Positions 1 through 64,000 of a stretch of DNA of 64,000 bases are shown piece after piece. A program made the position numbers and the translations under genes. Positions within the stretch are counted from its first letter, which is position 1; every line of letters starts with the position of its first letter. Below the pieces are notes generated by a model. It saw only the letters and a list, made by a program, of their open reading frames with translations. It was not told where the DNA came from and searched no databases. Source of the stretch: Streptomyces sp. NBC_00442 (lineage in GTDB: Bacteria; Actinomycetota; Actinomycetes; Streptomycetales; Streptomycetaceae). The stretch lies in the NCBI RefSeq assembly GCF_036014195.1, contig NZ_CP107918.1, positions 124,001 to 188,000 on the forward strand, read 5' to 3'.

Positions 1-60
1 CCACCTGACCCCCCAACGGGGTTGGGCCATCTTTCCCGACACCCCAGATGAGGATGCGCG

Positions 61-651
61 ATGAACCGCAACCCGGCCACTGGACCTCAGCAGTCCCCCG
101 GCCACGGCCCGAGCCCCCACCCGGCTCCGCCGGCGCCGGCGACCGTCGGCAGGAGCAAGGTGGCGACGGGCCTTCTCCTGATATCGACGGTCCTCATCGG
201 CTTGATGGCGGGCCTCTTCTTCGCCTTTGACATCTCCGTGATGCCGGGTCTGGCGGCGGCCGACGAGCATACGTACGTCATCGCGATGCGGTCCTTCAAC
301 AAGGCGATCGACGGCAACGGGCTGTTCGGCATGGTGTTCGTGGTCGCCCTGCTGACGTCCGCGGGCTCGGCCGTCGTCGAGTTCCGCAAGGGGCGCCGCG
401 GTGTGGCGATGTGGGTGGCGGCGGCGTCCGTGGCCTACCTCGTCGTCCTGGTGATCACCTTCTCCGTGAACATCCCGCTGAACAACGAGCTGGCCGACGC
501 CGGCAACGTGGCGAAGATGACGGACTTCTCGATCGTCGACAGGTTCAAGGGCACCTGGGCCACCACCAACATCGTGCGCACCCTGCTGTGCACCGCTGCC
601 CTGACGGCCCTCTCCCGTGCCCTCGTCCTCTACGGACGTGCCACCCGCTGA
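61..651 (+). CDS. DUF1772 / anthrone-oxygenase-like membrane protein
   Basis: Predicted integral membrane protein of 196 aa. A Pro/Gly-rich cytoplasmic N-terminus (about residues 1-35) is followed by four hydrophobic segments near 36-60, 92-112, 118-142 and 170-190. The stretch FDISVMPGL after helix 1 and NIPLNNEL after helix 3 are what I recognise as DUF1772-like. Some family members are anthrone oxygenases in aromatic polyketide pathways, but most have no known role, and nothing nearby suggests a substrate. The ATG has GAGGA six bases upstream. The gene converges on the SARP regulator with a 19-base gap, so it is transcribed separately. Confidence 0.75.
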   Translation: MNRNPATGPQQSPGHGPSPHPAPPAPATVGRSKVATGLLLISTVLIGLMAGLFFAFDISVMPGLAAADEHTYVIAMRSFNKAIDGNGLFGMVFVVALLTSAGSAVVEFRKGRRGVAMWVAAASVAYLVVLVITFSVNIPLNNELADAGNVAKMTDFSIVDRFKGTWATTNIVRTLLCTAALTALSRALVLYGRATR

Positions 652-670
652 AGCCCGCGGGCCGGCCTTC

Positions 671-3517
671 TCAGGTGCCCGGTTCAGCCAGATGCGCGGC
701 GACGCGGCGGGCGTCGTCCGTGCGGTGCTGGCTGCGGTAGAGGCTCAGTGCGGTGGTCCACTCCGTGCGGGCCTGTTCGAGGTCGCCGCGCTCGGCGTGG
801 ATGTCCGCGAGGTTGGACCGGATGTCGGCCTCCCGGTTGGCGTTCCCGATGGCCTGGAAGTGGCCGAGGGCCTGACGGTAGGCGTAACAGGCGCGTTCGG
901 TCCGTCCGGTGCGCCAGGCGATGTGGGCCAGGGTGTCCCAGGTGGCGGCCTGGCCCTCGCCGTCGTCGTGGAGCCGTAGCAGCGGCAGGGCCTGCAGGCA
1001 GTGCTCCTCGCCGCTGCTGTACCGGCCGAGGCGGGCCAGCGCCCACCCCGTGCCGTTCAGCGCGTTGGACTCGCCGACCTGGTTGCCCAGGCGCCGGTAT
1101 CCCTCGACGGCCTGCGCGAAGTGCGGCAGGGAACTCTCATAGGCGTTGATGCGGACGTGGACTTCGGCGAGCGCATGGTGCGAGCGGGTGCGGCCGGGCA
1201 GGTCGTCGTGGTCCGTGAAGTGGGCCAGCGCCGCACCCAGATGGGGCAGCGCCTCCTCGTGACGGCCGGCCTGCGCGAGGGCGACGGCGAGACGCTGACG
1301 GGTGTGGGCGGTCAGGGAGGCGTCTTCCGTCGCACGCGCGGCGTCCAGGGCGAGGTGCCAGGCCCGGATGCTTTCGGCGAAGAGCCCGCGCCGCCACCGG
1401 AAGATGTGCAGCGAGGACACCAGCTGGCACAGCTGCCGGTGCGCTCCGTGGCTCCTGGCCGTCGTGACGATCTCCTGGAGGCACGCGTACTCGTCCTCGA
1501 ACCACTCCAGGGCGCTGTCGGCGTCGGCGAACCGCAAGGGCGCGGGGCCCGGCTCCGAGCTGCCCAGGGGGTCCTGTGCCGTGCGGTGGGGGTCCAGGGC
1601 GCTGTGTGCCGCGTGGGCGGTGTGGACGTAGAAGTCGATGAGCCGCCCCGTGAGTTCGGCGCGCGTTCCGCTCGCCAGACCCGAGGCCCCTTCCCGCGCG
1701 TACAGCCGGACCAGGTCGTGCATCTGGTAGCGCCCAGGGCGGTTCTCGCGCACCAGGCAGGCCTCCTCCAGCCTGCGCAGGATCCCCCGGGTGCGGGCGG
1801 GCGGACGGTCGGCGAGATGGGCCAGCGCGGCGAGGGACGCGTCGTGGTGCGGGACGAGACCGAACAGGTTGAGCAGGTCCGCGGCCGCGGGGTCCAGCGC
1901 GTGCTCGGAGGAGGTGAACAGGGCGCGCAGGTTGAGGGACATGTCGCCCGCGTCGAGGGCGTCCAGGCGGGTGCGGGGATCGCGCAGGTCCTGGGCGAGC
2001 TGGTCCAGCGAGGCCGGCGGGAGGTCCACGGTGTGCGCGGCGGCGATGTCGAGGGCGAGGGGCAGCCCCGAGCAGGCCCGCACGATGTCACGCATCGCCG
2101 GTGCGCGGGCCGCGGCGGTTTCGCCGACGCGCTCGGCGAACAGGCGCGACGCCTCCGCTTCGGACAGCACGCCCAGCCGAACGGTGTCGGCGCCGTGCCG
2201 GACCTTGAGGCCGTTCAGAGTGTTCCTGCTGGTCACCAGGGTCCGGCAGCCTTGGCCTCCCACCAGGAGCGGCAGTACCTGTGCGCTGTCCCGTGCGTTG
2301 TCGAGGACGACAAGGACGCGCCGGCCGTCCATGAGCGTGCGGTACAGCGCCGCCCGGCCCTCCTCGTCCGGAGGCAGCTCGTGTGCGGCGGCGCCCAGGG
2401 CCATGAGGAACGCTTGGAGGACGTCGGCGGGGGCGGCGGGCCGGGTGTGCGGGCTGAAGCCGTTGAGCTGGGCGTAGAGCTGGCCGTCGGGAAACGCCTC
2501 GATGTGCTGGTGCGCCCAGCGCAGCGCCAGCCACGTCTTGCCGATGCCGCCCATGCCCGTGATCGCACAGACCGCGGGCTGGTCCGCCCCGGTCCGTGCG
2601 GCCAGGGCGTCCAGCAGTCGCAGTTCGTCCCGCCGCCCTAGGAAACCTGCCGGAACGGCGGGGAGTTGGCGCGGGACGCGCGCCGGGGCGGGTGCGGGTG
2701 GACGGGCTGCGGACGGGCCGGTGGCGACGGCGGCGGACGGGCCGGCGGCGGGCGGGCCGGGCGAGGGAAGGTCCAGGGTGTCGTCGAAGACGAGGATGCG
2801 CTGGTGGAGCTCTTGGAGGCGGGGCCCGGGATCCGCGCCCATCTGCTCCACGAGGTCCGCCCGCAGCTGCTCGTACGCGGCGAGGGCGGCGGCGGGCCGG
2901 CCGACCCGGTAGAGGGCCAGCATGTGCTGATGAGCGAGGAGTTCGTCCAGTGGGTACGCGTCGGCAAGGGCCTCCACGGACCGGACGACCTCCGCGTGGC
3001 GGCCCTGGTCGAGCAGGAGATCGTGCCGGGCGACGGTGGCGTGCAGGCGCTCGGCGTCCAGGGTGAGGCGGTGCCGGTCGAGCCAGTCCGAGTGCACGCC
3101 GGCGAGCGGACGTCCGCGCCACAGTGCCAGCGCCTGCTCGTAGGCGGGTCCGGCGTCCTGCCAGGTCGCGCCGCGCGCTCGCTCGACCAGGTCGCGGAAG
3201 CGGAACAGGTCCACGGCCGCCCGTTCGGTGCGCAGCACATAGCCGGCGGTCGTGCGCTGGATGTCCCACTCGTCGCGGCCGGACGAGGACGCCCGCAGGG
3301 CCCGGAGGCGCGACATGTAGCTGTAGAGCGCGGCGACGGCACGCGGTGGCGGCTCCCTCCCCCACACCCGGTCCACCAGCGTGTCGACGGGGACGGGCCG
3401 GTCGGCCTCCAGGAGGAGCACGGCGAGAACGCAGCGCTGGCGTGGAGTCCCGGGTACGACGTCGGATCCGTCGAAGCTGATGCCGACATCCCCCAGGAGT
3501 CTGAATTCCGTACCCAT
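671..3517 (-). CDS. AfsR/SARP-family regulator with BTAD, NB-ARC and TPR domains
   Basis: Large cytoplasmic transcriptional activator, 948 aa from the chosen start. Order: OmpR-type winged helix (about 1-95), bacterial transcriptional activation domain (about 100-245), Pro/Ala-rich linker (250-310), NB-ARC ATPase with Walker A GMGGIGKT near 322, Walker B LVVLDNARD and a GLPLAL motif, then C-terminal TPR-like repeats (about 650-940). This is the AfsR architecture: SARPs bind direct heptamer repeats over the -35 of pathway promoters, with ATP and TPR partners modulating them. I chose the ATG at 3517 because MGTEFRLLG begins the winged helix; the open frame reaches 3868 but that extension is low-complexity. 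It could be a global or a pathway regulator, and the PKS cluster is 50 kb away. Confidence 0.9.
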   Translation of the reverse strand: MGTEFRLLGDVGISFDGSDVVPGTPRQRCVLAVLLLEADRPVPVDTLVDRVWGREPPPRAVAALYSYMSRLRALRASSSGRDEWDIQRTTAGYVLRTERAAVDLFRFRDLVERARGATWQDAGPAYEQALALWRGRPLAGVHSDWLDRHRLTLDAERLHATVARHDLLLDQGRHAEVVRSVEALADAYPLDELLAHQHMLALYRVGRPAAALAAYEQLRADLVEQMGADPGPRLQELHQRILVFDDTLDLPSPGPPAAGPSAAVATGPSAARPPAPAPARVPRQLPAVPAGFLGRRDELRLLDALAARTGADQPAVCAITGMGGIGKTWLALRWAHQHIEAFPDGQLYAQLNGFSPHTRPAAPADVLQAFLMALGAAAHELPPDEEGRAALYRTLMDGRRVLVVLDNARDSAQVLPLLVGGQGCRTLVTSRNTLNGLKVRHGADTVRLGVLSEAEASRLFAERVGETAAARAPAMRDIVRACSGLPLALDIAAAHTVDLPPASLDQLAQDLRDPRTRLDALDAGDMSLNLRALFTSSEHALDPAAADLLNLFGLVPHHDASLAALAHLADRPPARTRGILRRLEEACLVRENRPGRYQMHDLVRLYAREGASGLASGTRAELTGRLIDFYVHTAHAAHSALDPHRTAQDPLGSSEPGPAPLRFADADSALEWFEDEYACLQEIVTTARSHGAHRQLCQLVSSLHIFRWRRGLFAESIRAWHLALDAARATEDASLTAHTRQRLAVALAQAGRHEEALPHLGAALAHFTDHDDLPGRTRSHHALAEVHVRINAYESSLPHFAQAVEGYRRLGNQVGESNALNGTGWALARLGRYSSGEEHCLQALPLLRLHDDGEGQAATWDTLAHIAWRTGRTERACYAYRQALGHFQAIGNANREADIRSNLADIHAERGDLEQARTEWTTALSLYRSQHRTDDARRVAAHLAEPGT

Positions 3518-3882
3518 AGGCCCCTCGTCCGTGTGGCCCCTTGTTCGTCCGGCTCCTCGAAGCGACCCCGCAGGCCGGGCCGCCCTTCGCGCCGGTCGTT
3601 CCTGCCTCTGCAAGAAGATAGCAAGGTCGTTGCAGGGCCGGTGCGGGACGTTGGTACGGCTCGAAGACGCCGCTCGGCGGCGTTGCTCGAAGACGCCGCT
3701 CGGAGAAGGGTGGGAGGCGGGGCCGGGCCGTGCCGGAGCCACCGAATGGCCGGAAACCGCCCCACGGGGGTGGGCGACGACCGGATCAGGCTCCGCGGCA
3801 ACGCGTCCCGACGCCCGCGCCCCCTTCTCCGTACGGCGACCCGTCGCGCTCCGCTCCCGGGGCCCCACTGGCAGGGAGAACC
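3518..3882. other. Divergent intergenic region, SARP gene / SH3-like gene
   Basis: No credible gene. It must hold the divergent promoters of the SARP gene (minus) and the small secreted-protein pair (plus). The only structure I could pick out is the 19-base direct repeat annotated separately. Confidence 0.6.
3659..3703. repeat. Two exact 19-bp direct repeats upstream of the SARP gene
   Basis: GCTCGAAGACGCCGCTCGG occurs at 3659-3677 and again at 3685-3703, a 26-base period. It lies about 150 bases before the SARP start. SARP-type activators bind direct repeats, usually with 11- or 22-base periods, so this could be an autoregulatory site, but the period differs from the norm. Confidence 0.4.
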
Positions 3883-4260
3883 ATGAACAAGCACGCCGTA
3901 CGCACCGGACTCATCGGCCTCTCGGCCGCCGTCGGCCTGGTCACCGCCACGGCCGGTGTCGGCCATGCCCAGCCGCTGACCACCGCCCGGCCCGCGGCCG
4001 CGGCGCTGCCGGCCTCCGGCTACAGCGTCGTCCCGTACGAGAACGTCAACGTCCGCAAGCTTCCCCGGAAGAACGGCGCCTACCTGGCCACGCTCACCGC
4101 GGGCAGGACCTACACCGCCTACTGCTGGACCCTCGGCGACACCGTGACCGACCACGGGATCACCAACAACATCTGGATCGGCTTCGCCGACGGTTACAGC
4201 AGCGCCGTGTACTTCAAGGGCAACGAGTACGCCAACCTGCCTGTCTCCGCCCGCTGCTGA
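3883..4260 (+). CDS. Small secreted SH3-like protein
   Basis: Secreted protein of 125 aa with a signal peptide (Lys-containing N-terminus, hydrophobic core about 9-24, likely Ala-X-Ala cleavage at GHA/QP near residue 30). The mature part contains VNVRKLPRKNGAYLATLTAG, typical of bacterial SH3 domains (N-V-R-x-x-P...), and two Cys that may pair. Bacterial SH3 domains usually bind cell-wall peptides; the ligand is unknown here. ATG at 3883 is preceded by AGGGAG. The next gene starts 35 bases downstream and encodes a similarly built protein, so the two probably form an operon. Confidence 0.7.
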   Translation: MNKHAVRTGLIGLSAAVGLVTATAGVGHAQPLTTARPAAAALPASGYSVVPYENVNVRKLPRKNGAYLATLTAGRTYTAYCWTLGDTVTDHGITNNIWIGFADGYSSAVYFKGNEYANLPVSARC

Positions 4261-4295
4261 CGCCCCGACAACTCACGTACACAGAGGGGGACTTC

Positions 4296-4652
4296 ATGCG
4301 TACTCCATCACGAGGGGCGGGCGTCGTCGTCACCGTCGGCGCCGCGCTGGCGTGCCTCGGCGTATCCGCCCCCTCGGCCTCGGCCGCGGATGCCTGCGTC
4401 GTCAACGGGCCCGCCTACTACTGCCACAACGCCTACGGCGCGGCCGTCTACGACAGCTTCGACCATCCGGGCAAGGTCGTCGGCCGCATGTACACGACGT
4501 ACAGCTGGTTCAGCTGCCGGATCGACAAGGGAGCGTACGTCGGTGGGCCGCACCCCTACCGCTGGCTGATGACGAAGGCCGACAACGGGGTCTGGGGTTT
4601 CATGAAGGACACCTCCATCAGCTCCGAGACCAACCCGGTGATCTCCTGCTGA
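4296..4652 (+). CDS. Small secreted Cys-containing protein, SH3-like partner
   Basis: Secreted protein of 118 aa with a signal peptide ending at about SASA/AD (residue 31). The mature part of about 87 aa has four Cys (CVVNGPAYYC near the start, a central one, and the C-terminal residue) and the pattern GAAVYDSFDHPGKVVGRMY, which resembles a divergent SH3 strand arrangement. Function unknown; an extracellular or wall-associated role is likely. GAGGGGG precedes the ATG by five bases. It follows the other small secreted gene by 35 bases and ends at a strong hairpin. Confidence 0.65.
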   Translation: MRTPSRGAGVVVTVGAALACLGVSAPSASAADACVVNGPAYYCHNAYGAAVYDSFDHPGKVVGRMYTTYSWFSCRIDKGAYVGGPHPYRWLMTKADNGVWGFMKDTSISSETNPVISC

Positions 4653-4718
4653 CGAGGGGTGCGCCGCACGCCGCCCCGGCCGGCCCCGGCCCGTCGCCGC
4701 CGCCGGCCGGGAACGCGA

Positions 4719-4752
4719 AAACGCTCGGCCGGGAGATCCCGGCCGAGCGTTT
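4719..4752. terminator. Bidirectional hairpin terminator
   Basis: Perfect 16-base inverted repeat, AAACGCTCGGCCGGGA and its complement, separated by two bases. The arms begin and end with A and T runs, so it can serve both convergent genes, the secreted-protein pair and the transglycosylase. Confidence 0.85.
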
Positions 4753-4805
4753 CGTGCGTCTGCTGCCCTCTGAGGGCTGCCAGTGACGGCTACCGCCAGA
4801 GTGGC

Positions 4806-5213
4806 TCAGTACCAGTGGTGGGCGGACCAGAAGTTCCAGGCGCCGACGGGGCTGCCGTAGCGGGAGTTCATGTAGTCCAGACCCCACTTGATCTGCGTGG
4901 CGGGGTTGGTCTTCCAGTCCGCGCCGGCCGAGGCCATCTTCGACGCCGGCAGGGCCTGGACCAGGCCGTAGGCACCCGAGGAGGAGTTCGTGGCCTTGTG
5001 GTTCCAGCCACTCTCGTGAGAGACGATCTTGCTGAACGCCTCGAACTGCGCCGGGTCCTTGATCATCTGCTGGGCGATCGCCTTGGCGTTCGTCGGGGCC
5101 GCCGCCTGGGCGGGAACCGTGGCGAACAGGGAACCGGCGACACCGACGGCGACGACGGTACCCGCGAGGGTCTTCTTGGAAGCGGCGATGCGGCGGATGA
5201 CTGCGTTGGACAC
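4806..5213 (-). CDS. Secreted transglycosylase-like (SLT-fold) protein
   Basis: Secreted peptidoglycan-active protein of 135 aa. Signal peptide to about VPAQA/AA (residue 38), then one lysozyme-like domain with the presumed catalytic Glu in SHESGWN (E67), followed by SSGAYGLVQALP and a C-terminal GAWNFWSAHHWY, all typical of the short Streptomyces transglycosylases that cleave glycan strands in spore or hyphal wall. The start is the GTG at 5213: GGAAGG lies seven bases upstream and VSNAVIRRI begins the usual N-terminus. An ATG at 5273 would add 20 residues with no signal-peptide logic. Confidence 0.88.
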   Translation of the reverse strand: MSNAVIRRIAASKKTLAGTVVAVGVAGSLFATVPAQAAAPTNAKAIAQQMIKDPAQFEAFSKIVSHESGWNHKATNSSSGAYGLVQALPASKMASAGADWKTNPATQIKWGLDYMNSRYGSPVGAWNFWSAHHWY

Positions 5214-5687
5214 AAGAGGCCTTCCGAAGGGGACGAGGACGGTCGCGGCATGTCGAGGACATGAGGGAGCCACTCACACGGAGGAGAGGGGTTCGTCTGC
5301 GGCGGGTGAAGCACCCGTGCCGCCTGGCGACTCATCCAGTTCTACCGATGCCCGCACCGCCTGGCAACGCCCCCCTCCTACTAGCCGCCTTCGCAGCGAA
5401 GGACGTCCGGCCCGCTCGCACGGGTGGGAATATCTGCAGGTGAGGCACCCTACGGCCGACCTTCATCGCATCACTTGGGCTACTAACACAACCCATATGT
5501 GACGTGGGTCCTGTGGGCCGCCTCACCATATTTCTGCCCGAAAGTGACAGATTGCTACGATTCATACCCTTTAAAGGGATGGGTTCGGGCGGTCGCAGAC
5601 CCCGGATATCGAAGGCATACGGGAGGCAGGGCCACGGATCGCCATGGGCGTGTCACGCCACGTGGCTGCCCTGCCGACGGCTCGGCC
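5214..5687. other. Gene-free leader region of the transglycosylase
   Basis: No gene found. The part at 5460-5580 is unusually AT-rich for this window and holds a perfect 12-base palindrome, CCCTTTAAAGGG, at 5567-5578. Transglycosylase genes in this genus often have long regulated leaders (c-di-AMP riboswitch), but I could not find the riboswitch's conserved blocks. Confidence 0.5.
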
Positions 5688-6128
5688 TCAGTGCAATTGC
5701 TCGGCCAGTCCGATGATGATGCCCGCCGGGCCGCGGAGGTAGCAGAGCAGATAGCTGTCCTCGAACCGGGCGATCTCGCCGAGGAGTTCGGCGCCGTGGG
5801 GGCGCAGACGGGCGACGGTGTCCTCGATGTCGTCGACGGCGAACATGACGCGATGCGTGCCCAGAACGTTGTGCGGCCGGTCGCGCGGACCGGTCCCGAT
5901 CAGCGCGGGGCTGCGGTATTTCGCCAGTTCGAGCCGGCTGTGGCCGTCCGGGGTGCGGACCATCGCGATGTCACAGTGGACGCCGTCGAGTCCCGTGCAC
6001 TGGTCGGCGACGAGGCCCTCGACCTCGGCCCTGCCTTCCAGCTCCATGCCGAGTTCCACAAAGAACGCGATCGCGGCGTCCATGTCCTCGACGACGATGC
6101 CGATGTTGTCCATCCGCTGAATCGCCAT
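5688..6128 (-). CDS. VOC (glyoxalase/bleomycin-resistance) superfamily protein
   Basis: Cytoplasmic protein of 146 aa with the two-repeat beta-alpha-beta-beta-beta VOC fold: first repeat begins MDNIGIVVEDMDAAIAFF, second HRVMFAVDDIEDTVARL, closing with RGPAGIIIGLAEQL. VOC proteins bind a divalent metal and act as isomerases, dioxygenases or drug-binding proteins. The first metal-ligand position has Asn rather than His, so catalysis is uncertain. ATG at 6128 chosen for AAGGAG upstream; longer frames add only low-complexity sequence. Confidence 0.85.
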   Translation of the reverse strand: MAIQRMDNIGIVVEDMDAAIAFFVELGMELEGRAEVEGLVADQCTGLDGVHCDIAMVRTPDGHSRLELAKYRSPALIGTGPRDRPHNVLGTHRVMFAVDDIEDTVARLRPHGAELLGEIARFEDSYLLCYLRGPAGIIIGLAEQLH

Positions 6129-6329
6129 GCCGGTCTCTCCTTCTTCTACGCGGCCTCGTGCCGCCTCGTGCGGCCGGGGAAGGCCGCTGGTGTCCCTGGG
6201 ACGGAGCCGGTGGCACGTTCTCGACATCCGCAGCACACCGAACTCCGAAAAAGCCGGTCCCGAGCGACGTGCGAGCGGAACACCCGCCGGAGCGCCTGTC
6301 TCCGTGGATGTTCCGCGCCCCCGGTCGCG

Positions 6330-6788
6330 TCAGGCCCGAACGGTGAGCCAGGCGCCCAGACCGCTGCAACCTCGCGCGTCGTGCGTGGTGCTGCGGTAGC
6401 CCGCGGGGATCGGTGAGTACGGGCAGGTCCAGATGCCGTTGCGGACCACCTGGTGGTACCAGCCGCCCACACCGCTGCAGCCGTTGCGGTCGTAATTGGT
6501 GATGACGTAGCCCGACACGATCGGCGACCCCGAGCAGGTCCATATTCCGTCGCGGACGGGCTGCTGCAACCACGCGCCCGCGCCGTTGCAACCGCTGCTG
6601 TTGAACATGGTGATGACGTATCCGGGCGGAACGGCCACCCCGGGGCAGGTCCATCCCCCCACCGCGGCGGCCCGCGCGCCACCGTCCGCGGCGGCTGCCG
6701 TGCCGGCGCCCGCCCCGGTGAGCACCGCCGCGAGCAACGCGACCGCCCCCGCCACCGCAGCCATCCTGGCGCGGAACACCGCTCTCAC
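6330..6788 (-). CDS. Secreted protein with three internal Cys repeats
   Basis: Unrecognised secreted protein of 152 aa. After a signal peptide (about residues 1-34) the mature part consists of three tandem units of about 37 residues (45-81, 82-118, 119-149). The shared pattern is W-T-C ... P-x-G-Y-x-I-T ... G-C-x-G-x-G-x-W. Each unit has exactly two Cys, suggesting one disulfide per unit. Start: GTG 6788 has GGGAG seven bases upstream; an ATG at 6824 is possible but lacks this site. The repeats are short beta-rich modules and could bind sugar or cell wall, but I see no family I can name. Confidence 0.7.
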   Translation of the reverse strand: MRAVFRARMAAVAGAVALLAAVLTGAGAGTAAAADGGARAAAVGGWTCPGVAVPPGYVITMFNSSGCNGAGAWLQQPVRDGIWTCSGSPIVSGYVITNYDRNGCSGVGGWYHQVVRNGIWTCPYSPIPAGYRSTTHDARGCSGLGAWLTVRA

Positions 6789-7098
6789 GGAACGGCTCCC
6801 TCTGTGACCGACTTGGCCCTTCACTGCACACCAGTCCTCTCGGTTCGCTCGGTTGACGCCGACCGGAGCCGTCCTCCTTGGACGACGCCGATCCCCCCTC
6901 GCCCCGTCATCCAGTCGAGGCGCCAGAGGCTCCAGAGGCGTCTGGGGCCGAACCTAGACGTCCACCCCCTCGTTCCGCCCCGGGTCGGTGCCGCCGGTGA
7001 CCGGTTTCGGCCACCCCCGTCGGTCGTCGACACCACGCCTGCGCACGCGAGTTGGCGCGACACCTCCACCAGCCGTCGAATCCGGCCCCCGAACCCCG
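6789..7098. other. Intergenic region, no feature seen
   Basis: About 310 bases upstream of the repeat-protein gene and downstream of the STAS gene. I found no gene, and no convincing hairpin or operator. Confidence 0.5.
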
Positions 7099-7455
7099 TC
7101 AGGCGTACAGGGCGTTGATGGCGTCCTCGACCGTGGGCCGGAAGGTGAAGAGCTGGTCGAGGCCGATGATGCGGAACACGTGCATCAGGTCGTCGGGGAC
7201 ACCGACCACGGACAGCGGGGTTCCGGCGTCGCGCGCACGCCGGTCGGCGCCGATGAGCACGGTGATGCCGGTGGAGTCGCAGTACGCGAGGTCGGACAGG
7301 TCGATCAGTACCGGGACGCCGGCGTCGAACGCCGTTGCCTGGATGACCCGGGAGAGCTCCGGCGCGGTGTGGTGGTCGAGCTCACCGGCCACGACCACCA
7401 CCCTGGCCCCCCGAGCGTGGGTGTGGCTGGAGGCGGTCAAAAGGCGATCAGTCAC
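7099..7455 (-). CDS. STAS-domain anti-sigma factor antagonist
   Basis: Single STAS domain, 118 aa, of the SpoIIAA/RsbV kind. In partner switching, the unphosphorylated form binds an RsbW-like kinase and frees a sigma factor; phosphorylation of the conserved Ser blocks this. The Ser is S61 in YCDSTGITVL. GTG start at 7455 has AGGAG six bases upstream. It is divergent from the giant SpoIIE/RsbW fusion at 7817, which carries both the kinase-like and phosphatase domains needed to act on it. Confidence 0.92.
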   Translation of the reverse strand: MTDRLLTASSHTHARGARVVVVAGELDHHTAPELSRVIQATAFDAGVPVLIDLSDLAYCDSTGITVLIGADRRARDAGTPLSVVGVPDDLMHVFRIIGLDQLFTFRPTVEDAINALYA

Positions 7456-7816
7456 TTGTTCTCCTGGGCTGTTCTCCTGAGCGGGCCGAAGTGCTCGGTG
7501 GGGCGGGACGGGCAGGGCGAGCCACGCGGTGACGTCACTCTCCCGGTACCCAGATCGGCGAAGAATTCGTGCACCGTGGCCGTCGGATTGCCGGCCTCGC
7601 GGCCGGCGTGGGGTGTCAGGTGGAGGGCCGGTCCTCCCGTCGGGTCACAGGTCGTCCTATCCTACGGATCACGTCAACGAGCTTTCCCTGGATGAACCAC
7701 GGTCACCCGGGTATCTCACAGGTCGTGGCGATCAAGGCGCTCGGCTGCGGGGACCGTCGACCGGGCGCCGAAAGGCCGTGCTCGCGCACCGGCCGTCATG
7801 AACGAAGGGGTGGGCA
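7456..7816. other. Divergent intergenic region of the partner-switching locus
   Basis: No gene. It carries the promoters for the minus-strand STAS gene and the plus-strand hybrid sensor. The one sigma-B-like promoter candidate found is annotated separately. Confidence 0.5.
7690..7714 (+). promoter_or_regulatory. Candidate sigma-B-type promoter
   Basis: GGAT at 7690-7693, 15 bases, then GGGTAT at 7709-7714. This fits the Streptomyces sigma-B family consensus GNNT-N14-16-GGGTAY. It points at the hybrid sensor gene about 100 bases downstream, which would put a partner-switching regulator under the sigma factor it may control. Motif match only. Confidence 0.35.
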
Positions 7817-10800
7817 GTGACGCGTTCCGAGGGTGCCGGCCCGGAGGCGACGGGTGCGGGTACGACCGATGTGTTCGCCGCGGACACGGTCGTCGGCCGG
7901 GATCTGGCTCTGGTGGACTGGGCGGGCTCGACCCCGCTCGGGGACCCGGAGGGCTGGCCGCAGAGCCTCAAGACGACCGTGAGCATCCTGTTGTCGTCCA
8001 AGTTCTCGATGTGGATGGCCTGGGGCCCGGAGCTGACGTTCTTCTGCAACGCCGCCTACCGGCGCGACACCCTGGGCCGCAAGTACCCGTGGGCCCTGGG
8101 GCGGCCGGCGAGCGAGGTCTGGGCGGAGATCTGGCGCGACATCGGCCCCCGTATCGACACCGTCCTCACCACGGGCGAGGCCACCTGGGACCAGGCGCTG
8201 CTGCTGTTCGTGGAACGCTCCGGCTATCCGGAGGAGAGCTACCACACGTTCTCCTACAGCCCGCTGCGCGACGACGCCGGCCTCGTGGTCGGGATGCTGT
8301 GCGTGGTCAACGAGGAGACCGAACGGGTCATCGGGGAACGGCGGATGGCCACGCTGCGCGACCTGGGCTCCGATCCCAGTGTGGTGCGCACCGAGCAGGA
8401 GATGCTCGACTTCGCGCGGGCACAGCTGAGCCGCAACCCGCACGACCTGCCGTTCACGCTCACGTATCTCTTCCAGGACGACGGCGCCGCGGCGCTGGCC
8501 TCCGTCACCGGAATGCGCCCCGGCCACCCGGCCGCCGTGCCGCTCATCGCGCCCGGCGCCGGTACGGTGTGGCCGGCGGATCTTCCCGCCCGGGGCGAGA
8601 CGGTGGTGGTCCCGTTGGACGGCGCCGTGTTCGCGGACCTGCCTACGGGCGAGTGGGCCGAAGCGCCTCTTGAGGCGCTGATCGTGCCCCTGAAGCAGCA
8701 GGGCGGCGACCCGTACGGATTCATGGTGGTGGGCCTGAACCGGTACCGGGACCTGGACGACGGATACCGCGGCTTCGTCGAACTGGTCGCCGGGCACGTC
8801 GCCACGGGAGTGGCCAGCGCCCGCAGCTACCAGGCGCAGCAGCGCCGTGCGGAGGAACTCGCGGAGCTGGACCGGGCGAAGACGACGTTCTTCTCCAACA
8901 TCAGCCACGAGTTCCGTACGCCTCTGACCCTGATCATGGGGCCGGTGGAGGAGCTGCGCCAACGCCAGGGGGACACGGGCGGGCGTGAGGAACTGGAGGT
9001 CATCCACCGCAACGGGCTGCGCCTCGGCAAGCTGGTCAACACCCTCCTGGACTTCTCCCGCATCGAAGCGGGCCGGATGCAGGCGAGTTACGAGCCGGTG
9101 GACCTGGCCGCCGTGACCAGCGAGCTGGCCAGCGTGTTCCGTTCCGCCGTGGACCGGGCCGGCCTGGACTTCCTCGTGGACTGCCCCGCACTGCCCGAAC
9201 CGGTCTTCATCGACCGCGGCATGTGGGAGAAGGTGATTCTCAACCTGCTCAGCAATGCGCTGAAGTTCACCTTCGAGGGCTCGATCAAGGTCGCCGTGGG
9301 TGTCGAGGACGGTGTGGCGACGGTGACGGTCGCCGACTCGGGGATCGGCGTCGCCGCACAGGAGATGCCCCGCCTCTTCGAACGTTTCCACCGCATCGAA
9401 AACGCCCGTTCCCGCTCCAACGAGGGCAGTGGCATCGGTCTGGCCCTGGTGAAGGAGCTGGTCGCGCTGCACGGCGGGGAGATCACCGCCACTTCCGTCG
9501 AAGGCCGGGGCACCGAGTTCACCATCCGTCTGCCGTTCGGCTCCGCGCACCTGCCTGCCGATGCCGTGGTCGCGACGACGCATCCCGGCGCGGCTCCCAC
9601 CGTGACCGAGCCGTTCGTGCAGGAGGCCCTTCGCTGGCTGCCCGGCGAACAGACCACGGCCGTGTCCGGCGCGGTGGAGAGCGTGGCGGCCGAGAGCCCC
9701 GACGGCCAGGTCCCCGCCCCGGATTCGGCCCATGTGCTGATCGCCGACGACAACGCCGACATGCGCGAGTACCTCACCCGCCTGTTGCGCGGGGCTGGGT
9801 ACCGGGTCAGCTCGGTCAACGACGGCCTGGAGGCGCTGCGGGCCGTCCGCGCGCACACGTTCGACCTGGTCATCAGCGACGTCATGATGCCCCACATGGA
9901 CGGGCTCGAACTGCTCGCGGAGCTGCGGTCCCACCCCCGGACCGCGTCGGTCCCCGTCGTGCTCCTGTCCGCGCGAGCCGGGCAGGAGGCCTCCATCGAG
10001 GGGCTGCAGGCCGGTGCCGACGACTACCTGGTCAAACCGTTCGCGGCCGCCGACCTCCTCGCCCGGGTACGGGCGAACATCGCGTTGGCACGGCTGCGCA
10101 GCCATCACGCGCGCTGGCGCACCGCGCTGGTGGAGTCCTTGCAGGAGGCCTTCTTCGTCTGTGACGAGGAGGGGGCCGTCATCGAGATCAACACGGCGTT
10201 CACGGACATCCTCGGCTACGGGGCGGAGGGCCTGCCCTACCGGCCGATCCACCCGTGGTGGCCCGACGCCGTCACCGACTCCGAGGCGCACCGCCAGGTC
10301 GGCGACGCCTTCGCCGTGCTGCTCGGCAGCACCAAGGGCTCCTACACCATTCCGATAACCCACCGGGACGGGCACCGCCTGTGGGCGACGGCCACGTTCA
10401 ACCAGGTCGACGATCCCGACACCGGACGCCGCGTGACGGTCGGCACCTTCCGCGACGTCACGGCCGAGCACTACGCCATCCAGCGCGAGAGCGCCCTGGC
10501 CGCCCTCAGCACGTGTCTGTCGCGAGCCACCAGCCTGTCCGAGGCCCTCGCCGGGGCCCTGCGCGAGCTGAAGAAGCTGTGGCGCGCCCGGTCGGTCGTG
10601 GCGGCCGTGTTCGACCACGGAGACGAACCCGCGCTGACCTCCACGGACCCGGCCCTCATGTGGCCGGACCTTCCCGCCGAACGGCGCGGCTCGCTCAACG
10701 CCCTGCGGCACGGGCCGATCCTGACGCCGGTCGTGGAGGCCACCGGGGCCGGCATCCTCCTGGAGTTCCCCGACGGCCCGCTCGCCCTGTCGATCGACCT

Positions 10801-11980
10801 GGGCGAGAACCGGCCCTTCACCGGGGAGGACCAGCTGCTGCTCTCCCTCCTGGCCGGTCACCTCGCGCAGGGGCTGAACCGTGCCCACCAGATCGACCAG
10901 CAGCGCGAGACCGCCATCGCCCTGCAACGGGCCATCCTCGGCCCCTCTCGGCTGCCCGACGGTTTCGCCGTGCGCTACGAACCCGCCACCCAGCCCCTGG
11001 AGGTCGGCGGCGACTGGTACGACACCGTGGCCCTTGCCGACGGTCGTATCGGCATCGTCGTCGGCGACTGTGTCGGCCGGGGCCTCGAAGCCGCCAGCGT
11101 CATGGGCCAACTGCGCAGCGCCTGCCGCGCCTTGCTGCTCCAGGACGCGAGCCCCGCGCAGACGCTGATGGCCCTGGACCAGTTCGCGGCCGGCGTCCCG
11201 GGCGCGGTGTGCACGACCGTCTTCTGCGGCGTCCTGGACGCCGAAACCGGCCGGCTGACCTACTCCAGTGCCGGCCATCCGCCCGGCATCCTCGTCCGCC
11301 CGGACGGCACCACTCAGCTCCTCGAAGACGGCCGCTCGCTGCCGCTGGCCGTCCGCGTGGGCAGTCGGCGTCCCGAGGGCACCTGTGTCATACCGGCCCG
11401 GTCGACCCTCCTGCTGTACACGGACGGGCTCGTCGAACGCCGGCGGCGGCCGCTCAGTGCCGGTATCGACCAGGCAAGTGAGGCCCTCCAGGACGGCCGC
11501 AACACCGCCGTCGACCAACTGGCGACCGACGTGATGTCGAAGCTCGCTCCCGCGGGCGGCTACGACGACGACGTCGCCCTGCTGCTCTACCGGCATCCCG
11601 CGCCGCTGGAGATGTCCTTCCCCGCGGAGTCCTCGCAGCTCGCCCCCGTACGCAAGTCGCTGCGCAGCTGGCTCGACCAGTGCGACCTGCCTCCCACGAT
11701 GGTGCAGAACATCCTGGTCGCCGCGGGCGAGGCCTGTGCCAACGCCATCGAGCACGGCCACCGCGACGCCCCGGGCGACACCATCCACTTCCGGGCCGAG
11801 GCGTTCGTCGACGATCTGCACCTGACCATCGCCGACAGCGGCAGCTGGAAGGCTCCGCAGCCGGAGTTCAACGCCCACCGCGGCCGTGGCATGGGCCTGA
11901 TGCGGGCGCTGATGCAGCGGGTCACCGTCACCCCCGGCCCGTCCGGTACCACCGTCGACATGCACACGAGGATCTCCTGA
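7817..11980 (+). CDS. Hybrid sensor kinase / receiver / SpoIIE phosphatase / RsbW-like fusion
   Basis: Cytoplasmic signalling protein of 1387 aa with no membrane segment. Order: PAS-like sensor (about 40-170), GAF-like region (195-335), HisKA with H364 in [10 protein letters not shown], HATPase (470-575; N box [10 protein letters not shown] boxes DSGIG and GSGIGLALV), receiver (638-755) with phospho-acceptor D688 in ISDVMMP and K740, a second PAS (765-885), GAF-like (890-1020), SpoIIE-type PP2C phosphatase (1035-1215; metal Asp in GGDWYD and GDCVGRG) and a C-terminal RsbW/SpoIIAB-like ATPase (1225-1387; [11 protein letters not shown]). Two-component and partner-switch chemistry are thus in one chain. 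Its stop overlaps the next STAS gene (ATGA), so the STAS protein is the likely substrate. Confidence 0.93.
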
Positions 11981-12273
11981 TGACCACTGCCCTGACGCTC
12001 ACGCACGATGACCGGCCCGACGGCACCGCGCGGGTGACCGCGGTCGGTGAGATCGACATGAGCAATGCCGGTGAGCTGGCCGCCGCCCTCGCGCGCACCG
12101 CCGGGCCCCTGGTCCTCGATCTCACCGGCGTCGAATATCTCGACAGCGCCGGCCTGAGCGTGCTCTTCCCGCACGCCGGCCGTCTCCAGCTCGTCGCCAA
12201 TCCCCTGCTGGACCCGGTCCTGACCATCTCCGGTCTGGCCGGCCTCACCTCCGGCGACGACACCCGGCGCTAA
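11980..12273 (+). CDS. STAS-domain anti-sigma factor antagonist, coupled to the hybrid sensor
   Basis: STAS domain of 97 aa. Phosphorylatable Ser is S56 in [12 protein letters not shown], the SpoIIAA/RsbV signature. ATG overlaps the stop of the hybrid sensor gene (ATGA), implying translational coupling and a fixed ratio of substrate to kinase/phosphatase. Its stop codon overlaps by four bases, in antiparallel, the stop of the PNPOx-like gene on the other strand. Confidence 0.92.
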
Positions 12274-12899
12274 GTCCACGCGGCCGAGGGCTGGGCGGGG
12301 GACGGAGCCGCGGACGGGGCGGTGAAGTAGTCGCCGTCCTTGGGGCGTTGGTCCGAGTCACGGCGGGGGCGCAGGGCGGGTTCCAGGTGGGGTATGTGCT
12401 TCGAGCAATGGACGTACGCCTCCTGCACCGTGATGTAGATCCACAGTTCGGGCTTGCGGCCGGGGGCGGTGTCGAGGGGAATGCGGGCGTGGGCCGCGCG
12501 CGGGTCACCGGCAGCCACCACGGCGGCGGTCCCGTTGATGTGCAGACCGATGTGGTGGTGGGTGAAGTCCATGAAGAGCAGGCCGATATGGGGGTTTTCC
12601 ATGATGTTCCCGGCGCTGGCCAGGACCCCGTTGCCGCGGTATTCGGGATAGGTCAGGGTGCCGTCGTCGAGCACGGTGACGAATCCCGGTGGTCCCGCCC
12701 GGAAGCTCGCGTCACAGTGCCCCGTTCTGCCGGCGGTCGAGATGAACATCATCGACTGGCGGCCGATGAAGTCCCGCATCGGCGGTGTCAGAGCGCTGTG
12801 CACCTGGCGCGAGTAGAAGGAGTCCGCGCGCTCCTGCGTGTCGAGGTGTGCCTGAAGGGCCCGCTCCCCCTGGGAGGGCATGGGGTGGGAACTGTTCAC
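12270..12899 (-). CDS. Pyridoxamine 5'-phosphate oxidase-like flavin-binding protein
   Basis: Cytoplasmic protein of 209 aa with a PNPOx-like split barrel: MRDFIGRQSMMFISTAG, then GPPGFVTVLDDGTLTYPEYRGNG and LLFMDF, the pattern of the PNPOx subfamily related to FMN- or F420-binding reductases. The GTG start overlaps the flavohemoglobin stop (GTGA), so the two are co-translated. Together they resemble flavohemoglobin/PNPOx redox pairs found in other bacteria. True PNP oxidase activity is unlikely; a flavin- or heme-linked redox partner role is my inference. Confidence 0.8.
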   Translation of the reverse strand: MNSSHPMPSQGERALQAHLDTQERADSFYSRQVHSALTPPMRDFIGRQSMMFISTAGRTGHCDASFRAGPPGFVTVLDDGTLTYPEYRGNGVLASAGNIMENPHIGLLFMDFTHHHIGLHINGTAAVVAAGDPRAAHARIPLDTAPGRKPELWIYITVQEAYVHCSKHIPHLEPALRPRRDSDQRPKDGDYFTAPSAAPSPAQPSAAWT

Positions 12900-14071
12900 A
12901 GCGGTGCGTTCTCCTGGGGGTCTCGTGCCGGAGCGAGCGGCGTGTTGAGGACGGGAGTGTCGAGGGGGTCGTGGTGGATTCTGGCCATGGGCACGCCGCT
13001 GCCCAGGAGGGTACGGGCCGCGGAGATGACCATGTCGGGCGGCCCGCAGAGGAACGCCTCGTGCTGGTCCCAGGGTCCGAACTCCCGCAGCACCTGCGGG
13101 AGCGTCCCCTCGCGGCCCACGATGTGCTGGTGGGAGACGGCGGCCCGGACGGACAGCCAGTACTGGCGCTGGGCCATGCGCAGCATGTCGTCGAGGCCGT
13201 AGAGCTCCTCCGCGGTGCGGGCGCCGACGAAGAGGTCGACATAGCGGCGCATACCGCTGCGGGCCGCCTCTTCCAGGATGGCGCGAATGGGGGCGAGCCC
13301 CGTGCCGCCTGCCACACACACCAGGTCGCGGTCTTCGGCCGCATCGAGGGTCATGTCCCCCTGCGGGGGCCCGAGTTGGACGATGTCACCCAGGACCGCA
13401 TGATGGACCAGGGCGCTGCTGACGGTTCCGCCGGAGACGGCACGGACGTGGAAGGTGAGCGTGTTGTCCGGCCGCGGGGCGTTGGCCGGAGAGTAGTGGC
13501 GCCAGGCCAGCGGTCTCCAGGACGTTTCCATGCTGACGTACTGACCGGCGGCATAGGGGTAGTTCTGGTCGGGCCGGACGGTGATCTCGGCGATGCCGTG
13601 GCCGCGGGGCACGTGGCCGACGATTTCCGCCTTCCATGTGGCGGGGCGCAGGCGGCTGTCGTCCTCTGCCGCGAGGATCATGACGCGGGCCGCCGTGTTG
13701 TAGGCGTGGGTCCAGGCCGAGGCCATCTCCTGGCTCCAGGCGGTCCCGGCGTACCGGGCCAGCGCCGCGAGCAGGCATTCGCCGACGGCCGGGTAGTGCG
13801 CTTCGAGCGTTCCGAACTTGCGGTGGTCGCGGCCGAGGAGCGTGCAGAACTGGACGAGGCGGGGCGGGTCGTCGACGAGTTCGATGATGCGCAGCAGGCC
13901 CCGCAGCAGTCTGTCCCGCTGGACGTCCATGTCGGCGGGGAAGAGCTCGCGTACCTGCGGGTAACGTGAGAAGAGGATGGCGTAGAAGTAGACCGTCACC
14001 TCACCCGCCTGCGGTTCGATCACCGCCAGGCCGGCGCGTACCAGGGAGATCTCCCGCTCGGTCAGACCCAT
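12896..14071 (-). CDS. hmp: Flavohemoglobin (nitric oxide dioxygenase type)
   Basis: Globin-FAD-NAD(P) fusion of 391 aa that would oxidise NO to nitrate using O2 and NAD(P)H. Globin domain about 1-140: the distal Tyr of VYFYAILFSRYP and proximal His of GRDHRKFGTLE with AHYPAVGE match Hmp. FAD-binding part: AGQYVSME and WRHYSPANAP (flavin R-x-Y-S motif). NAD part: VCVAGGTGLAPIRAIL and AFLCGPPDMV. Length fits the family (about 400). ATG at 14071 opens the globin fold (MGLTEREISL); a GTG at 14164 would add 31 residues. Neither start has an obvious ribosome site. Confidence 0.9.
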   Translation of the reverse strand: MGLTEREISLVRAGLAVIEPQAGEVTVYFYAILFSRYPQVRELFPADMDVQRDRLLRGLLRIIELVDDPPRLVQFCTLLGRDHRKFGTLEAHYPAVGECLLAALARYAGTAWSQEMASAWTHAYNTAARVMILAAEDDSRLRPATWKAEIVGHVPRGHGIAEITVRPDQNYPYAAGQYVSMETSWRPLAWRHYSPANAPRPDNTLTFHVRAVSGGTVSSALVHHAVLGDIVQLGPPQGDMTLDAAEDRDLVCVAGGTGLAPIRAILEEAARSGMRRYVDLFVGARTAEELYGLDDMLRMAQRQYWLSVRAAVSHQHIVGREGTLPQVLREFGPWDQHEAFLCGPPDMVISAARTLLGSGVPMARIHHDPLDTPVLNTPLAPARDPQENAPL

Positions 14072-14265
14072 CGTGTCCGGCCCGGGAGCGGGGCTCTGCG
14101 GCGGAAATGCAGCGGAGGGGGCCGTGGGGGGATCGTAGGTTCTCGGCGGCGTTCGTCGGGGCACAGAGTTGTCGCAATCGCAGAGACCGCCGCATCAGAC
14201 GTGCTGAACGGCGGATGGACGGGGACATGGTGGGTCAGGCGGTTCACCTTCCGGCAGTGGCGATG

Positions 14266-14283
14266 AGACGACAATGATCGTCT
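14266..14283. promoter_or_regulatory. Inverted repeat upstream of the flavohemoglobin gene
   Basis: AGACGA and TCGTCT separated by six bases, about 195 bases before the flavohemoglobin start and 50 bases from the end of the YihY gene. Possible regulator site; it does not match an NsrR or NorR site that I know. Confidence 0.2.
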
Positions 14284-14334
14284 TCCCCTGTATTACTGCG
14301 CCAGTCATCTCTGAGCCGTTACCGCACGGCCGTC

Positions 14335-15216
14335 CTAGCGGGGAAGCTCCGGGTCCTGCCCGGCGAGCCCGTCCCGCGCCGGCGCCTCGACGGAGGCGGT
14401 CCCGCTCAGCTCCGCGTTGAACTGGGCGCCCATCAGGAGCGCCAGGTTGGAGAGCCACAGCCAGATCAGGAAGATGACGAGGCCGGCGAGCGAACCGTAC
14501 AAACGGTGGTAGGTGCCCACATGGGAGGCGTAGACCGCGAATCCGAGTGAGGCGGACAGGAGCAGGACCACCGCCAGGGCACCTCCCGGCGCCATCTTCC
14601 GTGCGGCGCGCGACGAGGCAGGGCCCGACCGGTAGAGCACCAGCACGAGGAGAACCGCCACCGCGCCCAGCACCGGCCACCGCAGGGCGTCCCAGGCCGC
14701 CTGCGGCACCTGCCCCCAGTTCAATGCCCGGCCCACTCGCTCGGCCAGGTTCCCGGTCACCGTCAGGGAGATGATGGTGACGAGCAGCAGGGCGATCAGG
14801 GACACCGCGGTGAGGATGATGCGCGGGGCGGTCCTCCACACGGGGCGGTTCGCGTCCTCACGGTGCATCGCGTGCAGCGCACGCCTGAACACGGCCAGAT
14901 AGCTGGAGCCGGACCACAGGGCGCCCACTCCTCCGAACACGATCAACAACCACGCGGCGGACGTCTGCTGCGACATGTCCTGCAGATTGCTGCGCATCAG
15001 GTCGCGCGCCTCGGGCGGAACAGCCAGCGTCACCCGGGCAATTACTTCGGGGGCGGCCGTCGGTACGGCCAGTCCCAGAACCGAGAGGATGACCAGCATG
15101 ACGGGGAAAAGGGCCAGCACGGAGTAATAGGTCAGAGCGGCGGCCCAGTCGGTGACGTCATTGTTCCAGACCGCAATCGGAGTTCTCCGCAAAGCGCTCC
15201 ACCATGAGCGTTTCAT
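14335..15216 (-). CDS. YihY/BrkB-family membrane protein
   Basis: Integral membrane protein of 293 aa with about six helices. YihY signature WAAALTYYSVLALFPVML near residue 28, long second loop with VPPEARDLM, then FGGVGALWSGSSYL, VSLIALLLVTIISL, and C-terminal LYGSLAGLVIFLIWLW followed by GAQFNAEL. The family was once called ribonuclease BN in error; it is now regarded as an inner-membrane protein, perhaps a transporter. ATG at 15216 fits the usual N-terminus (MKRSWWSALRRTP) and has GGGAG ten bases upstream. Confidence 0.9.
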   Translation of the reverse strand: MKRSWWSALRRTPIAVWNNDVTDWAAALTYYSVLALFPVMLVILSVLGLAVPTAAPEVIARVTLAVPPEARDLMRSNLQDMSQQTSAAWLLIVFGGVGALWSGSSYLAVFRRALHAMHREDANRPVWRTAPRIILTAVSLIALLLVTIISLTVTGNLAERVGRALNWGQVPQAAWDALRWPVLGAVAVLLVLVLYRSGPASSRAARKMAPGGALAVVLLLSASLGFAVYASHVGTYHRLYGSLAGLVIFLIWLWLSNLALLMGAQFNAELSGTASVEAPARDGLAGQDPELPR

Positions 15217-15660
15217 GTAGCTACCCACTCCCCTGCTGCGCGTCGGCCTCCCGTGCGGCAACCTTACGGCTCCCGCGCACGGCATCGACCTGGGGGTTCG
15301 GGCGGGTGCGGCCAAGCCGCCAGCACAAGAGCCCCGGCCGACCCGGCTCCCTTCTACCCCCGAACGGGCCGGCCACACGGCCGTGTCAGGGGCAAAGTCG
15401 GCGCGAATCCTCGACGCGGCGACCGCGGAGGAAATTGTGGCCGGATGGCGCACGGCACGGATACGGCCGCATAACCGGCGCAATGGGAACGGAATTGCGG
15501 CACATGCAAGGGCGCGAGAACGAAATCGGTCCGATCACCGGCGGCGCAATGGGTCATACGGCTGGGCTGTGCGGAGCGCGATTGCTCGGCGCGGAGCGCA
15601 CACGTGCCGGGGGAACTTCCGCTGTATCCCCGCCGCGTGGCGCTCCGCCCGCGCGTGGTG
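15217..15660. other. Gene-free region upstream of the YihY gene
   Basis: About 440 bases between the YihY start and the SDR stop, both on the minus strand. No frame gives a recognisable protein and no strong hairpin or operator was seen. The part at 15400-15560 is somewhat less GC-rich and may contain the YihY promoter. Confidence 0.5.
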
Positions 15661-16512
15661 TCAGGCGGACCGGCCGGCGTCGTCGAAGTCGGTCGAGGCC
15701 GACAACTCGGCCCATGCCAGCAGGTCCCGCTCGAAGGCCTCACGTCCGGCCCGGACGAGCCGAAGCGCGTCGTTGCCGAGCAGCAGGCGCGTCGGCGGCC
15801 GGTCGGCCGCCACGATGGCCAGCACCGCGTCCGCGGCCTTGCCCGGGTCGCCCGGCTGGTGCCCGCTGCCCTGGACGCGCCGGGCGCGCAGCGGCTCGAA
15901 CAGCTCGTCGTAGTCGGCGATCGTGCGGGGTGCGCGGACCATGGAGCGGCCGGCCCAGTCGGTCCGGAAGCTGCCCGGCTCGACGGCGGTGACGTGGATG
16001 CCGAAGGCGGCGATCTCCTTGCCGAGTGCTTCGAGGATGCCCTCCACCGCGAACTTGCTGCCGTGGTAGAAGCTGAGGCCCGGCATGGTGATCAGGCCGC
16101 CCATCGAGGTGACGGCGATGATGTGGCCCGAACGTCGTTTGCGCATGTGCGGCAGCACGGCCTTGATCAACGCCACGGTTCCGTAGACGTTCACCTCGAA
16201 CTGACGGCGAAGGTCGTCCATCGACGACTCCTCGAAGAGGCCGTCATGGCCGTACCCGGCGTTGGCGACGAGCACGTCGACCGGACCCAGGTCGCGCTCG
16301 GTCTCGTCCACGACCGTGTCCACCGCGTCGTGGTCGGTCACGTCCAGGATGCGGGCGTGCGCGTCGCCGGTGAGCGCCTCGAAGGCGAGGGCGTCGGCGG
16401 GTGTGCGCACCGTGCCCACCACCCGATGACCCGTGGCCAGCGCCGCGCGCGCGAGTGCGCGGCCCAGGCCGGTACTGACGCCGGTGATCAGGAATGTCTT
16501 GGTGTCCGACAC
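15661..16512 (-). CDS. Short-chain dehydrogenase/reductase
   Basis: Classical SDR of 283 aa. NAD(P)-binding TGVSTGLGRA near residue 10, NAGYG at about 84, catalytic Ser in AVTSMGG, and YHGSK (Tyr and Lys of the active site). The Arg in TVRTPAD after beta-2 suggests NADP(H) preference. It reads like the large group of Streptomyces oxidoreductases that sit divergent from an XRE regulator, as here (16719). Substrate unknown. Confidence 0.92.
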   Translation of the reverse strand: MSDTKTFLITGVSTGLGRALARAALATGHRVVGTVRTPADALAFEALTGDAHARILDVTDHDAVDTVVDETERDLGPVDVLVANAGYGHDGLFEESSMDDLRRQFEVNVYGTVALIKAVLPHMRKRRSGHIIAVTSMGGLITMPGLSFYHGSKFAVEGILEALGKEIAAFGIHVTAVEPGSFRTDWAGRSMVRAPRTIADYDELFEPLRARRVQGSGHQPGDPGKAADAVLAIVAADRPPTRLLLGNDALRLVRAGREAFERDLLAWAELSASTDFDDAGRSA

Positions 16513-16718
16513 AGGGGTTCCCTTCGTGCGATGCGAACAGGGGGCGGCCGAGGGCGAGTTGGGCCACGACCGGTCCCGATGCGTTTCACTTCAGCACCGA
16601 AATCCGCCGCCGACCGGCTTCCTGGGGGTCCGCTTCGCCCCGGGGACCGCCGGACCGGGGGACTGCCAGACCCCCTTTCGCCGGCCGTCGGGGCGATCGT
16701 GGGCCCTATCGTGAACGC

Positions 16719-17588
16719 ATGGACCGCAACACACTTCTCGGTGAGTTCCTCCGCTCCCGGCGAGCTCGGATCACGCCGCGCCAGGCGGGCCTGTCCGACG
16801 ACGGCGGCCACCGGCGCGTGCCGGGACTGCGCCGCGAAGAGATCGCACATCTGGCGGGTGTGAGCGTCGATTACTACATACGCCTGGAACGCGGACGCCG
16901 GCTGAACGTCTCCGAGACCGTGCTTGACGCCATCTCGCGCGCGCTGCGCCTCGACCCCGTCGAACGCGCGCATCTGTTCCAGCTCGCCAAGCCCGGCCCC
17001 GGCAGGACCCGCCGCGCGACGACGCGACCGCAGCCGGTGCGCCCTGGGCTGCGCGACCTGCTCCGGATCCTCGATCACACCCCCGCCCTTGTGCTGGGGC
17101 GGCGACTTGACGTACTCGCGTCCAACCGGATGGCACGTGCGCTGCTCACCGACTTCGAGGCGCTGCCGCACCGCGAGCGGAACCTGGTGCGGTTCATGTT
17201 CTGCGACGAGACCGCCCGTTCGCTGTACACCCACTGGGACACCCACGCCCACGACATCGTCGCCTCGCTCCGGCGCGACGCGGGACGCCACCCCCACGAC
17301 CCGCTGCTGGCCGAACTCGTCGGCGAACTCTCCATCGCGGACGAGGACTTCCGCGGCTGGTGGGCCGACCAGAACGTGTATCGGCACACGCACGGCACCA
17401 AACACTTCCACCACCCGGTCGTCGGCCCGCTCACCCTCAACTACGAGTCGCTCACCCTGCCCGCCGACCCGGACCAGCGGTTGAGCGTCTACACCGCCGA
17501 GGCGGGCACCGGCTCCGAAGAGGCGCTGCGGCTCCTGGACGCGTGGATGCGCCGGCCCGAGGCTCAAGAGGTTCAAGGAGGCTCTTGA
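16719..17588 (+). CDS. XRE-family regulator with MmyB-like ligand domain
   Basis: Transcription factor of 289 aa. N-terminal helix-turn-helix (about 1-90: PGLRREEIAHLAGVSVDYYIRLERGR) and a C-terminal MmyB-like PAS-fold domain (110-275: ILDHTPALVLGRRLDVLASNRMAR, FRGWWADQNV). Such proteins commonly regulate the adjacent SDR gene, here divergent with a 206-base gap. The ATG has no Shine-Dalgarno; a TATCGT -10 box at 16707-16712 lies six bases before it, so the transcript is probably leaderless. Its stop overlaps the -35 of the following MerR promoter. Confidence 0.9.
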   Translation: MDRNTLLGEFLRSRRARITPRQAGLSDDGGHRRVPGLRREEIAHLAGVSVDYYIRLERGRRLNVSETVLDAISRALRLDPVERAHLFQLAKPGPGRTRRATTRPQPVRPGLRDLLRILDHTPALVLGRRLDVLASNRMARALLTDFEALPHRERNLVRFMFCDETARSLYTHWDTHAHDIVASLRRDAGRHPHDPLLAELVGELSIADEDFRGWWADQNVYRHTHGTKHFHHPVVGPLTLNYESLTLPADPDQRLSVYTAEAGTGSEEALRLLDAWMRRPEAQEVQGGS

Positions 17589-17615
17589 CCCTCACGTGGC
17601 GTCAGGCCGCATAGT
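17585..17615 (+). promoter_or_regulatory. MerR-type promoter with 19-bp spacer
   Basis: -35 TTGACC at 17585-17590, exactly 19 bases, -10 CATAGT at 17610-17615, then seven bases to the GTG start of the MerR gene. MerR-family activators use promoters with 19-20-base spacers that they untwist, so this looks like the autoregulated promoter. The -35 overlaps the stop codon of the XRE gene. Confidence 0.6.
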
Positions 17616-17622
17616 CGGTGCC

Positions 17623-17991
17623 GTGGAAGATCACTGGATCGTGGGACGCGTGGCGGAACTGGCCGGCGTGAGCGTCCGCACGCTGCATCACTACGACGAG
17701 ATCGGGCTCGTGCGCCCGTCGACGCGGACCGCGGCCGGGTACCGGGCGTACTCGGCGGACGACGTGGAGCGGCTCAGGTAGGTGCTGGCCTACCGGCGGC
17801 TGGGCTTCGCCCTGCGCGACGTCGCGGAACTGGTCGACGACCCGTCCACCGACGCGGTCGCGCACCTGCGCCGGCTGCGCGGCCTGCTGGTGGAACGGCG
17901 TGATCGCGCCGACTCCATGGTGGCGGCCCTCGACAGGGAGATCGAGACACGGGCGAAGGGGCTGACCGTGACACCGGAGGAGCAACTGGAG
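17623..17991 (+). pseudogene. MerR/TipA-like regulator, N-terminal part, interrupted by amber codon
   Basis: The frame from GTG 17623 gives a standard MerR winged helix (VGRVAELAGVSVRTLHHYDE, then GYRAYSADDVERLR) and then a TAG at 17779-17781. The same frame continues directly with VLAYRRLGFALRDVAELV, the dimerisation coiled coil (to about 17940) and TVTPEEQLEML, which resembles the start of a TipA-type effector domain. Family members have Gln (CAG) at the TAG position, so one C-to-T change explains the break. The effector domain is absent; a methyltransferase follows instead. As it stands only a DNA-binding stub would be made unless the amber is read through or is a sequencing error. Confidence 0.75.
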
Positions 17992-18738
17992 ATGCTGGGT
18001 CCGCAGTTGTACGACGCGATCGGCGGCGCCTACCCCGCGACACGGTGTACCGAGCCACGGATCGCCGCGCAGATCTGGGACGCGCTCGGGGACGCGCGGA
18101 CGGTGCTGAACGTGGGGGCCGGCACCGGTTTTTACGAGCCCACCGCTCGCGATGTGACCGCGGTGGAGCCGTCGGCGGTCATGCGGGGACAGCGGCCCGC
18201 CGGCTCGGCGCCGTGTGTGGCGGCCGCGGCGGAGAACCTGCCGTTCGAGGACGAGTCCTTCGATGTCGCGATGGCCGTGTCGACCGTTCACCACTGGGGG
18301 GAACCGTTCGCGGGGCTGCGCGAGATGCGGCGCGTGGCCCGCCGCGTGGTGGTGCTGACGTTCGACACCGACGAGCCCCGGTGGCAGGACCGGTTCTGGC
18401 TCACCCGCGACTACCTGCCCGAGTTCGCCGGCGTCCTCGCGGACTTTCCCCCGCTCGCCGCGATGGCCGGCGCGATCGGCGCCCGCGTCGAGCCGGTGCC
18501 CGTCCCGTGGGACTGTGCCGACGGCCTGTTCGAGGCGTACTGGCGCAGGCCGGGGGCGTATCTGGACGATCGCGTGCGCCGTGCGATGTCGGTGTGGACG
18601 AGGGTCGGGCCGAAGGCCGAGGAGCGGGCGGTGCGCAGCCTCGGGGACGACCTCGACTCCGGCCGCTGGGCCGAACGCAACAAGGACCTCGCCGACCTCG
18701 ACGCGGCAGACCTCGGCCTGCGCCTGCTCATCGCTTGA
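17992..18738 (+). CDS. Class I SAM-dependent methyltransferase, fused frame with MerR remnant
   Basis: Methyltransferase of 248 aa. Motif I TVLNVGAGTGFYEP, an acidic end to beta-2 in VTAVEP, motif II-like SFDVAMAVSTVHHW, and the C-terminal domain (RFWLTRDYLPEFAG, DCADGLFEAYWRRP) I associate with a common Streptomyces methyltransferase. ATG 17992 has GGAGGAG nine bases upstream and gives the usual N-terminus, PQLYDAIGGAYPATR. However, the frame is open back to 17782, joining it to the MerR coiled coil, so a deletion probably fused two genes. Substrate unknown. Confidence 0.8.
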   Translation: MLGPQLYDAIGGAYPATRCTEPRIAAQIWDALGDARTVLNVGAGTGFYEPTARDVTAVEPSAVMRGQRPAGSAPCVAAAAENLPFEDESFDVAMAVSTVHHWGEPFAGLREMRRVARRVVVLTFDTDEPRWQDRFWLTRDYLPEFAGVLADFPPLAAMAGAIGARVEPVPVPWDCADGLFEAYWRRPGAYLDDRVRRAMSVWTRVGPKAEERAVRSLGDDLDSGRWAERNKDLADLDAADLGLRLLIA

Positions 18739-18969
18739 CCTCGCCGTGCGACGGTGAGATCGGCGCTGGGGTCGCTGAGGTCGATGTTCCGCACGTCCTG
18801 CCGCGCTGGGCGTACCTGGTCTCGATCGCGCCGAGCGCGGCCACCCTCCGCAGTCGTTGCGGCAGGCCGCCCCCGCCGCGTGAGTACGTGACTCGGATAC
18901 GTAACTGAGTAGGACACCTGAGTAGGACAACGGTGCCGGCGGCCCTGGCCCGGCTGCTGGGATGGCCCC

Positions 18970-19596
18970 ATGACGCCGACCCCGAATCCCCCCTCCGCCC
19001 AGGTCCCCGCTCCCTCCGGTGAGGGCTCCGCTTCACACGGTCTGGGTCCTGCTCTGTGGCTGTCCGGTGCCGCAGCCGCCGTGATTCTGCTGTTCGTCGG
19101 GGTCGCGGAGGGCTGTACGGCCATGTCGGGCGGCTCGGTCCGCTCCGAAGCGCAGTTTCTGGAGCACGTTCGCGATACGCAGGCTGCCGGCGAGGACGTC
19201 GTCCGCTCCCTGGGCGCGATTCCCAGCTCCGTGGTCCTGGACAGGTCCAGCTCCGACGCCTCCTGCAAGGACGACCTCGGCGTCGACGGGGACGACACCG
19301 AACGCGATCAGCCGACCGTCACCTGGGCCCCGGACTTCGGTGACGGCGACGCCGGGTACCGCGCCGCGGTGGTCACCCTCCGCAAGAGGTGGACCGAGCA
19401 GGGGTTGAAGGTGACCACGCGGCCGCAGGCGGATCCCGTGACCGGCAAGGAGACGGGCCTGCAGGAGATCCGCACCACCGATGACGGGGTCACCCTGTCA
19501 CTGAGCCCCGGCCGGCGCACCGGCGAAGGCCTGGTTGTCGCCGACGGCGGCTGCGTGCGACACCACGGCGTCTGGACCGATCAGGACGGGAAGTAG
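18970..19596 (+). CDS. Hypothetical membrane-anchored protein
   Basis: 208 aa, not recognised. Pro/Ser-rich cytoplasmic N-terminus (1-24), a single transmembrane helix (about 27-47, LWLSGAAAAVILLFVGVA), then a mostly charged extracytoplasmic domain with two Cys (DASCKDD and GGCVRHH) that could pair. The ATG at 18970 lacks a good ribosome site. It stands alone between the methyltransferase and a convergent dehydratase gene. Confidence 0.65.
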   Translation: MTPTPNPPSAQVPAPSGEGSASHGLGPALWLSGAAAAVILLFVGVAEGCTAMSGGSVRSEAQFLEHVRDTQAAGEDVVRSLGAIPSSVVLDRSSSDASCKDDLGVDGDDTERDQPTVTWAPDFGDGDAGYRAAVVTLRKRWTEQGLKVTTRPQADPVTGKETGLQEIRTTDDGVTLSLSPGRRTGEGLVVADGGCVRHHGVWTDQDGK

Positions 19597-19617
19597 CACG
19601 AGGCGTACGCGGCGCGG

Positions 19618-20595
19618 TCAGCGCAGCCCGAAGCGTTCGGTCCAGACGGCGACGTCGGCGGGGGTCGTGTTGCCGCCGCACACCACCAGGCCGAGCCTGG
19701 CATCCGCGCCGACGCGTTCCAGTACCTGGCGTGCCGCGGGAAGCAGGCAGCCTGCGGCGGGCTCGGCCCAGACCTTCGCGTGGTCGGCCAGATCGAGGGT
19801 TCCCTGGACCGCCTCGGCGTCGGTCACTGTCAGGACGTCGGTGACCAGCGCCGAGACGTGCTCGTAGGTGAGCCGCGAGGCGCTGGGGGCACTCAGCGTC
19901 GAGACGATCGAGGACAGTTGGACCGGTACGGGCCCACCGGAGGCCAGGGCCTCCGACATCGCGCGTGCGCCTTCGGTCTCCACGCCCCAGACGCGTACGC
20001 CGGGGCGACGCGCGTGCAGGGCGGTGGCGACGCCGGAAATCAGGGCTCCGCCGCCGATGCTGACGAGTACGTCGGTGAACTGCCCGGCGTCTTCCGCGAA
20101 TTCCAGACCGACCGTGCCCTGGGCCGCGATGACGACGGGGTCGTCGAAGGGGTGGACCAGGGTGAGCCCCTTGGTCCGTAGCTCTTCCACGAGGGCGAAC
20201 GCGTCGGCCATGGTGTCGGCGAGGATGACGCTCGCCCCGGCGGCCTCGGCGATTTCCACGGCGCGGCCGGGGGCGGACCGGGGCATGACGACGGTCGCCC
20301 GGATGTCCAGCGCGCCGGCCATGACTGCCACGGCGATGCCGTGGTTGCCGCCGCTCACCGCTGCGACCCCGGCGGCGCGTTCGGCGTCACCGAGGGAAAG
20401 CAACTTCGCCGTCGCGCCCCGCGCTTTGAAGGAGCCTGTGCGTTGCAGGAGTTCCAGTTTCGCGGTGACCGGCGCACCCAGGAGCGCGGAAAGACCCGGG
20501 CTTGTCACCGTCGGGGTCCTGATGACATGCCCGGCGATCCGCTCGGCCGCGGCTTCCACGTCCGCGACAGTGATCAGCACATTCGCCTCCGTCAT
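19618..20595 (-). CDS. PLP-dependent threonine/serine dehydratase-like enzyme
   Basis: Fold-type II PLP enzyme of 325 aa without an ACT regulatory domain, so a catabolic-type threonine/serine dehydratase or serine racemase. PLP Lys is K57 in RTGSFKARGA; SGGNHG binds the substrate carboxylate; SIGGGALISG is the phosphate-binding glycine loop; VVCGGNT is near the C-terminus. It would deaminate Thr or Ser to a 2-oxo acid and ammonia. ATG at 20595 opens the fold (MTEANVLITVADV); no clear ribosome site. Confidence 0.88.
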   Translation of the reverse strand: MTEANVLITVADVEAAAERIAGHVIRTPTVTSPGLSALLGAPVTAKLELLQRTGSFKARGATAKLLSLGDAERAAGVAAVSGGNHGIAVAVMAGALDIRATVVMPRSAPGRAVEIAEAAGASVILADTMADAFALVEELRTKGLTLVHPFDDPVVIAAQGTVGLEFAEDAGQFTDVLVSIGGGALISGVATALHARRPGVRVWGVETEGARAMSEALASGGPVPVQLSSIVSTLSAPSASRLTYEHVSALVTDVLTVTDAEAVQGTLDLADHAKVWAEPAAGCLLPAARQVLERVGADARLGLVVCGGNTTPADVAVWTERFGLR

Positions 20596-20949
20596 AGGAA
20601 TCACATGAATTCGAGCGCCGCCCGCGCCGGTTGCCGCGTCCGGGCCGGATCGTCCACGACAGCGGGCGGCAGGGCGGCATCCGTACGGCATCGGCAGCGC
20701 GGTGACCGGCCGCGCGACAGTCCGGTCATCCTACGTCGGCCCCTGTGGGCCGCCGCGCGGCCGCGGAACCCCCGCCGCGCACCGTCCGGCGCGGTGCGGC
20801 CGCTGAGCGACCCGCCGGGGCTGGTCCGCGCGGGCGCGGTACGCCAACCGCGGCTGCGCCCCCGCGTCCTCGCGGGGGCTGCCGCACGACCGGGACACGG
20901 CCGACGTGGCGGTCACCTTCCCGGCGATCCCGGGCCGGGGCGGTGCGGG
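20596..20949. other. Gene-free, very GC-rich region
   Basis: About 350 bases between two minus-strand genes. Long frames exist in several phases but all are Arg/Pro/Ala-rich, as expected of extreme GC content, and none resembles a family. It contains one strong hairpin, annotated separately. Confidence 0.5.
20858..20879. terminator. Hairpin terminator of the small zinc-binding-like gene
   Basis: Perfect nine-base stem GCCCCCGCG/CGCGGGGGC with a four-base loop, about 75 bases past the stop of the minus-strand gene ending at 20950. No T run, as is usual in Streptomyces. Confidence 0.6.
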
Positions 20950-21138
20950 TCAGGCAGGCTCGACTGTTTGCACGAGGCGTTGGAAGACAGTCATGCAAGG
21001 CAGGCAGTGGTGGTCGGTCTCCTTGTTCTCCGCAGGCTCGAAGGGTTGACCACACAGGGTGGTCCGCTGGTTGTGGGCGACGACGTGCCACACCTGATGG
21101 GCACCGGTGACGGCTGCGCCGACGTGCATTTCGTACAT
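20950..21138 (-). CDS. Small protein with Cys/His putative zinc site
   Basis: 62 aa. Contains WHVVAHNQRTTLCGQPFEP and HHCLPCMTVF, giving a C...H-H-C-x-x-C arrangement that could hold one zinc ion. I have seen such short proteins repeatedly in Streptomyces genomes, always without known function. The start is well defined: AAGGAGG lies five bases before the ATG. The upstream frame to 21225 is not supported. Confidence 0.7.
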   Translation of the reverse strand: MYEMHVGAAVTGAHQVWHVVAHNQRTTLCGQPFEPAENKETDHHCLPCMTVFQRLVQTVEPA

Positions 21139-21357
21139 GGCGGCCTCCTTGAAGTGGCAGCACTCCAGAGCACCACGGGCGCCCCGGCCCGGCCCCGATG
21201 AACAGGCATTCGGGTGAACGTCCACCCCAGGCGCGCTCTGCGGCGCGTACCAGAGGGCGCCCCGGAAGGGACCGGACGGCCGGAAGCTCCGGACCGCCCC
21301 GACGGGCGGAGCACGCGGGCCGGCCTCCCTCGGGGCGGCCTCTCCCGCCTGTCTCGC

Positions 21358-23354
<1,997 letters not shown>

Positions 23355-23424
23355 CGCATTCCCGCGAGACGTCCAGCGGGGCCCGTCGGCGTTGTCCGGC
23401 GAGTCCCGCCCGGTCGTCCGGCGC

Positions 23425-23460
23425 GGGCCCGACGGGTGTCCGGCGGCACCCGTCGGGCCC
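23425..23460. terminator. Hairpin terminator after gdhA
   Basis: Perfect 14-base stem, GGGCCCGACGGGTG and its complement, with an eight-base loop, 70 bases past the gdhA stop. No T tract. Confidence 0.75.
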
Positions 23461-23479
23461 GCCAGGCGGATGGCGGCGC

Positions 23480-23755
23480 GATCTCGCCCGGCCGGTGGGC
23501 AGCGCGTTGTCGGCGTCGTCGTGCATCTCGACGGTGCAGCGGGTGGGACAGCAGCGTCTGGAGCGTGCTGGAGACGAGCGTGGCCCGTTGGATGCGGTGG
23601 CGCTGCACGGGGCCGAGCCGCTCCTCGGGGTCGAACCAGCTTTGCGGCACAGTGAGTTGAGGGCTTGTCGACTGCCAGCCCGCCAGGATCACGATCAGCC
23701 CGTAGGCATGCCCGTAGGCATGAGGGAGGGGCAGCGGGACGAGGGTGCGGGTCAT
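23480..23755 (-). pseudogene. Decayed fragment of an acyl-CoA synthetase (AMP-forming)
   Basis: The minus-strand frame from 23755 reads MTRTLVPLPLPHAYG ... LIVILAG, then PQLTVPQSWFDPEE and RATLVSSTLQTLLSHPL, the middle of an AMP-forming acyl-CoA ligase (compare LPLSHAYGL and WFDP...QRATLVPSML in intact enzymes). A second piece in a shifted frame, VEMHDDADNALPTGRA, belongs further downstream in such enzymes. An internal deletion and a frameshift separate them, and a 12-base unit, CCCGTAGGCATG, is duplicated at 23699-23722, giving HAYGHAYG. Both ends of the gene are missing. This fills most of the gap between gdhA and the monooxygenase. Confidence 0.7.
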
Positions 23756-23878
23756 CCGCTGTCTGCTCGCCGAACGCGACCTGACGCGGGCCCTGTCCGG
23801 ACACGCCACGCCCGGCATGCTCGGCGGGGAGATCCTCGCGGAGACCTGACCGAACGCGTCGGGGGCAGCCGCGTCGGC

Positions 23879-25057
23879 TCAGCGGGCTTCTTGGGGGGCG
23901 GCCAGGGCGGCGTCTTGGGGGGCTTCTTGGGCAGCGAAGTCGGGGAGGCCGGTGGAGAGCAGCTCTTCGGCGCCGTGGTCCAGGAGCCGCTGAATGTCGG
24001 TGGAGCGGGGCAGCATCGTCTTCTCGTAGACGCGGACGGCCTCGGCGACGCCGTCGCTGTCGGACAGGGCGAGGGCGAGTTCGCATGCGTCGAGCAGGGC
24101 GAGGTTGACGCCGCCGCCGAGCGGGGGCATGAGGTGGGCGGCGTCGCCGAGGAGGGTGACGGTGGGGTTGTGTTCCCAAGTGTGCGGAACGGGAAGGGCG
24201 TTGATGGGGCGGTCGACGTAGACGCCGTCGTTGTCGGTGATGAGCCTGCGCAGAGCCGGTGACCAGTCCCGGTACTGCTCGAGGAGGTGGGCGCGGACGG
24301 CCTCGGTGTCCTGGACGGTCAGGCCGCTCGCGGCGATCCAGTCGGCGGGGACGCGCTGGATGACGTACACGCGGATGTGGTCACCGCTGTTGCGCTGGGC
24401 GAACAGGCCGCGTTCGCCGTCGGCCGCGGCGGCGCCGCCCTGACCGACAAGTGCGGCGACCTCGTGGTGACGGCTCTCGACGTCGTGGAACCATCCTTCG
24501 AGGAAGCTGACGCCGGTGTATTCGGGGAGGGCCGGGGAAACCGCGCGGCGCACCGTCGACCAGGCGCCGTCGGCGCCGATGACGAGGTCGGCTTCGATGG
24601 CGCTGGCGTCGTCGAAGCGCAGCCGACGGGGGCCTTCCGCGGAGCCGTCGACGGACCGCAGGGTGTGGCCCCAGCGGACGGTGCCGGGTTCGAGCGAGTT
24701 CAGCAGCAGGTCGCGGAGGTCACCGCGGTCGATCTCCGGCTTGAAGCGTTCGCCCTCGTCGGGGGTGTGGCGGAAGAGGATCGTGCCCGCGGGGTCCAGC
24801 TGGCGCATCTCCTGCCCCTCGGGGCGGCAGATGCGGAAGAACTCCTCCAGGAGCCCGGCCTCGCGCAGGGCGATCTGGCCGTTGTCCTCGTGCAGGTCCA
24901 GGGTCCCGCCCTGGTCCCGGGCGCCGGGACCGCTGTCGCGGTCGTACACAGTGACGGCGATGCCGTGGCGCTGGAGAATGCGGGCGCAGGTCAGACCGCC
25001 TGGGCCGGCTCCGATGATCGCGATGCGGGGTGCGGGCGCGGTGGGAGTGGTGTTCAT
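23879..25057 (-). CDS. FAD-dependent aromatic-ring monooxygenase (TetX-like)
   Basis: Class A flavoprotein monooxygenase of 392 aa. N-terminal FAD motif IAIIGAGPGGLTCARIL, middle DLVIGADGAWSTVR (DG motif) and LLGDAAHLMPPLGGGVNLALLDA (GD motif). TetX-like enzymes hydroxylate tetracyclines or aromatic polyketides using NADPH and O2. The C-terminus ends in a degenerate Ala/Gln/Glu/Pro repeat. It lies 56 bases downstream of an MFS gene on the same strand, with a TetR regulator divergent from both: an inducible modification-plus-efflux cassette. A paralogue is at 39155. Confidence 0.9.
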   Translation of the reverse strand: MNTTPTAPAPRIAIIGAGPGGLTCARILQRHGIAVTVYDRDSGPGARDQGGTLDLHEDNGQIALREAGLLEEFFRICRPEGQEMRQLDPAGTILFRHTPDEGERFKPEIDRGDLRDLLLNSLEPGTVRWGHTLRSVDGSAEGPRRLRFDDASAIEADLVIGADGAWSTVRRAVSPALPEYTGVSFLEGWFHDVESRHHEVAALVGQGGAAAADGERGLFAQRNSGDHIRVYVIQRVPADWIAASGLTVQDTEAVRAHLLEQYRDWSPALRRLITDNDGVYVDRPINALPVPHTWEHNPTVTLLGDAAHLMPPLGGGVNLALLDACELALALSDSDGVAEAVRVYEKTMLPRSTDIQRLLDHGAEELLSTGLPDFAAQEAPQDAALAAPQEAR

Positions 25058-25113
25058 GGTGGTGCTCCTTTCGCAGGGTCCGGCAGTGCTGCCGGACCCT
25101 ACGGGCGTGGGTG

Positions 25114-26679
25114 TCAGCGGCCGGGGGCGACGGGGGCCTTCCCGGAGATCTCGGAGGGCTCGCGGCCATCGGCGGGCGCCGGCGGGCCTGCCTTCTTCAG
25201 CGGGACTTCGATGACGAAGAGCGCGGCGGCGAAGGCGAGGGCGCAGACGAGCGCGGCGGTGAGGAAGATGTGACCGGTGCCGTCCGTGACCGCGGTGAGG
25301 TAGGCATCCTTGGCTCCGGCGGGAAGGTGTCGCAGCGCGTCCGGGCCGGGGTCGCCGCCGGCCGGGAGGGCGGGCCGGACGGCACGGGTGAACAGCGAGC
25401 CGAACACCGCGACTCCGAGGGACCCGCCCAGGCTGCGGAAGAGGTTGACCGAGCTCATGGCCGCGCCCATGTCGCGCAGGGAGACGCTGTTCTGGGCGAT
25501 GGTGCCGGCCATCTGCATCGTGAAGCCGAGGCCGATGCCGACGAGGACCATGTACAGGCCGGTGAGCAGGTACGAGGTGTGGACGTCCATGGTGGCCAGC
25601 AGGCCGAGCCCGGCGACCAGGAACAGGGTGCCGACGACGGGGAAGACCTTGTACTTCCCCGTGGCGGACATGACCTTTCCGGCGAGGGTCGAGACGATCA
25701 CGACGGGGATCATCATCGGCAGCATCAGCAGGCCGGAATTGGTCGCCGATGCTCCCTGGACCGTCTGCTGATACAGCGGCAGGTAGAGGCCCGCGCCGAA
25801 CAGGACCACACCCGCGGCGAGGATCATGACCATGGCGAGCGGGTAGTTCCGGTGTCCCGTGAACACGCTCAGCGGGAGCAGAGGCTCATCGACGCGCTTC
25901 TCGACGAAGACGAACAGGGCCACACTCACGGCCACGACCGCGCCCAGCGACAGGATCTGCCAGGAGCCCCAGGCGTAGGTGCTGCCCGCCCACGTGGCGG
26001 CCAGGACGATCGCGGTGATGGACAGGGTCAGCAGCGCGATGCCCGCCCAGTCGATCTTCGCCCGGATGCGCTGGGCGGGCAGGTGCAGTTTCAGTCCCAG
26101 CCACACCAGGGCGGCCAGACCGAGCGGCAGGTTGATGTAGAAGGCCCAGCGCCAGTCGAAGTGGCCGGTGACGAACCCGCCGAGGAGCGGGCCGCCGATG
26201 GTGCCGATCGCCATGACGGAGGCGGTCATGCCCTGGTACTTGCCGCGCTCGCGCGGCGGGACGAGGGCGCCGATCAGCGCGAAGGCGCCCGCGCCGATGC
26301 CGCCGGCGCCGATGCCCTGCACGACGCGGAACGCGATCAGCTCGCCCATCGACTGCGCGGCTCCGCACAGGGCGGACCCGGCGATGAACACGGCGATCGA
26401 GGCCAGGTAGAGGGACTTGCGACCGAAGAGGTCGCCGCATTTGCCCCAGATCGGCGTGGTGACGGCGGTGACGAGCGTGTAGGCGGTGACGACCCAGGAG
26501 ATGTGCTCCAGGCCGCCGAGGTCGCCGACGATCGTCGGCATCGCGGTGCTGACGACCATGTTGTCGAGCATCGACAGCAGCATCGCGAGCATGACGCCGA
26601 GCAGTACCCAGCGCACGTTTTTCGGTACGGCCGGTACGGCCGTGGGGCCTGCGGAAGGCAGGGAGGCGGTCGTGGGCAT
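25114..26679 (-). CDS. DHA2-family MFS drug transporter, 14 TM
   Basis: Proton-driven efflux pump of 521 aa with about 14 helices. Motif A appears as GKCGDLFGRKSLYL after TM2; motif C-like GTIGGPLLGGFV in TM5; DNMVVSTAMPTIVGDL in TM1 carries the motif D1 typical of DHA2 pumps (LDxTVVNVALP family pattern). Divergent from the TetR regulator at 26831 with a 151-base gap; expected to be repressed by it and co-transcribed with the downstream monooxygenase. Confidence 0.93.
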   Translation of the reverse strand: MPTTASLPSAGPTAVPAVPKNVRWVLLGVMLAMLLSMLDNMVVSTAMPTIVGDLGGLEHISWVVTAYTLVTAVTTPIWGKCGDLFGRKSLYLASIAVFIAGSALCGAAQSMGELIAFRVVQGIGAGGIGAGAFALIGALVPPRERGKYQGMTASVMAIGTIGGPLLGGFVTGHFDWRWAFYINLPLGLAALVWLGLKLHLPAQRIRAKIDWAGIALLTLSITAIVLAATWAGSTYAWGSWQILSLGAVVAVSVALFVFVEKRVDEPLLPLSVFTGHRNYPLAMVMILAAGVVLFGAGLYLPLYQQTVQGASATNSGLLMLPMMIPVVIVSTLAGKVMSATGKYKVFPVVGTLFLVAGLGLLATMDVHTSYLLTGLYMVLVGIGLGFTMQMAGTIAQNSVSLRDMGAAMSSVNLFRSLGGSLGVAVFGSLFTRAVRPALPAGGDPGPDALRHLPAGAKDAYLTAVTDGTGHIFLTAALVCALAFAAALFVIEVPLKKAGPPAPADGREPSEISGKAPVAPGR

Positions 26680-26782
26680 GGCCGATCACCCCTTTCGGGC
26701 GTGAGAGGGAAGACAGAGGGGCGGGTCCCGGATCCTGCCCGGTGCCCGCCTCCCCAGAAAAGCACAACGGATTAATAAGTGC

Positions 26783-26824
26783 AACAGTTCACCTTTTTCA
26801 TCGACACAACCAGAGAGGTAGGGT
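26783..26824 (+). promoter_or_regulatory. TetR promoter and shared AACAGTTC operator candidate
   Basis: AACAGTTC at 26783-26790 recurs in inverted form upstream of the paralogous TetR at 38.8 kb. TTTTCA (26795-26800), 18 bases, then TAGGGT (26819-26824) makes a plausible promoter whose start would be the A of the TetR ATG six bases on, a leaderless transcript. Confidence 0.45.
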
Positions 26825-26830
26825 GGAGGC

Positions 26831-27445
26831 ATGCCCGAGAAAGAGACCTCCCTCGCACCGGTCGCGCCCGTGGGGCGGCGCGAGCGGAAGAAGGCCGCCA
26901 CCCGCCAGGCCATCGCGGACGCAGCGCTGCGCCTGTTCCTGGAGCGCGGGTACGACGACGTCGGCATCCGCGAGATCGCGGACGCCGCCGATGTCTCCAC
27001 GACCACGCTCTTCAAGCACTTCCCGGTCAAGGAGGCCCTCGTCTTCGACGAGGAGGCCGACAAGGAAGCCGGATTGCTGGCCGCGGTGCGCGACCGGCCC
27101 GAAGGCCGGTCGATCCCCGCGGCCCTGCGCGAGCACGCACTGAGCACCCGCATGGCGGCGATCCACGCCGATCCGCGCTTCAGCGAATTCTTCGCGCTGA
27201 TCAACAGCACCCCGGCACTGCGCGACTACCAGCAGGCCATGTGGCTGCGCCACACCGACGCTCTGGCCCGCGCCATCCAGGAGGAATCCGGGCTGCCCCA
27301 AGACGATCCCGCCTGCAGGGCCCTGGCCCACTTCGCCCTCGAAGCGCCCCGCGCCGCCCGCGGCCACGACGATTCCCGTGAAGCCGTCGTCCGCGCCTTC
27401 GACCTGCTCGAAAACGGCTGGGCCGCGCTCCAACCGGACCGGTGA
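26831..27445 (+). CDS. TetR-family repressor of the MFS/monooxygenase cassette
   Basis: TetR regulator of 204 aa. DNA-binding helices at about 20-65: RQAIADAALRLFLERGYDDV, then IREIADAADVSTTTLFKHFP. The ligand domain follows (EALVFDEEADKE onward). It shares long identical stretches with the TetR at 38189-38824 (RGYDDVGIREIA, KEALVFD, MWLRH), so they are paralogues and may recognise similar sites. No Shine-Dalgarno at proper spacing; likely leaderless. Followed by a strong hairpin. Confidence 0.93.
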   Translation: MPEKETSLAPVAPVGRRERKKAATRQAIADAALRLFLERGYDDVGIREIADAADVSTTTLFKHFPVKEALVFDEEADKEAGLLAAVRDRPEGRSIPAALREHALSTRMAAIHADPRFSEFFALINSTPALRDYQQAMWLRHTDALARAIQEESGLPQDDPACRALAHFALEAPRAARGHDDSREAVVRAFDLLENGWAALQPDR

Positions 27446-27464
27446 GGCGGGCGGCGGGAGTCGT

Positions 27465-27499
27465 CCGGCCGTGGCCGGTCACCCTGCGGCCACGGCCGG
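27465..27499. terminator. Hairpin terminator after the TetR gene
   Basis: Perfect 12-base stem CCGGCCGTGGCC/GGCCACGGCCGG with an 11-base loop, 20 bases past the TetR stop, followed by GGAAAACAC. Confidence 0.75.
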
Positions 27500-27577
27500 G
27501 GAAAACACGGAGGGAGCGCGGCGTGTGCCGGACTGCCTCTGACGATGCCGACGGTGCACGCGTCGCGCACCTGGGCG

Positions 27578-27880
27578 TCACTCACTGGCGGCCAGCAGTT
27601 CGTACTGAGCCCTGCGAGCCTCCAGGAGAACCTGCGCCGCCACCGACTTGTCCGTGTCGGAACCGGTCGCGGCGACCTGGCCGATCGCGGTGCCGAGCTG
27701 ATGGACGCCGTCACCCAGCAGTACATGGACGGCCGGTACGGCTGCGTCCACGCCGCCCCGGGGCCGGGCGTACGGGGCGACCGTGCGCCGCGCGTCGCCA
27801 TGGGTTTCGGGCCGCTCCAGCAGCGCAACTGCACCGCGCGAAGCGGTAGTTACCGGGCGCGATGCGCCCAGGGGCGCCGC
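27578..27880 (-). pseudogene. Possible C-terminal gene remnant, no start
   Basis: Within the 630-base gap at 27446-28073, one minus-strand frame ending in TGA at 27578 looks protein-like near its end: VHVLLGDGVHQLGTAIGQV, then KSVAAQVLLEARRAQYELLA. Third positions are mostly G/C. Upstream (past about 27880) it dissolves into Arg/Gly/Pro-rich sequence with no start codon or ribosome site. It may be the decayed tail of a gene; I cannot name a family. The rest of the gap holds only the TetR terminator and no other gene. Confidence 0.25.
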
Positions 27881-28073
27881 GGACGCAATGCCGGGGCCGC
27901 GCCCCGCGCCCCTTCGACGGCCGCGCGGACGTCCGCGCGGACGGAGCCTCTGCCGCCCCGGCCCGGGACGGATCCGGCCTTCCGGCGCTCGGGAGCGGGG
28001 CGCGGGGCGCGGGGCGGAACCGGCCTTCCGGTGCTTGGGGACGGACTCGAATCGCTCGCGTCATGATGGGGCC

Positions 28074-28901
28074 ATGACGCACACCGCTCGCCGCATGTTC
28101 GAGCTCCTGGAACCCGTCTGCCTGGTCACCTACTGCGCCGACGAGTGCAACCAGGAGCTGGCCGCGCTCGGCCACCCCACCTACTGGGACGGCTACTTCG
28201 CCAGCCGCGCGGCGCCCCTGGGGCGGGTGCCGGCGCAGGTCGTGCACGCGGCCTTCTACAACTTCGCCGAAGGTGAGGCCGCGCGGCACATCCCGCGCGC
28301 GTGGGAGACGATCCCGCCCGAGGCGTCCGTCGCCGCGCGGGAGCGTGGCAGCGCGGCATCCCTGCGCAGGATCCTCGGCGAGCGGCTGGCCGGCTCCCCC
28401 GGTCTCGTACGCGCCGCGGACCTCACCGCGAAAGCCGCGACGAGCGCGCCCACGGAAGGTCGGGTGATGTACGCCGGGATGCGCACCATCGCGGTGCCGG
28501 GCGATCCGGTCGCCCGGCTGTGGCATTGCGCGACCATGCTGCGCGAGCACCGCGGTGACGGCCACGTCGCCGCTCTCGTCGGCGCACGCATCGGCGGCAC
28601 CGAGGCCCACGTTCTCTCCGCACTGGCGCAGGGCATCCACCCGCCGCAATCGTTCGGCCGCATCCATCACCTGCCCGAGGAACGGCTGGCCGCGGTCATG
28701 AACGGCTTGTACGAGCGCGGACTCGTCGACACCGACGGCCGGTTCACCGATGCCGGCCGCCGGACACGGCAACGCATCGAGGCCCTGACCGATGAGCTCG
28801 CCGCCCCACCCTACGACGCGCTGTCCCCCGCGGAACTCGACGAGCTGATCAGGGAACTCGAACCGATCACCGCGACGCTCGTGGCCGCGGGGTCGCAGTG
28901 A
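28074..28901 (+). CDS. SCO6745-family protein (HTH-like, uncharacterised)
   Basis: 275 aa, matching an actinobacterial family I know as SCO6745-like: starts MTHTARRMFELLEPVCLVTYCADECNQELA with the conserved region LGHPTYWDGYFASRAAPLG, and ends in a winged-helix-like tail (LPEERLAAVMNGLYERGLVD, FTDAGRRTRQRIEALTDELA). The tail suggests nucleic-acid or regulatory function, but none is established. ATG 28074 is favoured by that N-terminus; the longer upstream frame is low complexity. A CATGAT box lies six bases before the ATG. Confidence 0.8.
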   Translation: MTHTARRMFELLEPVCLVTYCADECNQELAALGHPTYWDGYFASRAAPLGRVPAQVVHAAFYNFAEGEAARHIPRAWETIPPEASVAARERGSAASLRRILGERLAGSPGLVRAADLTAKAATSAPTEGRVMYAGMRTIAVPGDPVARLWHCATMLREHRGDGHVAALVGARIGGTEAHVLSALAQGIHPPQSFGRIHHLPEERLAAVMNGLYERGLVDTDGRFTDAGRRTRQRIEALTDELAAPPYDALSPAELDELIRELEPITATLVAAGSQ

Positions 28902-29010
28902 CGCGATCGGCCGTCGCGCCGACGCGGGGCAAGCGGCAAGCGCTCCCTCTGCCGAGGGGGCAGGACCCCCGACGGCCCGGCCGGCGCACAGCGGGCGTGA
29001 CCTCGACGGG

Positions 29011-29970
29011 TTAGTGCGGGAAGCTGCGTGGCGGACGGGTCACGACGGTTTCGCGGAACTCGGCGATCCGCGCGTGCACTTGGCGCATCAGATGGGTCTC
29101 CTCGATCCGGTCGAGATAGAGGCAACGGGCTGCCAGGCCGGGGAGGTCGAAGGCGAAGTACAGGGACATCAGCGGGTTCACGAACAGCTCACTGCCCCGG
29201 GTGCGGTCGGTGAACCGGACGTCTCCGAATTCGCCGCGCACGGCCGCCGCGACGGAACCGTTCACGATGCTGGGACGCTCCGCGGTGTGCTGCTCCGCGT
29301 GCGTCACCGCGTCGAGGTAGAGCCCGCCCTCGCGAGTGGCTCGCGGAATGGAGAAGGCGCCGAGGTAGGCGCCGTCGCGCTCCAGCGCCGCGATGTTCTC
29401 CAACACCTGTACGTGGTTGACGCCGTGGTACGCGTCCACACCGAAGCCGACGGAAACGACGAGCCGCGTCGGTATGCCGTCCAGGGCCGCCAGCGCCGCC
29501 ACGCTGGCCATGTCCTCCTCGGGAGTGCCGAGCCCGGCTTCGTCACCGCGCATCAGAATGTCCGTACCGCCGTCGACCAGCACCACGGCGTCGATGTGGT
29601 GCAGCTCCGTCAGCGCCTGGTAGGCGGCGCGCAGCGGACGCACCCCGGTCTGGGGAAAGGCGTACACCGTGGACGGGTAGCCGTGCCGGCGGAGCCACTG
29701 AGCGAGGGTCCGCTCGGGGAAGTACGCCTGGTGCAAGGCGGTTTCCGGGGTGACGGCGGCCAGGTCGGGGGCGGCCCAGTCTTCGCTCGGGAGACCTTCG
29801 AGTGCGCTGAAGGAGAGGTTCGCGAGATACACCTGCTTGCCCTGGTGCAGGAGCGAGAGAGCCAGCGGCAGCCCGGAATAGATGTCGAAGCCGCCGCCCG
29901 CGCCCGCGACGAGGATGCGTTCGGCCTCGGCGAGCCGAGCGAAGAGGGGGTTGGAGTGGAGAGACGTCAT
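29011..29970 (-). CDS. DUF1152 family protein
   Basis: Cytoplasmic protein of 319 aa. The Gly-rich opening (ILVAGAGGGFDIYSGLPLAL) and the later VLVDGGTDILMRGDE and VGFGVDAYHGV are the DUF1152 hallmarks; the first suggests a nucleotide-binding loop. The family has no experimentally assigned role that I know. ATG 29970 is chosen; another ATG three codons upstream (29979) is possible. Divergent from the gene at 30078 with a 107-base gap. Confidence 0.85.
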   Translation of the reverse strand: MTSLHSNPLFARLAEAERILVAGAGGGFDIYSGLPLALSLLHQGKQVYLANLSFSALEGLPSEDWAAPDLAAVTPETALHQAYFPERTLAQWLRRHGYPSTVYAFPQTGVRPLRAAYQALTELHHIDAVVLVDGGTDILMRGDEAGLGTPEEDMASVAALAALDGIPTRLVVSVGFGVDAYHGVNHVQVLENIAALERDGAYLGAFSIPRATREGGLYLDAVTHAEQHTAERPSIVNGSVAAAVRGEFGDVRFTDRTRGSELFVNPLMSLYFAFDLPGLAARCLYLDRIEETHLMRQVHARIAEFRETVVTRPPRSFPH

Positions 29971-30077
29971 GACGATCATTGTCGGTCGGCTCCGGAGCAA
30001 CGTGCTGCGACGTCGGAACCCGGTGGAACGCCCGACCCCCAAGGGGGTTTGTCAGTGCGGCCGGGTAGCGTCGTGGC

Positions 30078-30731
30078 ATGAGTCGGATCATCTCGTACAG
30101 CACGGCGGATACATCGCACGTCATCGGATTCCTGGGCGCCGCAGGGCGATTCACGGATGAGCAGCGGCGGCTTGCGGGCATCATGCGCGAGGAAGCGCGG
30201 GGCGCGCAGAAGGAGATCGACAGGCAGGATCTGGGGTGGGAACTGACGGTGCCGGAGGCGCTGGAGCACCTCCTGGCCGGGCACGCGTCCTCAACCGCCG
30301 TTGCCGCCGGCAACGCGTATGCGGCCGCCATGCAGGTCGTCATCGACTGCAACGCGTCGGACCCGATGGACTTGGGGACGTTCTCCAGGCCCGCCACCTT
30401 CTTCGGCGAGCTGGACAAGGAGTTGCTCCGCCTGGGCGTGCCTGCTGACCTGCTGCCCGGGGGTTTCATCATGGGCGGCCTGCCCGCCGGGTTGCCCTTC
30501 TCGCTGCCGTCGACCGAAGACGCCATGGAACGCTTCGGCTACTGGCCGCTGGAGAAGACGCTGCCCGCGGCCGATGCCTACCGGGCGGTTCTGGACCGTG
30601 TCGACGAGGCCTTCACCTACGATCTCGACCAGCTCGTCGAGAAGCTCACTTGCGAGCACGAGGAATGGGTGGTGAGCCAGGACATCGACTGGTACACCCA
30701 GGACACCGTCTTCTTCTCCATCACCGGCTGA
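30078..30731 (+). CDS. Uncharacterised protein, DUF1877-like
   Basis: 217 aa, soluble, acidic. Opens MSRIISYSTADTSHVIGFLG and contains LDKELLRLGVPADLLPGGFI, then GYWPLEKTLPAADAYRAVLD, a layout like DUF1877/YfbM proteins; function unknown. No Shine-Dalgarno; a TAGCGT -10 box at 30066-30071 lies six bases before the ATG, so it is probably leaderless. Confidence 0.7.
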   Translation: MSRIISYSTADTSHVIGFLGAAGRFTDEQRRLAGIMREEARGAQKEIDRQDLGWELTVPEALEHLLAGHASSTAVAAGNAYAAAMQVVIDCNASDPMDLGTFSRPATFFGELDKELLRLGVPADLLPGGFIMGGLPAGLPFSLPSTEDAMERFGYWPLEKTLPAADAYRAVLDRVDEAFTYDLDQLVEKLTCEHEEWVVSQDIDWYTQDTVFFSITG

Positions 30732-30822
30732 CACACAGCCGTCCCCGCCGCATGGGGTTGGCCACGCCGTTTTCGCTGGTGCGAGGGCTGTCCGACGGGC
30801 CGTACCGGGTCGGGCCGGGCCG

Positions 30823-31164
30823 TCAGGGCTCGGCGTGGCCCCCGATGGTCAGCTCGACGTCGTCTCCCGCCCGGCTGAACTCTCGGATCAGCCAGGTGCG
30901 GGGGTCGATGGCGGTGCCGGCACCGGTGGTGTAGGCGGGGACGGCGAGCACGGGGCCCGGCCCGTCTTCGGTGCGCAACTCCGCCTCGGTGACCACGTCG
31001 TCGGACAGACGCAGCCGCAGTTCGACCGGCCACGGGTCCGCCGCGAAGGCAGAGGCGTCAGGAAGCCCCTGGACGCGGCAGCGGGCCCCCGGGAAGAGGT
31101 GTGTGTGGCTGCACACGGCCAGGAAGGTGTCCGCTCCGGCCGGTCCGGCGGAGGGCTGGTTCAT
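30823..31164 (-). CDS. Hypothetical protein
   Basis: 113 aa with an orderly beta-rich sequence: TFLAVCSHTHLFPGARCRVQG, then WPVELRLRLSDDVVTEAELRT, VPAYTTGAGTAIDPRTWLIR and VELTIGGHA. No signal peptide, membrane segment or recognised domain. Coding bias looks genuine. It lies 91 bases downstream of a convergent gene and 262 bases from the phosphatase-like gene. Confidence 0.6.
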   Translation of the reverse strand: MNQPSAGPAGADTFLAVCSHTHLFPGARCRVQGLPDASAFAADPWPVELRLRLSDDVVTEAELRTEDGPGPVLAVPAYTTGAGTAIDPRTWLIREFSRAGDDVELTIGGHAEP

Positions 31165-31426
31165 GGCGGGGCTCCTCTATCCACGGCGGCGACGGGCACG
31201 GGTCACTCTCGCGTCCACGACGGCTGAGCCACGGCATTCCACGGGCGAGCCGCCCGGCCGCCACCCGGTCGGAGCCGCGGGAGGGTTCGGATCGGAGGGG
31301 CGGGCTGCCGATCGAGCCAAGCCGTGACCGACCGGTCCGGGACGGAGGGAGTGCGGCGTCAGAGCCCCTCCGTACCCCCCCTCCACTCCCGCCACGGCCT
31401 GCGGCTGCACGTTCACGCCCTTCGCG

Positions 31427-32272
31427 CTACACACCGTCATCCAGGGCGCGCAGGTCACGGCTGCGCGGCAGGTCCTTGACCAGGTCCAGGACCGCATCGT
31501 GCAGCAGGCCGTTGGTGGCCAGCACCGTCATGTCGCCTTCCAGTACGGACCCGCCGCCCAGGTCGGTAACCCGGCCGCCTGCCTCCGCCACGATGACCGG
31601 CAGGGGAGCCACGTCTTCGTACCCCATCGGCGGACCGGCGACCACGACGGCGTCCGCCCGGCCGGTGACGAGGTCCACGACGCAGCCCATCGACGCCATC
31701 AGGAAGACTTCCCGGTGAAGGGCGGTGAGTAGTTCCTCGGGCCAGCCTGCCGGGTTGAGCGCCTGGGTCCTCGCCCCACGCGTGCTGGTCCGTCCGGTGA
31801 CCCGGGCAGGGTGGCCCGACGCCGGATCCGGGTTCTCCCCGGTCAGCACCCAGCAGCCCAGACCGCGTCCGGCCGCGACCATCTGCCGGCTCATGGGCAG
31901 GTTGATCACGCCTATCGCGGGGCCGTATTCGTCCTCGTAGGCGATGTCGTTCGAGAACACCGGCCACCGGCGGGTGAACGACGTGGTGCCGTTGATCGGG
32001 TCGATGATCCACCGCCTCCCCGACATCCCGGCCGTCGCTCCCATCTCCTCGACGTAGACGCCGTCCTCGGGCACGTGGCGGGCCAGCTCGCTCCTGACCA
32101 GTTCCTCGACCGCCAGGTCGATCTCGGTGACCTCGCTGCCGTCGTCCTTGCGGCGGCTCCCCCATTCCCCGAAGAAGCCCCGCGCGGACATCTGCCCGGC
32201 ACGCGTGGCCAAGTCGACGGCGAAGTGCAGGAGTTCACGGTCCGCGGGCGGGGCATCGAAGGTGTGATCCAT
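31427..32272 (-). CDS. Inositol monophosphatase-family protein with altered metal motif
   Basis: 281 aa, IMPase/HisN/CysQ fold. Motif 1 is present as YVEEMG (E75, E76), motif 2 as WIIDPINGTTSF, motif 3 as GYEDVAPLPVIVAEAGG (D219). The family normally has DP[IL]DGT in motif 2; here the second Asp is Asn (N94, codon AAC against GAC), removing a ligand of the catalytic magnesium pair. D91 is kept. Typical substrates are inositol phosphate, histidinol phosphate or PAP. With the substitution it may be inactive or use a different metal geometry. ATG at 32272. Confidence 0.85.
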   Translation of the reverse strand: MDHTFDAPPADRELLHFAVDLATRAGQMSARGFFGEWGSRRKDDGSEVTEIDLAVEELVRSELARHVPEDGVYVEEMGATAGMSGRRWIIDPINGTTSFTRRWPVFSNDIAYEDEYGPAIGVINLPMSRQMVAAGRGLGCWVLTGENPDPASGHPARVTGRTSTRGARTQALNPAGWPEELLTALHREVFLMASMGCVVDLVTGRADAVVVAGPPMGYEDVAPLPVIVAEAGGRVTDLGGGSVLEGDMTVLATNGLLHDAVLDLVKDLPRSRDLRALDDGV

Positions 32273-32358
32273 CCGATGAGCCTGCCACGACTCCAGCTCA
32301 TCCGGCGACCCGAGCCCCGGTCGGCCGGGCGCTCGCTACCCGTTCCGCCCCCGACCGT

Positions 32359-33063
32359 TCACGGACTCTGGCCCGGACGCAGCGCCGACACGTCGAAGGC
32401 CGCTCCGCATATCCGCAGCGAGTTCGCCGGAATGCGCAACGCCACGGTGGAGCCCGGTGGATAGGCCTGGATCCACGTCGCGCTCTGCCAGCAGGGCTTG
32501 TCCGACACGCCCTCGTTCACCGTGTGCAGCGAGGCATAGGCGGGCTTGCCCGGCGACAGCAGGACGAGCGGCAGAGCGCCTCCCTCACGCTGCGCCGGTG
32601 CACCGATGCGAGCACCGGAGGCGGAGAGGAGCGAGACACCCGGGAAGCCCAGCAGGCCGCAGGCCGACGTGCCCGTGTTGGTGAACACCAGGGGTACGTA
32701 GATGTTGCCCGCACCGGGTGAGATCCGGCCGAGGGAGACATGGAGCCGACCGGCCGCGCAGCGCGGGGCTCCGGCCGTGGAAGCGGATGACGGACGGGCG
32801 GCTGCGGGGGTGCCGGCGGGCGGCGTGGCCGCCGGGGTGTGCGGCGCGGAGGCCGTTGCGCTCGGCATGGACTCGCTCGCGCTCGGCGTCGAGTCCGTCG
32901 GGACCGGCGTGGTGGTGATGTGTTGCGGCGTCGAGGGCGACTGGGAAGCGGAGCCGCCACCCTCACCGCAGGCCGTGGCCACCGTCAGCGTGGCGAGCAC
33001 GACGGCACCGATCGGCGGCAGACCTCGCCAGGAACGCCGTACAGGAACGAGGGACCTGTGCAT
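32359..33063 (-). CDS. DUF4232 lipoprotein
   Basis: 234 aa. Lipoprotein signal peptide with lipobox TVATAC (lipidated Cys about residue 32), a Ser/Pro/Thr-rich linker (about 40-95), then a DUF4232 domain: RLHVSLGRISPGAGNIYVPL, VFTNTGTSACGLLGFPGVSL and CGAAFDVSAL, with Cys residues likely paired. Such proteins are surface-exposed and common in Streptomyces; role unknown. ATG at 33063 starts a standard signal peptide. Confidence 0.88.
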   Translation of the reverse strand: MHRSLVPVRRSWRGLPPIGAVVLATLTVATACGEGGGSASQSPSTPQHITTTPVPTDSTPSASESMPSATASAPHTPAATPPAGTPAAARPSSASTAGAPRCAAGRLHVSLGRISPGAGNIYVPLVFTNTGTSACGLLGFPGVSLLSASGARIGAPAQREGGALPLVLLSPGKPAYASLHTVNEGVSDKPCWQSATWIQAYPPGSTVALRIPANSLRICGAAFDVSALRPGQSP

Positions 33064-33542
33064 GAGACTCCTTCCGTGCGGGCGGGCCCCGGCACGGTGC
33101 CCCCGGCCGGACGGCCCCCATCACTCCCTGTCCTCCCTGGGCAGAGGGGCGGGAGCCGGACGCGTACGAGTTCTCTCAGTACTGCGGCTTCCCGGGAGTG
33201 CGCCGTTCAGTCATCGCACGGCCATCGCACTGTGATCGCACTGTCCTTGCCCTGTGCGAAATGGCGGCTTACGGCACCCTCCATGGCGTCGCGGTCCCGG
33301 TCGCCCGAGCCGGCCCACACCGGACAACCCGGCCGACGGCCGCTCAGGATGGCGGGAGCACGCGGGTCTCGTCCGCTCGCTCCGTGAGCCCCGCATGCTC
33401 CATCTGTTTCCTGTGCCCCATATGCCTCTCGCGCCTCCCCCACCCGCCGATCTGGAGTCGAGAGACTTCGGCACCGTCCTCGAACCGCCCGGCGGATGCT
33501 CCCCACGCCCAATTCCGGGCATCCAGCCCCTCGGAGACCATC
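33064..33542. other. Divergent intergenic region, DUF4232 lipoprotein / GH2 glycosidase
   Basis: No gene; the frame of the glycosidase is open through the last 345 bases but reads as low-complexity. ATCGCACTG is repeated at close spacing near 33220-33240. I found no DasR-type or CsnR-type palindrome. Confidence 0.5.
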
Positions 33543-36467
33543 GTGTTCCAGCGCGCCAGATCCGCCCGCACCGGCACCGGCACCCGCACCCGCACCCGCA
33601 CCCGCACCCGGCGGCGGTGTCCCACGAGCCTTCTGGCTCTTCTCGGGTTGCTGGCCGTGGCCGCCGCCTCACCGATCGCGGCCCCTGACGCTCGGCCCGG
33701 ACCGCCCAACTCGGCGTCCACGGTGATGTCCTCGACCGTGGGCGCGACTGTGCGTGCGACGGCGGGTGGTTCGACCGCCCTGACCGGATACGCGATCCAG
33801 TCCACCGCCCGAGTCCCCGATACGGCGGCCTCGGTATCGTCACCCGGCTTCCCGACGGTCGGCTGGCACCGAGCCACCCGCCGCTCCACCGTGCTGGCCG
33901 CTCTCGTCGCCGACGGCACCTACCCCGACCCGTTCTACTCCACGGATCAACAGCGCATCCCGGCGCGCGAGTTCGCCGTACCGTGGTGGTATCGCAGCGA
34001 CTTCGTTCTCACCGGCGCCGGGGCCCGTACCCACCTGGACTTCAGCGGCGTGGTCTCCGCCGCCGACGTCTACCTCAACGGCCGCCGCATCGCCGACGCG
34101 GGTACGACTGCCGGCCTCTACCGGCGGCACGACATCGACGTCACGAAGCTCGTGCACGCGGGGGTCAACACGGTCGCCTTCCGAGTCCGGCCCAACGACC
34201 CGCGCAAGCACTTCACTCTGGGATGGCTGGACTGGCTGCAGCCGCCACCGGACGCCAACATGGGCATCGTTCGTGACGTCCTCGTTCGCCGCTCCGGACC
34301 GGTGACCCTCCACGATGCGCACGTGCTGAACCACCTGTCCGTCCCCTCACTCGCCAGGGCCGAGCTCACCGTGAAGGCCCAGGTCCGCAATGACTCCGAA
34401 GTGGCCGCCACGACCACGGTCACCGCGGTGGTCTCGCCCACAGGCCCAGCACGCACCGCCGCCGCCGCCGCCGATTCCACCCCTCTCGCCTCGCCCGCCC
34501 CTTCGTCCACCTCCTCCGCCCCGCCGGTCGCCGTGACCGCGCGTGGCGGCGGAAGGATCGTGATGCGGCAGAGGGTCACCCTGCGGCCCGGCGAGGCCAG
34601 GACGCTCGTCTTCGACCCGGGGCGATATCCGCACCTGCGCCTCCACCGGCCCAAGGTGTGGTGGCCCGCCGACATGGGTGCCCAGAACCTCTACCGCCTC
34701 GACCTGACCGCGACGGCTGCGGGAAGACTCTCCGACGCCGTCGGCCACCCCTTCGGCATCCGCGACATCAAGGCCCCTCTCAACGCCGCCGGCGCACGCC
34801 AATACGCGGTCAACGGCCGGCCCCTCCTGATCCGCGGCGGAGGCTGGTCGGCCGATGAACTGCTGCGCTGGGACACCGTCGCGGCCGAGGACCGCATCGA
34901 GGCGGCGCTCGACGCCGGGCTGAACACCCTGCGTCTGGAGGGCCACATCGAGCCGGACGAGTTCTTCGAACTCGCCGACCGGCACGGGATCCTGACACTG
35001 CCCGGCTGGGAATGCTGCGACAAGTGGGAAGCGCAGGTCAACCACGTCGACACGGGCGAGCAGTGGACCAGTGCCGACCGGGTGACCGCACGGGCCTCCA
35101 TGGCGTCCGAAGCTGCCCGGCTGCGCGACCACCCCAGTGTTCTGTCCTTCCTCGTCGGCAGCGACTACCCGCCCGACCTGCGGACCGAGAAGGACTATCT
35201 CGACGTCTTGCGCGCCGCCGACTGGCGCACACCGGTCGTCCCCGCGGCATCCGACGTCACCACGTCCCCGAGTGGCCCGTCGGGCATGCACATGACTGGC
35301 CCCTACGACTGGGTTCCCCCCGCGTACTGGTACGACAAGCGCGAAGGCGGCGCGAGCGGCTTCAACTCCGAGACCAGCGCCGGCCCCTCCATCCCCACCC
35401 TCGACACCCTGCGTCGCACGCTCTCCCCCGCCGAACTCGACATCCTCTGGACGAAACCGTCCGCCCCGCAGTACCACCGTTCCCCTTCACCCGTCTTCAG
35501 CACCCTGGCGCTGTTCAACGACGCACTCGCCCATCGCTACGGCCCACCGCGCAGCCTCGCCGATTACACCGCGAAGGCGCAGCTGGCCCAGTACGAGAAC
35601 GTCCGGGCCCAGTTCGAGGCCTACGCCCGCAACGCCACGGACACGACGGCGCCGGCGACGGGGGTCATCTACTGGATGTTCAACAGCGGCTGGACCTCGC
35701 TGCATTGGCAGCTCGTCGACCGCTACCTCGACCTGGGCGGCGCCTATTACGGCGCGAAGAAGGCCAACGAGCCCCTGCACATCCAGTACTCGTACGACGA
35801 CGCGAGCGTGACCGTCATCAACCGCCGGCCCGGCCCCGCCACCCGGCTGCGCGCCGACATCACGCTGGCCGGCATGGACGGCGGCACTCGATACCACCGC
35901 GTGGTCAGCGACATCCGGGTCGCCGGGGGCGGCGCGAAGACCACCGTGCTGACCCTTCCCTCCCACGCGGGTGGCCCGAACGGCACATACCTGGCACGGC
36001 TGATCCTCACCGACCGTTCCGGCCGCGAGGTGAGCCGCAACGTCTACTGGCTCTCCAGCCGGCCCGACACCCTCGACTACGGCGCCACCGACTGGTACCA
36101 CACCCCCACCACCAGCTACGCCGACCTGACGGGCCTCGACTCCCTGCCGCCCACCGCGGTGACCGCCACCGCGCACACGACCCGTCACGCCGACGCCACG
36201 TCCACCACCACCGTCACTCTGCGAAACCCGGGCGTCGGCCAGGGCGGAACCGGCCCGCCCGCCCTGATGACGGACGTCCACCTCGTCGACCGCAACGGCG
36301 CCCCCGTACTCCCCGTCCGCTGGAGCGACAACCACGTCACCCTGTGGCCCGGTGAAACCACCACCCTCACGGCCACCTACCGGACCCGCGCACTCCGGCA
36401 CGGTCTCCCCCGCGTCCGGCTCTCCGGATGGAACACCCCCACCTCCGATGTCGTCCCCGGCCGATAG
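33543..36467 (+). CDS. Secreted GH2 glycosidase, probable exo-beta-D-glucosaminidase
   Basis: 974 aa secreted glycosidase. Signal peptide with an unusual Thr/Arg repeat n-region and core SLLALLGLLAVAAASPIA; jelly-roll GH2 sugar-binding domain (WWYRSDFVL, DVYLNGRRIADAG), an Ig-like domain, the TIM barrel (LLIRGGGWSADELL, LNTLRLEGHIEPDEFFELAD, GWECCDKWE) and C-terminal Ig-like domains. FNSETSAGP contains the likely nucleophile E610, as in exo-beta-D-glucosaminidases that trim chitosan from the non-reducing end. Start GTG 33543 is chosen for GGAG six bases upstream and the following signal peptide. Beta-mannosidase is the alternative assignment. Confidence 0.85.
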   Translation: MFQRARSARTGTGTRTRTRTRTRRRCPTSLLALLGLLAVAAASPIAAPDARPGPPNSASTVMSSTVGATVRATAGGSTALTGYAIQSTARVPDTAASVSSPGFPTVGWHRATRRSTVLAALVADGTYPDPFYSTDQQRIPAREFAVPWWYRSDFVLTGAGARTHLDFSGVVSAADVYLNGRRIADAGTTAGLYRRHDIDVTKLVHAGVNTVAFRVRPNDPRKHFTLGWLDWLQPPPDANMGIVRDVLVRRSGPVTLHDAHVLNHLSVPSLARAELTVKAQVRNDSEVAATTTVTAVVSPTGPARTAAAAADSTPLASPAPSSTSSAPPVAVTARGGGRIVMRQRVTLRPGEARTLVFDPGRYPHLRLHRPKVWWPADMGAQNLYRLDLTATAAGRLSDAVGHPFGIRDIKAPLNAAGARQYAVNGRPLLIRGGGWSADELLRWDTVAAEDRIEAALDAGLNTLRLEGHIEPDEFFELADRHGILTLPGWECCDKWEAQVNHVDTGEQWTSADRVTARASMASEAARLRDHPSVLSFLVGSDYPPDLRTEKDYLDVLRAADWRTPVVPAASDVTTSPSGPSGMHMTGPYDWVPPAYWYDKREGGASGFNSETSAGPSIPTLDTLRRTLSPAELDILWTKPSAPQYHRSPSPVFSTLALFNDALAHRYGPPRSLADYTAKAQLAQYENVRAQFEAYARNATDTTAPATGVIYWMFNSGWTSLHWQLVDRYLDLGGAYYGAKKANEPLHIQYSYDDASVTVINRRPGPATRLRADITLAGMDGGTRYHRVVSDIRVAGGGAKTTVLTLPSHAGGPNGTYLARLILTDRSGREVSRNVYWLSSRPDTLDYGATDWYHTPTTSYADLTGLDSLPPTAVTATAHTTRHADATSTTTVTLRNPGVGQGGTGPPALMTDVHLVDRNGAPVLPVRWSDNHVTLWPGETTTLTATYRTRALRHGLPRVRLSGWNTPTSDVVPGR
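33569..33610 (+). repeat. Hexanucleotide tandem repeat in the GH2 signal peptide
   Basis: Two units of CACCGG (33569-33580) followed by five perfect units of CACCCG (33581-33610). They encode an alternating Thr-Gly/Thr-Arg run. Because the unit is six bases, copy-number change keeps the frame but alters the charge and length of the signal peptide n-region. Confidence 0.9.
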
Positions 36468-36527
36468 TGCGGCAGCGCCTCCTCGTGTTGACTGAAGGCT
36501 GAACACACCGACATGACAGGAGCATTC

Positions 36528-37268
36528 ATGCCCACCAAGGCGCTGCAGATTCCCACCGCCGACGGCCGGTCAGACGCGTTCGCCGCCTTTCCCGAGGGCG
36601 GCGGCCCGCACCCCGCGGTCCTCATGTACGCGGACGGCTTCGGCATCCGGCCGGTGCTGCGGGACATGGCCCTCGAACTGGCCGGCCACGGCTATTACGT
36701 GCTCGTACCCAACTTCTTCTACCGGCACGGCCCGGCGCCGGTGATCGAGCTGCCCGAGTTCATCGGAGCCGAAGAGCGGCCCGCGGTCTTCGCGCAGCTG
36801 ATGCCCCTGATCCGGGAGCACAGCGCCGAACGCACCGTCCGCGATGCCGACGCCTATCTCCGGTTCCTTCACGCCCAGCCCGAGGTCGCCGCCGGGCCGG
36901 TCGCGGTGACCGGCTACTGCATCGGCGGCCTCCTCGCGGTGCGCACCGCCGCGGCCCATCCCGGGCAGGTGGCCGCCGTCGCCGCGTTCCACGCTCCCGT
37001 GAGCGCGGACGGGACCGATCTCTTCACCCGGCTCGCCGCCCCCGTCCACTTCGGCCACGCCGCCGGCGACCTGACGCCCGAGGCCCTGGCCGAGCTCAAC
37101 CGGGCTCTGGATTCGGCGGGTGTCGAGTACACCTCCGAGATCTATCCCGACAGCGTCCACGGCTTCACCATGGCCGACACCGACGCCTTCAGCCCGGCGG
37201 CGCGGCAGCTCCACTGGGACCGGCTGCTCCCTCTGCTGGACCGCACGCCGGCCGGCCGCCGAGGGTAG
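36528..37268 (+). CDS. Dienelactone hydrolase-family protein
   Basis: Alpha/beta hydrolase of 246 aa with a Cys nucleophile: C131 in VTGYCIGGLLAVR; Asp in HAAGDLTPE and His in SVHGFTM complete the triad. This is the dienelactone hydrolase pattern (chlorocatechol breakdown or general esterase). The ATG at 36528 is preferred because GGAG is five bases upstream; an ATG five codons earlier overlaps this site. Transcribed after the GH2 gene with a 60-base gap. Confidence 0.88.
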   Translation: MPTKALQIPTADGRSDAFAAFPEGGGPHPAVLMYADGFGIRPVLRDMALELAGHGYYVLVPNFFYRHGPAPVIELPEFIGAEERPAVFAQLMPLIREHSAERTVRDADAYLRFLHAQPEVAAGPVAVTGYCIGGLLAVRTAAAHPGQVAAVAAFHAPVSADGTDLFTRLAAPVHFGHAAGDLTPEALAELNRALDSAGVEYTSEIYPDSVHGFTMADTDAFSPAARQLHWDRLLPLLDRTPAGRRG

Positions 37269-37439
37269 CGTGGAAAACCTGCGTCAGGGCGTGGGTGCCG
37301 TGGACGTCGCCCGTCAACGATCTCGGTAAAGGTCGTGGCTCGGTGTCGATGCGGCCCGGTGTCGTTCGACGTCATGGTGAGGGCGCCGCCTGCGGCGGCC
37401 CGCTCGCACGATGACGCGACAGGACCTGAGGAGAAACCC

Positions 37440-38084
37440 ATGGAACAGCTGCTGAGAGTCATGAACTTCAACGTCTCCAGTGACGGCATCGGCGCCGGTG
37501 AGCACCAGAGCCTTGAGCAGCCGTTCGGCCTTGAGCGCCCGGAGAGGTTGTTCGCGTGGGCCGGAGCCACGGCGAGCGGTCCCCTGCGTACGGAGTCGGG
37601 AGGGAGCCGGGGGCTCGACGACTACTTCACGCGGGACTTCGCGCGCAACATCGGTGCCGAAATCATGGGCCGCAACAAGTTCGGGCCCCAGCGGGGACCC
37701 TGGGAGGATGACGAGTGGCGCGGCTGGTGGGGCCAGGAGCCCCCGTTCCGCACTCCGGTGTTCGTGCTGACCCATCATGAGCGCCCCTCGTTCACGCTCT
37801 CCGACACGACGTTCCACTTCACCGACGGCGACCCGGCCTCGGTCCTGGAGCGAGCGCGGGAGGCCGCACAGGGCAGGGACGTCCGACTCGGCGGCGGGGT
37901 CACGACGGTTCGGGATTTCCTCGACGCAGGCCTGATCGACACCCTTCACGTAGCCGTCTCGCCCCTGAAACTCGGCACCGGACTACGCCTGTGGAACTCC
38001 CCCGACGAGCTCACCGACCGGTACCACCTGGAGGTCGTGCCAAGCCCCAGCGGCGTGACGCACCACCTGTTCTGGCGCAAGTGA
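37440..38084 (+). CDS. Dihydrofolate reductase/RibD C-terminal-family protein
   Basis: 214 aa, DHFR-like fold. N-terminus LLRVMNFNVSSDGIGAG parallels the family's substrate-loop strand; NIGAEIMGRNKFGP, then PVFVLTHHERPSF, and DVRLGGGVTTVRDFLDAGLI with DTLHVAVSPLKLGTG are the NADPH-binding signatures of RibD-C proteins. Usually an NADPH reductase of unknown substrate, not true DHFR. GAGGAG precedes the ATG by six bases. Confidence 0.9.
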   Translation: MEQLLRVMNFNVSSDGIGAGEHQSLEQPFGLERPERLFAWAGATASGPLRTESGGSRGLDDYFTRDFARNIGAEIMGRNKFGPQRGPWEDDEWRGWWGQEPPFRTPVFVLTHHERPSFTLSDTTFHFTDGDPASVLERAREAAQGRDVRLGGGVTTVRDFLDAGLIDTLHVAVSPLKLGTGLRLWNSPDELTDRYHLEVVPSPSGVTHHLFWRK

Positions 38085-38102
38085 CACAGGAGTGACACAA
38101 GG

Positions 38103-38175
38103 CCGGTACGCATCCGGTCCCGCAGGTACGTGCTCCCCTTCGGACGCGTACCGGGCCGCTTCGGATGCGTACCGG
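38103..38175. repeat. Inverted and direct repeats between convergent genes
   Basis: CCGGTACGCATCCG (38103-38116) is the exact complement of CGGATGCGTACCGG (38162-38175). A near copy of the latter (CGGACGCGTACCGG, one mismatch) lies at 38141-38154, about 21 bases away. The gap is only about 100 bases between convergent genes, so a termination role is possible. Confidence 0.5.
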
Positions 38176-38188
38176 TGCGAGCCGGCCG

Positions 38189-38824
38189 TCATCTCACCCC
38201 GTCTGCGCGGCGACCGGCCCGTTGGGGGCGGGAGGCGTCGACGCGGGCCGTCGCGTTCCAGCCCGCCTCGATGAAGGCGAACGTGTCGTCGATGATCTGG
38301 GCGGCCCCGTCGAGGTCGCGGAGCGAAGGGATGGCCCCCAGGCAGGTGCGGGCCAGGAGCCGGCACGCGACGTCGGGGGCATCGAGACCGAGCTCGGCGG
38401 CGATGGCCTGGGCGAGCGCCTCCTCGTGACGCAGCCACATCCGGGCCGAGTGCTCGCGCAGGGCCGGAGTGGCGTCGATGAGCCCGTGGAAGCGAGCGAG
38501 TTTCGGTTCGCTGCGGGCGATCCGCACCACCTCGTGCAGCCAGCCGCGCAGCGCCTCGGGGATGGAGACTCCCTCCGGCCGCCGGCGCACCACGTCGAGG
38601 AGCGCCGCTTCCTGCTCGGCGTCCTGGTCGAAGACGAGGGCCTCCTTCGACGGGAAGTGGGCGAACAGGGTCGCGACGGCGACATCGGCCTCCTGCGCGA
38701 TCTCCCGTATCCCCACGTCGTCGTAGCCGCGCTCGAAGAAGAGCCGCAGAGCCGTGTCCGCGATCGTTCTGCGCGTCTCCGCCTTCTTCCGTTCACGGCG
38801 GCTGACCTGCTGCGTCGTTCCCAT
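38189..38824 (-). CDS. TetR-family repressor, paralogue of the 26.8-kb TetR
   Basis: 211 aa. Helix-turn-helix region RRTIADTALRLFFERGYDDV, IREIAQEADVAVATLFAHFP, then ligand domain. Closely related to the TetR at 26831, and likewise divergent from a FAD monooxygenase. No Shine-Dalgarno; on the minus strand TATAGT lies exactly six bases before the ATG, so it is probably leaderless. A Lys/Arg-rich tail ends the protein. Confidence 0.93.
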   Translation of the reverse strand: MGTTQQVSRRERKKAETRRTIADTALRLFFERGYDDVGIREIAQEADVAVATLFAHFPSKEALVFDQDAEQEAALLDVVRRRPEGVSIPEALRGWLHEVVRIARSEPKLARFHGLIDATPALREHSARMWLRHEEALAQAIAAELGLDAPDVACRLLARTCLGAIPSLRDLDGAAQIIDDTFAFIEAGWNATARVDASRPQRAGRRADGVR

Positions 38825-38830
38825 AGGTGG

Positions 38831-38870
38831 ACTATAACAGTTGTATAATCAGAACTGTTCTGTTTATAGT
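38831..38870. promoter_or_regulatory. Divergent promoter with palindromic TetR operator
   Basis: AGAAC-T-GTTCT, a perfect odd palindrome at 38851-38861, inside larger inverted arms ACTATAA/TTATAGT at the ends of the element (38831 and 38870). Minus-strand -10 TATAGT (38831-38836) serves the TetR gene; TATAAT (38844-38849) may serve the plus strand. The half-site AACAGTT also occurs upstream of the paralogous TetR. Confidence 0.6.
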
Positions 38871-38953
38871 GCTGTTCTGGGTCGGGCGGCGGGAAGACCG
38901 CCATGAGCACCGCACGGGTCGCCGCGCCGGAGTCGGTGAACGCCCCATGCGCG

Positions 38954-39070
38954 TTCCTCGTGGCGCCCCTGCTCGGCGGCCACTGCGACCGCATCGGCAG
39001 GCGTCCGGTCCTGATCATCAGCACCTTCGGCGCCGCCGCCGGCTACGCCCTGTTCGGCGTCGGCGGCGCA
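38954..39070 (+). pseudogene. MFS transporter remnant
   Basis: The frame opening with ATG 38903 reads APLLGGHCDRIGRRPVLIIS followed by GAAAGYALFGVGGA, which is the TM2/motif A/TM3 segment of a TetA-like MFS pump (G-x-x-x-D-R-x-G-R-R-P). Only about 39 residues remain; the rest of the pump is missing. The frame continues without a stop into the FAD monooxygenase. Compare the intact pump in the paralogous cassette at 25114-26679. Confidence 0.7.
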
Positions 39071-39154
39071 CCACCGCCCGCGGAGTCCATGCCGTCCGAG
39101 GCACCTCGGACACCCCGCACATCCCCCGACAACCCTTCCGCGAAAGGACCCCTC

Positions 39155-40258
39155 ATGAGTGAGAACACCCCGCGCATCGCCGTCATCGGCGCCGGCCCCG
39201 GCGGCCTGCTGTGTGCCACCGTCCTGCGTCAACACGGCATCGAGGCAACCGTGTTCGAGCGCGACACCACCCCTGCCTCACGCGACCAGGGCTGCAGCCT
39301 CGACCTCGACGAGCACACGGGGCAGGCCGCCCTGCGTGTCGCCGGCCTCCACGACACCTTCCTGTCCCTGTCCCGGCCCGAGGGCCAGGAAATGCGCGAC
39401 TACGACCACACCGGCCGCCTCACCGCCCACACCTTGGAGTCCGCCGGCCCCGCTCGCCCGGAGATCGACCGCACCGATCTGCGCGACATGCTGCTGGGAG
39501 CGCTCGGCACGGACCACATCCGCTGGGACAGCCCCGTACGCGCGGTGGCCCTCACGCCGGACGGACGGGCCCGCGTCATCCCCCAAGCCGGCCCTGCCGA
39601 GGAGTTCGACCTGGTCATCGGGGCCGACGGCGCCTGGTCCAAGGTCCGTCCCGTCCTCTCCGACGCCGTCCCCCTGTACACCGGCAGCACCTTGATCGAG
39701 ACGTCGTTCACCGATGTCGACCGCCGCTACCCCGACCTCGCCGACATGGTCGGCCACGGCATGATGCTCGCCGGCGACCCCGCCGATTCGACCCACATGC
39801 TCATCGGGCAGCGGGACGGCAAGGACAGTGTCCGCGTGTACGTCGGGCTCAAGTGCGAGCGCGACTGGGCCGAACGCGCCGGTGTCGACCTGGCCGACAC
39901 CGAAGCCGTACGCGCCCACTTGCTCACCCATTTCGCCGGATGGCACAAGGACCTGCTGCGCCTGCTCATGGACAACGAGGGCCCGTTCATCAACCGCCCC
40001 GTCTTCCGCATGCCCTATCCGCACACCTGGACGCACACCCCCGGCGCCACCTTGCTCGGTGACGCCGCACATCTCATGCCTCCCGCCGGCCAAGGCGCCA
40101 ACCTCGCCCTTGTCGACGCGGCCGACCTCGCCACCGCCATCGTCGCCGCCGTCGAGGACGGCTCCGGCCTCGACGCCGCCGTCGACCGCTACGAACAGGT
40201 CATGCACCCACGCGGCGCACAGGCCGCGGAGGAATCCGCCCGAGCCCTGGAGCAGTGA
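39155..40258 (+). CDS. FAD-dependent monooxygenase (TetX-like), paralogue of 23879-25057
   Basis: 367 aa class A flavoprotein monooxygenase. IAVIGAGPGGLLCATVL (FAD), DLVIGADGAWSKVR (DG) and LLGDAAHLMPPAGQGANLALVDA (GD). It shares long stretches with the enzyme at 23.9 kb (DRGDLRD/DRTDLRD, RPEGQEMR, HTWxHxP). ATG 39155 is chosen because AAAGGA lies seven bases upstream; ATG 38903 in the same frame would prepend the MFS scrap. Likely modifies an aromatic drug or polyketide; regulated by the divergent TetR. Confidence 0.9.
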   Translation: MSENTPRIAVIGAGPGGLLCATVLRQHGIEATVFERDTTPASRDQGCSLDLDEHTGQAALRVAGLHDTFLSLSRPEGQEMRDYDHTGRLTAHTLESAGPARPEIDRTDLRDMLLGALGTDHIRWDSPVRAVALTPDGRARVIPQAGPAEEFDLVIGADGAWSKVRPVLSDAVPLYTGSTLIETSFTDVDRRYPDLADMVGHGMMLAGDPADSTHMLIGQRDGKDSVRVYVGLKCERDWAERAGVDLADTEAVRAHLLTHFAGWHKDLLRLLMDNEGPFINRPVFRMPYPHTWTHTPGATLLGDAAHLMPPAGQGANLALVDAADLATAIVAAVEDGSGLDAAVDRYEQVMHPRGAQAAEESARALEQ

Positions 40259-40549
40259 CTCCCCGCCCCACCGGCCCGGGTCACCGGCACGCGTCGATGC
40301 CGAGCGACCCGCCCGCCGGATGACGACGCGTATCGCCCGTGCCGTCGTATCGCTCGTACGAGGGGGCATGGCCGGAACATCAATGCCCGCGCCCTCTCCT
40401 CGACTATCGTCCGAACCCGGGCCCGCCTCCCGCCGGGCAACTCCCGTGCGGGCACTGCGTTTCACGCCGGTCAGCGCAAGCGTGGCCGGCCGCCCTCGGC
40501 ACCATCCGAACCCCGCCCCTCACCCGCCGCACACCGCACAGGAGACGCC

Positions 40550-41269
40550 ATGACCGTGTCCGACCGTTACCGCACCTCCTGGGACGGCTTCTGGGAACAG
40601 AGCTCCGGCGAACCGGGCGAACCCTTCTGGGACGCGGACCCGGCCCTGACCGCGCGACGGGACCTCGACCACCTCGCCCCGTACGCCGACCGCTCACTCC
40701 CGATCGCCGACCTCGGCTGCGGCAACGGCACCCAGACCCGCTTCCTGGCCACGCGCTTCGCCCGCGCCGTCGGCGTCGACCTCTCCGCCGCCGCCGTCGC
40801 CCACGCCCGCCGCGCCGACCCGGACGCCACCGCCGCGTACGAGCAGCTCAACCTCGCCGACCCGGTGCAGGCAGGCGCCCTGCACGAACGCCTCGGCGAC
40901 ACCAACGTCTACATGCGGGCCGTCCTGCACCAGAGCGACCCCGAGGACCGCCCCGCGGTGGCCGCAACCGTCGCCCGGCTGGTCGGTGCGCACGGCCGCG
41001 CCCTCGTTCTCGAACCGACCGGCGCGGCCAAGGAGGTCATCGCCGCGATCGCCGCGCAGCCCGGCGGCCCGTCACTCAAACTGCGCCGGGTCAAGGAGCA
41101 CGACCTGCGCCCCGGTGAAGTGGCCGAGGGCGAAGTCGCCGCCCTGCTGCGCGCGGCCGGCCTCACCGTCCTCGCCGAGGGCACGACCGCCCTCGTCATG
41201 AGCGAGACCCACGCCGACGGCACCCCGGTGGAACTTCCCGCCCGCTGGTTCGTGGCCGGCCGCCCCTGA
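40550..41269 (+). CDS. Class I SAM-dependent methyltransferase
   Basis: 239 aa. Motif I IADLGCGNGTQTRFL, acidic residue after beta-2 in GVDLSAAAVAHA, and LNLADP at motif II. N-terminus YRTSWDGFWEQSSGEPGEPFWD is typical of a small-molecule methyltransferase group. AGGAGA lies five bases before the ATG. Stands alone; the 290-base upstream gap shows no gene. Substrate unknown. Confidence 0.88.
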   Translation: MTVSDRYRTSWDGFWEQSSGEPGEPFWDADPALTARRDLDHLAPYADRSLPIADLGCGNGTQTRFLATRFARAVGVDLSAAAVAHARRADPDATAAYEQLNLADPVQAGALHERLGDTNVYMRAVLHQSDPEDRPAVAATVARLVGAHGRALVLEPTGAAKEVIAAIAAQPGGPSLKLRRVKEHDLRPGEVAEGEVAALLRAAGLTVLAEGTTALVMSETHADGTPVELPARWFVAGRP

Positions 41270-41452
41270 CCCGCAGCCCCACGACGCCCCGTCGCCCGCC
41301 GACAGGTGGGTCCGGCGGAGCGAGCAGTGGGGACGAGCTGCTCATATGGGGCCGGTGGGGTTCCATGTGGTGCTTCCGGGGTAGGCGGGGCCGGAAGCCG
41401 GTTTCTTCCCCTGGGGGTTGGCGGTCAGCGCTTCGCACGGAGGAAGCTGAGG

Positions 41453-41905
41453 GTGTTCACGGTGGACGTCAGGCGGGACGGGCGCAGTGTGGTGTTCGCG
41501 CTGCGGGGAGAGCTCGACCACGACAGCGTGGCGCAGCTGCGCGAGGCCGGGAGCACCGAGCTGGTCACCGGGCGGACGGCGGGGCCGGTGGTCGTCGACT
41601 GTGCCGCGCTGTCGTTCTGTGATTCCTCGGGCATCGGTGAACTCGTGTGGCTCCACCAGCAGATGTCCTTGCGGAGCCGGGCGATGCGGCTGGCGTCCGT
41701 GCCCGCGAAGCTGTCCCGGTTGTTCGAGTGGACGGGTCTGCATCAGGTGCTCTCCGTATACGCCGATGTGAACGGGGCTCTGGCCGCGGACCGTGGTGCG
41801 GACAAGGGCATGTGCCGCGGTACAGGCCGTGGTACGGCCCGGGATGACGCCTTTGCTGCCGGTACGGAAGTCCCGGCCCAACCGAATGAGGGGCACCACG
41901 CATGA
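41453..41905 (+). CDS. STAS-domain anti-sigma factor antagonist with C-terminal tail
   Basis: 150 aa: STAS domain (about 1-108) with phosphorylatable S58 in SFCDSSGIGELV, then a low-complexity tail of about 40 residues (GMCRGTGRGTARDD...). GTG 41453 is chosen with GGAGGA upstream; a GTG three codons on is possible. The stop overlaps the start of the SpoIIE phosphatase gene (ATGA), so phosphatase and substrate are translationally coupled. No RsbW-like kinase is adjacent. Confidence 0.9.
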   Translation: MFTVDVRRDGRSVVFALRGELDHDSVAQLREAGSTELVTGRTAGPVVVDCAALSFCDSSGIGELVWLHQQMSLRSRAMRLASVPAKLSRLFEWTGLHQVLSVYADVNGALAADRGADKGMCRGTGRGTARDDAFAAGTEVPAQPNEGHHA

Positions 41906-44118
41906 CGCGTGTACCGGAGCCGCAGCTCGACCGGCCTTTCGTGGCCGCGGGCGCATCGGGTGCCGCCGGGGCCGGGGCGGAGGAAGATCTTAGGGCGCTG
42001 TTCGGACAGTCGACGGCCGTGTTCGCTTCTCTGGCCGGTCCGGCGCACATGGTGGAGACGGCCAACAGCGCGTTCTTCGCCGCCATCGGCGGCGGGACCG
42101 TGCGCACCGGCATGCCGTTGGCCCAACTGATACCGGAGCCGGCCGCGCAGGGGTTCGTCGCCGTGCTGGACCGCGTCTACCGCACCGGAAAACCCCACAC
42201 GGGGCGCGATGCCCGCGCGCTGCTGGGCCACGGCGACACGGCGCGGGAGGCGTTCTTCGACTTCTCCTACGAACCCCGCTTCGACGCCGGCGGGAACGTC
42301 ATGGGCGTGCGCATGATCGGGGTGGAGACCACCCAGGTCAAGCACGCCCAGCGCCTGACGGCGGAGCACCGGGCCCTGCTGGAGCAGATCGCCCGCCAGG
42401 CCCCTCTCCTGGAGGTGCTGGACGGGATGGCCCACGTCATCGAGGAGTTGGCGCCCGAGGAGGTGCTGGTCTCCGTCCTGCTGGCGGACGCCGACGGCCG
42501 GCACCTGCGCCACGGCGCGGCCCCGAGCCTGCCCGACTTCTACAACCAGGCCATCGACGGCATCGCCACCGGCGAGGGCGTGGGCTCGTGCGGCACGGCC
42601 GCGCACCGGCGGCAGCCGGTGATCGTCACCGACATCGGTGCCCATCCCTTCTGGGACGACTTCCGCGACCTGGCCGGCCAAGCCGGCGTGGCCGCCTGCT
42701 GGTCCACCCCGATCCTGGCCCGCGACGGGTCCCTCCTGGGCACCTTCGCCATGTACCACCGCGTGCCGCGGGCGCCGCAGGAGGCCGACCTCGCGCTGGC
42801 CCGCGTCTTCGCGGGCACCGCCGCCCTGGCCATCGAGCGCGACACGGCCGAGAAGGCCCGGCTGGCGGCCGAGGCCCGCGAGAAGGCCGCCCGCGCCGAC
42901 CTCGCCTTCCTCCTGGATGCCGGCGCCGCTCTCACCTCCGACCTGGACGCCGGCCAGACCCTCCAGCGCCTCGCCGCCTCGTGCGTGCCGCGGCTGGCTC
43001 CGCTGTGCGCGGTGGACGTCATCGAGGGCGGACGGGTGTGCCGGGTCGCCACCGCAGCCCCCACCGTCGCGCAGCAGGACCTGCTCGCCTCGCACGTCCC
43101 GGTCTACGACGCCGCCGACGACGCCGTTTCGCGCGTGCTGGCCTCCGGCACGAGCGAAGTGGCCCGCCGAGTCCCCACCGGGCCCGGCCCGTGGCACGAT
43201 TTGGGAGTCACCGGCTACCTGTGCGTTCCCCTCATGGACCGCGGCAGCGCGTTCGGCACCGTAACCCTGCTGTCGACCGGCGAGCACACCTTCGACGGGC
43301 ACACCGTCGCCCTGGCCGAGGAACTCGCCCGCCGCGCGGGCTCCGCCGCCCACAACGCCCGCCAGTACACCCACCGCGCCACCCTCGCCCGCGACCTCCA
43401 GGCCGGCCTGCTCCTGCCGGACCTGCCGACCGTGCCGGGTACCGATGTGGCCACCTACTACCACCCCGCGGGCGAAGGGCTCGACATCGGCGGCGACTTC
43501 TACGACGTCTTCCCCCTCGACGACGGCCGTTGGGCCTTCCTGCTCGGCGACGTCTGCGGCCGCGGGGCCATGGCGGCCACCACCACCGCTCTGGTCCGCC
43601 ACACCGCACGCGCCGTCGCCCCGTTCCTGCCGGGCCCCGAGGACGTCGTGAAGGCCATCAACCGGGCCCTGACCAACCGGCCCGACAGTCACGGCGGGGG
43701 CTTCGTCACTCTCGTCTACGGGCAGCTCTCCCCCACACCGGAGGGGCTGGACATCGAACTCGTCCGCGCCGGCCACACTCTCCCCCTCCACATCGGCGAC
43801 CGAAACACCGCCCGGCCGGTCGAAGCACACGGTTCCCTGCTCGGCATCTCCGCCAATCCCGACGTGACACCCCACCATCTGCGCCTGCGCCCGCACGAGA
43901 GCCTGCTGCTCTACACCGACGGCATCACCGAGGCCCGGGACGCCGACGGTGAACAGTTCGGCGAGCAGCGCCTCGCCGATGCCCTGACCGAAGCGCCGCA
44001 CCGGCCCGGTGCCCGACACGCCATCGACGCCGTGATCGGTGCCGTGCGTACGTTCACCGGCGGCCAGGACATCGACGACGACCAAGCCGTCCTTGTCCTG
44101 ACCGCCACGACGCCCTGA
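41902..44118 (+). CDS. PAS/GAF-SpoIIE protein phosphatase
   Basis: 738 aa cytoplasmic sensor phosphatase. PAS-like domain (about 30-150, ending in GVRMIGVETTQVKHAQ), GAF (155-325; GEGVGSCGTAAHRRQPVIVTD), second GAF (330-490), then a PP2C/SpoIIE domain (about 505-735) with metal-binding Asp in IGGDFYDVF (near 530) and GDVCGRG (near 550), RAGHTLPL, and LLYTDGITEARD. It would dephosphorylate the coupled STAS protein in response to a ligand or redox signal sensed by the GAF domains. Confidence 0.93.
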   Translation: MTRVPEPQLDRPFVAAGASGAAGAGAEEDLRALFGQSTAVFASLAGPAHMVETANSAFFAAIGGGTVRTGMPLAQLIPEPAAQGFVAVLDRVYRTGKPHTGRDARALLGHGDTAREAFFDFSYEPRFDAGGNVMGVRMIGVETTQVKHAQRLTAEHRALLEQIARQAPLLEVLDGMAHVIEELAPEEVLVSVLLADADGRHLRHGAAPSLPDFYNQAIDGIATGEGVGSCGTAAHRRQPVIVTDIGAHPFWDDFRDLAGQAGVAACWSTPILARDGSLLGTFAMYHRVPRAPQEADLALARVFAGTAALAIERDTAEKARLAAEAREKAARADLAFLLDAGAALTSDLDAGQTLQRLAASCVPRLAPLCAVDVIEGGRVCRVATAAPTVAQQDLLASHVPVYDAADDAVSRVLASGTSEVARRVPTGPGPWHDLGVTGYLCVPLMDRGSAFGTVTLLSTGEHTFDGHTVALAEELARRAGSAAHNARQYTHRATLARDLQAGLLLPDLPTVPGTDVATYYHPAGEGLDIGGDFYDVFPLDDGRWAFLLGDVCGRGAMAATTTALVRHTARAVAPFLPGPEDVVKAINRALTNRPDSHGGGFVTLVYGQLSPTPEGLDIELVRAGHTLPLHIGDRNTARPVEAHGSLLGISANPDVTPHHLRLRPHESLLLYTDGITEARDADGEQFGEQRLADALTEAPHRPGARHAIDAVIGAVRTFTGGQDIDDDQAVLVLTATTP

Positions 44119-44166
44119 GCCGGCAGGCGCGCGAACCCCGCCGCGGCCCTCCTGCTTCGGAGGTCA

Positions 44167-44182
44167 CCCCCTGCGGAGGGGG
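44167..44182. terminator. Short hairpin between convergent genes
   Basis: CCCCCT-GCGG-AGGGGG, a six-base stem with a tetraloop, midway between the SpoIIE stop (44118) and the convergent hydrolase stop (44220). Confidence 0.5.
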
Positions 44183-44219
44183 ACGCCCTCGGACGGCAGC
44201 CTTGTCCGAGGACCCGGTC

Positions 44220-44960
44220 TCACTTCAGATGGCGAGTGAAGAACTGGGCCGCGGCGTCCCCGGCGAACTGCGGGACGCCGGTGTGCCCGCCCATGTTGGC
44301 GTGCAGGGACTTCTCCTTGGAACCGAAGGCGTCGAACAGGTCCAGGGCCGCCTGCCGGTCGTTCCCTTCGTCGTCCCATTGGAGCAGGACGTGCAGGGGA
44401 ACGGTGACCCGTCGGGCCTCCTCGAACATGGCGCGCGGCACGAGACTCCCGGCGAAGAGGCCCGCGGCCACGATGCGCGGCTCGACCACCGCCAACCGGA
44501 TGCCGATGGAGATGACTCCTCCGGAGTACCCGACCGGGCCGCCGATGTCCGGCAGGGAGAGAAGGGCGTCCAGGGCGGCACGCCATTCGGGGACCGCCCT
44601 GTCGACGAGCGGAAGGACGAGGGCGTCGATGATCTCCTCGCTCACCGGCTCGCCGGCGCCCATGGCCCGGCGCAGGTCGGCGCGGGCCTGGTCGACCGCC
44701 GGCCAACGGGGCCGGCTGCCGCTTCCGGGGAGCTCGATGGTGGCGGTGGCGATGCCCTGCGCCGCGGAGTGCAGGGCACGGGCCACCAGCCGGGGATACA
44801 TCTTGTCCAGCCCGAGGGGAGGGTGCCCCAGAAGGATCAGCGGCACCGGCGCGGCAGATGAGGCGCATGCGGGTGTCCACAGGAAGCCCGGGATCTCGCC
44901 GAGGGTGAATGCTCGCTCGGCGACGCCGTCGTCGAGCCGTCGTTCAGAAGTGAAGTGCAT
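44220..44960 (-). CDS. Alpha/beta hydrolase (dienelactone hydrolase-like)
   Basis: 246 aa. VPLILLGHPPLGLDK is the oxyanion strand, GYSGGVISIGIR carries the Ser nucleophile, VLLQWDDEGND the acid region and HTGVP the catalytic His. Probably an esterase. ATG 44960 starts MHFTSERRLDDGVAERAF, matching family beginnings, with GAAAGG upstream. Convergent with the SpoIIE gene. Confidence 0.85.
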   Translation of the reverse strand: MHFTSERRLDDGVAERAFTLGEIPGFLWTPACASSAAPVPLILLGHPPLGLDKMYPRLVARALHSAAQGIATATIELPGSGSRPRWPAVDQARADLRRAMGAGEPVSEEIIDALVLPLVDRAVPEWRAALDALLSLPDIGGPVGYSGGVISIGIRLAVVEPRIVAAGLFAGSLVPRAMFEEARRVTVPLHVLLQWDDEGNDRQAALDLFDAFGSKEKSLHANMGGHTGVPQFAGDAAAQFFTRHLK

Positions 44961-45491
44961 GGTCGTGCCTTTCGGGAGTGACCGGAACGGCGCTCCCGGA
45001 CGACGACCTATCGCCCGACCGTGACCCCGGAGGGGAGCACCCATGTCGATACTGCGTTCACGGGTACCACCTCCTCCATCTCTCGCACGGCCACCGGAAA
45101 TGTACCAGCGGCCACCCCGCGCCGGTCAACCGGATTTCGGGCCCGTTCGTCCGGCCGGCCACGCCCCCTCGCGCATCGCGCCCCGTCCCCGCCGTTCCGG
45201 TGCCGGCCGTCGGCGCGCCCAGGAAAAAGACATCGTTGTCGCGGCGCCCTATCCGTGCCGCATCCGTTGTGGCAGGCTCCCGTCTGGCCGGATCATGCGG
45301 CCGCGTACGGCGTCCGTACGAGCACGGTCGGCCACGTCCACGTCCAGCTCCTCGGGCCGGGTCCCGCGGCCGTGCGTACCGCATCGCGGAGCGCCGCCGC
45401 GCGGCGCAGACCGGTGGGCGGGTATGCGGCTGCCGCTGGTTCGGCGGACGCGTTCCTGAGGGAAGTCCAGGCGACAGGAGGCTGATCCACC
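44961..45491. other. Gene-free region upstream of Endo H
   Basis: About 530 bases between the divergent hydrolase and Endo H genes. Frames exist on both strands but are Arg/Pro/Ser-rich with no family resemblance. The Endo H ribosome site (ACAGGAGG, seven bases after it to the ATG) is at the right end. No clear operator or riboswitch seen. Confidence 0.5.
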
Positions 45492-46409
45492 ATGCGCATC
45501 TTCGATCGGAGCAGAGTGCGGACCGCCGCACTCGCGCTCGTGGCTGCCGCGGCCCTGGTGGGCGGCGCGGCGGCGACCGCCCCGGCCGCGACCGCGCCGG
45601 CGCCGGCCAAGAAGGGGCCGACCTCGGTGGCGTACGTCGAGGTGAACAGCGAGAGCATGCTCAACGTCGGCAAGTACACCCTCGCCAACGGCGGAGGCAA
45701 TGTGTTCGACGTGGCCGTCATCTTCGCGGCGAACATCAACTACGACACGACCAAGAAGTCGGCGTACCTGTACTTCAACGACAACGTGCGGCGCGTCCTC
45801 GACAACGCCCAGACGCAGATACGACCGCTGCAGGCCAAGGGCATCAAGGTGATGCTGTCGGTGCTCGGCAACCATCAGGGCGCCGGCTTCGCCAACTTCC
45901 CGTCCCAGGCCGCGGCCACCGGGTTCGCCAAGCAGCTGTCCGACGCCGTGGCCAAGTACGGCCTCGACGGCATCGACTTCGACGACGAATACGCCGAGTA
46001 CGGCAACAACGGCACCGGCCAGCCCAACAGCAGCTCTTTCGTCTACCTGGTCTCCGCCCTGCGCGCGAACATGCCCGGCAAGCTCATCTCCCTCTACAAC
46101 ATCGGCCCCGCGGCGTCGAGCCTGTCGTACGGCGGCGTGAACATCTCGTCGAAGTTCAACTACGCCTGGAACCCGTACTACGGAACCTGGGGTGTTCCGG
46201 GCATCGCGCTGCCGAAGTCGGGCCTGTCACCGGCGGCCATCGACTTCGCGTCGACGTCGGCGAGTACGGCGGCGAGCCTCGCCAAGCGCACGGTGAGCGG
46301 GGGCTACGGCGTGTACCTCACCTACAACCTGGACGGCTCCGACCGGCACAGTTACGTCTCCAGCTTCACCCAACCGCTGTACGGGAGCGACGCGGTCTAC
46401 ACGCCGTAG
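45492..46409 (+). CDS. Endo-beta-N-acetylglucosaminidase H-type (GH18)
   Basis: 305 aa secreted enzyme that cuts between the two core GlcNAc residues of high-mannose N-glycans. Signal peptide (about 1-35) and Ala/Pro-rich linker, then a GH18 barrel that is strikingly like Streptomyces plicatus Endo H throughout: GPTSVAYVEVN, FAANINYDT, VLSVLGNHQGAGFANFPSQ, and YGLDGIDFDDEYAEYG, where the D-x-x-D-x-D-x-E motif supplies catalytic Asp and Glu; also LYNIGPAAS and YAWNPYYGTW. Length matches Endo H. ACAGGAGG precedes the ATG. Confidence 0.95.
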   Translation: MRIFDRSRVRTAALALVAAAALVGGAAATAPAATAPAPAKKGPTSVAYVEVNSESMLNVGKYTLANGGGNVFDVAVIFAANINYDTTKKSAYLYFNDNVRRVLDNAQTQIRPLQAKGIKVMLSVLGNHQGAGFANFPSQAAATGFAKQLSDAVAKYGLDGIDFDDEYAEYGNNGTGQPNSSSFVYLVSALRANMPGKLISLYNIGPAASSLSYGGVNISSKFNYAWNPYYGTWGVPGIALPKSGLSPAAIDFASTSASTAASLAKRTVSGGYGVYLTYNLDGSDRHSYVSSFTQPLYGSDAVYTP

Positions 46410-46469
46410 CCGCGGCTGCGGACTCCGCCGACCGGCGCGCCCGGACGTCGCAGGCGTCCCGGACGCCGG

Positions 46470-47366
46470 TCAGCGCGTCAGGAAGGCACGCAAGGCGTCG
46501 ACGAGCGCGGCCGGGTTGTCCTCCTGCACATTGTGGCCCGCGTCCGGGATCACCACGAGTTCGGCGTCCGGAACGCACGCCACCAGGCGTTCCGCGATGG
46601 ACTGCGGGAGTACCCTGCTGCGCCCGCCGCGCACCAGAAGGACGGGCAACTCGGCTAATTGCAGAGCGAGTTGGTCGATCGCGGTGAGAATGGCCCGGAA
46701 GTCGGGCGGTCGCGGGTCTCCCTTCGGCAGCCAGCCCCCGCCGGGAAGGGGGCGGAACAGGGTGCTCATGCGATAGGTGACGCTCGGCCGGTGGGCTCGC
46801 GGGTTGACCCGCATCGCGGCGTCCACGACCGCGTCGAGTCCGGCGACCGGGCCGAGCCCGGCCATGAACGCCCGTACCCGCCCGGTGCTTTCGAAGTCGA
46901 CGCCGGGTGCGACATCGACGAGCGCCAGGCGCTCGACGCGGTCGGGGTACGCGTCGGCGGCATGGGCCGCGACCACACCGCCGAGCGACATCCCGACCAG
47001 TCGCACCCGGTCGAGGGCCAGATGGCCGGCCGCGGCGATGACGTCCTCGGCCAGGGTGGCGATGCGATAGTCGTCGCTCCAGTCGCTGTCGCCGTGGCCG
47101 CGCAGATCCAGGGCGACGAGGCGGGCGGCCCCGCGCAGCCCCAGGCACACGAAGTCCCAGGTGTGCGCGCTCAGCCCGCCACCGTGCAGCAGCAGGACGT
47201 CCGGGACGTGCGGGTCATGGGGGCCGGTCGCGCCCCAGTCCAACGCGTGCAGTCGGCAGCCGGCACGGGAGTAGAAGACCGCGGACGGCGGTGAAGGGTC
47301 CTGGATCGGGACTCCCAGGGAATCCGCCAGGTCCGTCATCGAGGGAATTCCGGCCCGTCCGCCCAT
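46470..47366 (-). CDS. Alpha/beta hydrolase with a TTA codon
   Basis: 298 aa. LLLHGGGLSAHTW oxyanion loop, LVALDLRGHGDSDW, nucleophile Ser in RLVGMSLGGVVAAH, catalytic His in PDAGHNVQEDNP. Codon 237 is TTA (46658-46656), rare in Streptomyces and dependent on the developmental tRNA bldA. Start ATG 47366 has GGGGAGGA eight bases upstream. It is divergent from the TetR gene at 47447; its promoter (TTGACC, 17 bases, TACCTT) lies inside two palindromic operators. The TetR protein probably represses it. Confidence 0.9.
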   Translation of the reverse strand: MGGRAGIPSMTDLADSLGVPIQDPSPPSAVFYSRAGCRLHALDWGATGPHDPHVPDVLLLHGGGLSAHTWDFVCLGLRGAARLVALDLRGHGDSDWSDDYRIATLAEDVIAAAGHLALDRVRLVGMSLGGVVAAHAADAYPDRVERLALVDVAPGVDFESTGRVRAFMAGLGPVAGLDAVVDAAMRVNPRAHRPSVTYRMSTLFRPLPGGGWLPKGDPRPPDFRAILTAIDQLALQLAELPVLLVRGGRSRVLPQSIAERLVACVPDAELVVIPDAGHNVQEDNPAALVDALRAFLTR

Positions 47367-47388
47367 CGGTTCGTCCTCCCCGGCCCGC

Positions 47389-47437
47389 TTACCTTGACAT
47401 CTCAAGGTAAGCCCGCTGCCTTGAGGGGTCAAGGTAA
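47389..47437. promoter_or_regulatory. Two palindromic TetR operators overlapping divergent promoters
   Basis: Operator 1 (47389-47410): TTACCTTGA, four bases, TCAAGGTAA, perfect nine-base arms. Operator 2 (47419-47434): CCTTGA, GGGG, TCAAGG, perfect six-base arms with the right side extended by TAA. Centres are 27 bases apart. On the minus strand -35 TTGACC (47432-47427) and -10 TACCTT (47409-47404) sit in operators 2 and 1; on the plus strand -10 TAAGGT (47435-47440) is six bases from the TetR GTG. Confidence 0.8.
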
Positions 47438-47446
47438 GGTGAGCGT

Positions 47447-48055
47447 GTGGCTGCCCGCGTACGACGTACACCCGACGAGGCCAAGCGGCTGATCCTTGAG
47501 GCCGCGGCCGGACTGCTCGCCGCGGGCGGTCCGGCGGCCGTGCGAGTACGGGCCGTCGCCGCCGAGGTCGGGGTGTCCGACGCCGCGGTCAATCACCACT
47601 TCGGCACCCACGAGCAGTTGCTGTCCGCTCTGTTGCGCTTCGGCGGGTCGAAACTGAAGTCCGAACTGCGCACCGCCCTCGGCGGATGGAGCGACGAAGC
47701 GGCCGACCCCGCCGGGCTCGTCCGCGTCCTGTCCGCGCTGTACGCCGACGGGTTCGCCGAACTCGCCCTTGCTTTGCGGCAGTTGGGATGGCGGGACACC
47801 GGCAGCGGGATGCTGGACGAGGTCGTGGACCGCCTGCACACCACCGCTCGGGCCGCCTGTGCGACCACCGGCCGGACAGCCCCTTCGCGTGAGACCGTCC
47901 AGCTCACGGTGGCCGCACTGCACCAAGCCGTCGCGACGGAGCCGCTGTTCGGCGACGAGTTCCGCAGGAGCGCCGGCCTTGACGCGGGCGCTCGGGATCG
48001 CCTGCTCGACTGGTGGACCGAGACGCTGCGCTCCATCCTCGCCGGGACCGACTGA
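47447..48055 (+). CDS. TetR-family repressor of the divergent hydrolase
   Basis: 202 aa. Helix-turn-helix region EAKRLILEAAAGLLAAGG, VRAVAAEVGVSDAAVNHHFG, then ligand-binding domain with conserved PDEAKR opening. GTG start at 47447 lies six bases after a TAAGGT -10 box, so the message is probably leaderless. Two matching palindromes lie immediately upstream, shared with the hydrolase. Confidence 0.92.
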   Translation: MAARVRRTPDEAKRLILEAAAGLLAAGGPAAVRVRAVAAEVGVSDAAVNHHFGTHEQLLSALLRFGGSKLKSELRTALGGWSDEAADPAGLVRVLSALYADGFAELALALRQLGWRDTGSGMLDEVVDRLHTTARAACATTGRTAPSRETVQLTVAALHQAVATEPLFGDEFRRSAGLDAGARDRLLDWWTETLRSILAGTD

Positions 48056-48162
48056 ACCAACTCGGCACCGCTTGGCCGTAGATGGACGGCGCCGAAGCGG
48101 ACGACGCGCCACAGACTCCTCCCCCGCGCCCCTCGGACATCAGCCCTGGCCGCCCTCTTGCT

Positions 48163-48188
48163 TAATGGTCAAGGATCGTTGACCATTA
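48163..48188. promoter_or_regulatory. Palindromic operator of the ArsR-type regulator
   Basis: TAATGGTCAA, six bases, TTGACCATTA: perfect ten-base arms. The element ends six bases before the ATG of the ArsR-like gene, so bound repressor would block both promoter and start. No Shine-Dalgarno is present. Confidence 0.8.
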
Positions 48189-48193
48189 GCGGC

Positions 48194-48733
48194 ATGCCCA
48201 CTGACGATCTTCCCGAGACGCTTCACGTCACGACCGACAAGCAGCTCCGCGCCGTCTCCAGCCTCACGCGTCACCGCATCATGGCCGTGCTCCGCTTCGA
48301 GCCCGCGACGATCACCCAGATCGCCGAACGCGTGGGCCTCGCGAAGGGAAGCTCCAGCTACCACGTACGGCTGCTCGAACGGGCCGGCCTGGTGAAGGTG
48401 GTACGCACCAGGAAGGTCCGCGGGGTCACCGAGCGGTACTACGCCATGGCCGCCGGGTCGATCGTGCTTCCCGACCCGGGCGAGGGCGGACGGGACACGC
48501 TGATGCGGCACGCCGTCGCGGACCTGGAAGCGGCGCCGAAGGATGCCGAGCGGCACGTGCGGATGGCCCATCTGCGGCTCACCGACGAGCAGTTCGCGGA
48601 GCTCGGGGCGCGGCTGCACGCGCTGGCCGACGAGTTCCGGGAGCTGTCCGACCCCTCGCTCCCCGACACCTCACTCGTCTTCGCGCTGTTCCGGCCGGCG
48701 TCGCACCAGCAGCCCGAGGGGAGCGCCGGATGA
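48194..48733 (+). CDS. ArsR-family (winged-helix) regulator
   Basis: 179 aa. Winged helix at about 15-90: LRAVSSLTRHRIMAVLRFEP, ITQIAERVGLAKGSSSYHVR, LLERAGLVKVVRT, VTERYYAMAAGSI. C-terminal part is helical and probably dimerises. No Cys cluster, so metal sensing as in ArsR itself is unlikely. ATG 48194 chosen because the operator ends just before it. It overlaps the MFS gene (ATGA), forming an autoregulated regulator-efflux operon. Confidence 0.9.
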   Translation: MPTDDLPETLHVTTDKQLRAVSSLTRHRIMAVLRFEPATITQIAERVGLAKGSSSYHVRLLERAGLVKVVRTRKVRGVTERYYAMAAGSIVLPDPGEGGRDTLMRHAVADLEAAPKDAERHVRMAHLRLTDEQFAELGARLHALADEFRELSDPSLPDTSLVFALFRPASHQQPEGSAG

Positions 48734-50016
48734 GCACGGACGTACGGCAGTTGGGGACCGGGTTCGGGCGCCTGTGGACCGCGCAGACGGTGTCCTCGCT
48801 CGGCGACGGGGTGTCGCACGCCGCGCTGCCGCTGATCGCGTTGTCGCTGACCCGGAATCCGATGGCGCTCGCCGTCGTCACGGCCGCCGGAACACTGCCG
48901 TGGCTGCTCTTCGGGGTGCTCGGCGGCGCGCTGGTGGACCGCTGGGACCGCCGGCGCACGATGTGGGCCACGGACGCGCTGCGCGCCGTGCTGCTCGCGA
49001 TACCGGCGGTCGCGGCCGCGCTCGACCTGCTGAGCATCCCGCTGCTCGCGGCCGTCGCCTTCCTGCTCGGTCTCGGCGGTCTGTTCTTCGACACGGCCGC
49101 CACGGCCTATCTGCCGGATCTGCTCGGCCGCGACCCGGCGCTTCTTGAACGCGCCAACTCCCGTCTGCGCGGCGCCCAGACCGCCGCGTCCGGCTTCGCG
49201 GGGCCGCCCGCGGGCAGCGCCCTGCTGGCGCTCGGGCGCGCGGTTCCGCTGCTCGCCGACGCCGTGTCGTTCGCGCTGTCCGCCCTGCTCGTACGGTCGC
49301 TGCCCGCCGCGCCCCGGCCCGTACCGCAGGTCCGTGAGTCACTGCTGCGGCAGGCGCGGGCCGGCGCGTCGTATGTGTTCCGGGACCGGTTGCTGCTCGG
49401 GCTCGCACTGCGCCCGGCGGTCGGGAACATCGCCTTCCTCGCCGTGGAGACGGTCCTCGCCCTCTTCGCCCACGACCGTCTCGGCGTCGGCACCTTCGGC
49501 TTCGGCCTGCTGCTCACGGCGGAAGCCACCGGCGGCCTGCTCGGCGCGGGCATCGCCTCCTTCCTCGGCCGGCGACTGGGCACCGGCACCGCCCTGACCT
49601 GCACGGCCGCGGTGGAGGGGCTGGCCATCCTGGGCCTCGCCGCCGCCCCGAACCCGTACGCCGCGGGCCTCGCACTCGCCGTCTGCGGAGCGGGCATGGG
49701 CGCCACGATGGTGCTCGGCCCCTCCCTTCGGCAGGCGATCGTCCCCGCCCACCTGATGGGCCGGGTCGCCTCCACCTCCCGCATGCTGGCCATGTGCGCC
49801 GCGCCGTTCGGCGCCTTCCTCGGCGGCTGGCTGGCCCACGCGTACGACGTGCGCACCCCGATCTGCACCGCCGCCGCCCTCCTTCTCACCATGACCGCCA
49901 TCACGGCGACCATGACCAGCAACCGCCGGGTCGAGGCGGCGCTGCGCACCGCGGCCCCGGCCGGCGATCCCGACCGGCCGGCGCCTTTGAATCCCGCGCA
50001 GCAGAGCGCCAGTTGA
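48730..50016 (+). CDS. MFS transporter, EntS-like, 12 TM
   Basis: 428 aa, about 12 helices. N-terminus FGRLWTAQTVSSLGDGVSHAALPLIAL and motif A GALVDRWDRRRTMWATDALR are typical of the MFS group with EntS and macrolide exporters. Ends with a Pro/Ala-rich cytoplasmic tail. Overlaps the ArsR-like gene by four bases, so its synthesis is tied to that repressor. Substrate unknown; drug or siderophore efflux is likely. Confidence 0.92.
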   Translation: MSTDVRQLGTGFGRLWTAQTVSSLGDGVSHAALPLIALSLTRNPMALAVVTAAGTLPWLLFGVLGGALVDRWDRRRTMWATDALRAVLLAIPAVAAALDLLSIPLLAAVAFLLGLGGLFFDTAATAYLPDLLGRDPALLERANSRLRGAQTAASGFAGPPAGSALLALGRAVPLLADAVSFALSALLVRSLPAAPRPVPQVRESLLRQARAGASYVFRDRLLLGLALRPAVGNIAFLAVETVLALFAHDRLGVGTFGFGLLLTAEATGGLLGAGIASFLGRRLGTGTALTCTAAVEGLAILGLAAAPNPYAAGLALAVCGAGMGATMVLGPSLRQAIVPAHLMGRVASTSRMLAMCAAPFGAFLGGWLAHAYDVRTPICTAAALLLTMTAITATMTSNRRVEAALRTAAPAGDPDRPAPLNPAQQSAS

Positions 50017-50215
50017 CAGCCCACGCGGCCCGGAGGGGGCAGCGCCCCGACGTCCCGTGCCGGCGCCGCGCGACAACCCCCCAGCATCGCCGGGGCCGGG
50101 CCCTGGGCCTGGTCGTCGAACCGTACGGGTTCCGCGCCGGGGAAGCCCTGGTGGTCCACGGGGCGTGCGGACGGCTCTTGTCCGCAGGGGTGACCGCCTG
50201 CCACACTCTGCGCCC

Positions 50216-50641
50216 ATGACTTCGAACGTGCGGCGTGCCGCGGGAACGCAGACCTTCTCCGACACGCTGCTTCGCTGGTTGTGGATCAAGCGGCCCTCGA
50301 CGGCGAAGGACAGCGAGGACTACCTCGCCGGAACCACGCTCAAGGTGTCCTGCTTCTCGCGAACCCTTGCGGAGGGCTCCGCCCGTCGCCAACCCGGCTA
50401 CCTCCACCTCACCCACGGGCAACCGATCACCTGGCACCGTTCCGGCGGCCGATCCGTAGTGCTGAGCCCGCCGTTCGCCCTGCGCCCGTCCCAGGCAAGG
50501 TCCGGGCACTGGAAGTTGGCTTGCTTCGACCTCGACACGGCAGAGGGCTCCCGCGACCTGGTCATCCCCAAGGCCGACGCCGTTCTCGTCCAACAGGCGC
50601 TGCTGGCGGCGGCCCAAGAAGCCGGCGGGGCTGTAGGTTGA
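50216..50641 (+). CDS. Conserved hypothetical protein
   Basis: 141 aa, soluble. Organised beta-strand-rich sequence (GYLHLTHGQPITWHRSGGRS, VLSPPFALRPS, HWKLACFDLDTAEG, LVIPKADAVLVQQALLAAA) that could be a PH-like barrel with a closing helix. No family named. ATG 50216 fits; upstream TTGTCC (50178-50183), 18 bases, CACACT (50202-50207) is a possible promoter eight bases before the start. Confidence 0.65.
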   Translation: MTSNVRRAAGTQTFSDTLLRWLWIKRPSTAKDSEDYLAGTTLKVSCFSRTLAEGSARRQPGYLHLTHGQPITWHRSGGRSVVLSPPFALRPSQARSGHWKLACFDLDTAEGSRDLVIPKADAVLVQQALLAAAQEAGGAVG

Positions 50642-50857
50642 GCCGCTCCCTCAGCAGTGGGTCCTGCTGAAACTCCGGATTCCATGTCGCGTCAGCAGTG
50701 GGCCGATCGGCTGATCTTGAGCAATCGTGCCGGTCGCCGGGACGGACCGTTGGGTTGAGGTCCGGTGCAACAAGCGGAGAATCTTTCCCGCTTCCCCGGA
50801 GGCGTCGCCGAGTTCATGAGTCTGCTCGTGCTCGGCGACGCCCGACGTTTGCGGTGG

Positions 50858-51688
50858 TCAGGCCGTAGGGGAGCGGGTCGCGGTGATCACGACGGATGTG
50901 TAGGGCATGGTGGCGTGGCCACCGAGCTTGTCGATCGCGGTCCCGGTGCTGTCCAGGACCTGCGCCATTTTGTCCGCGGGGAGTTGGGTGAGGCCGCCGA
51001 AAGTGGGGAGCTGGTCGAGCCACTCCTCCCGGGAGTAGGTACGCTCCCAGGCGAAGCGCCACTGTTCCGGCTCACTGAAGCTGCCGGTCTGCCGGATCCC
51101 GTTGGCGATCTTCGCGAACAACGGCTGGTAGGCGTCCGCGGCCGATCCTCTGAGCAGGCCGGGGTTGAACGGGGAATCGGGGGCGACCCGTTGGAGTGCT
51201 TCGGTGAGGGCGTCGATCACCTCGGCCGGGAGCTGGGGGACGTGGTGGAAGGGGGCGAGTCGGCCGCCGGGCCTGAGCACCTGGGCCGCCTTGGCCGCGC
51301 CGGCGACGGGGTCCACCCAGTGCCAGGCAGTTCCGGCGATGACCGCGTCGAACTGCCGCCCGGCCGGCTGCCAGTCCTCGAACCTGGCGACCTCGACCTC
51401 GATACGGCCGCGTCGCGCGAAGGCGGCCATCCGCTCGTCGGGCTCGACACCGAGCACCGTGCAGCCGGCCGCCCGGAACTGCCGGGCCTCGATGCCGGTT
51501 CCGGCTCCGACGTCGAGGACGTGCCGGCCGGGGCTTGCCGCGACGATCCTGTCCACCAGGGCCTGGGGATACGGCGGTCGGGCGCGGTCGTAGCGTTCGG
51601 CGTCCACTCCGAACGACTCGGCCGTCTGCCGGTGGCGGTGGGGCTCGGGTCCGGACGTGTCCGGCTGTCCCTGCGATAAAGTGGGCAT
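50858..51688 (-). CDS. Class I SAM-dependent methyltransferase
   Basis: 276 aa. Motif I HVLDVGAGTGIEARQF, acidic VLGVEPDERM after beta-2, motif II FDAVIAGTAWHWVDP, motif III VLRPGGRLAPF. N-terminus TAESFGVDAERYDRARPPYP is the common Streptomyces class. ATG 51688 is leaderless: on the minus strand -35 TTAACA, 17 bases, -10 TAGTGT, six bases, ATG. The promoter is covered by the operator array shared with the divergent TetR. Confidence 0.9.
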   Translation of the reverse strand: MPTLSQGQPDTSGPEPHRHRQTAESFGVDAERYDRARPPYPQALVDRIVAASPGRHVLDVGAGTGIEARQFRAAGCTVLGVEPDERMAAFARRGRIEVEVARFEDWQPAGRQFDAVIAGTAWHWVDPVAGAAKAAQVLRPGGRLAPFHHVPQLPAEVIDALTEALQRVAPDSPFNPGLLRGSAADAYQPLFAKIANGIRQTGSFSEPEQWRFAWERTYSREEWLDQLPTFGGLTQLPADKMAQVLDSTGTAIDKLGGHATMPYTSVVITATRSPTA

Positions 51689-51723
51689 GCGCCCACACTA
51701 GTGGGCGATTGCCCACTTGTTAA
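51681..51723. promoter_or_regulatory. Four-half-site operator array, methyltransferase / TetR
   Basis: Half-sites GTGGGC, GCCCAC, GTGGGC, GCCCAC begin at 51681, 51691, 51701 and 51711, exactly 10 bases apart, forming overlapping palindromes with four-base spacers; the best is AGTGGGC-GATT-GCCCACT (51700-51717). They cover the methyltransferase start codon, its -10 (51695-51700) and spacer, up to its -35 (51718-51723). Confidence 0.8.
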
Positions 51724-51749
51724 GGCGGGGCGACCCGGAAAGGGAGACA

Positions 51750-52349
51750 ATGCCGTCAGGGGTGCACCTCCACAACGTGCGCGGCCAGTTGTTCGAAGCC
51801 GCCGAGCGTGTCCTGCTTCGGGACGGGCCCGACGCGTTGACCAGCCGGGCGGTCACGGAGGAGGCGAACTGTGCCAAGGGTGTGCTGCACCGGCACTTCG
51901 CCGACTTCGACGCCTTCCTGGCGGAACTGGTCCTCGATCGTGTCCGCGGCATCGAGGACCGGACCACGACTCTGCGCGCGACCGCCGGGACCGGGAGCGT
52001 GGTGGACAACCTGGTCGACGCGCTGCAGGATCTGTTCGGTCCGGTCACGGTGGCGATCGTCGCGCTCATCACCTTCCGCGACGGCCTTCGCGCCCGGCTG
52101 CGCGAGGCCGGTCTGACCGGCATCCCCCTGGCCATGCAGGGCACCGCCATGATCGCCGCATACCTCACCGCTGAGCGGGAGTTGGGGCGCCTGGCCGGTG
52201 ACGCAGACATCGACACACTCGCCCCCACCCTCGTCGGGGCCGGGCACCTGCTGTTCGCCGACCGGACAAGCGCCCCACCACAGACCGCCGCCGTCCGCAA
52301 GATGGTGACCACCGTCATCGTCGGCGCCTTGCGACCGCCCCAGCCGTAA
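51750..52349 (+). CDS. TetR-family repressor of the divergent methyltransferase
   Basis: 199 aa. Helix-turn-helix region VRGQLFEAAERVLLRDGPDA, SRAVTEEANCAKGVLHRHFA, then a ligand domain. ATG 51750 has AAGGGAG four bases upstream; a longer frame to 51717 lies in the operator. It is divergent from the methyltransferase; the operator array lies between. Confidence 0.92.
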   Translation: MPSGVHLHNVRGQLFEAAERVLLRDGPDALTSRAVTEEANCAKGVLHRHFADFDAFLAELVLDRVRGIEDRTTTLRATAGTGSVVDNLVDALQDLFGPVTVAIVALITFRDGLRARLREAGLTGIPLAMQGTAMIAAYLTAERELGRLAGDADIDTLAPTLVGAGHLLFADRTSAPPQTAAVRKMVTTVIVGALRPPQP

Positions 52350-52516
52350 CCTGAACGCCCAGGTCGCCGACCACAGGTGCTGCTCACGCGACCCGGAGGA
52401 TTGCCAGCCGACTGCTAGAGATCGACCGACACTGCTAACGCGGACCCGGAACCTACAGGGGCTGGGCGAGCGGTGGTCGGGAGCGGTCCGCCGAGCACGT
52501 AGGATGGTCCTACCGA

Positions 52517-52590
52517 CGCGGGGTGGAGCAGCTCGGTAGCTCGCTGGGCTCATAACCCAGAGGTCGCAGGTTCAAATCCTGTCCCCGCTA
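52517..52590 (+). tRNA. Initiator tRNA-fMet (CAT)
   Basis: 74 bases without encoded CCA. Anticodon CAT at 52551-52553 in a stem with three stacked G:C pairs (GGG...CCC), the mark of initiator tRNAs; position 1 (C) and 72 (T) do not pair, also initiator-specific. T arm GGTTCAAATCC present. A TAGGAT -10 candidate lies at 52500-52505. Confidence 0.95.
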
Positions 52591-52599
52591 CTGCACGAC

Positions 52600-52640
52600 A
52601 AGAGGGCTGAGAACCGGACAGGGTTCTTCGGCCCTCTTCT
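52600..52640 (+). terminator. tRNA terminator hairpin
   Basis: AAGAGGGC (52600-52607) pairs with GCCCTCTT (52631-52638); inside, GAACC pairs with GGTTC. T-rich CTCGTTT follows. It begins ten bases after the tRNA. Confidence 0.75.
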
Positions 52641-52774
52641 CGTTTCCCGTGCCCGGATCCCGGCCGATCTGCGGATGCGGCGCCTGATGTGAGCGGGGAA
52701 CCGTCGGCCGGACCGCCCCCGTGGGCGCGGCCCGGCCGCGGTGTTGTGAGGAGTCACCACTTCCTGACGATGTG

Positions 52775-54133
52775 TCAAATAGCTTTGTCGCGGCGCCCCG
52801 TCGTGGCGATGACCACCGCACCCAGCACACAGGCGACGCCGGCCGCGAGGTAGGCGAGGTGGTAGCCGGTGAGTTGGTCGTCGCTGGTTGCCGCTATCAG
52901 GACCATGACCGCCACGCCGACGCTCGCGCCGATCTGTTGTGCCACCACGTTCACCGCGCCGGCGACCGCGTGGCGCTCGGGCTCGACGCCGGTGAGGCCC
53001 GCGGACGTCATCGAGGGGAAGTTCAGTCCCTGGCCAATGCCGCTGATCACCAGGCCGGGCAGCACGTGCAGCACGTAGTCGCCCTGGTGGGGCGTGCTCA
53101 TCCACAGCGCCGTCCCCACGCCGATCAGGACGAGCCCGACGGTCATCAGCGTACGGGGCGTGTACTTGGCAAGGAGGCGCCCGGTGGCGAAGTTGGCGGT
53201 CAGGAAGACGCCCGCCGACATCGGCACCAGGGCGAGCCCGGACTCGACCGGCGAGTACTTCAGCATCCCCTGCAGATACAGCGGTGCGAAGAACAGCATC
53301 CCCACCGAGCCCATGTACTGGAGGAACGCCGCCAGGCTCGCGGACCGCACCGAGGAGAGCCGGAAAAGTCCCAGCGGAAGCACCGGGTCGGGCGTGCCGC
53401 GCTCGCGTGCCACGAAGAGCACCAGGCACAGCACCGCGGCGCAGAGTGAACCCCACGCCACCGCACCACCACTGCTCGCGCCGACGACCAGCAGGGTGAG
53501 GCCGATCGTGCCCGAGATCGCTCCGGGCAGGTCGAGGCGGCCGCCGCGTCCGACACCGCCGGGCAGCCCGGCGCGCGTCGCGGACAGCACCGCCACGCCC
53601 ACCGCCACCGAAAACCACAGCACCGAGCGCCAGCCGAAGAACTGGGTCAGCACACCTCCCAGCATCACACCGCCGCTGAAACTCGCCGCGCCGACCGCGG
53701 CGTACACGCTGAAGGCCCTGTTGCGTTCCGGTCCGGCCGGGAACACCTCGGTGAGCAGGGCCAGCGCGGCCGGTCCCGACAGGGCCGCTCCGATGCCCTG
53801 GGCCGCTCGCGCACCAAGCAGCATCGCGGTGCTCGGTGCGACGGCGCCGACCAGCGCGGCCAGCGTGAACAGGGCGATCCCGGCCTCGAACACCCGGCGC
53901 CGGCCGAACACATCGGCCAGCCGTCCACCCACCAGCAGGAAGCCGGCGAAGGTGACGGCGTAGGCGATCATGACCCATTGGAGGGTGGCTTCGTCGAGGT
54001 GGAAGCGTTCCCCGACGGACGGCAGGGCGGCGTTGAGGACGCCCAGACCGCTCACGTCCAGAGCGAGCGCCCCGGCCAGTACGCCGAGTGCCAGGCCCGG
54101 CCTGTGTCGTTGCATCACGTCGGTCGTCGTCAT
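52775..54133 (-). CDS. MFS transporter, DHA2-like
   Basis: 452 aa, about 14 helices. TM1 DVSGLGVLNAALPSVGERF, motif A GGRLADVFGRRRVFEAG, motif C-like GGVMLGGVLTQFFGWRSVLW. Drug-efflux type. ATG 54133 with GGGGGG upstream. It is the last gene before the gene-free stretch leading to the PKS; it could export the cluster's product but reads away from it, so membership is uncertain. Confidence 0.92.
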   Translation of the reverse strand: MTTTDVMQRHRPGLALGVLAGALALDVSGLGVLNAALPSVGERFHLDEATLQWVMIAYAVTFAGFLLVGGRLADVFGRRRVFEAGIALFTLAALVGAVAPSTAMLLGARAAQGIGAALSGPAALALLTEVFPAGPERNRAFSVYAAVGAASFSGGVMLGGVLTQFFGWRSVLWFSVAVGVAVLSATRAGLPGGVGRGGRLDLPGAISGTIGLTLLVVGASSGGAVAWGSLCAAVLCLVLFVARERGTPDPVLPLGLFRLSSVRSASLAAFLQYMGSVGMLFFAPLYLQGMLKYSPVESGLALVPMSAGVFLTANFATGRLLAKYTPRTLMTVGLVLIGVGTALWMSTPHQGDYVLHVLPGLVISGIGQGLNFPSMTSAGLTGVEPERHAVAGAVNVVAQQIGASVGVAVMVLIAATSDDQLTGYHLAYLAAGVACVLGAVVIATTGRRDKAI

Positions 54134-55120
54134 TGGGGCCCCCCGAGAGACTCACGGCCGGCCCGCGCCGGCTCGCTGCGGCAGAGCCGTAATCGGGCGG
54201 CTGCCGGATCGGCCGGCGGGGCGGATGTCCTGGAGGGCTCGGGCGTACGACGGTGCCGGTCCGGCTTGGGTGGTGCGGCGTCGGCACCGGCCGCGGATGG
54301 CTGCTTTGCGATGGCGAGTTCTATTCGTTCGGTTCGTTCGGTGCCCACCACCGGAACACGGGCGTCGGCCCGCGCAGGCTCGTGGTCCATGATTTTCATG
54401 CCATGCAGCTTGCAGTGCGTCTGGTGCGCTGTCTACCCGAACCATGCGCCCACCGGCCGTTGTCGGACCTGGTCCCAAGGAGCCATCGGGGTAACCCCTT
54501 CCGAAACACGCGGATTTGAAAAGCGGGGAATCAGCCACTCCGGGGTCCGGAACGCGCCAGTGCACTTCTGACCCACAGGGAACTCTTGTTTTCACCATTC
54601 ACTGGGTGGCAGTCTGAAGTGGTCGGTCCGGCGAGCGCCTCTCGTTGTGGTGCGGTCCATGCCGGTCACATCATTCTCCATTTGCCATTCCTTACCCGGG
54701 TGAAATCGGAGCGCCATCCGGTTCACCCAGGCGTACTCGACGGGGAGTTGATTCGCAGTGCATCCACTTGTCGTCCGCTCTCACGTCTCCACGTCCGGGA
54801 CAGGGCACCCATGCCCACCCGGGCGAGCAGCCCTTCGCCTCTGACCAGGCATTACCCTCCCGACTCCCCCTCCCCTACGGCAGTCGTCACATCAAGGCGC
54901 CCTTTCCCGCGCCATGAGCCATTCCCATGGCCGTCCCTGTGAGCACCGAATATCAGTTCCGGACCCTTCGACGTCCGCGCTCTTCGTCGCGATACCACCG
55001 TGCGCGCGGCAACTGCCCGTATTACGCAGCCATTTCATGGCTCACGGAATAAAAGAGCCCTTGACCATTCGGCCGCAAAGCGTCACCGGCCCATTACGCC
55101 CGCCCTGTTGAGGAGCCGCA
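54134..55120. other. Gene-free leader region before the PKS/NRPS cluster
   Basis: Nearly 1 kb with no convincing gene. GC content drops in parts (54400-54760 and 54990-55070), unlike most of the window. A minus-strand frame at 54130-54399 overlaps the MFS start but is a Pro/Arg/Ala-rich run. TTGACC at 55061-55066 could be a -35 but has no good -10. The PKS ribosome site GAGGAG (55110-55115) ends the region. It likely contains the cluster's main promoter and regulator sites. Confidence 0.6.
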
Positions 55121-58100
55121 ATGCCCCACGAGCGCGCAGTGCGAGATGCGCATGCCCTGTCAGAGATTCTGCTGTCGCGTGTCGCCGAGCTGATGGACTC
55201 ACCCGATGAGGCCGTGGATCGCTGGACACCGATGCACCAGTACGGCCTCGACTCCGTCAAGTTCTCCACGCTCGCCGCGGCAATGTCGGATCTGCTTGGC
55301 TGGAAAGTGCCCGTCACGTGGATGTGGCAGTACCCGACGGTCGACGCACTGTCCCGTGCACTCGCCGAAGGCCCGCGTTCCGCGACGAAGTCCGCTCCGA
55401 GCAAAGACCACCGGGCGGCGTCGCACGAACCCATCGCCATCGTGGGCATCGGCTGCCGCTTCCCGGGCGGACCGGACCCGTCCGCGTTCTGGCAGCTGCT
55501 GTCCGAGGGCCGGGACGCCGTCGGCCCGGTGCCGGCCGCGCGGCGCGACCTGCTGGGCGACGCGGTGCGCTGGGGCGGATTCATCGACGGCATCGACCGG
55601 TTCGATCCGCTGTTCTTCGGCATCTCGCCGCGCGAAGCCGTCCAGATGGACCCCCAGCAGCGTCTGATCCTGGAACTGGCCTGGGAGGCACTGGAGGACG
55701 CGGGCATCGCGCCCGGCAGCCTCGCCGGCACCGAGACCGGCGTGTTCATGGCCTCCTGCTGGGGCGACTACGCGGCGCTGGCGCACTATCGCGGGCCCGA
55801 CGTCCAGATCACCCCGCACACGGCGACCGGCATGCACGACGGCATCATCGCCAACCGCGTCTCCTACGTACTCGGCCTGCAGGGCCCCAGCATGGCCATC
55901 GACGCCGCCTGCGCGGGATCCCTCGTCTCCGTGCACACGGGCTGTCAGTCCCTCTGGATGGGCGAGAGCGACCTGGTGCTGGCCGGCGGAGTCAACCTGA
56001 GCTTCGTCTCCGACTACTACACCGCCATGGACGCGATGGGCGCGCTCGCCCCGGACGGCCGCTGCAAGTCCTTCGACGCACGGGCCGACGGCTATGTCCG
56101 CGGCGAGGGCGCCGGAGTGGTCGTCCTTGCGCCCCTGAGCGTGGCCCTGGAACGCGAGCTTCCGGTGTACTGCGTGATCAAGGGCAGCTCGTCCCAGAAC
56201 GACGGCGTGAGCAACGGGATGACCGCGCCCAACCCGCAGGCGCAGGAACTGATGCTCCGCAACGCCTACCGCCGGGCCGGCATCGCACCCGCCCAGGTGG
56301 ACTACATCGAGTGCCACGGCTCCGCGACACCTCTCGGCGACCCCATCGAGGCCAACGCCATCGGAGCCGTCCTGGGCGGCGACCGCAAGGACCCGTTGCT
56401 GCTCGGCTCCGTCAAGTCGAATGTCGGACACCTGGAAGCGGCCGCCGGCATCGTGGGTCTGGTCAAGCTCGCCCTGTCGATCCGCAACGGCGTCCTGCCG
56501 CCGAGCCTGCACTATGCCGCGCCCAACCCTCAGATCATGTTCGAGGAGTACAACCTCGCCGTCCAGGACCGGTTGACGCCATGGCCGCGGCGGTCCGACG
56601 CGCGCCGGGGCGGTGTCAGCTCGTTCGGTTTCGGCGGCGCGATCAGCCACGTCGTGGTGGAGGAACTGCCGCGCCCCGAGGGCGCGCTCGTCCTGCTGGC
56701 CGGGGACTCCCGGGAGGCGCTGGCCGAGCGGGCCGCGGCGCTGCGGGACGAGACCGATCTGCGTGCGGTCTGCCAACGGGCGCCCGGTGAGGGCGGGTTC
56801 AGGCTCGCGGTCACGGCGCGCTCCATGCCCGAGCTCAGGACCAAGCTGGATGCCTTCCATGCCGGCGCTCCGGCCGAAGGACTGAGCGTCGGCGAGCCCG
56901 CCGCGCGTGCGCCGCGCGTGGCGTTCCTGTTCTCGGGCAACGGCTCGCAGTGGGTGGGGATGGGCAGGCAGCTGCTCGCCGGCATGCCCGTGTTCCGCCG
57001 GTCGATGATGCGCTCCGACCGGCGGATGCGGGAGCTTGTGGGCTTCTCGCTCGTCGAGCAACTCCTCGCGCCCGACGGCCGCATCGACGACATGGACGTC
57101 TTCCAGCCGCTGCTGTTCTCCCTCCAGGTCGCGCTCGCCGACGCATGGCGCTCGCTGGGGGTGGAGCCGGACGTCGTCGTGGGGCAGAGCGTCGGCGAGT
57201 TCGCCGCCGCGCACATCGCCGGTGCGCTCGACTTCCAGGACGCGTCCCGGCTGGCCGCCCACCACGGCCGGCTCCTGCAGCACCTGGCCGTCGGACGCGG
57301 TGACGGCCTCGCCGTCATGGCCGGCGCCGACGTGACCGGGCAGTACCTCACCGAAGGCCTCACCCTGTCCGGCTACAACGGCCTCAACTCCACCCTCGTG
57401 ACCGGCACTTCGCAGGACATCGACGATCTCGCACGGCACCTGACCGAGGACGGCGTCACCAGCCACCGGGTCCGGATGGGGCACGCGCCCCACTCACCCC
57501 TGATCGACCACGTCCTCGCCCCGCTCACGGCGGAGCTCGACGGCATCGTGCCGCGCACCACGCGCATCCCGATGATCTCGACGGTCACCGGCGAACGCGT
57601 GGACGGCGCGGAGCTCGGCCCCGGCTACTGGGCCGCCAACCTGCGCCAGGAGATCCACATGGTCGGCGCCCTGACGGCCCTGCGCGACCACGACATCGAC
57701 GCGGTCGTCGAAATCAGCCCGCACCCCCTGCTCCTGAAGTCCGTCTCGGAGATCCTGCCGGCGGCCACCCTGCCCTCGCTGCGGCGCGGCGCCGACGAAG
57801 CGTCGACCCTGCTCGGGTCGCTCGGCGCGCTGTACGCCGCCGGGCTCTCCGTCACGCCCGCCCCCTTCCTCGCGGGAGACGGGGGACGGCACGTCGCCCC
57901 TGGCCGGGGCGGTGGTGCCACGGCCGAGGCGCGGCCGTACCTCGTGCCCGTCACGGCGCGTACGGCCGCCGCGCTCACCGACACCTGCCGCGAGCTGTCC
58001 AACCACGTCGAGCGCCACCCCGGGCTGCGGGTCAGCGACCTGTCCTACACGCTCGCGACCCGGCGCACCCACCACAACCACCGGATCGCGCTGTTCGCCC

Positions 58101-61100
58101 GCGACCGGCAGGACGTCCTGGACGGACTCGCCCGGATCGCCGCCGGCCAACCGCACCCCGACATCGTCACGGGTACGGTCACCGGCGGCGGCGACCGGCG
58201 GGTGGCGCTGGTGTTCTCCGGCGGCGGTACGCAGTGGGTCGGCATGGGACGCGAACTCATGGCCTCGCACGCCGGGTTCCGCGGGTGGATGAACGCCTGC
58301 GACGCGGCCGTGCGCGCCGCCGGCGGCTGCTCGGTGCTCGACGAGCTCGTGGCCCCGGCGGACCGGTCCAGGTTCGAGGAGATGGACTTCCAGCAGCCCG
58401 TGCTGTTCGCCTTGCAGGTGTCGCTGGCGAAGGTCTGGCTCGACCTGGGCATCGAGCCGGCCGCCGTCGTCGGGCACAGCCTGGGCGAGGTCGCGGCCGC
58501 ATGTGTCGCGGGCGCGCTGTCGCTGGAGGACGCGGCGCGTGTCGTGGTCGCCCGGTCGCACCTGCTGGAGCGGAAGGCGGCCGCGGGCGCCATGATCTCG
58601 GTCGACCTGCCGGAGCACGAACTGCTGCCGCGGCTGGTCCCGTACGCGGAACACGCGGCGATCGCCGTGGTGAACAGCCCCACCAGTGCGGCGGTCTCCG
58701 GGTCGCCCGAGGCCGTCGCCGCGCTGGAGGCCGACCTCGAGCGGGACGGGATCTCCACCCGGCGGATCCGCGTCGAACGGCCGGTGCACAGCCCCGGCAT
58801 GGACCCGCTGACCGAGCCGCTGCGCGCACGCATCGACGGGATCACCCCGCGGGCGAACACCATCGAGTTCCGTTCCACCGCGCTGGCCGACACGGTGAAC
58901 CCGGTCGTGGACGTCGACTACTGGGTGCACAATCTGCGCAACCAGGTGCGGTTCGCCGAGACGATCGCCTCGCTGGTGGACGACGGTGTCGGCACGTTCA
59001 TCGAGATCGGCCCGCACGAGACGCTGCGCGGCGCCGTCGAGGAGATCGCGCTGGCCCGCGGTGTGCAGGTGCACGCCGTCAACTCCCTGCGGCGCGACGA
59101 GAGCGACGTCCGCTGCCTGCTCGGCGCCGCCGCCTCGCTCTACGTCAGAGGCCTCCCGCTGACCTACGACTCCTTGTTCACCGACGACGTCGAGGTCGTG
59201 GAGACCCCGCTCGTGCCCTGGCAGAAGGACCGCTACTGGCTGGACACGGCGCCCCGCCCCCAGGCCCTTGCCTCAGCGCCCGCCGCCGAGCCCGCCGCCG
59301 AGCCCGTGGCGGCGACCGTGCGGCCGGCGGCGGCCGAGGCGGCGCCGGGCCGGCCGCTGGGTGACGTTGTCCTCGACGAGATCGCCGACGCCGTGGGCGT
59401 GCCGGCGAGCCAGTTCGGCCAGGGCACCCACCTGCGCGAGTTCGGCCTCGACTCGATGCTCGCGCTCCGCCTCGTCAACAGGCTGCAGTCGCTCTTCGGA
59501 CACCGGGTGTCGCCCGTGGTGTTCCTGGACGGCCGCACCGTACCGGAGGTGGTCGGCCACATCGTCGAAACCATCGAAGGGCCGGCCGCGGCCCCGCCCG
59601 CTGCCGCAAAGGACCCCGCCCCCGCCCCCGTCCCCGCCGCGAAAGCGGCGCAGGTCCCGGGGCCCCGGGACTTCCTGGACGACCTGTCCGAGCTCGACGC
59701 CGAGGAACTGGTGGAGGAACTGGTCGCGCGCGGACTCCTCGATCCCGCCGACACCCCCGCGGCGCAACGGCTGCGCGCCGGCGGTCTCGGCCTCGCGGTG
59801 GCGCCGGCCTCGCACGGCCAGGCCTCGCTGTGGTTCATGCAGATGGTCGCGCCGGACGCCGTGCCCTACAACTTCATGGTGGCCGCCCGGATCCGGACCA
59901 AGGTGGACGAGACGGCGCTCGAGGACGCCGTACGCACCGTGATGGAGCGCCATCCGGCGCTGCGCACCCTGTTCGTGGAGGCGGGCGGCAGCCCGTACCA
60001 GGTCGTCCTCGACGAGCCGGTGTACGAGTTCGTCGTGGTGGACAGCGCGGACCTGGACGACGAAGAGGCCCGTGAGGAACTGGCCGAGTACGGACACCTG
60101 CCGCTCGACATGGACAACGGGCCGCTGGTCCGGGTGGTCCTGATGGCGCGCGGACCCGCCGACCACTACCTGCTGGTGCTCGTGCACCACATCGCCTCGG
60201 ACGCCGCGTCCGCGGACGTGATGATCCGGGAGCTCCAGGAGTACTACGAGGGCGCCGACCCCGCGGACGGCGAACCGGTCTCCCCCTACACCGAGTTCGT
60301 CGAGTGGGAGCGCCAGTGGCTGGCCGGCCCCGCCGCCGACGCGGCGCTGCGGTGGTGGTCGCGCGAGCTGGCCGATCCGCCCGCCCGTGTCGAGCTGTCC
60401 TCCATGGAGCGCCCGCCGGGCGTCACGTACGAGGGCCGCGACCTGACCCTGCGCTGGAGCCGCGAAGAGACCCGGCTGCTACGGGAGTTCGCGGTACGCG
60501 AAGGCGTGTCGATCAGCAGTGTCGTCCTGGCCGGCTTCTTCGCCACGCTCAACCGGGCGGCCGGAGCCGAGGACTCCGTCCTCGCCACCGCCATCGCCCA
60601 GCGCGGCGAGCCCGGCTGGGAGTCCGCCATCGGCTACTACCTGAACACGGTCCTGGTGCGGGCGCATCCCGCGGGCGACCGGAGCTTCCGCGATCTGCTG
60701 CGCGAGGTCCACGCCTTCTCGCTGGGCCTGTTGGAGCACATGAACTACCCGCTCGACCTCCTGGCGTCCGCCCTGAAGCCACCGAGGGCCGAAGGGCGCT
60801 CTCCGTGGTTCGACGTGGTGGTGAACTGGCTGTCCTCGGACGCCTTCCCCCGGTCGGTGAAGCTCTTCCACGGCATAGGGGACACCATCGAGCCCGACGG
60901 CGCCCTCCCCCTCGAACCGCTTCAAGTGCGCAGGCACCTCGCCAAATTCGACCTGGAGATCTCGATGGCCGACATCGACGGCGAGGTGGTCGGCCACATC
61001 CAGTACAAACCGAGCTACCTGGAAAGGCAGACCGTGACGGACCTGCTCGCGCTCTACCGCACCGTGCTCTTCGACTCGATCGCCCGCCCCGACCTGGCAC

Positions 61101-61147
61101 TTCAGGACGTCGCGCCGAGCATCCGCCCCCAGGGGGCGGACCAGTGA
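55121..61147 (+). CDS. Hybrid PKS/NRPS protein ACP-KS-AT-AT-ACP-C with tandem acyltransferases
   Basis: 2008 aa assembly-line enzyme. N-terminal carrier (15-85; pantetheine Ser S45 in YGLDSVKF); KS (103-515) with C264 in DAACAGSLVS, H399 in ECHGSATPLGDPIE and H437 in KSNVGHLEA, all intact; AT1 (600-880; S690 in GQSVGE, H791); a second KS-AT-type linker (940-1020); AT2 (1028-1315; S1120 in GHSLGE, H1223); ACP (1410-1487; S1445 in FGLDSMLAL); NRPS condensation domain (about 1555-2000; HHIASDA at 1689-1695, last Gly of HHxxxDG is Ala). No KR, DH, ER or TE. AT1 has His (H715) where extender ATs have Arg; AT2 keeps it (R1145). GAGGAG precedes the ATG. Confidence 0.93.
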   Translation: MPHERAVRDAHALSEILLSRVAELMDSPDEAVDRWTPMHQYGLDSVKFSTLAAAMSDLLGWKVPVTWMWQYPTVDALSRALAEGPRSATKSAPSKDHRAASHEPIAIVGIGCRFPGGPDPSAFWQLLSEGRDAVGPVPAARRDLLGDAVRWGGFIDGIDRFDPLFFGISPREAVQMDPQQRLILELAWEALEDAGIAPGSLAGTETGVFMASCWGDYAALAHYRGPDVQITPHTATGMHDGIIANRVSYVLGLQGPSMAIDAACAGSLVSVHTGCQSLWMGESDLVLAGGVNLSFVSDYYTAMDAMGALAPDGRCKSFDARADGYVRGEGAGVVVLAPLSVALERELPVYCVIKGSSSQNDGVSNGMTAPNPQAQELMLRNAYRRAGIAPAQVDYIECHGSATPLGDPIEANAIGAVLGGDRKDPLLLGSVKSNVGHLEAAAGIVGLVKLALSIRNGVLPPSLHYAAPNPQIMFEEYNLAVQDRLTPWPRRSDARRGGVSSFGFGGAISHVVVEELPRPEGALVLLAGDSREALAERAAALRDETDLRAVCQRAPGEGGFRLAVTARSMPELRTKLDAFHAGAPAEGLSVGEPAARAPRVAFLFSGNGSQWVGMGRQLLAGMPVFRRSMMRSDRRMRELVGFSLVEQLLAPDGRIDDMDVFQPLLFSLQVALADAWRSLGVEPDVVVGQSVGEFAAAHIAGALDFQDASRLAAHHGRLLQHLAVGRGDGLAVMAGADVTGQYLTEGLTLSGYNGLNSTLVTGTSQDIDDLARHLTEDGVTSHRVRMGHAPHSPLIDHVLAPLTAELDGIVPRTTRIPMISTVTGERVDGAELGPGYWAANLRQEIHMVGALTALRDHDIDAVVEISPHPLLLKSVSEILPAATLPSLRRGADEASTLLGSLGALYAAGLSVTPAPFLAGDGGRHVAPGRGGGATAEARPYLVPVTARTAAALTDTCRELSNHVERHPGLRVSDLSYTLATRRTHHNHRIALFARDRQDVLDGLARIAAGQPHPDIVTGTVTGGGDRRVALVFSGGGTQWVGMGRELMASHAGFRGWMNACDAAVRAAGGCSVLDELVAPADRSRFEEMDFQQPVLFALQVSLAKVWLDLGIEPAAVVGHSLGEVAAACVAGALSLEDAARVVVARSHLLERKAAAGAMISVDLPEHELLPRLVPYAEHAAIAVVNSPTSAAVSGSPEAVAALEADLERDGISTRRIRVERPVHSPGMDPLTEPLRARIDGITPRANTIEFRSTALADTVNPVVDVDYWVHNLRNQVRFAETIASLVDDGVGTFIEIGPHETLRGAVEEIALARGVQVHAVNSLRRDESDVRCLLGAAASLYVRGLPLTYDSLFTDDVEVVETPLVPWQKDRYWLDTAPRPQALASAPAAEPAAEPVAATVRPAAAEAAPGRPLGDVVLDEIADAVGVPASQFGQGTHLREFGLDSMLALRLVNRLQSLFGHRVSPVVFLDGRTVPEVVGHIVETIEGPAAAPPAAAKDPAPAPVPAAKAAQVPGPRDFLDDLSELDAEELVEELVARGLLDPADTPAAQRLRAGGLGLAVAPASHGQASLWFMQMVAPDAVPYNFMVAARIRTKVDETALEDAVRTVMERHPALRTLFVEAGGSPYQVVLDEPVYEFVVVDSADLDDEEAREELAEYGHLPLDMDNGPLVRVVLMARGPADHYLLVLVHHIASDAASADVMIRELQEYYEGADPADGEPVSPYTEFVEWERQWLAGPAADAALRWWSRELADPPARVELSSMERPPGVTYEGRDLTLRWSREETRLLREFAVREGVSISSVVLAGFFATLNRAAGAEDSVLATAIAQRGEPGWESAIGYYLNTVLVRAHPAGDRSFRDLLREVHAFSLGLLEHMNYPLDLLASALKPPRAEGRSPWFDVVVNWLSSDAFPRSVKLFHGIGDTIEPDGALPLEPLQVRRHLAKFDLEISMADIDGEVVGHIQYKPSYLERQTVTDLLALYRTVLFDSIARPDLALQDVAPSIRPQGADQ

Positions 61148-62967
61148 GCGACACCCTGCACGCCGCCTTCGTCGAGCAGGCGGTCAAGAATCCCGACGCG
61201 CCCGCGGTCTACTCCGACGCCGGCGTCCTGACCTACGACGAACTGAACGAGCGGTCCCGCGCGCTGGCCGAACGGCTCGTCGCCGACGGCGCCGGCCCCG
61301 GAGTGCCGGTCGGCATCTGTGTCGAGCGCACCCCCGACCTGGTCGTCGGCATCCTGGCCATCCTGCGGACCGGCGCCTGCTATCTGCCCCTGGACCCCAA
61401 CTACCCTTCCGAGCGGCTGGCGTTCATGGTCCGCGACAGCGGGACCCGGATGCTGCTGACCACACCCGCGTCCCGGGCCGGCTGCCCCGCCGGGCCGACC
61501 GTGGTCGTCCTGGGCGAGACCGTGACGACGGAGCCCGGCGAGCGGCCCGTGCCGGTCGTGCCCGATGACACCGCCTACATCATCTACACGTCGGGATCCA
61601 CCGGCCGGCCCAAGGGCGTGGCCCTCCACCATCCCGGCTGCGTGGCCATGCTGGCCGAGATGGACCGTCTCTTCGAGGGACGCGACCTGAGCGGTGTCTC
61701 GGCGGCGAGTTCGGTCTGCTTCGACATGTCCGTGATGGAGATCTTCGCCGCACTGTGCCGCGGCGGCGCCGTCGTGCTCGTGGAGAGCGCCGTCCACCTG
61801 CCGGACAGCCGGTACGCCGACAGGATCACCCACCTCAACGTCGTCCCGTCCGTGATGAACAGCCTGCTCGACGCGGGCTCGCTGCCACCGAACGTGCGTA
61901 CCGTGGTGTTCGGGGGCGAACCCCTGCGGCGCAAGCTCGTGGACCGGGCCTACCGGGAGACCGGCGCCGATCGCGTCTACAACGCGTACGGCCCCACCGA
62001 GGGGACCGTGTTCTGCTCGGTCGAGCTGGTGCCCGAGGACGAGAGCGATGAGCCCACCATCGGCCCGCCGTCGCCCGGCGTCCGCGCCTACGTGCTCGAC
62101 GAGAACCTGCGGCAGCTGCCGGCCGGCGTGAGCGGCGAGCTGTACATCGGCGGCGTCGGCCTCGCCCACGGATACGTCAACCGGCCGCGCACCACGGCCG
62201 AACGGTTCGTGCCGGACCCGTTCCTCGACGGCGAACGCATGTATCGCACCGGTGACGTCGTCGCGTTCACCGAGGACGGCGCGCTCCGGTTCGGCGGCCG
62301 CGCCGACCACCAGGTCAAGCTGCGCGGGTTCCGCATCGAGCTGGAAGAGGTCGAGGCCCGGCTGACCGGCTGCCCCGAGGTCCGCGAGGCGGCCGCCGCC
62401 GTACGGGGCGGCAGGCTCATCGGGTACGTGGTGCCGGAGGGCGACGCCCGCGAGAGGGTCTGGTCGGACGCCGCTCTCCAGTCCGCGATCACCGGCAGGC
62501 TCTCCACCCAGCTGCCCGACCACATGGTGCCGGCAACGGTCGTGTTCCTTGCGGCACTTCCGCTGGCGCCGGGCGGCAAACTCGATCGCTCCGCGCTGCC
62601 GGAGCCCCCCGCCCCGGCGTCGTCCGGCGGGCCCATGGCGGCTCCGAGCACCGCGACCGAGATCGCGCTCGCCGAGATCTGGGGCGAACTGCTCGACCTG
62701 GAACCGGCGGGCATCGACGTCCATGCCGCCTTCTACGACCTCGGCGGTGACTCGCTGCTGCTGATCCGGCTGGCCCGGCTGATGACCAGGCGGTTCGACC
62801 GTCGCGTCCGGGTGCCCGATCTGTTCAGTTTCCGCGACATCTCCTCCCTCGCCGGCTGGCTCGACGACGACAGCGGCGCGGCACGCGAGGCCGTCACGTC
62901 GGCCCGTCTGCGCGCCGGCACCCGCCGCGCGGCGCTCCGTGGCCGCGCCGCGCCATCCGGCCGCTGA
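61144..62967 (+). CDS. NRPS protein, adenylation-PCP
   Basis: 607 aa. Adenylation domain (1-495): A3 YIIYTSGSTGRPKG, A4 FDMSVMEIF, A5 NAYGPTEGTV, A7 YRTGD, A8 GRADHQVKLRGFRIELEEVE, A10 Lys K479 in LAPGGKLDR. PCP (505-580) with S537 in LGGDSLLLI, then a basic tail. By eye the ten specificity residues read D-M-M-N-V-G-A-V-F-K; I cannot assign an amino acid. GTG start overlaps the previous stop (GTGA), so the upstream C domain and this A-PCP form one C-A-PCP module split over two coupled proteins. Confidence 0.93.
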   Translation: MSDTLHAAFVEQAVKNPDAPAVYSDAGVLTYDELNERSRALAERLVADGAGPGVPVGICVERTPDLVVGILAILRTGACYLPLDPNYPSERLAFMVRDSGTRMLLTTPASRAGCPAGPTVVVLGETVTTEPGERPVPVVPDDTAYIIYTSGSTGRPKGVALHHPGCVAMLAEMDRLFEGRDLSGVSAASSVCFDMSVMEIFAALCRGGAVVLVESAVHLPDSRYADRITHLNVVPSVMNSLLDAGSLPPNVRTVVFGGEPLRRKLVDRAYRETGADRVYNAYGPTEGTVFCSVELVPEDESDEPTIGPPSPGVRAYVLDENLRQLPAGVSGELYIGGVGLAHGYVNRPRTTAERFVPDPFLDGERMYRTGDVVAFTEDGALRFGGRADHQVKLRGFRIELEEVEARLTGCPEVREAAAAVRGGRLIGYVVPEGDARERVWSDAALQSAITGRLSTQLPDHMVPATVVFLAALPLAPGGKLDRSALPEPPAPASSGGPMAAPSTATEIALAEIWGELLDLEPAGIDVHAAFYDLGGDSLLLIRLARLMTRRFDRRVRVPDLFSFRDISSLAGWLDDDSGAAREAVTSARLRAGTRRAALRGRAAPSGR

Positions 62968-63001
62968 GCCCCACCCCTCGACCCGAAGCAGGAGCCCTCT
63001 C

Positions 63002-64000
63002 ATGACCGACAGCCCCGAGCAGGACTACGACCCGGGCGATGTTGCCGTCATCGGCATGTCGCTTCGCGCCCCCGGAGCCAGGAACAAAGAGCAGTTCTGG
63101 GACAACCTCGTCAACGGCAGGGAGTCCGTGTCGTTCCTCGCCAAGGACGACATCCTGGTCGACGAGACCCTGATCCACAGCCCGTTCTACGTGCGTGCCT
63201 GCGGCGTGCTCGAAGGGTACGACCAGTTCGATCCGTCGGTGTTCGGCATCAGCGACCGCATGGCGGCGGCGATGACCCCGGAGAACCGGCTGTTCCTGGA
63301 GAGCGCGTGGGAGACGCTCGAGGACGGGGGGTACGACCCGGACCGCCTGAAGGCCGAGATAGGCATGTACGGCGCCAACAACCCGCAGACCGCCGCGCTC
63401 TACAGCTCCCCGCCGGACCGGGTGTCGGTCGGCCCCGAGGCGATCGAGGCGAGTCTGGCGTGGTCGCCGGACACCATGACGTCGAACGCGCTGTACTACA
63501 TGGGGCTGACCGGGGAGGCCGTCACCGTCGCCGCCGTCTGTGCCGGTTTCCACTACGCGGTGCACCTGGCCTGTCAGTCGCTGCTGCTCGGCCAGACCGA
63601 CATGGCGATCGCGGGCGGCGCGATGGTCCGCCTGCCGCACCCGCGCGGTCACCTGTGGGAAGAGAACCGCGTGCTGTCCAAGGACGGCCACTGCCGCCCC
63701 TTCGACGCCAACGGCACCGGCACCGCACTGTCCAGCGGCGTCGTCACGGTGCTGCTGAAGCCGGTCGCCCAGGCCGTCGCCGACCGCGACCACATCTACG
63801 CCGTGGTCAAGGGCTCCGCCGTCAACAACAACGGTGTCAGCGCGATGGCCTATGGCCTGGCCCAGCCCGAGCGGCTCAGCGCGTGCATCGCCAACGCCAT
63901 GGAGGTCGGTGGCGTCACCCCGGACACCGTGTCGATGTACGAGGCCAACGGCCTCGGCCTGCCCATGACCGACGAACTGGAGGTCCACGCGGCGGACATG
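63002..64000 (+). CDS. PKS ketosynthase with non-canonical active site (partial, runs off window)
   Basis: First 333 residues of a further PKS; no stop before the window ends. KS opens DVAVIGMSLRAPGARNKEQFW. Active Cys C180 in AAVCAGFHYAVHLA is present, but the first catalytic His motif, usually EAHGTG with GDPIE after it, reads EANGLGLPMTDELE: Asn N316 replaces His and the downstream motif is lost. The second His region lies beyond the edge. This resembles non-elongating KS0 domains. AGGAG lies seven bases before the ATG; 34 bases separate it from the NRPS gene, so it is in the same operon. Confidence 0.9.
   Translation, partial: MTDSPEQDYDPGDVAVIGMSLRAPGARNKEQFWDNLVNGRESVSFLAKDDILVDETLIHSPFYVRACGVLEGYDQFDPSVFGISDRMAAAMTPENRLFLESAWETLEDGGYDPDRLKAEIGMYGANNPQTAALYSSPPDRVSVGPEAIEASLAWSPDTMTSNALYYMGLTGEAVTVAAVCAGFHYAVHLACQSLLLGQTDMAIAGGAMVRLPHPRGHLWEENRVLSKDGHCRPFDANGTGTALSSGVVTVLLKPVAQAVADRDHIYAVVKGSAVNNNGVSAMAYGLAQPERLSACIANAMEVGGVTPDTVSMYEANGLGLPMTDELEVHAADM

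What the first reader, a model, noticed from the sequence alone, without database searches (positions are those of the whole stretch)
55121..61147. Single polypeptide with two adjacent acyltransferases, one apparently a starter AT
The order ACP-KS-AT-AT-ACP-C is unusual: cis-AT modules normally have one AT. Each AT carries its own upstream linker, a catalytic Ser (S690, S1120) and a His (H791, H1223), so both look functional. The Arg that binds the free carboxylate of malonyl-type extenders is present in AT2 (R1145) but is His (H715) in AT1, as in loading ATs that take monocarboxylic acids; AT1 also has GQS for GHS. With an ACP at the very N-terminus, a coherent reading is AT1 loads a simple acyl starter on the N-terminal ACP, KS takes it, AT2 supplies the extender to the second ACP, and the C domain joins the product to an amino acid: loading and extension fused in one module.
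Basis: partly seen in the sequence, partly recalled or inferred. Interest (0 to 1): 0.85.

Follow-up and report, generated by a model that had tools for sequence, protein, structure and literature searches.

The report
Salinosporamide-type synthase with formyltransferase partner
The double-acyltransferase protein is a relative of the enzyme that starts the anticancer compound salinosporamide, so its odd domain order is already known, but here it is accompanied by a folate-type formyltransferase, which suggests that chain building starts from a one-carbon formyl unit.

Summary
In detail: 55121-61147 is one uninterrupted 2008-residue protein, ACP-KS-AT-AT-ACP-C, with every residue number as stated; AT1 has His715 where extender ATs have Arg. 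It is not a new architecture. The next genes are A-PCP, a standalone ketosynthase matching crystallised SalC over its whole length (948 bits), P450 and MbtH, the order also found in Salinispora fenicalii, a salinosporamide species. AT1 and AT2 group with that protein's two ATs, and ACP-KS-AT-AT modules are published in myxobacteria and Streptomyces.

The unexpected part lies just outside the window: a formyltransferase gene. It was found close behind the P450 in 21 of 21 loci of this protein's clade and in 0 of 5 salinosporamide-type loci, and the two groups differ at fixed AT1 and KS active-site positions. Its nearest solved relative is the ALDH1L1 domain that passes formyl from folate to a carrier-protein phosphopantetheine. 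Best reading: the line starts on formyl, not acetyl, and with methylmalonyl, beta-hydroxyleucine and the SalC homologue makes an omuralide/lactacystin-type gamma-lactam-beta-lactone. Formyl priming and product are inferred; no metabolite is shown. AT1's job (loading formyl, or editing) is open.

The parts
55121..61147 (+). SalA-type hybrid PKS-NRPS, ACP-KS-AT1-AT2-ACP-C, 2008 aa
55200..55370 (+). N-terminal (loading) ACP, Ser45 (approximate borders)
   Evidence: one of two PP-binding stretches; GLDS at residue 42
55427..56680 (+). KS, C264-H399-H437, with DAACAGSL and HGSAT in place of DTACSSSL and HGTGT
56921..57910 (+). AT1, loading-type AT: GQS, His715 in the Arg column, GHAPHS
58211..59140 (+). 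AT2, extender-type AT: GHS, Arg1145, RPVHS
   Evidence: (residues 1031-1340)
59366..59563 (+). second ACP, Ser1445
   Evidence: (residues 1416-1481)
59798..61108 (+). condensation domain, HHxxxD
   Evidence: (residues 1560-1996)
61144..62967 (+). SalB-type A-PCP
   Evidence: 59-65% to the SalB-like genes of L012, L013, L015
63002..64000 (+). SalC-type standalone ketosynthase; continues to about 64786, past the window end
   Evidence: 948 bits to SalC 7s2x over residues 2-595
52775..54133 (-). MFS transporter, left neighbour of the cluster
   Evidence: 74-86% in 16 of 20 other loci of this clade

Best explanation
The protein is the SalA homologue of a compact salinosporamide-type gene set (MFS, A, B, C, P450, MbtH, formyltransferase in this genome) that most likely makes an omuralide/lactacystin-like gamma-lactam-beta-lactone. 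Shown by sequence: the genes, their relation to SalA, SalB, SalC and the next two genes of that set, the two AT types, and the companionship with the formyltransferase. Inferred: the formyltransferase moves formyl from 10-formyl-tetrahydrofolate to the phosphopantetheine of the N-terminal ACP, directly or through AT1; the KS takes formyl and joins it to the methylmalonyl unit that AT2 puts on the second ACP, giving methylmalonyl-semialdehyde thioester; the C domain puts this on a leucine-like amino acid held on A-PCP and beta-hydroxylated by the P450; the SalC homologue closes lactam and beta-lactone. Formyl (1 C), a propionate unit (3 C) and hydroxyleucine (6 C) give C10H15NO4, the formula of omuralide (formula recalled). 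AT1 would be the formyl loader or an editor that removes stray acetyl.
For: SalC match of 948 bits, sharing the active-site Cys and the HGTGT-to-YEANG change. Gene order A-B-C-P450-MbtH as in Salinispora fenicalii and two named Streptomyces. AT tree, 100/100 for both groups. Formyltransferase hit close behind the P450 in 21 of 21 loci of this clade (18, 3, window included) and no hit at E <= 1e-4 in 5 of 5 salinosporamide-type loci (20-26 kb each). In a draw of 276 genomes of the genus, 8 carry the formyltransferase (E <= 1e-60) and the same 8 carry an own-type SalC homologue; the ninth SalC genome (69% type) has none. Fixed clade differences: AT1 H788/P790 in 101 of 101 against Y and A/S in 20 of 20; KS A265 in 99 of 99 against S in 18 of 18 (gapped rows left out). 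Formyltransferase nearest solved relatives are ALDH1L1 N-terminal domains, with His103 and Asp139 on their His/Asp columns; that domain hands formyl to a carrier-protein phosphopantetheine (PMC8748788, passages). A-domain position 322 is Ala in 18 of 18 own-clade rows and Gly in 4 of 4 salinosporamide-type rows, fitting a smaller residue. Omuralide has the same bicycle with methyl at C7 and a hydroxyisobutyl group (PMC8009326, passages).
Against: No metabolite, enzyme assay or labelling. AT1 keeps its catalytic residues and is under purifying selection much like AT2 (dN/dS 0.25 against 0.23, medians of 7 pairs), which direct formylation of the ACP alone would not need. The A-domain code (DMMNVGAVFK, partly read by eye; position 278 varies among relatives) is not a standard leucine code as recalled. 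AT2's RPVH motif is not a textbook methylmalonyl signature (recalled). The formyltransferase falls far below the curated cut-off of every NCBIfam formyltransferase family that it hits. MbtH is not a fixed part: it was hit in 9 of 21 own-clade loci against 5 of 5 salinosporamide-type loci. Recalled feeding work on lactacystin derives part of the ring from isobutyrate; whether the would-be formyl carbon comes from the C1 pool was not read.
Confidence: 0.62

Rival explanations
1. Plain SalA chemistry: AT1 loads acetyl-CoA as in salinosporamide (acetyl starter recalled), and the formyltransferase does something else, such as formylating a finished product or a self-protection step.
For: AT1 groups with the loading-type ATs of salinosporamide-type proteins and keeps GQS and His715; AT1 is under purifying selection.
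Against: The formyltransferase is in 21 of 21 checked loci of this clade and 0 of 5 of the other, and it coincides with fixed changes at the AT1 and KS active sites. The amide nitrogen is consumed in the lactam, which leaves few sites to formylate (inference).
Confidence: 0.2
2. AT1 is an acyl hydrolase that clears wrong acyl groups from ACP1 while the formyltransferase does the priming; tandem hydrolase-AT pairs are known from trans-AT synthases (recalled). This is a sub-case of the best explanation, not an alternative to formyl priming.
For: Loss of the carboxylate-binding Arg; a separate candidate primer enzyme is present.
Against: AT1 groups with the loading-type ATs of the salinosporamide-type loci, which have no formyltransferase beside them and so presumably load; sequence cannot tell transfer from hydrolysis.
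Confidence: 0.15
3. AT1 is a dying duplicate and both acyl loadings are done by AT2.
For: Non-canonical GQS and loss of Arg.
Against: Ser and His intact in 101 of 101 own-clade rows; dN/dS 0.25; the AT1/AT2 split predates the split of the two clades.
Confidence: 0.03

Closest known systems
Salinosporamide SalA/SalB/SalC and the following P450 and MbtH genes (Salinispora)
   Same: S. fenicalii SalA-type protein (P0119) aligns over both ATs, both ACPs, KS and C; same gene order A-B-C-P450-MbtH; loading-type AT followed by extender-type AT; standalone SalC-type ketosynthase. A paper names ATL and AT1 in salA, salE as MbtH-like and S. fenicalii as a producer of salinosporamides B and D (PMC8609351, passages); that salD is the P450 is recalled.
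   Different: Extra formyltransferase gene; fixed differences in the AT1 and KS active sites; A-domain pocket Ala for Gly; MbtH not hit behind the P450 in 12 of 21 loci.
Split loading modules ACP-KS-AT-AT-KR-ACP: miuraenamide MiuA, jomthonic acid JomP1 (Streptomyces), with stigmatellin, myxothiazol, myxalamid, soraphen and chondramide named beside them
   Same: Loading AT placed after the KS and just before the extender AT; N-terminal loading ACP (PMC6117699 and PMC10051162, passages).
   Different: MiuA and JomP1 carry a KR; here there is none, and a C domain follows. The authors of JomP1 think its second AT inactive; here AT2 keeps its catalytic residues.
ALDH1L1 (10-formyl-THF dehydrogenase) N-terminal domain
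   Same: Closest solved relative of the formyltransferase, with His and Asp kept; donor step onto a carrier-protein phosphopantetheine.
   Different: Here a free 231-residue protein with no ALDH domain; the partner would be a PKS ACP.
Omuralide/lactacystin
   Same: The predicted skeleton equals omuralide, which shares the salinosporamide bicycle (PMC8009326, passages).
   Different: No producer strain or published lactacystin gene set was compared; none appeared in the listings of the held library.

Membership tests
Salinosporamide-type (sal) gene set | ACP-KS-AT-AT-ACP-C synthase | tested here: met
Salinosporamide-type (sal) gene set | A-PCP gene directly downstream | tested here: met
Salinosporamide-type (sal) gene set | standalone SalC ketosynthase with Cys and YEANG in place of the HGTGT His | tested here: met
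Salinosporamide-type (sal) gene set | P450 and MbtH next in order | tested here: met
   met in this genome; across the clade MbtH was hit in only 9 of 21 loci
Salinosporamide-type (sal) gene set | gamma-lactam-beta-lactone product | not testable with these tools
   no metabolite data
Acetyl-starting SalA (acetyl starter recalled) | no formyltransferase; AT1 with Y788 and A/S790; KS DTACS | tested here: not met
Published split loading module | ACP-KS-AT-AT core | tested here: met
Published split loading module | KR between the second AT and the ACP, as in MiuA and JomP1 | tested here: not met
Monocarboxylate-loading AT | no Arg at the FabD R117 column | tested here: met
Monocarboxylate-loading AT | loads a monocarboxylic acyl group | not testable with these tools
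   needs an assay
Carrier-protein formyltransferase (ALDH1L1 N-domain-like) | Formyl_trans_N homology with catalytic His and Asp | tested here: met
   (sequence; the fold model was too poor)
Carrier-protein formyltransferase (ALDH1L1 N-domain-like) | formylates a phosphopantetheine thiol | not testable with these tools
   needs an assay

The most novel reading that the evidence does not exclude
A modular PKS is primed with a one-carbon formyl unit: a free folate-dependent formyltransferase charges the loading ACP, as ALDH1L1 does in folate breakdown, and the former acetyl-loading AT has been retuned to accept or guard it. The clade would then be the omuralide/lactacystin gene family, spread over many Streptomyces and Kitasatospora.
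Probability: 0.6. Interest if true: 0.78.

Novelty: new variant of a known kind. Interest (0 to 1): 0.6.

Why it matters
It turns an apparent architectural oddity into a concrete prediction: an enzyme pair (formyltransferase plus loading ACP) that would let a polyketide line start from formyl and so put hydrogen, not methyl, on the beta-lactone carbon of a proteasome inhibitor. It links a gene family found in many Streptomyces and Kitasatospora to a known drug scaffold, and gives a natural experiment, two sister clades that seem to differ in starter supply, for reading loading-AT and KS specificity.

Tried and rejected
Novel architecture: rejected; the S. fenicalii SalA-type protein (P0119) shows the same domains in alignment, and the ACP-KS-AT-AT order is published in myxobacteria and Streptomyces. 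AT1 as dead duplicate: disfavoured. KS-type tetramic acid closure as in TAS1: the TAS1 KS is a far weaker match to the standalone KS than SalC (147 against 948 bits). AlphaFold of AT1 gave 74.7 pLDDT and only confirmed an AT fold (the 50 chains shown lie at about 7-9 A rmsd; avermectin loading AT 4rl1 at rank 19), so no pocket reading was made; the formyltransferase model was too poor to use (pLDDT 46). The genome-contig scan, with six patterns from one protein, gave 6 loci. The A-domain script missed the salinosporamide-type SalB genes; one search aligned four of them. One alignment and tree had two rows read on the wrong strand and one row with stops; those were fixed or dropped (L015_AT2) and rebuilt, and only one search is used. 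Literature: no lactacystin gene cluster and no formyl-primed PKS appeared in the listings of the held open-licence library; subscription papers are not held, so this is no proof of absence. The SalC paper (Bauman 2022) is not held and was not read.
Full report
Observation. The ORF 55121-61147 (+) encodes 2008 residues without a stop. Against DEBS and salinomycin ATs, and against five other PKS ATs of the genome and its single-domain AT (L008, which I take to be FabD), His715 of AT1 sits in the Arg column. A search with residues 520-1500 found 3602 proteins and listed the best 120, most of them about 2000 residues long. In an alignment of the query and these 120 rows the catalytic residues of both ATs, both ACPs and the C domain are kept wherever a row covers them (one exception in kind: GQS is GHS in 2 of the 20 other rows); both AT serines are present in 101 of 101 own-clade rows.

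What it is. The window ends inside the cluster, so the adjoining DNA was fetched. The next genes are an A-PCP protein, a standalone ketosynthase, a P450, an MbtH protein and a Formyl_trans_N protein. The ketosynthase matches SalC (7s2x) at 948 bits over residues 2-595 and shares with it the active-site Cys and the change from HGTGT to an Asn motif, YEANG. [quoted passage not shown] A paper on Salinispora names a loading AT (ATL) and an extender AT (AT1) in salA, says that salABCDEF make the core, that salE is MbtH-like, and that S. fenicalii makes salinosporamides B and D (PMC8609351, passages). Salinispora fenicalii (L012), Streptomyces MUM 2J (L013) and NBRC 110611 (L015) have the same A-B-C-P450-MbtH order. 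In a tree of 23 AT domains, the eight AT1 domains of both clades form one group and the seven AT2 domains another, each 100/100. So the tandem ATs are older than the split of the clades, and AT1 is an orthologue of the loading-type AT.

Known architecture. ACP-KS-AT-AT-KR-ACP is described for miuraenamide, with soraphen, myxothiazol, myxalamid and chondramide named beside it (PMC10051162, passages), and for jomthonic acid in Streptomyces caniferus (PMC6117699, passages). The first-stage novelty claim therefore falls.

The variant. Homologues split into a clade holding the window protein (101 aligned rows) and a salinosporamide-type set (20 rows; 53-61% identical in AT1 in the 19 that cover it). 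All 22 genomes with a SalC hit (window's own not counted) were fetched, and with the window and three named loci (L012, L013, L015) this gives 26 loci; three mycobacterial loci without a close SalC (L014, L016, L017) are left out of the count and have no formyltransferase hit. A formyltransferase gene of 231 residues stands within about 450 bases of the end of the P450 match. It was found in 18 of 18 loci of the first clade and 0 of 4 salinosporamide-type loci, then in 3 of 3 and 0 of 1 more: 21 of 21 against 0 of 5 at E <= 1e-4. Loci were sorted by SalC identity and by AT1/KS motifs, not by the formyltransferase. One of the 21 (L024) is a contig fragment without the AT region; in the other 20 the AT1 motif, read in the loci and in the window protein, agrees with the formyltransferase. 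In a draw of 276 genomes of the genus the gene occurs in 8 at E <= 1e-60, the same 8 that have an own-type SalC homologue; the ninth SalC genome is of the 69% type and has none (only top candidates were scored). The genus is Streptomyces by equal contig length of G066 and Streptomyces sp. NBC_01116. Among listed database rows, 18 of 119 formyltransferase entries share their longest-contig length with one of 98 SalA entries of this clade and 0 with the 20 others; the remaining 101 match neither list, which is capped and clustered. Fixed differences between the clades are AT1 H788/P790 (101 of 101) against Y and A/S (20 of 20), and KS A265 (99 of 99) against S (18 of 18). The A-domain pocket position 322 is Ala in 18 of 18 own-clade rows and Gly in the 4 salinosporamide-type rows compared.

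A result that blurs the picture: MbtH was hit in only 9 of 21 own-clade loci, against 5 of 5 salinosporamide-type loci. In 11 of the 12 without a hit the P450 match ends within 65 bases of the formyltransferase match (counted by hand), so the gene seems to be missing there. It may lie elsewhere in those genomes; this was not searched.

What the formyltransferase may do. Its best solved relatives are N-terminal domains of 10-formyl-THF dehydrogenase (69 bits). His103 and Asp139 match that enzyme's His and Asp; the Asn of methionyl-tRNA formyltransferases is Gly here and Ile there (the Asn and the catalytic roles are recalled). In ALDH1L1 this domain transfers formyl to the phosphopantetheine of an ACP-like domain (PMC8748788, passages). 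Transfer to the loading ACP would be the same chemistry. The common block is MFS-A-B-C-P450-(MbtH)-formyltransferase: the MFS gene was hit at 74-86% in 16 of 20 other loci (not in L026 and L069, only a 30% hit elsewhere in L045, and L024 is a fragment), while five downstream ORFs tested had no hit in any other locus of the clade at E <= 1e-10. No gene assigned in that block supplies an unusual unit, so common building blocks are expected. Formyl + methylmalonyl + beta-hydroxyleucine, closed by the SalC homologue, gives the omuralide skeleton, which shares its bicycle with salinosporamide (PMC8009326, passages). That salinosporamide starts from acetyl is recalled.

Open points. AT1 keeps its residues and has dN/dS near that of AT2 (0.25 and 0.23; KS 0.13, C 0.18, formyltransferase 0.19; medians of 7 pairs; a simple counting method). 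It is therefore probably doing something: loading formyl from CoA or from the formyltransferase, or editing. Leucine and methylmalonyl are inferred from the A pocket, the lack of supply genes and the formula match, not from a reliable code. Frequency, at E <= 1e-150: SalC homologues in 5 of 150 and 9 of 276 genomes of the genus (overlapping draws), 11 of 70 of a sister genus (Kitasatospora by equal contig length of G295 and K. kifunensis), 7 of 150 in a family draw, 3 of 197 in an order draw and 1 of 246 in a phylum draw, the window's own. The draws share genomes, and only the top candidates of each genome were scored.

Noticed in passing
P0077 (2595 aa): A natural fusion of the SalA-type synthase with the SalC-type ketosynthase in Streptomyces sp. 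NBC_01750, in the formyltransferase clade by its AT1 and KS motifs.
   Followed up: no
L014, L016 and L017: Mycobacterium europaeum, M. nebraskense and Mycolicibacterium sediminis hold distant SalA-like proteins (42-45% in the best segment). In L014 and L016 the best hits of both AT queries fall on the same stretch, and an A-domain gene (37-38%) follows. None of the three shows P450, MbtH or formyltransferase relatives, and their SalC-like hits are only 33-37%.
   Followed up: partly
L023-L025, L041-L043, L045, L048, L049, L051-L053: MbtH gene not hit behind the P450 in these 12 loci of the clade, though the window and 8 others have it.
   Followed up: partly
L015:13178-14182: The AT2 region of Streptomyces NBRC 110611 did not read through in one frame as cut (two stops), possibly an assembly error; dropped from the tree.
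   Followed up: no
P0186, P0193: Formyltransferase relatives at 72-74% occur in Micromonospora and Actinokineospora; their neighbours were not looked at.
   Followed up: no
G000:C1:3745298-3763675 and 6946613-6947575: Other PKS regions of the same genome: four AT domains near 3.75 Mb and one near 6.95 Mb.
   Followed up: no
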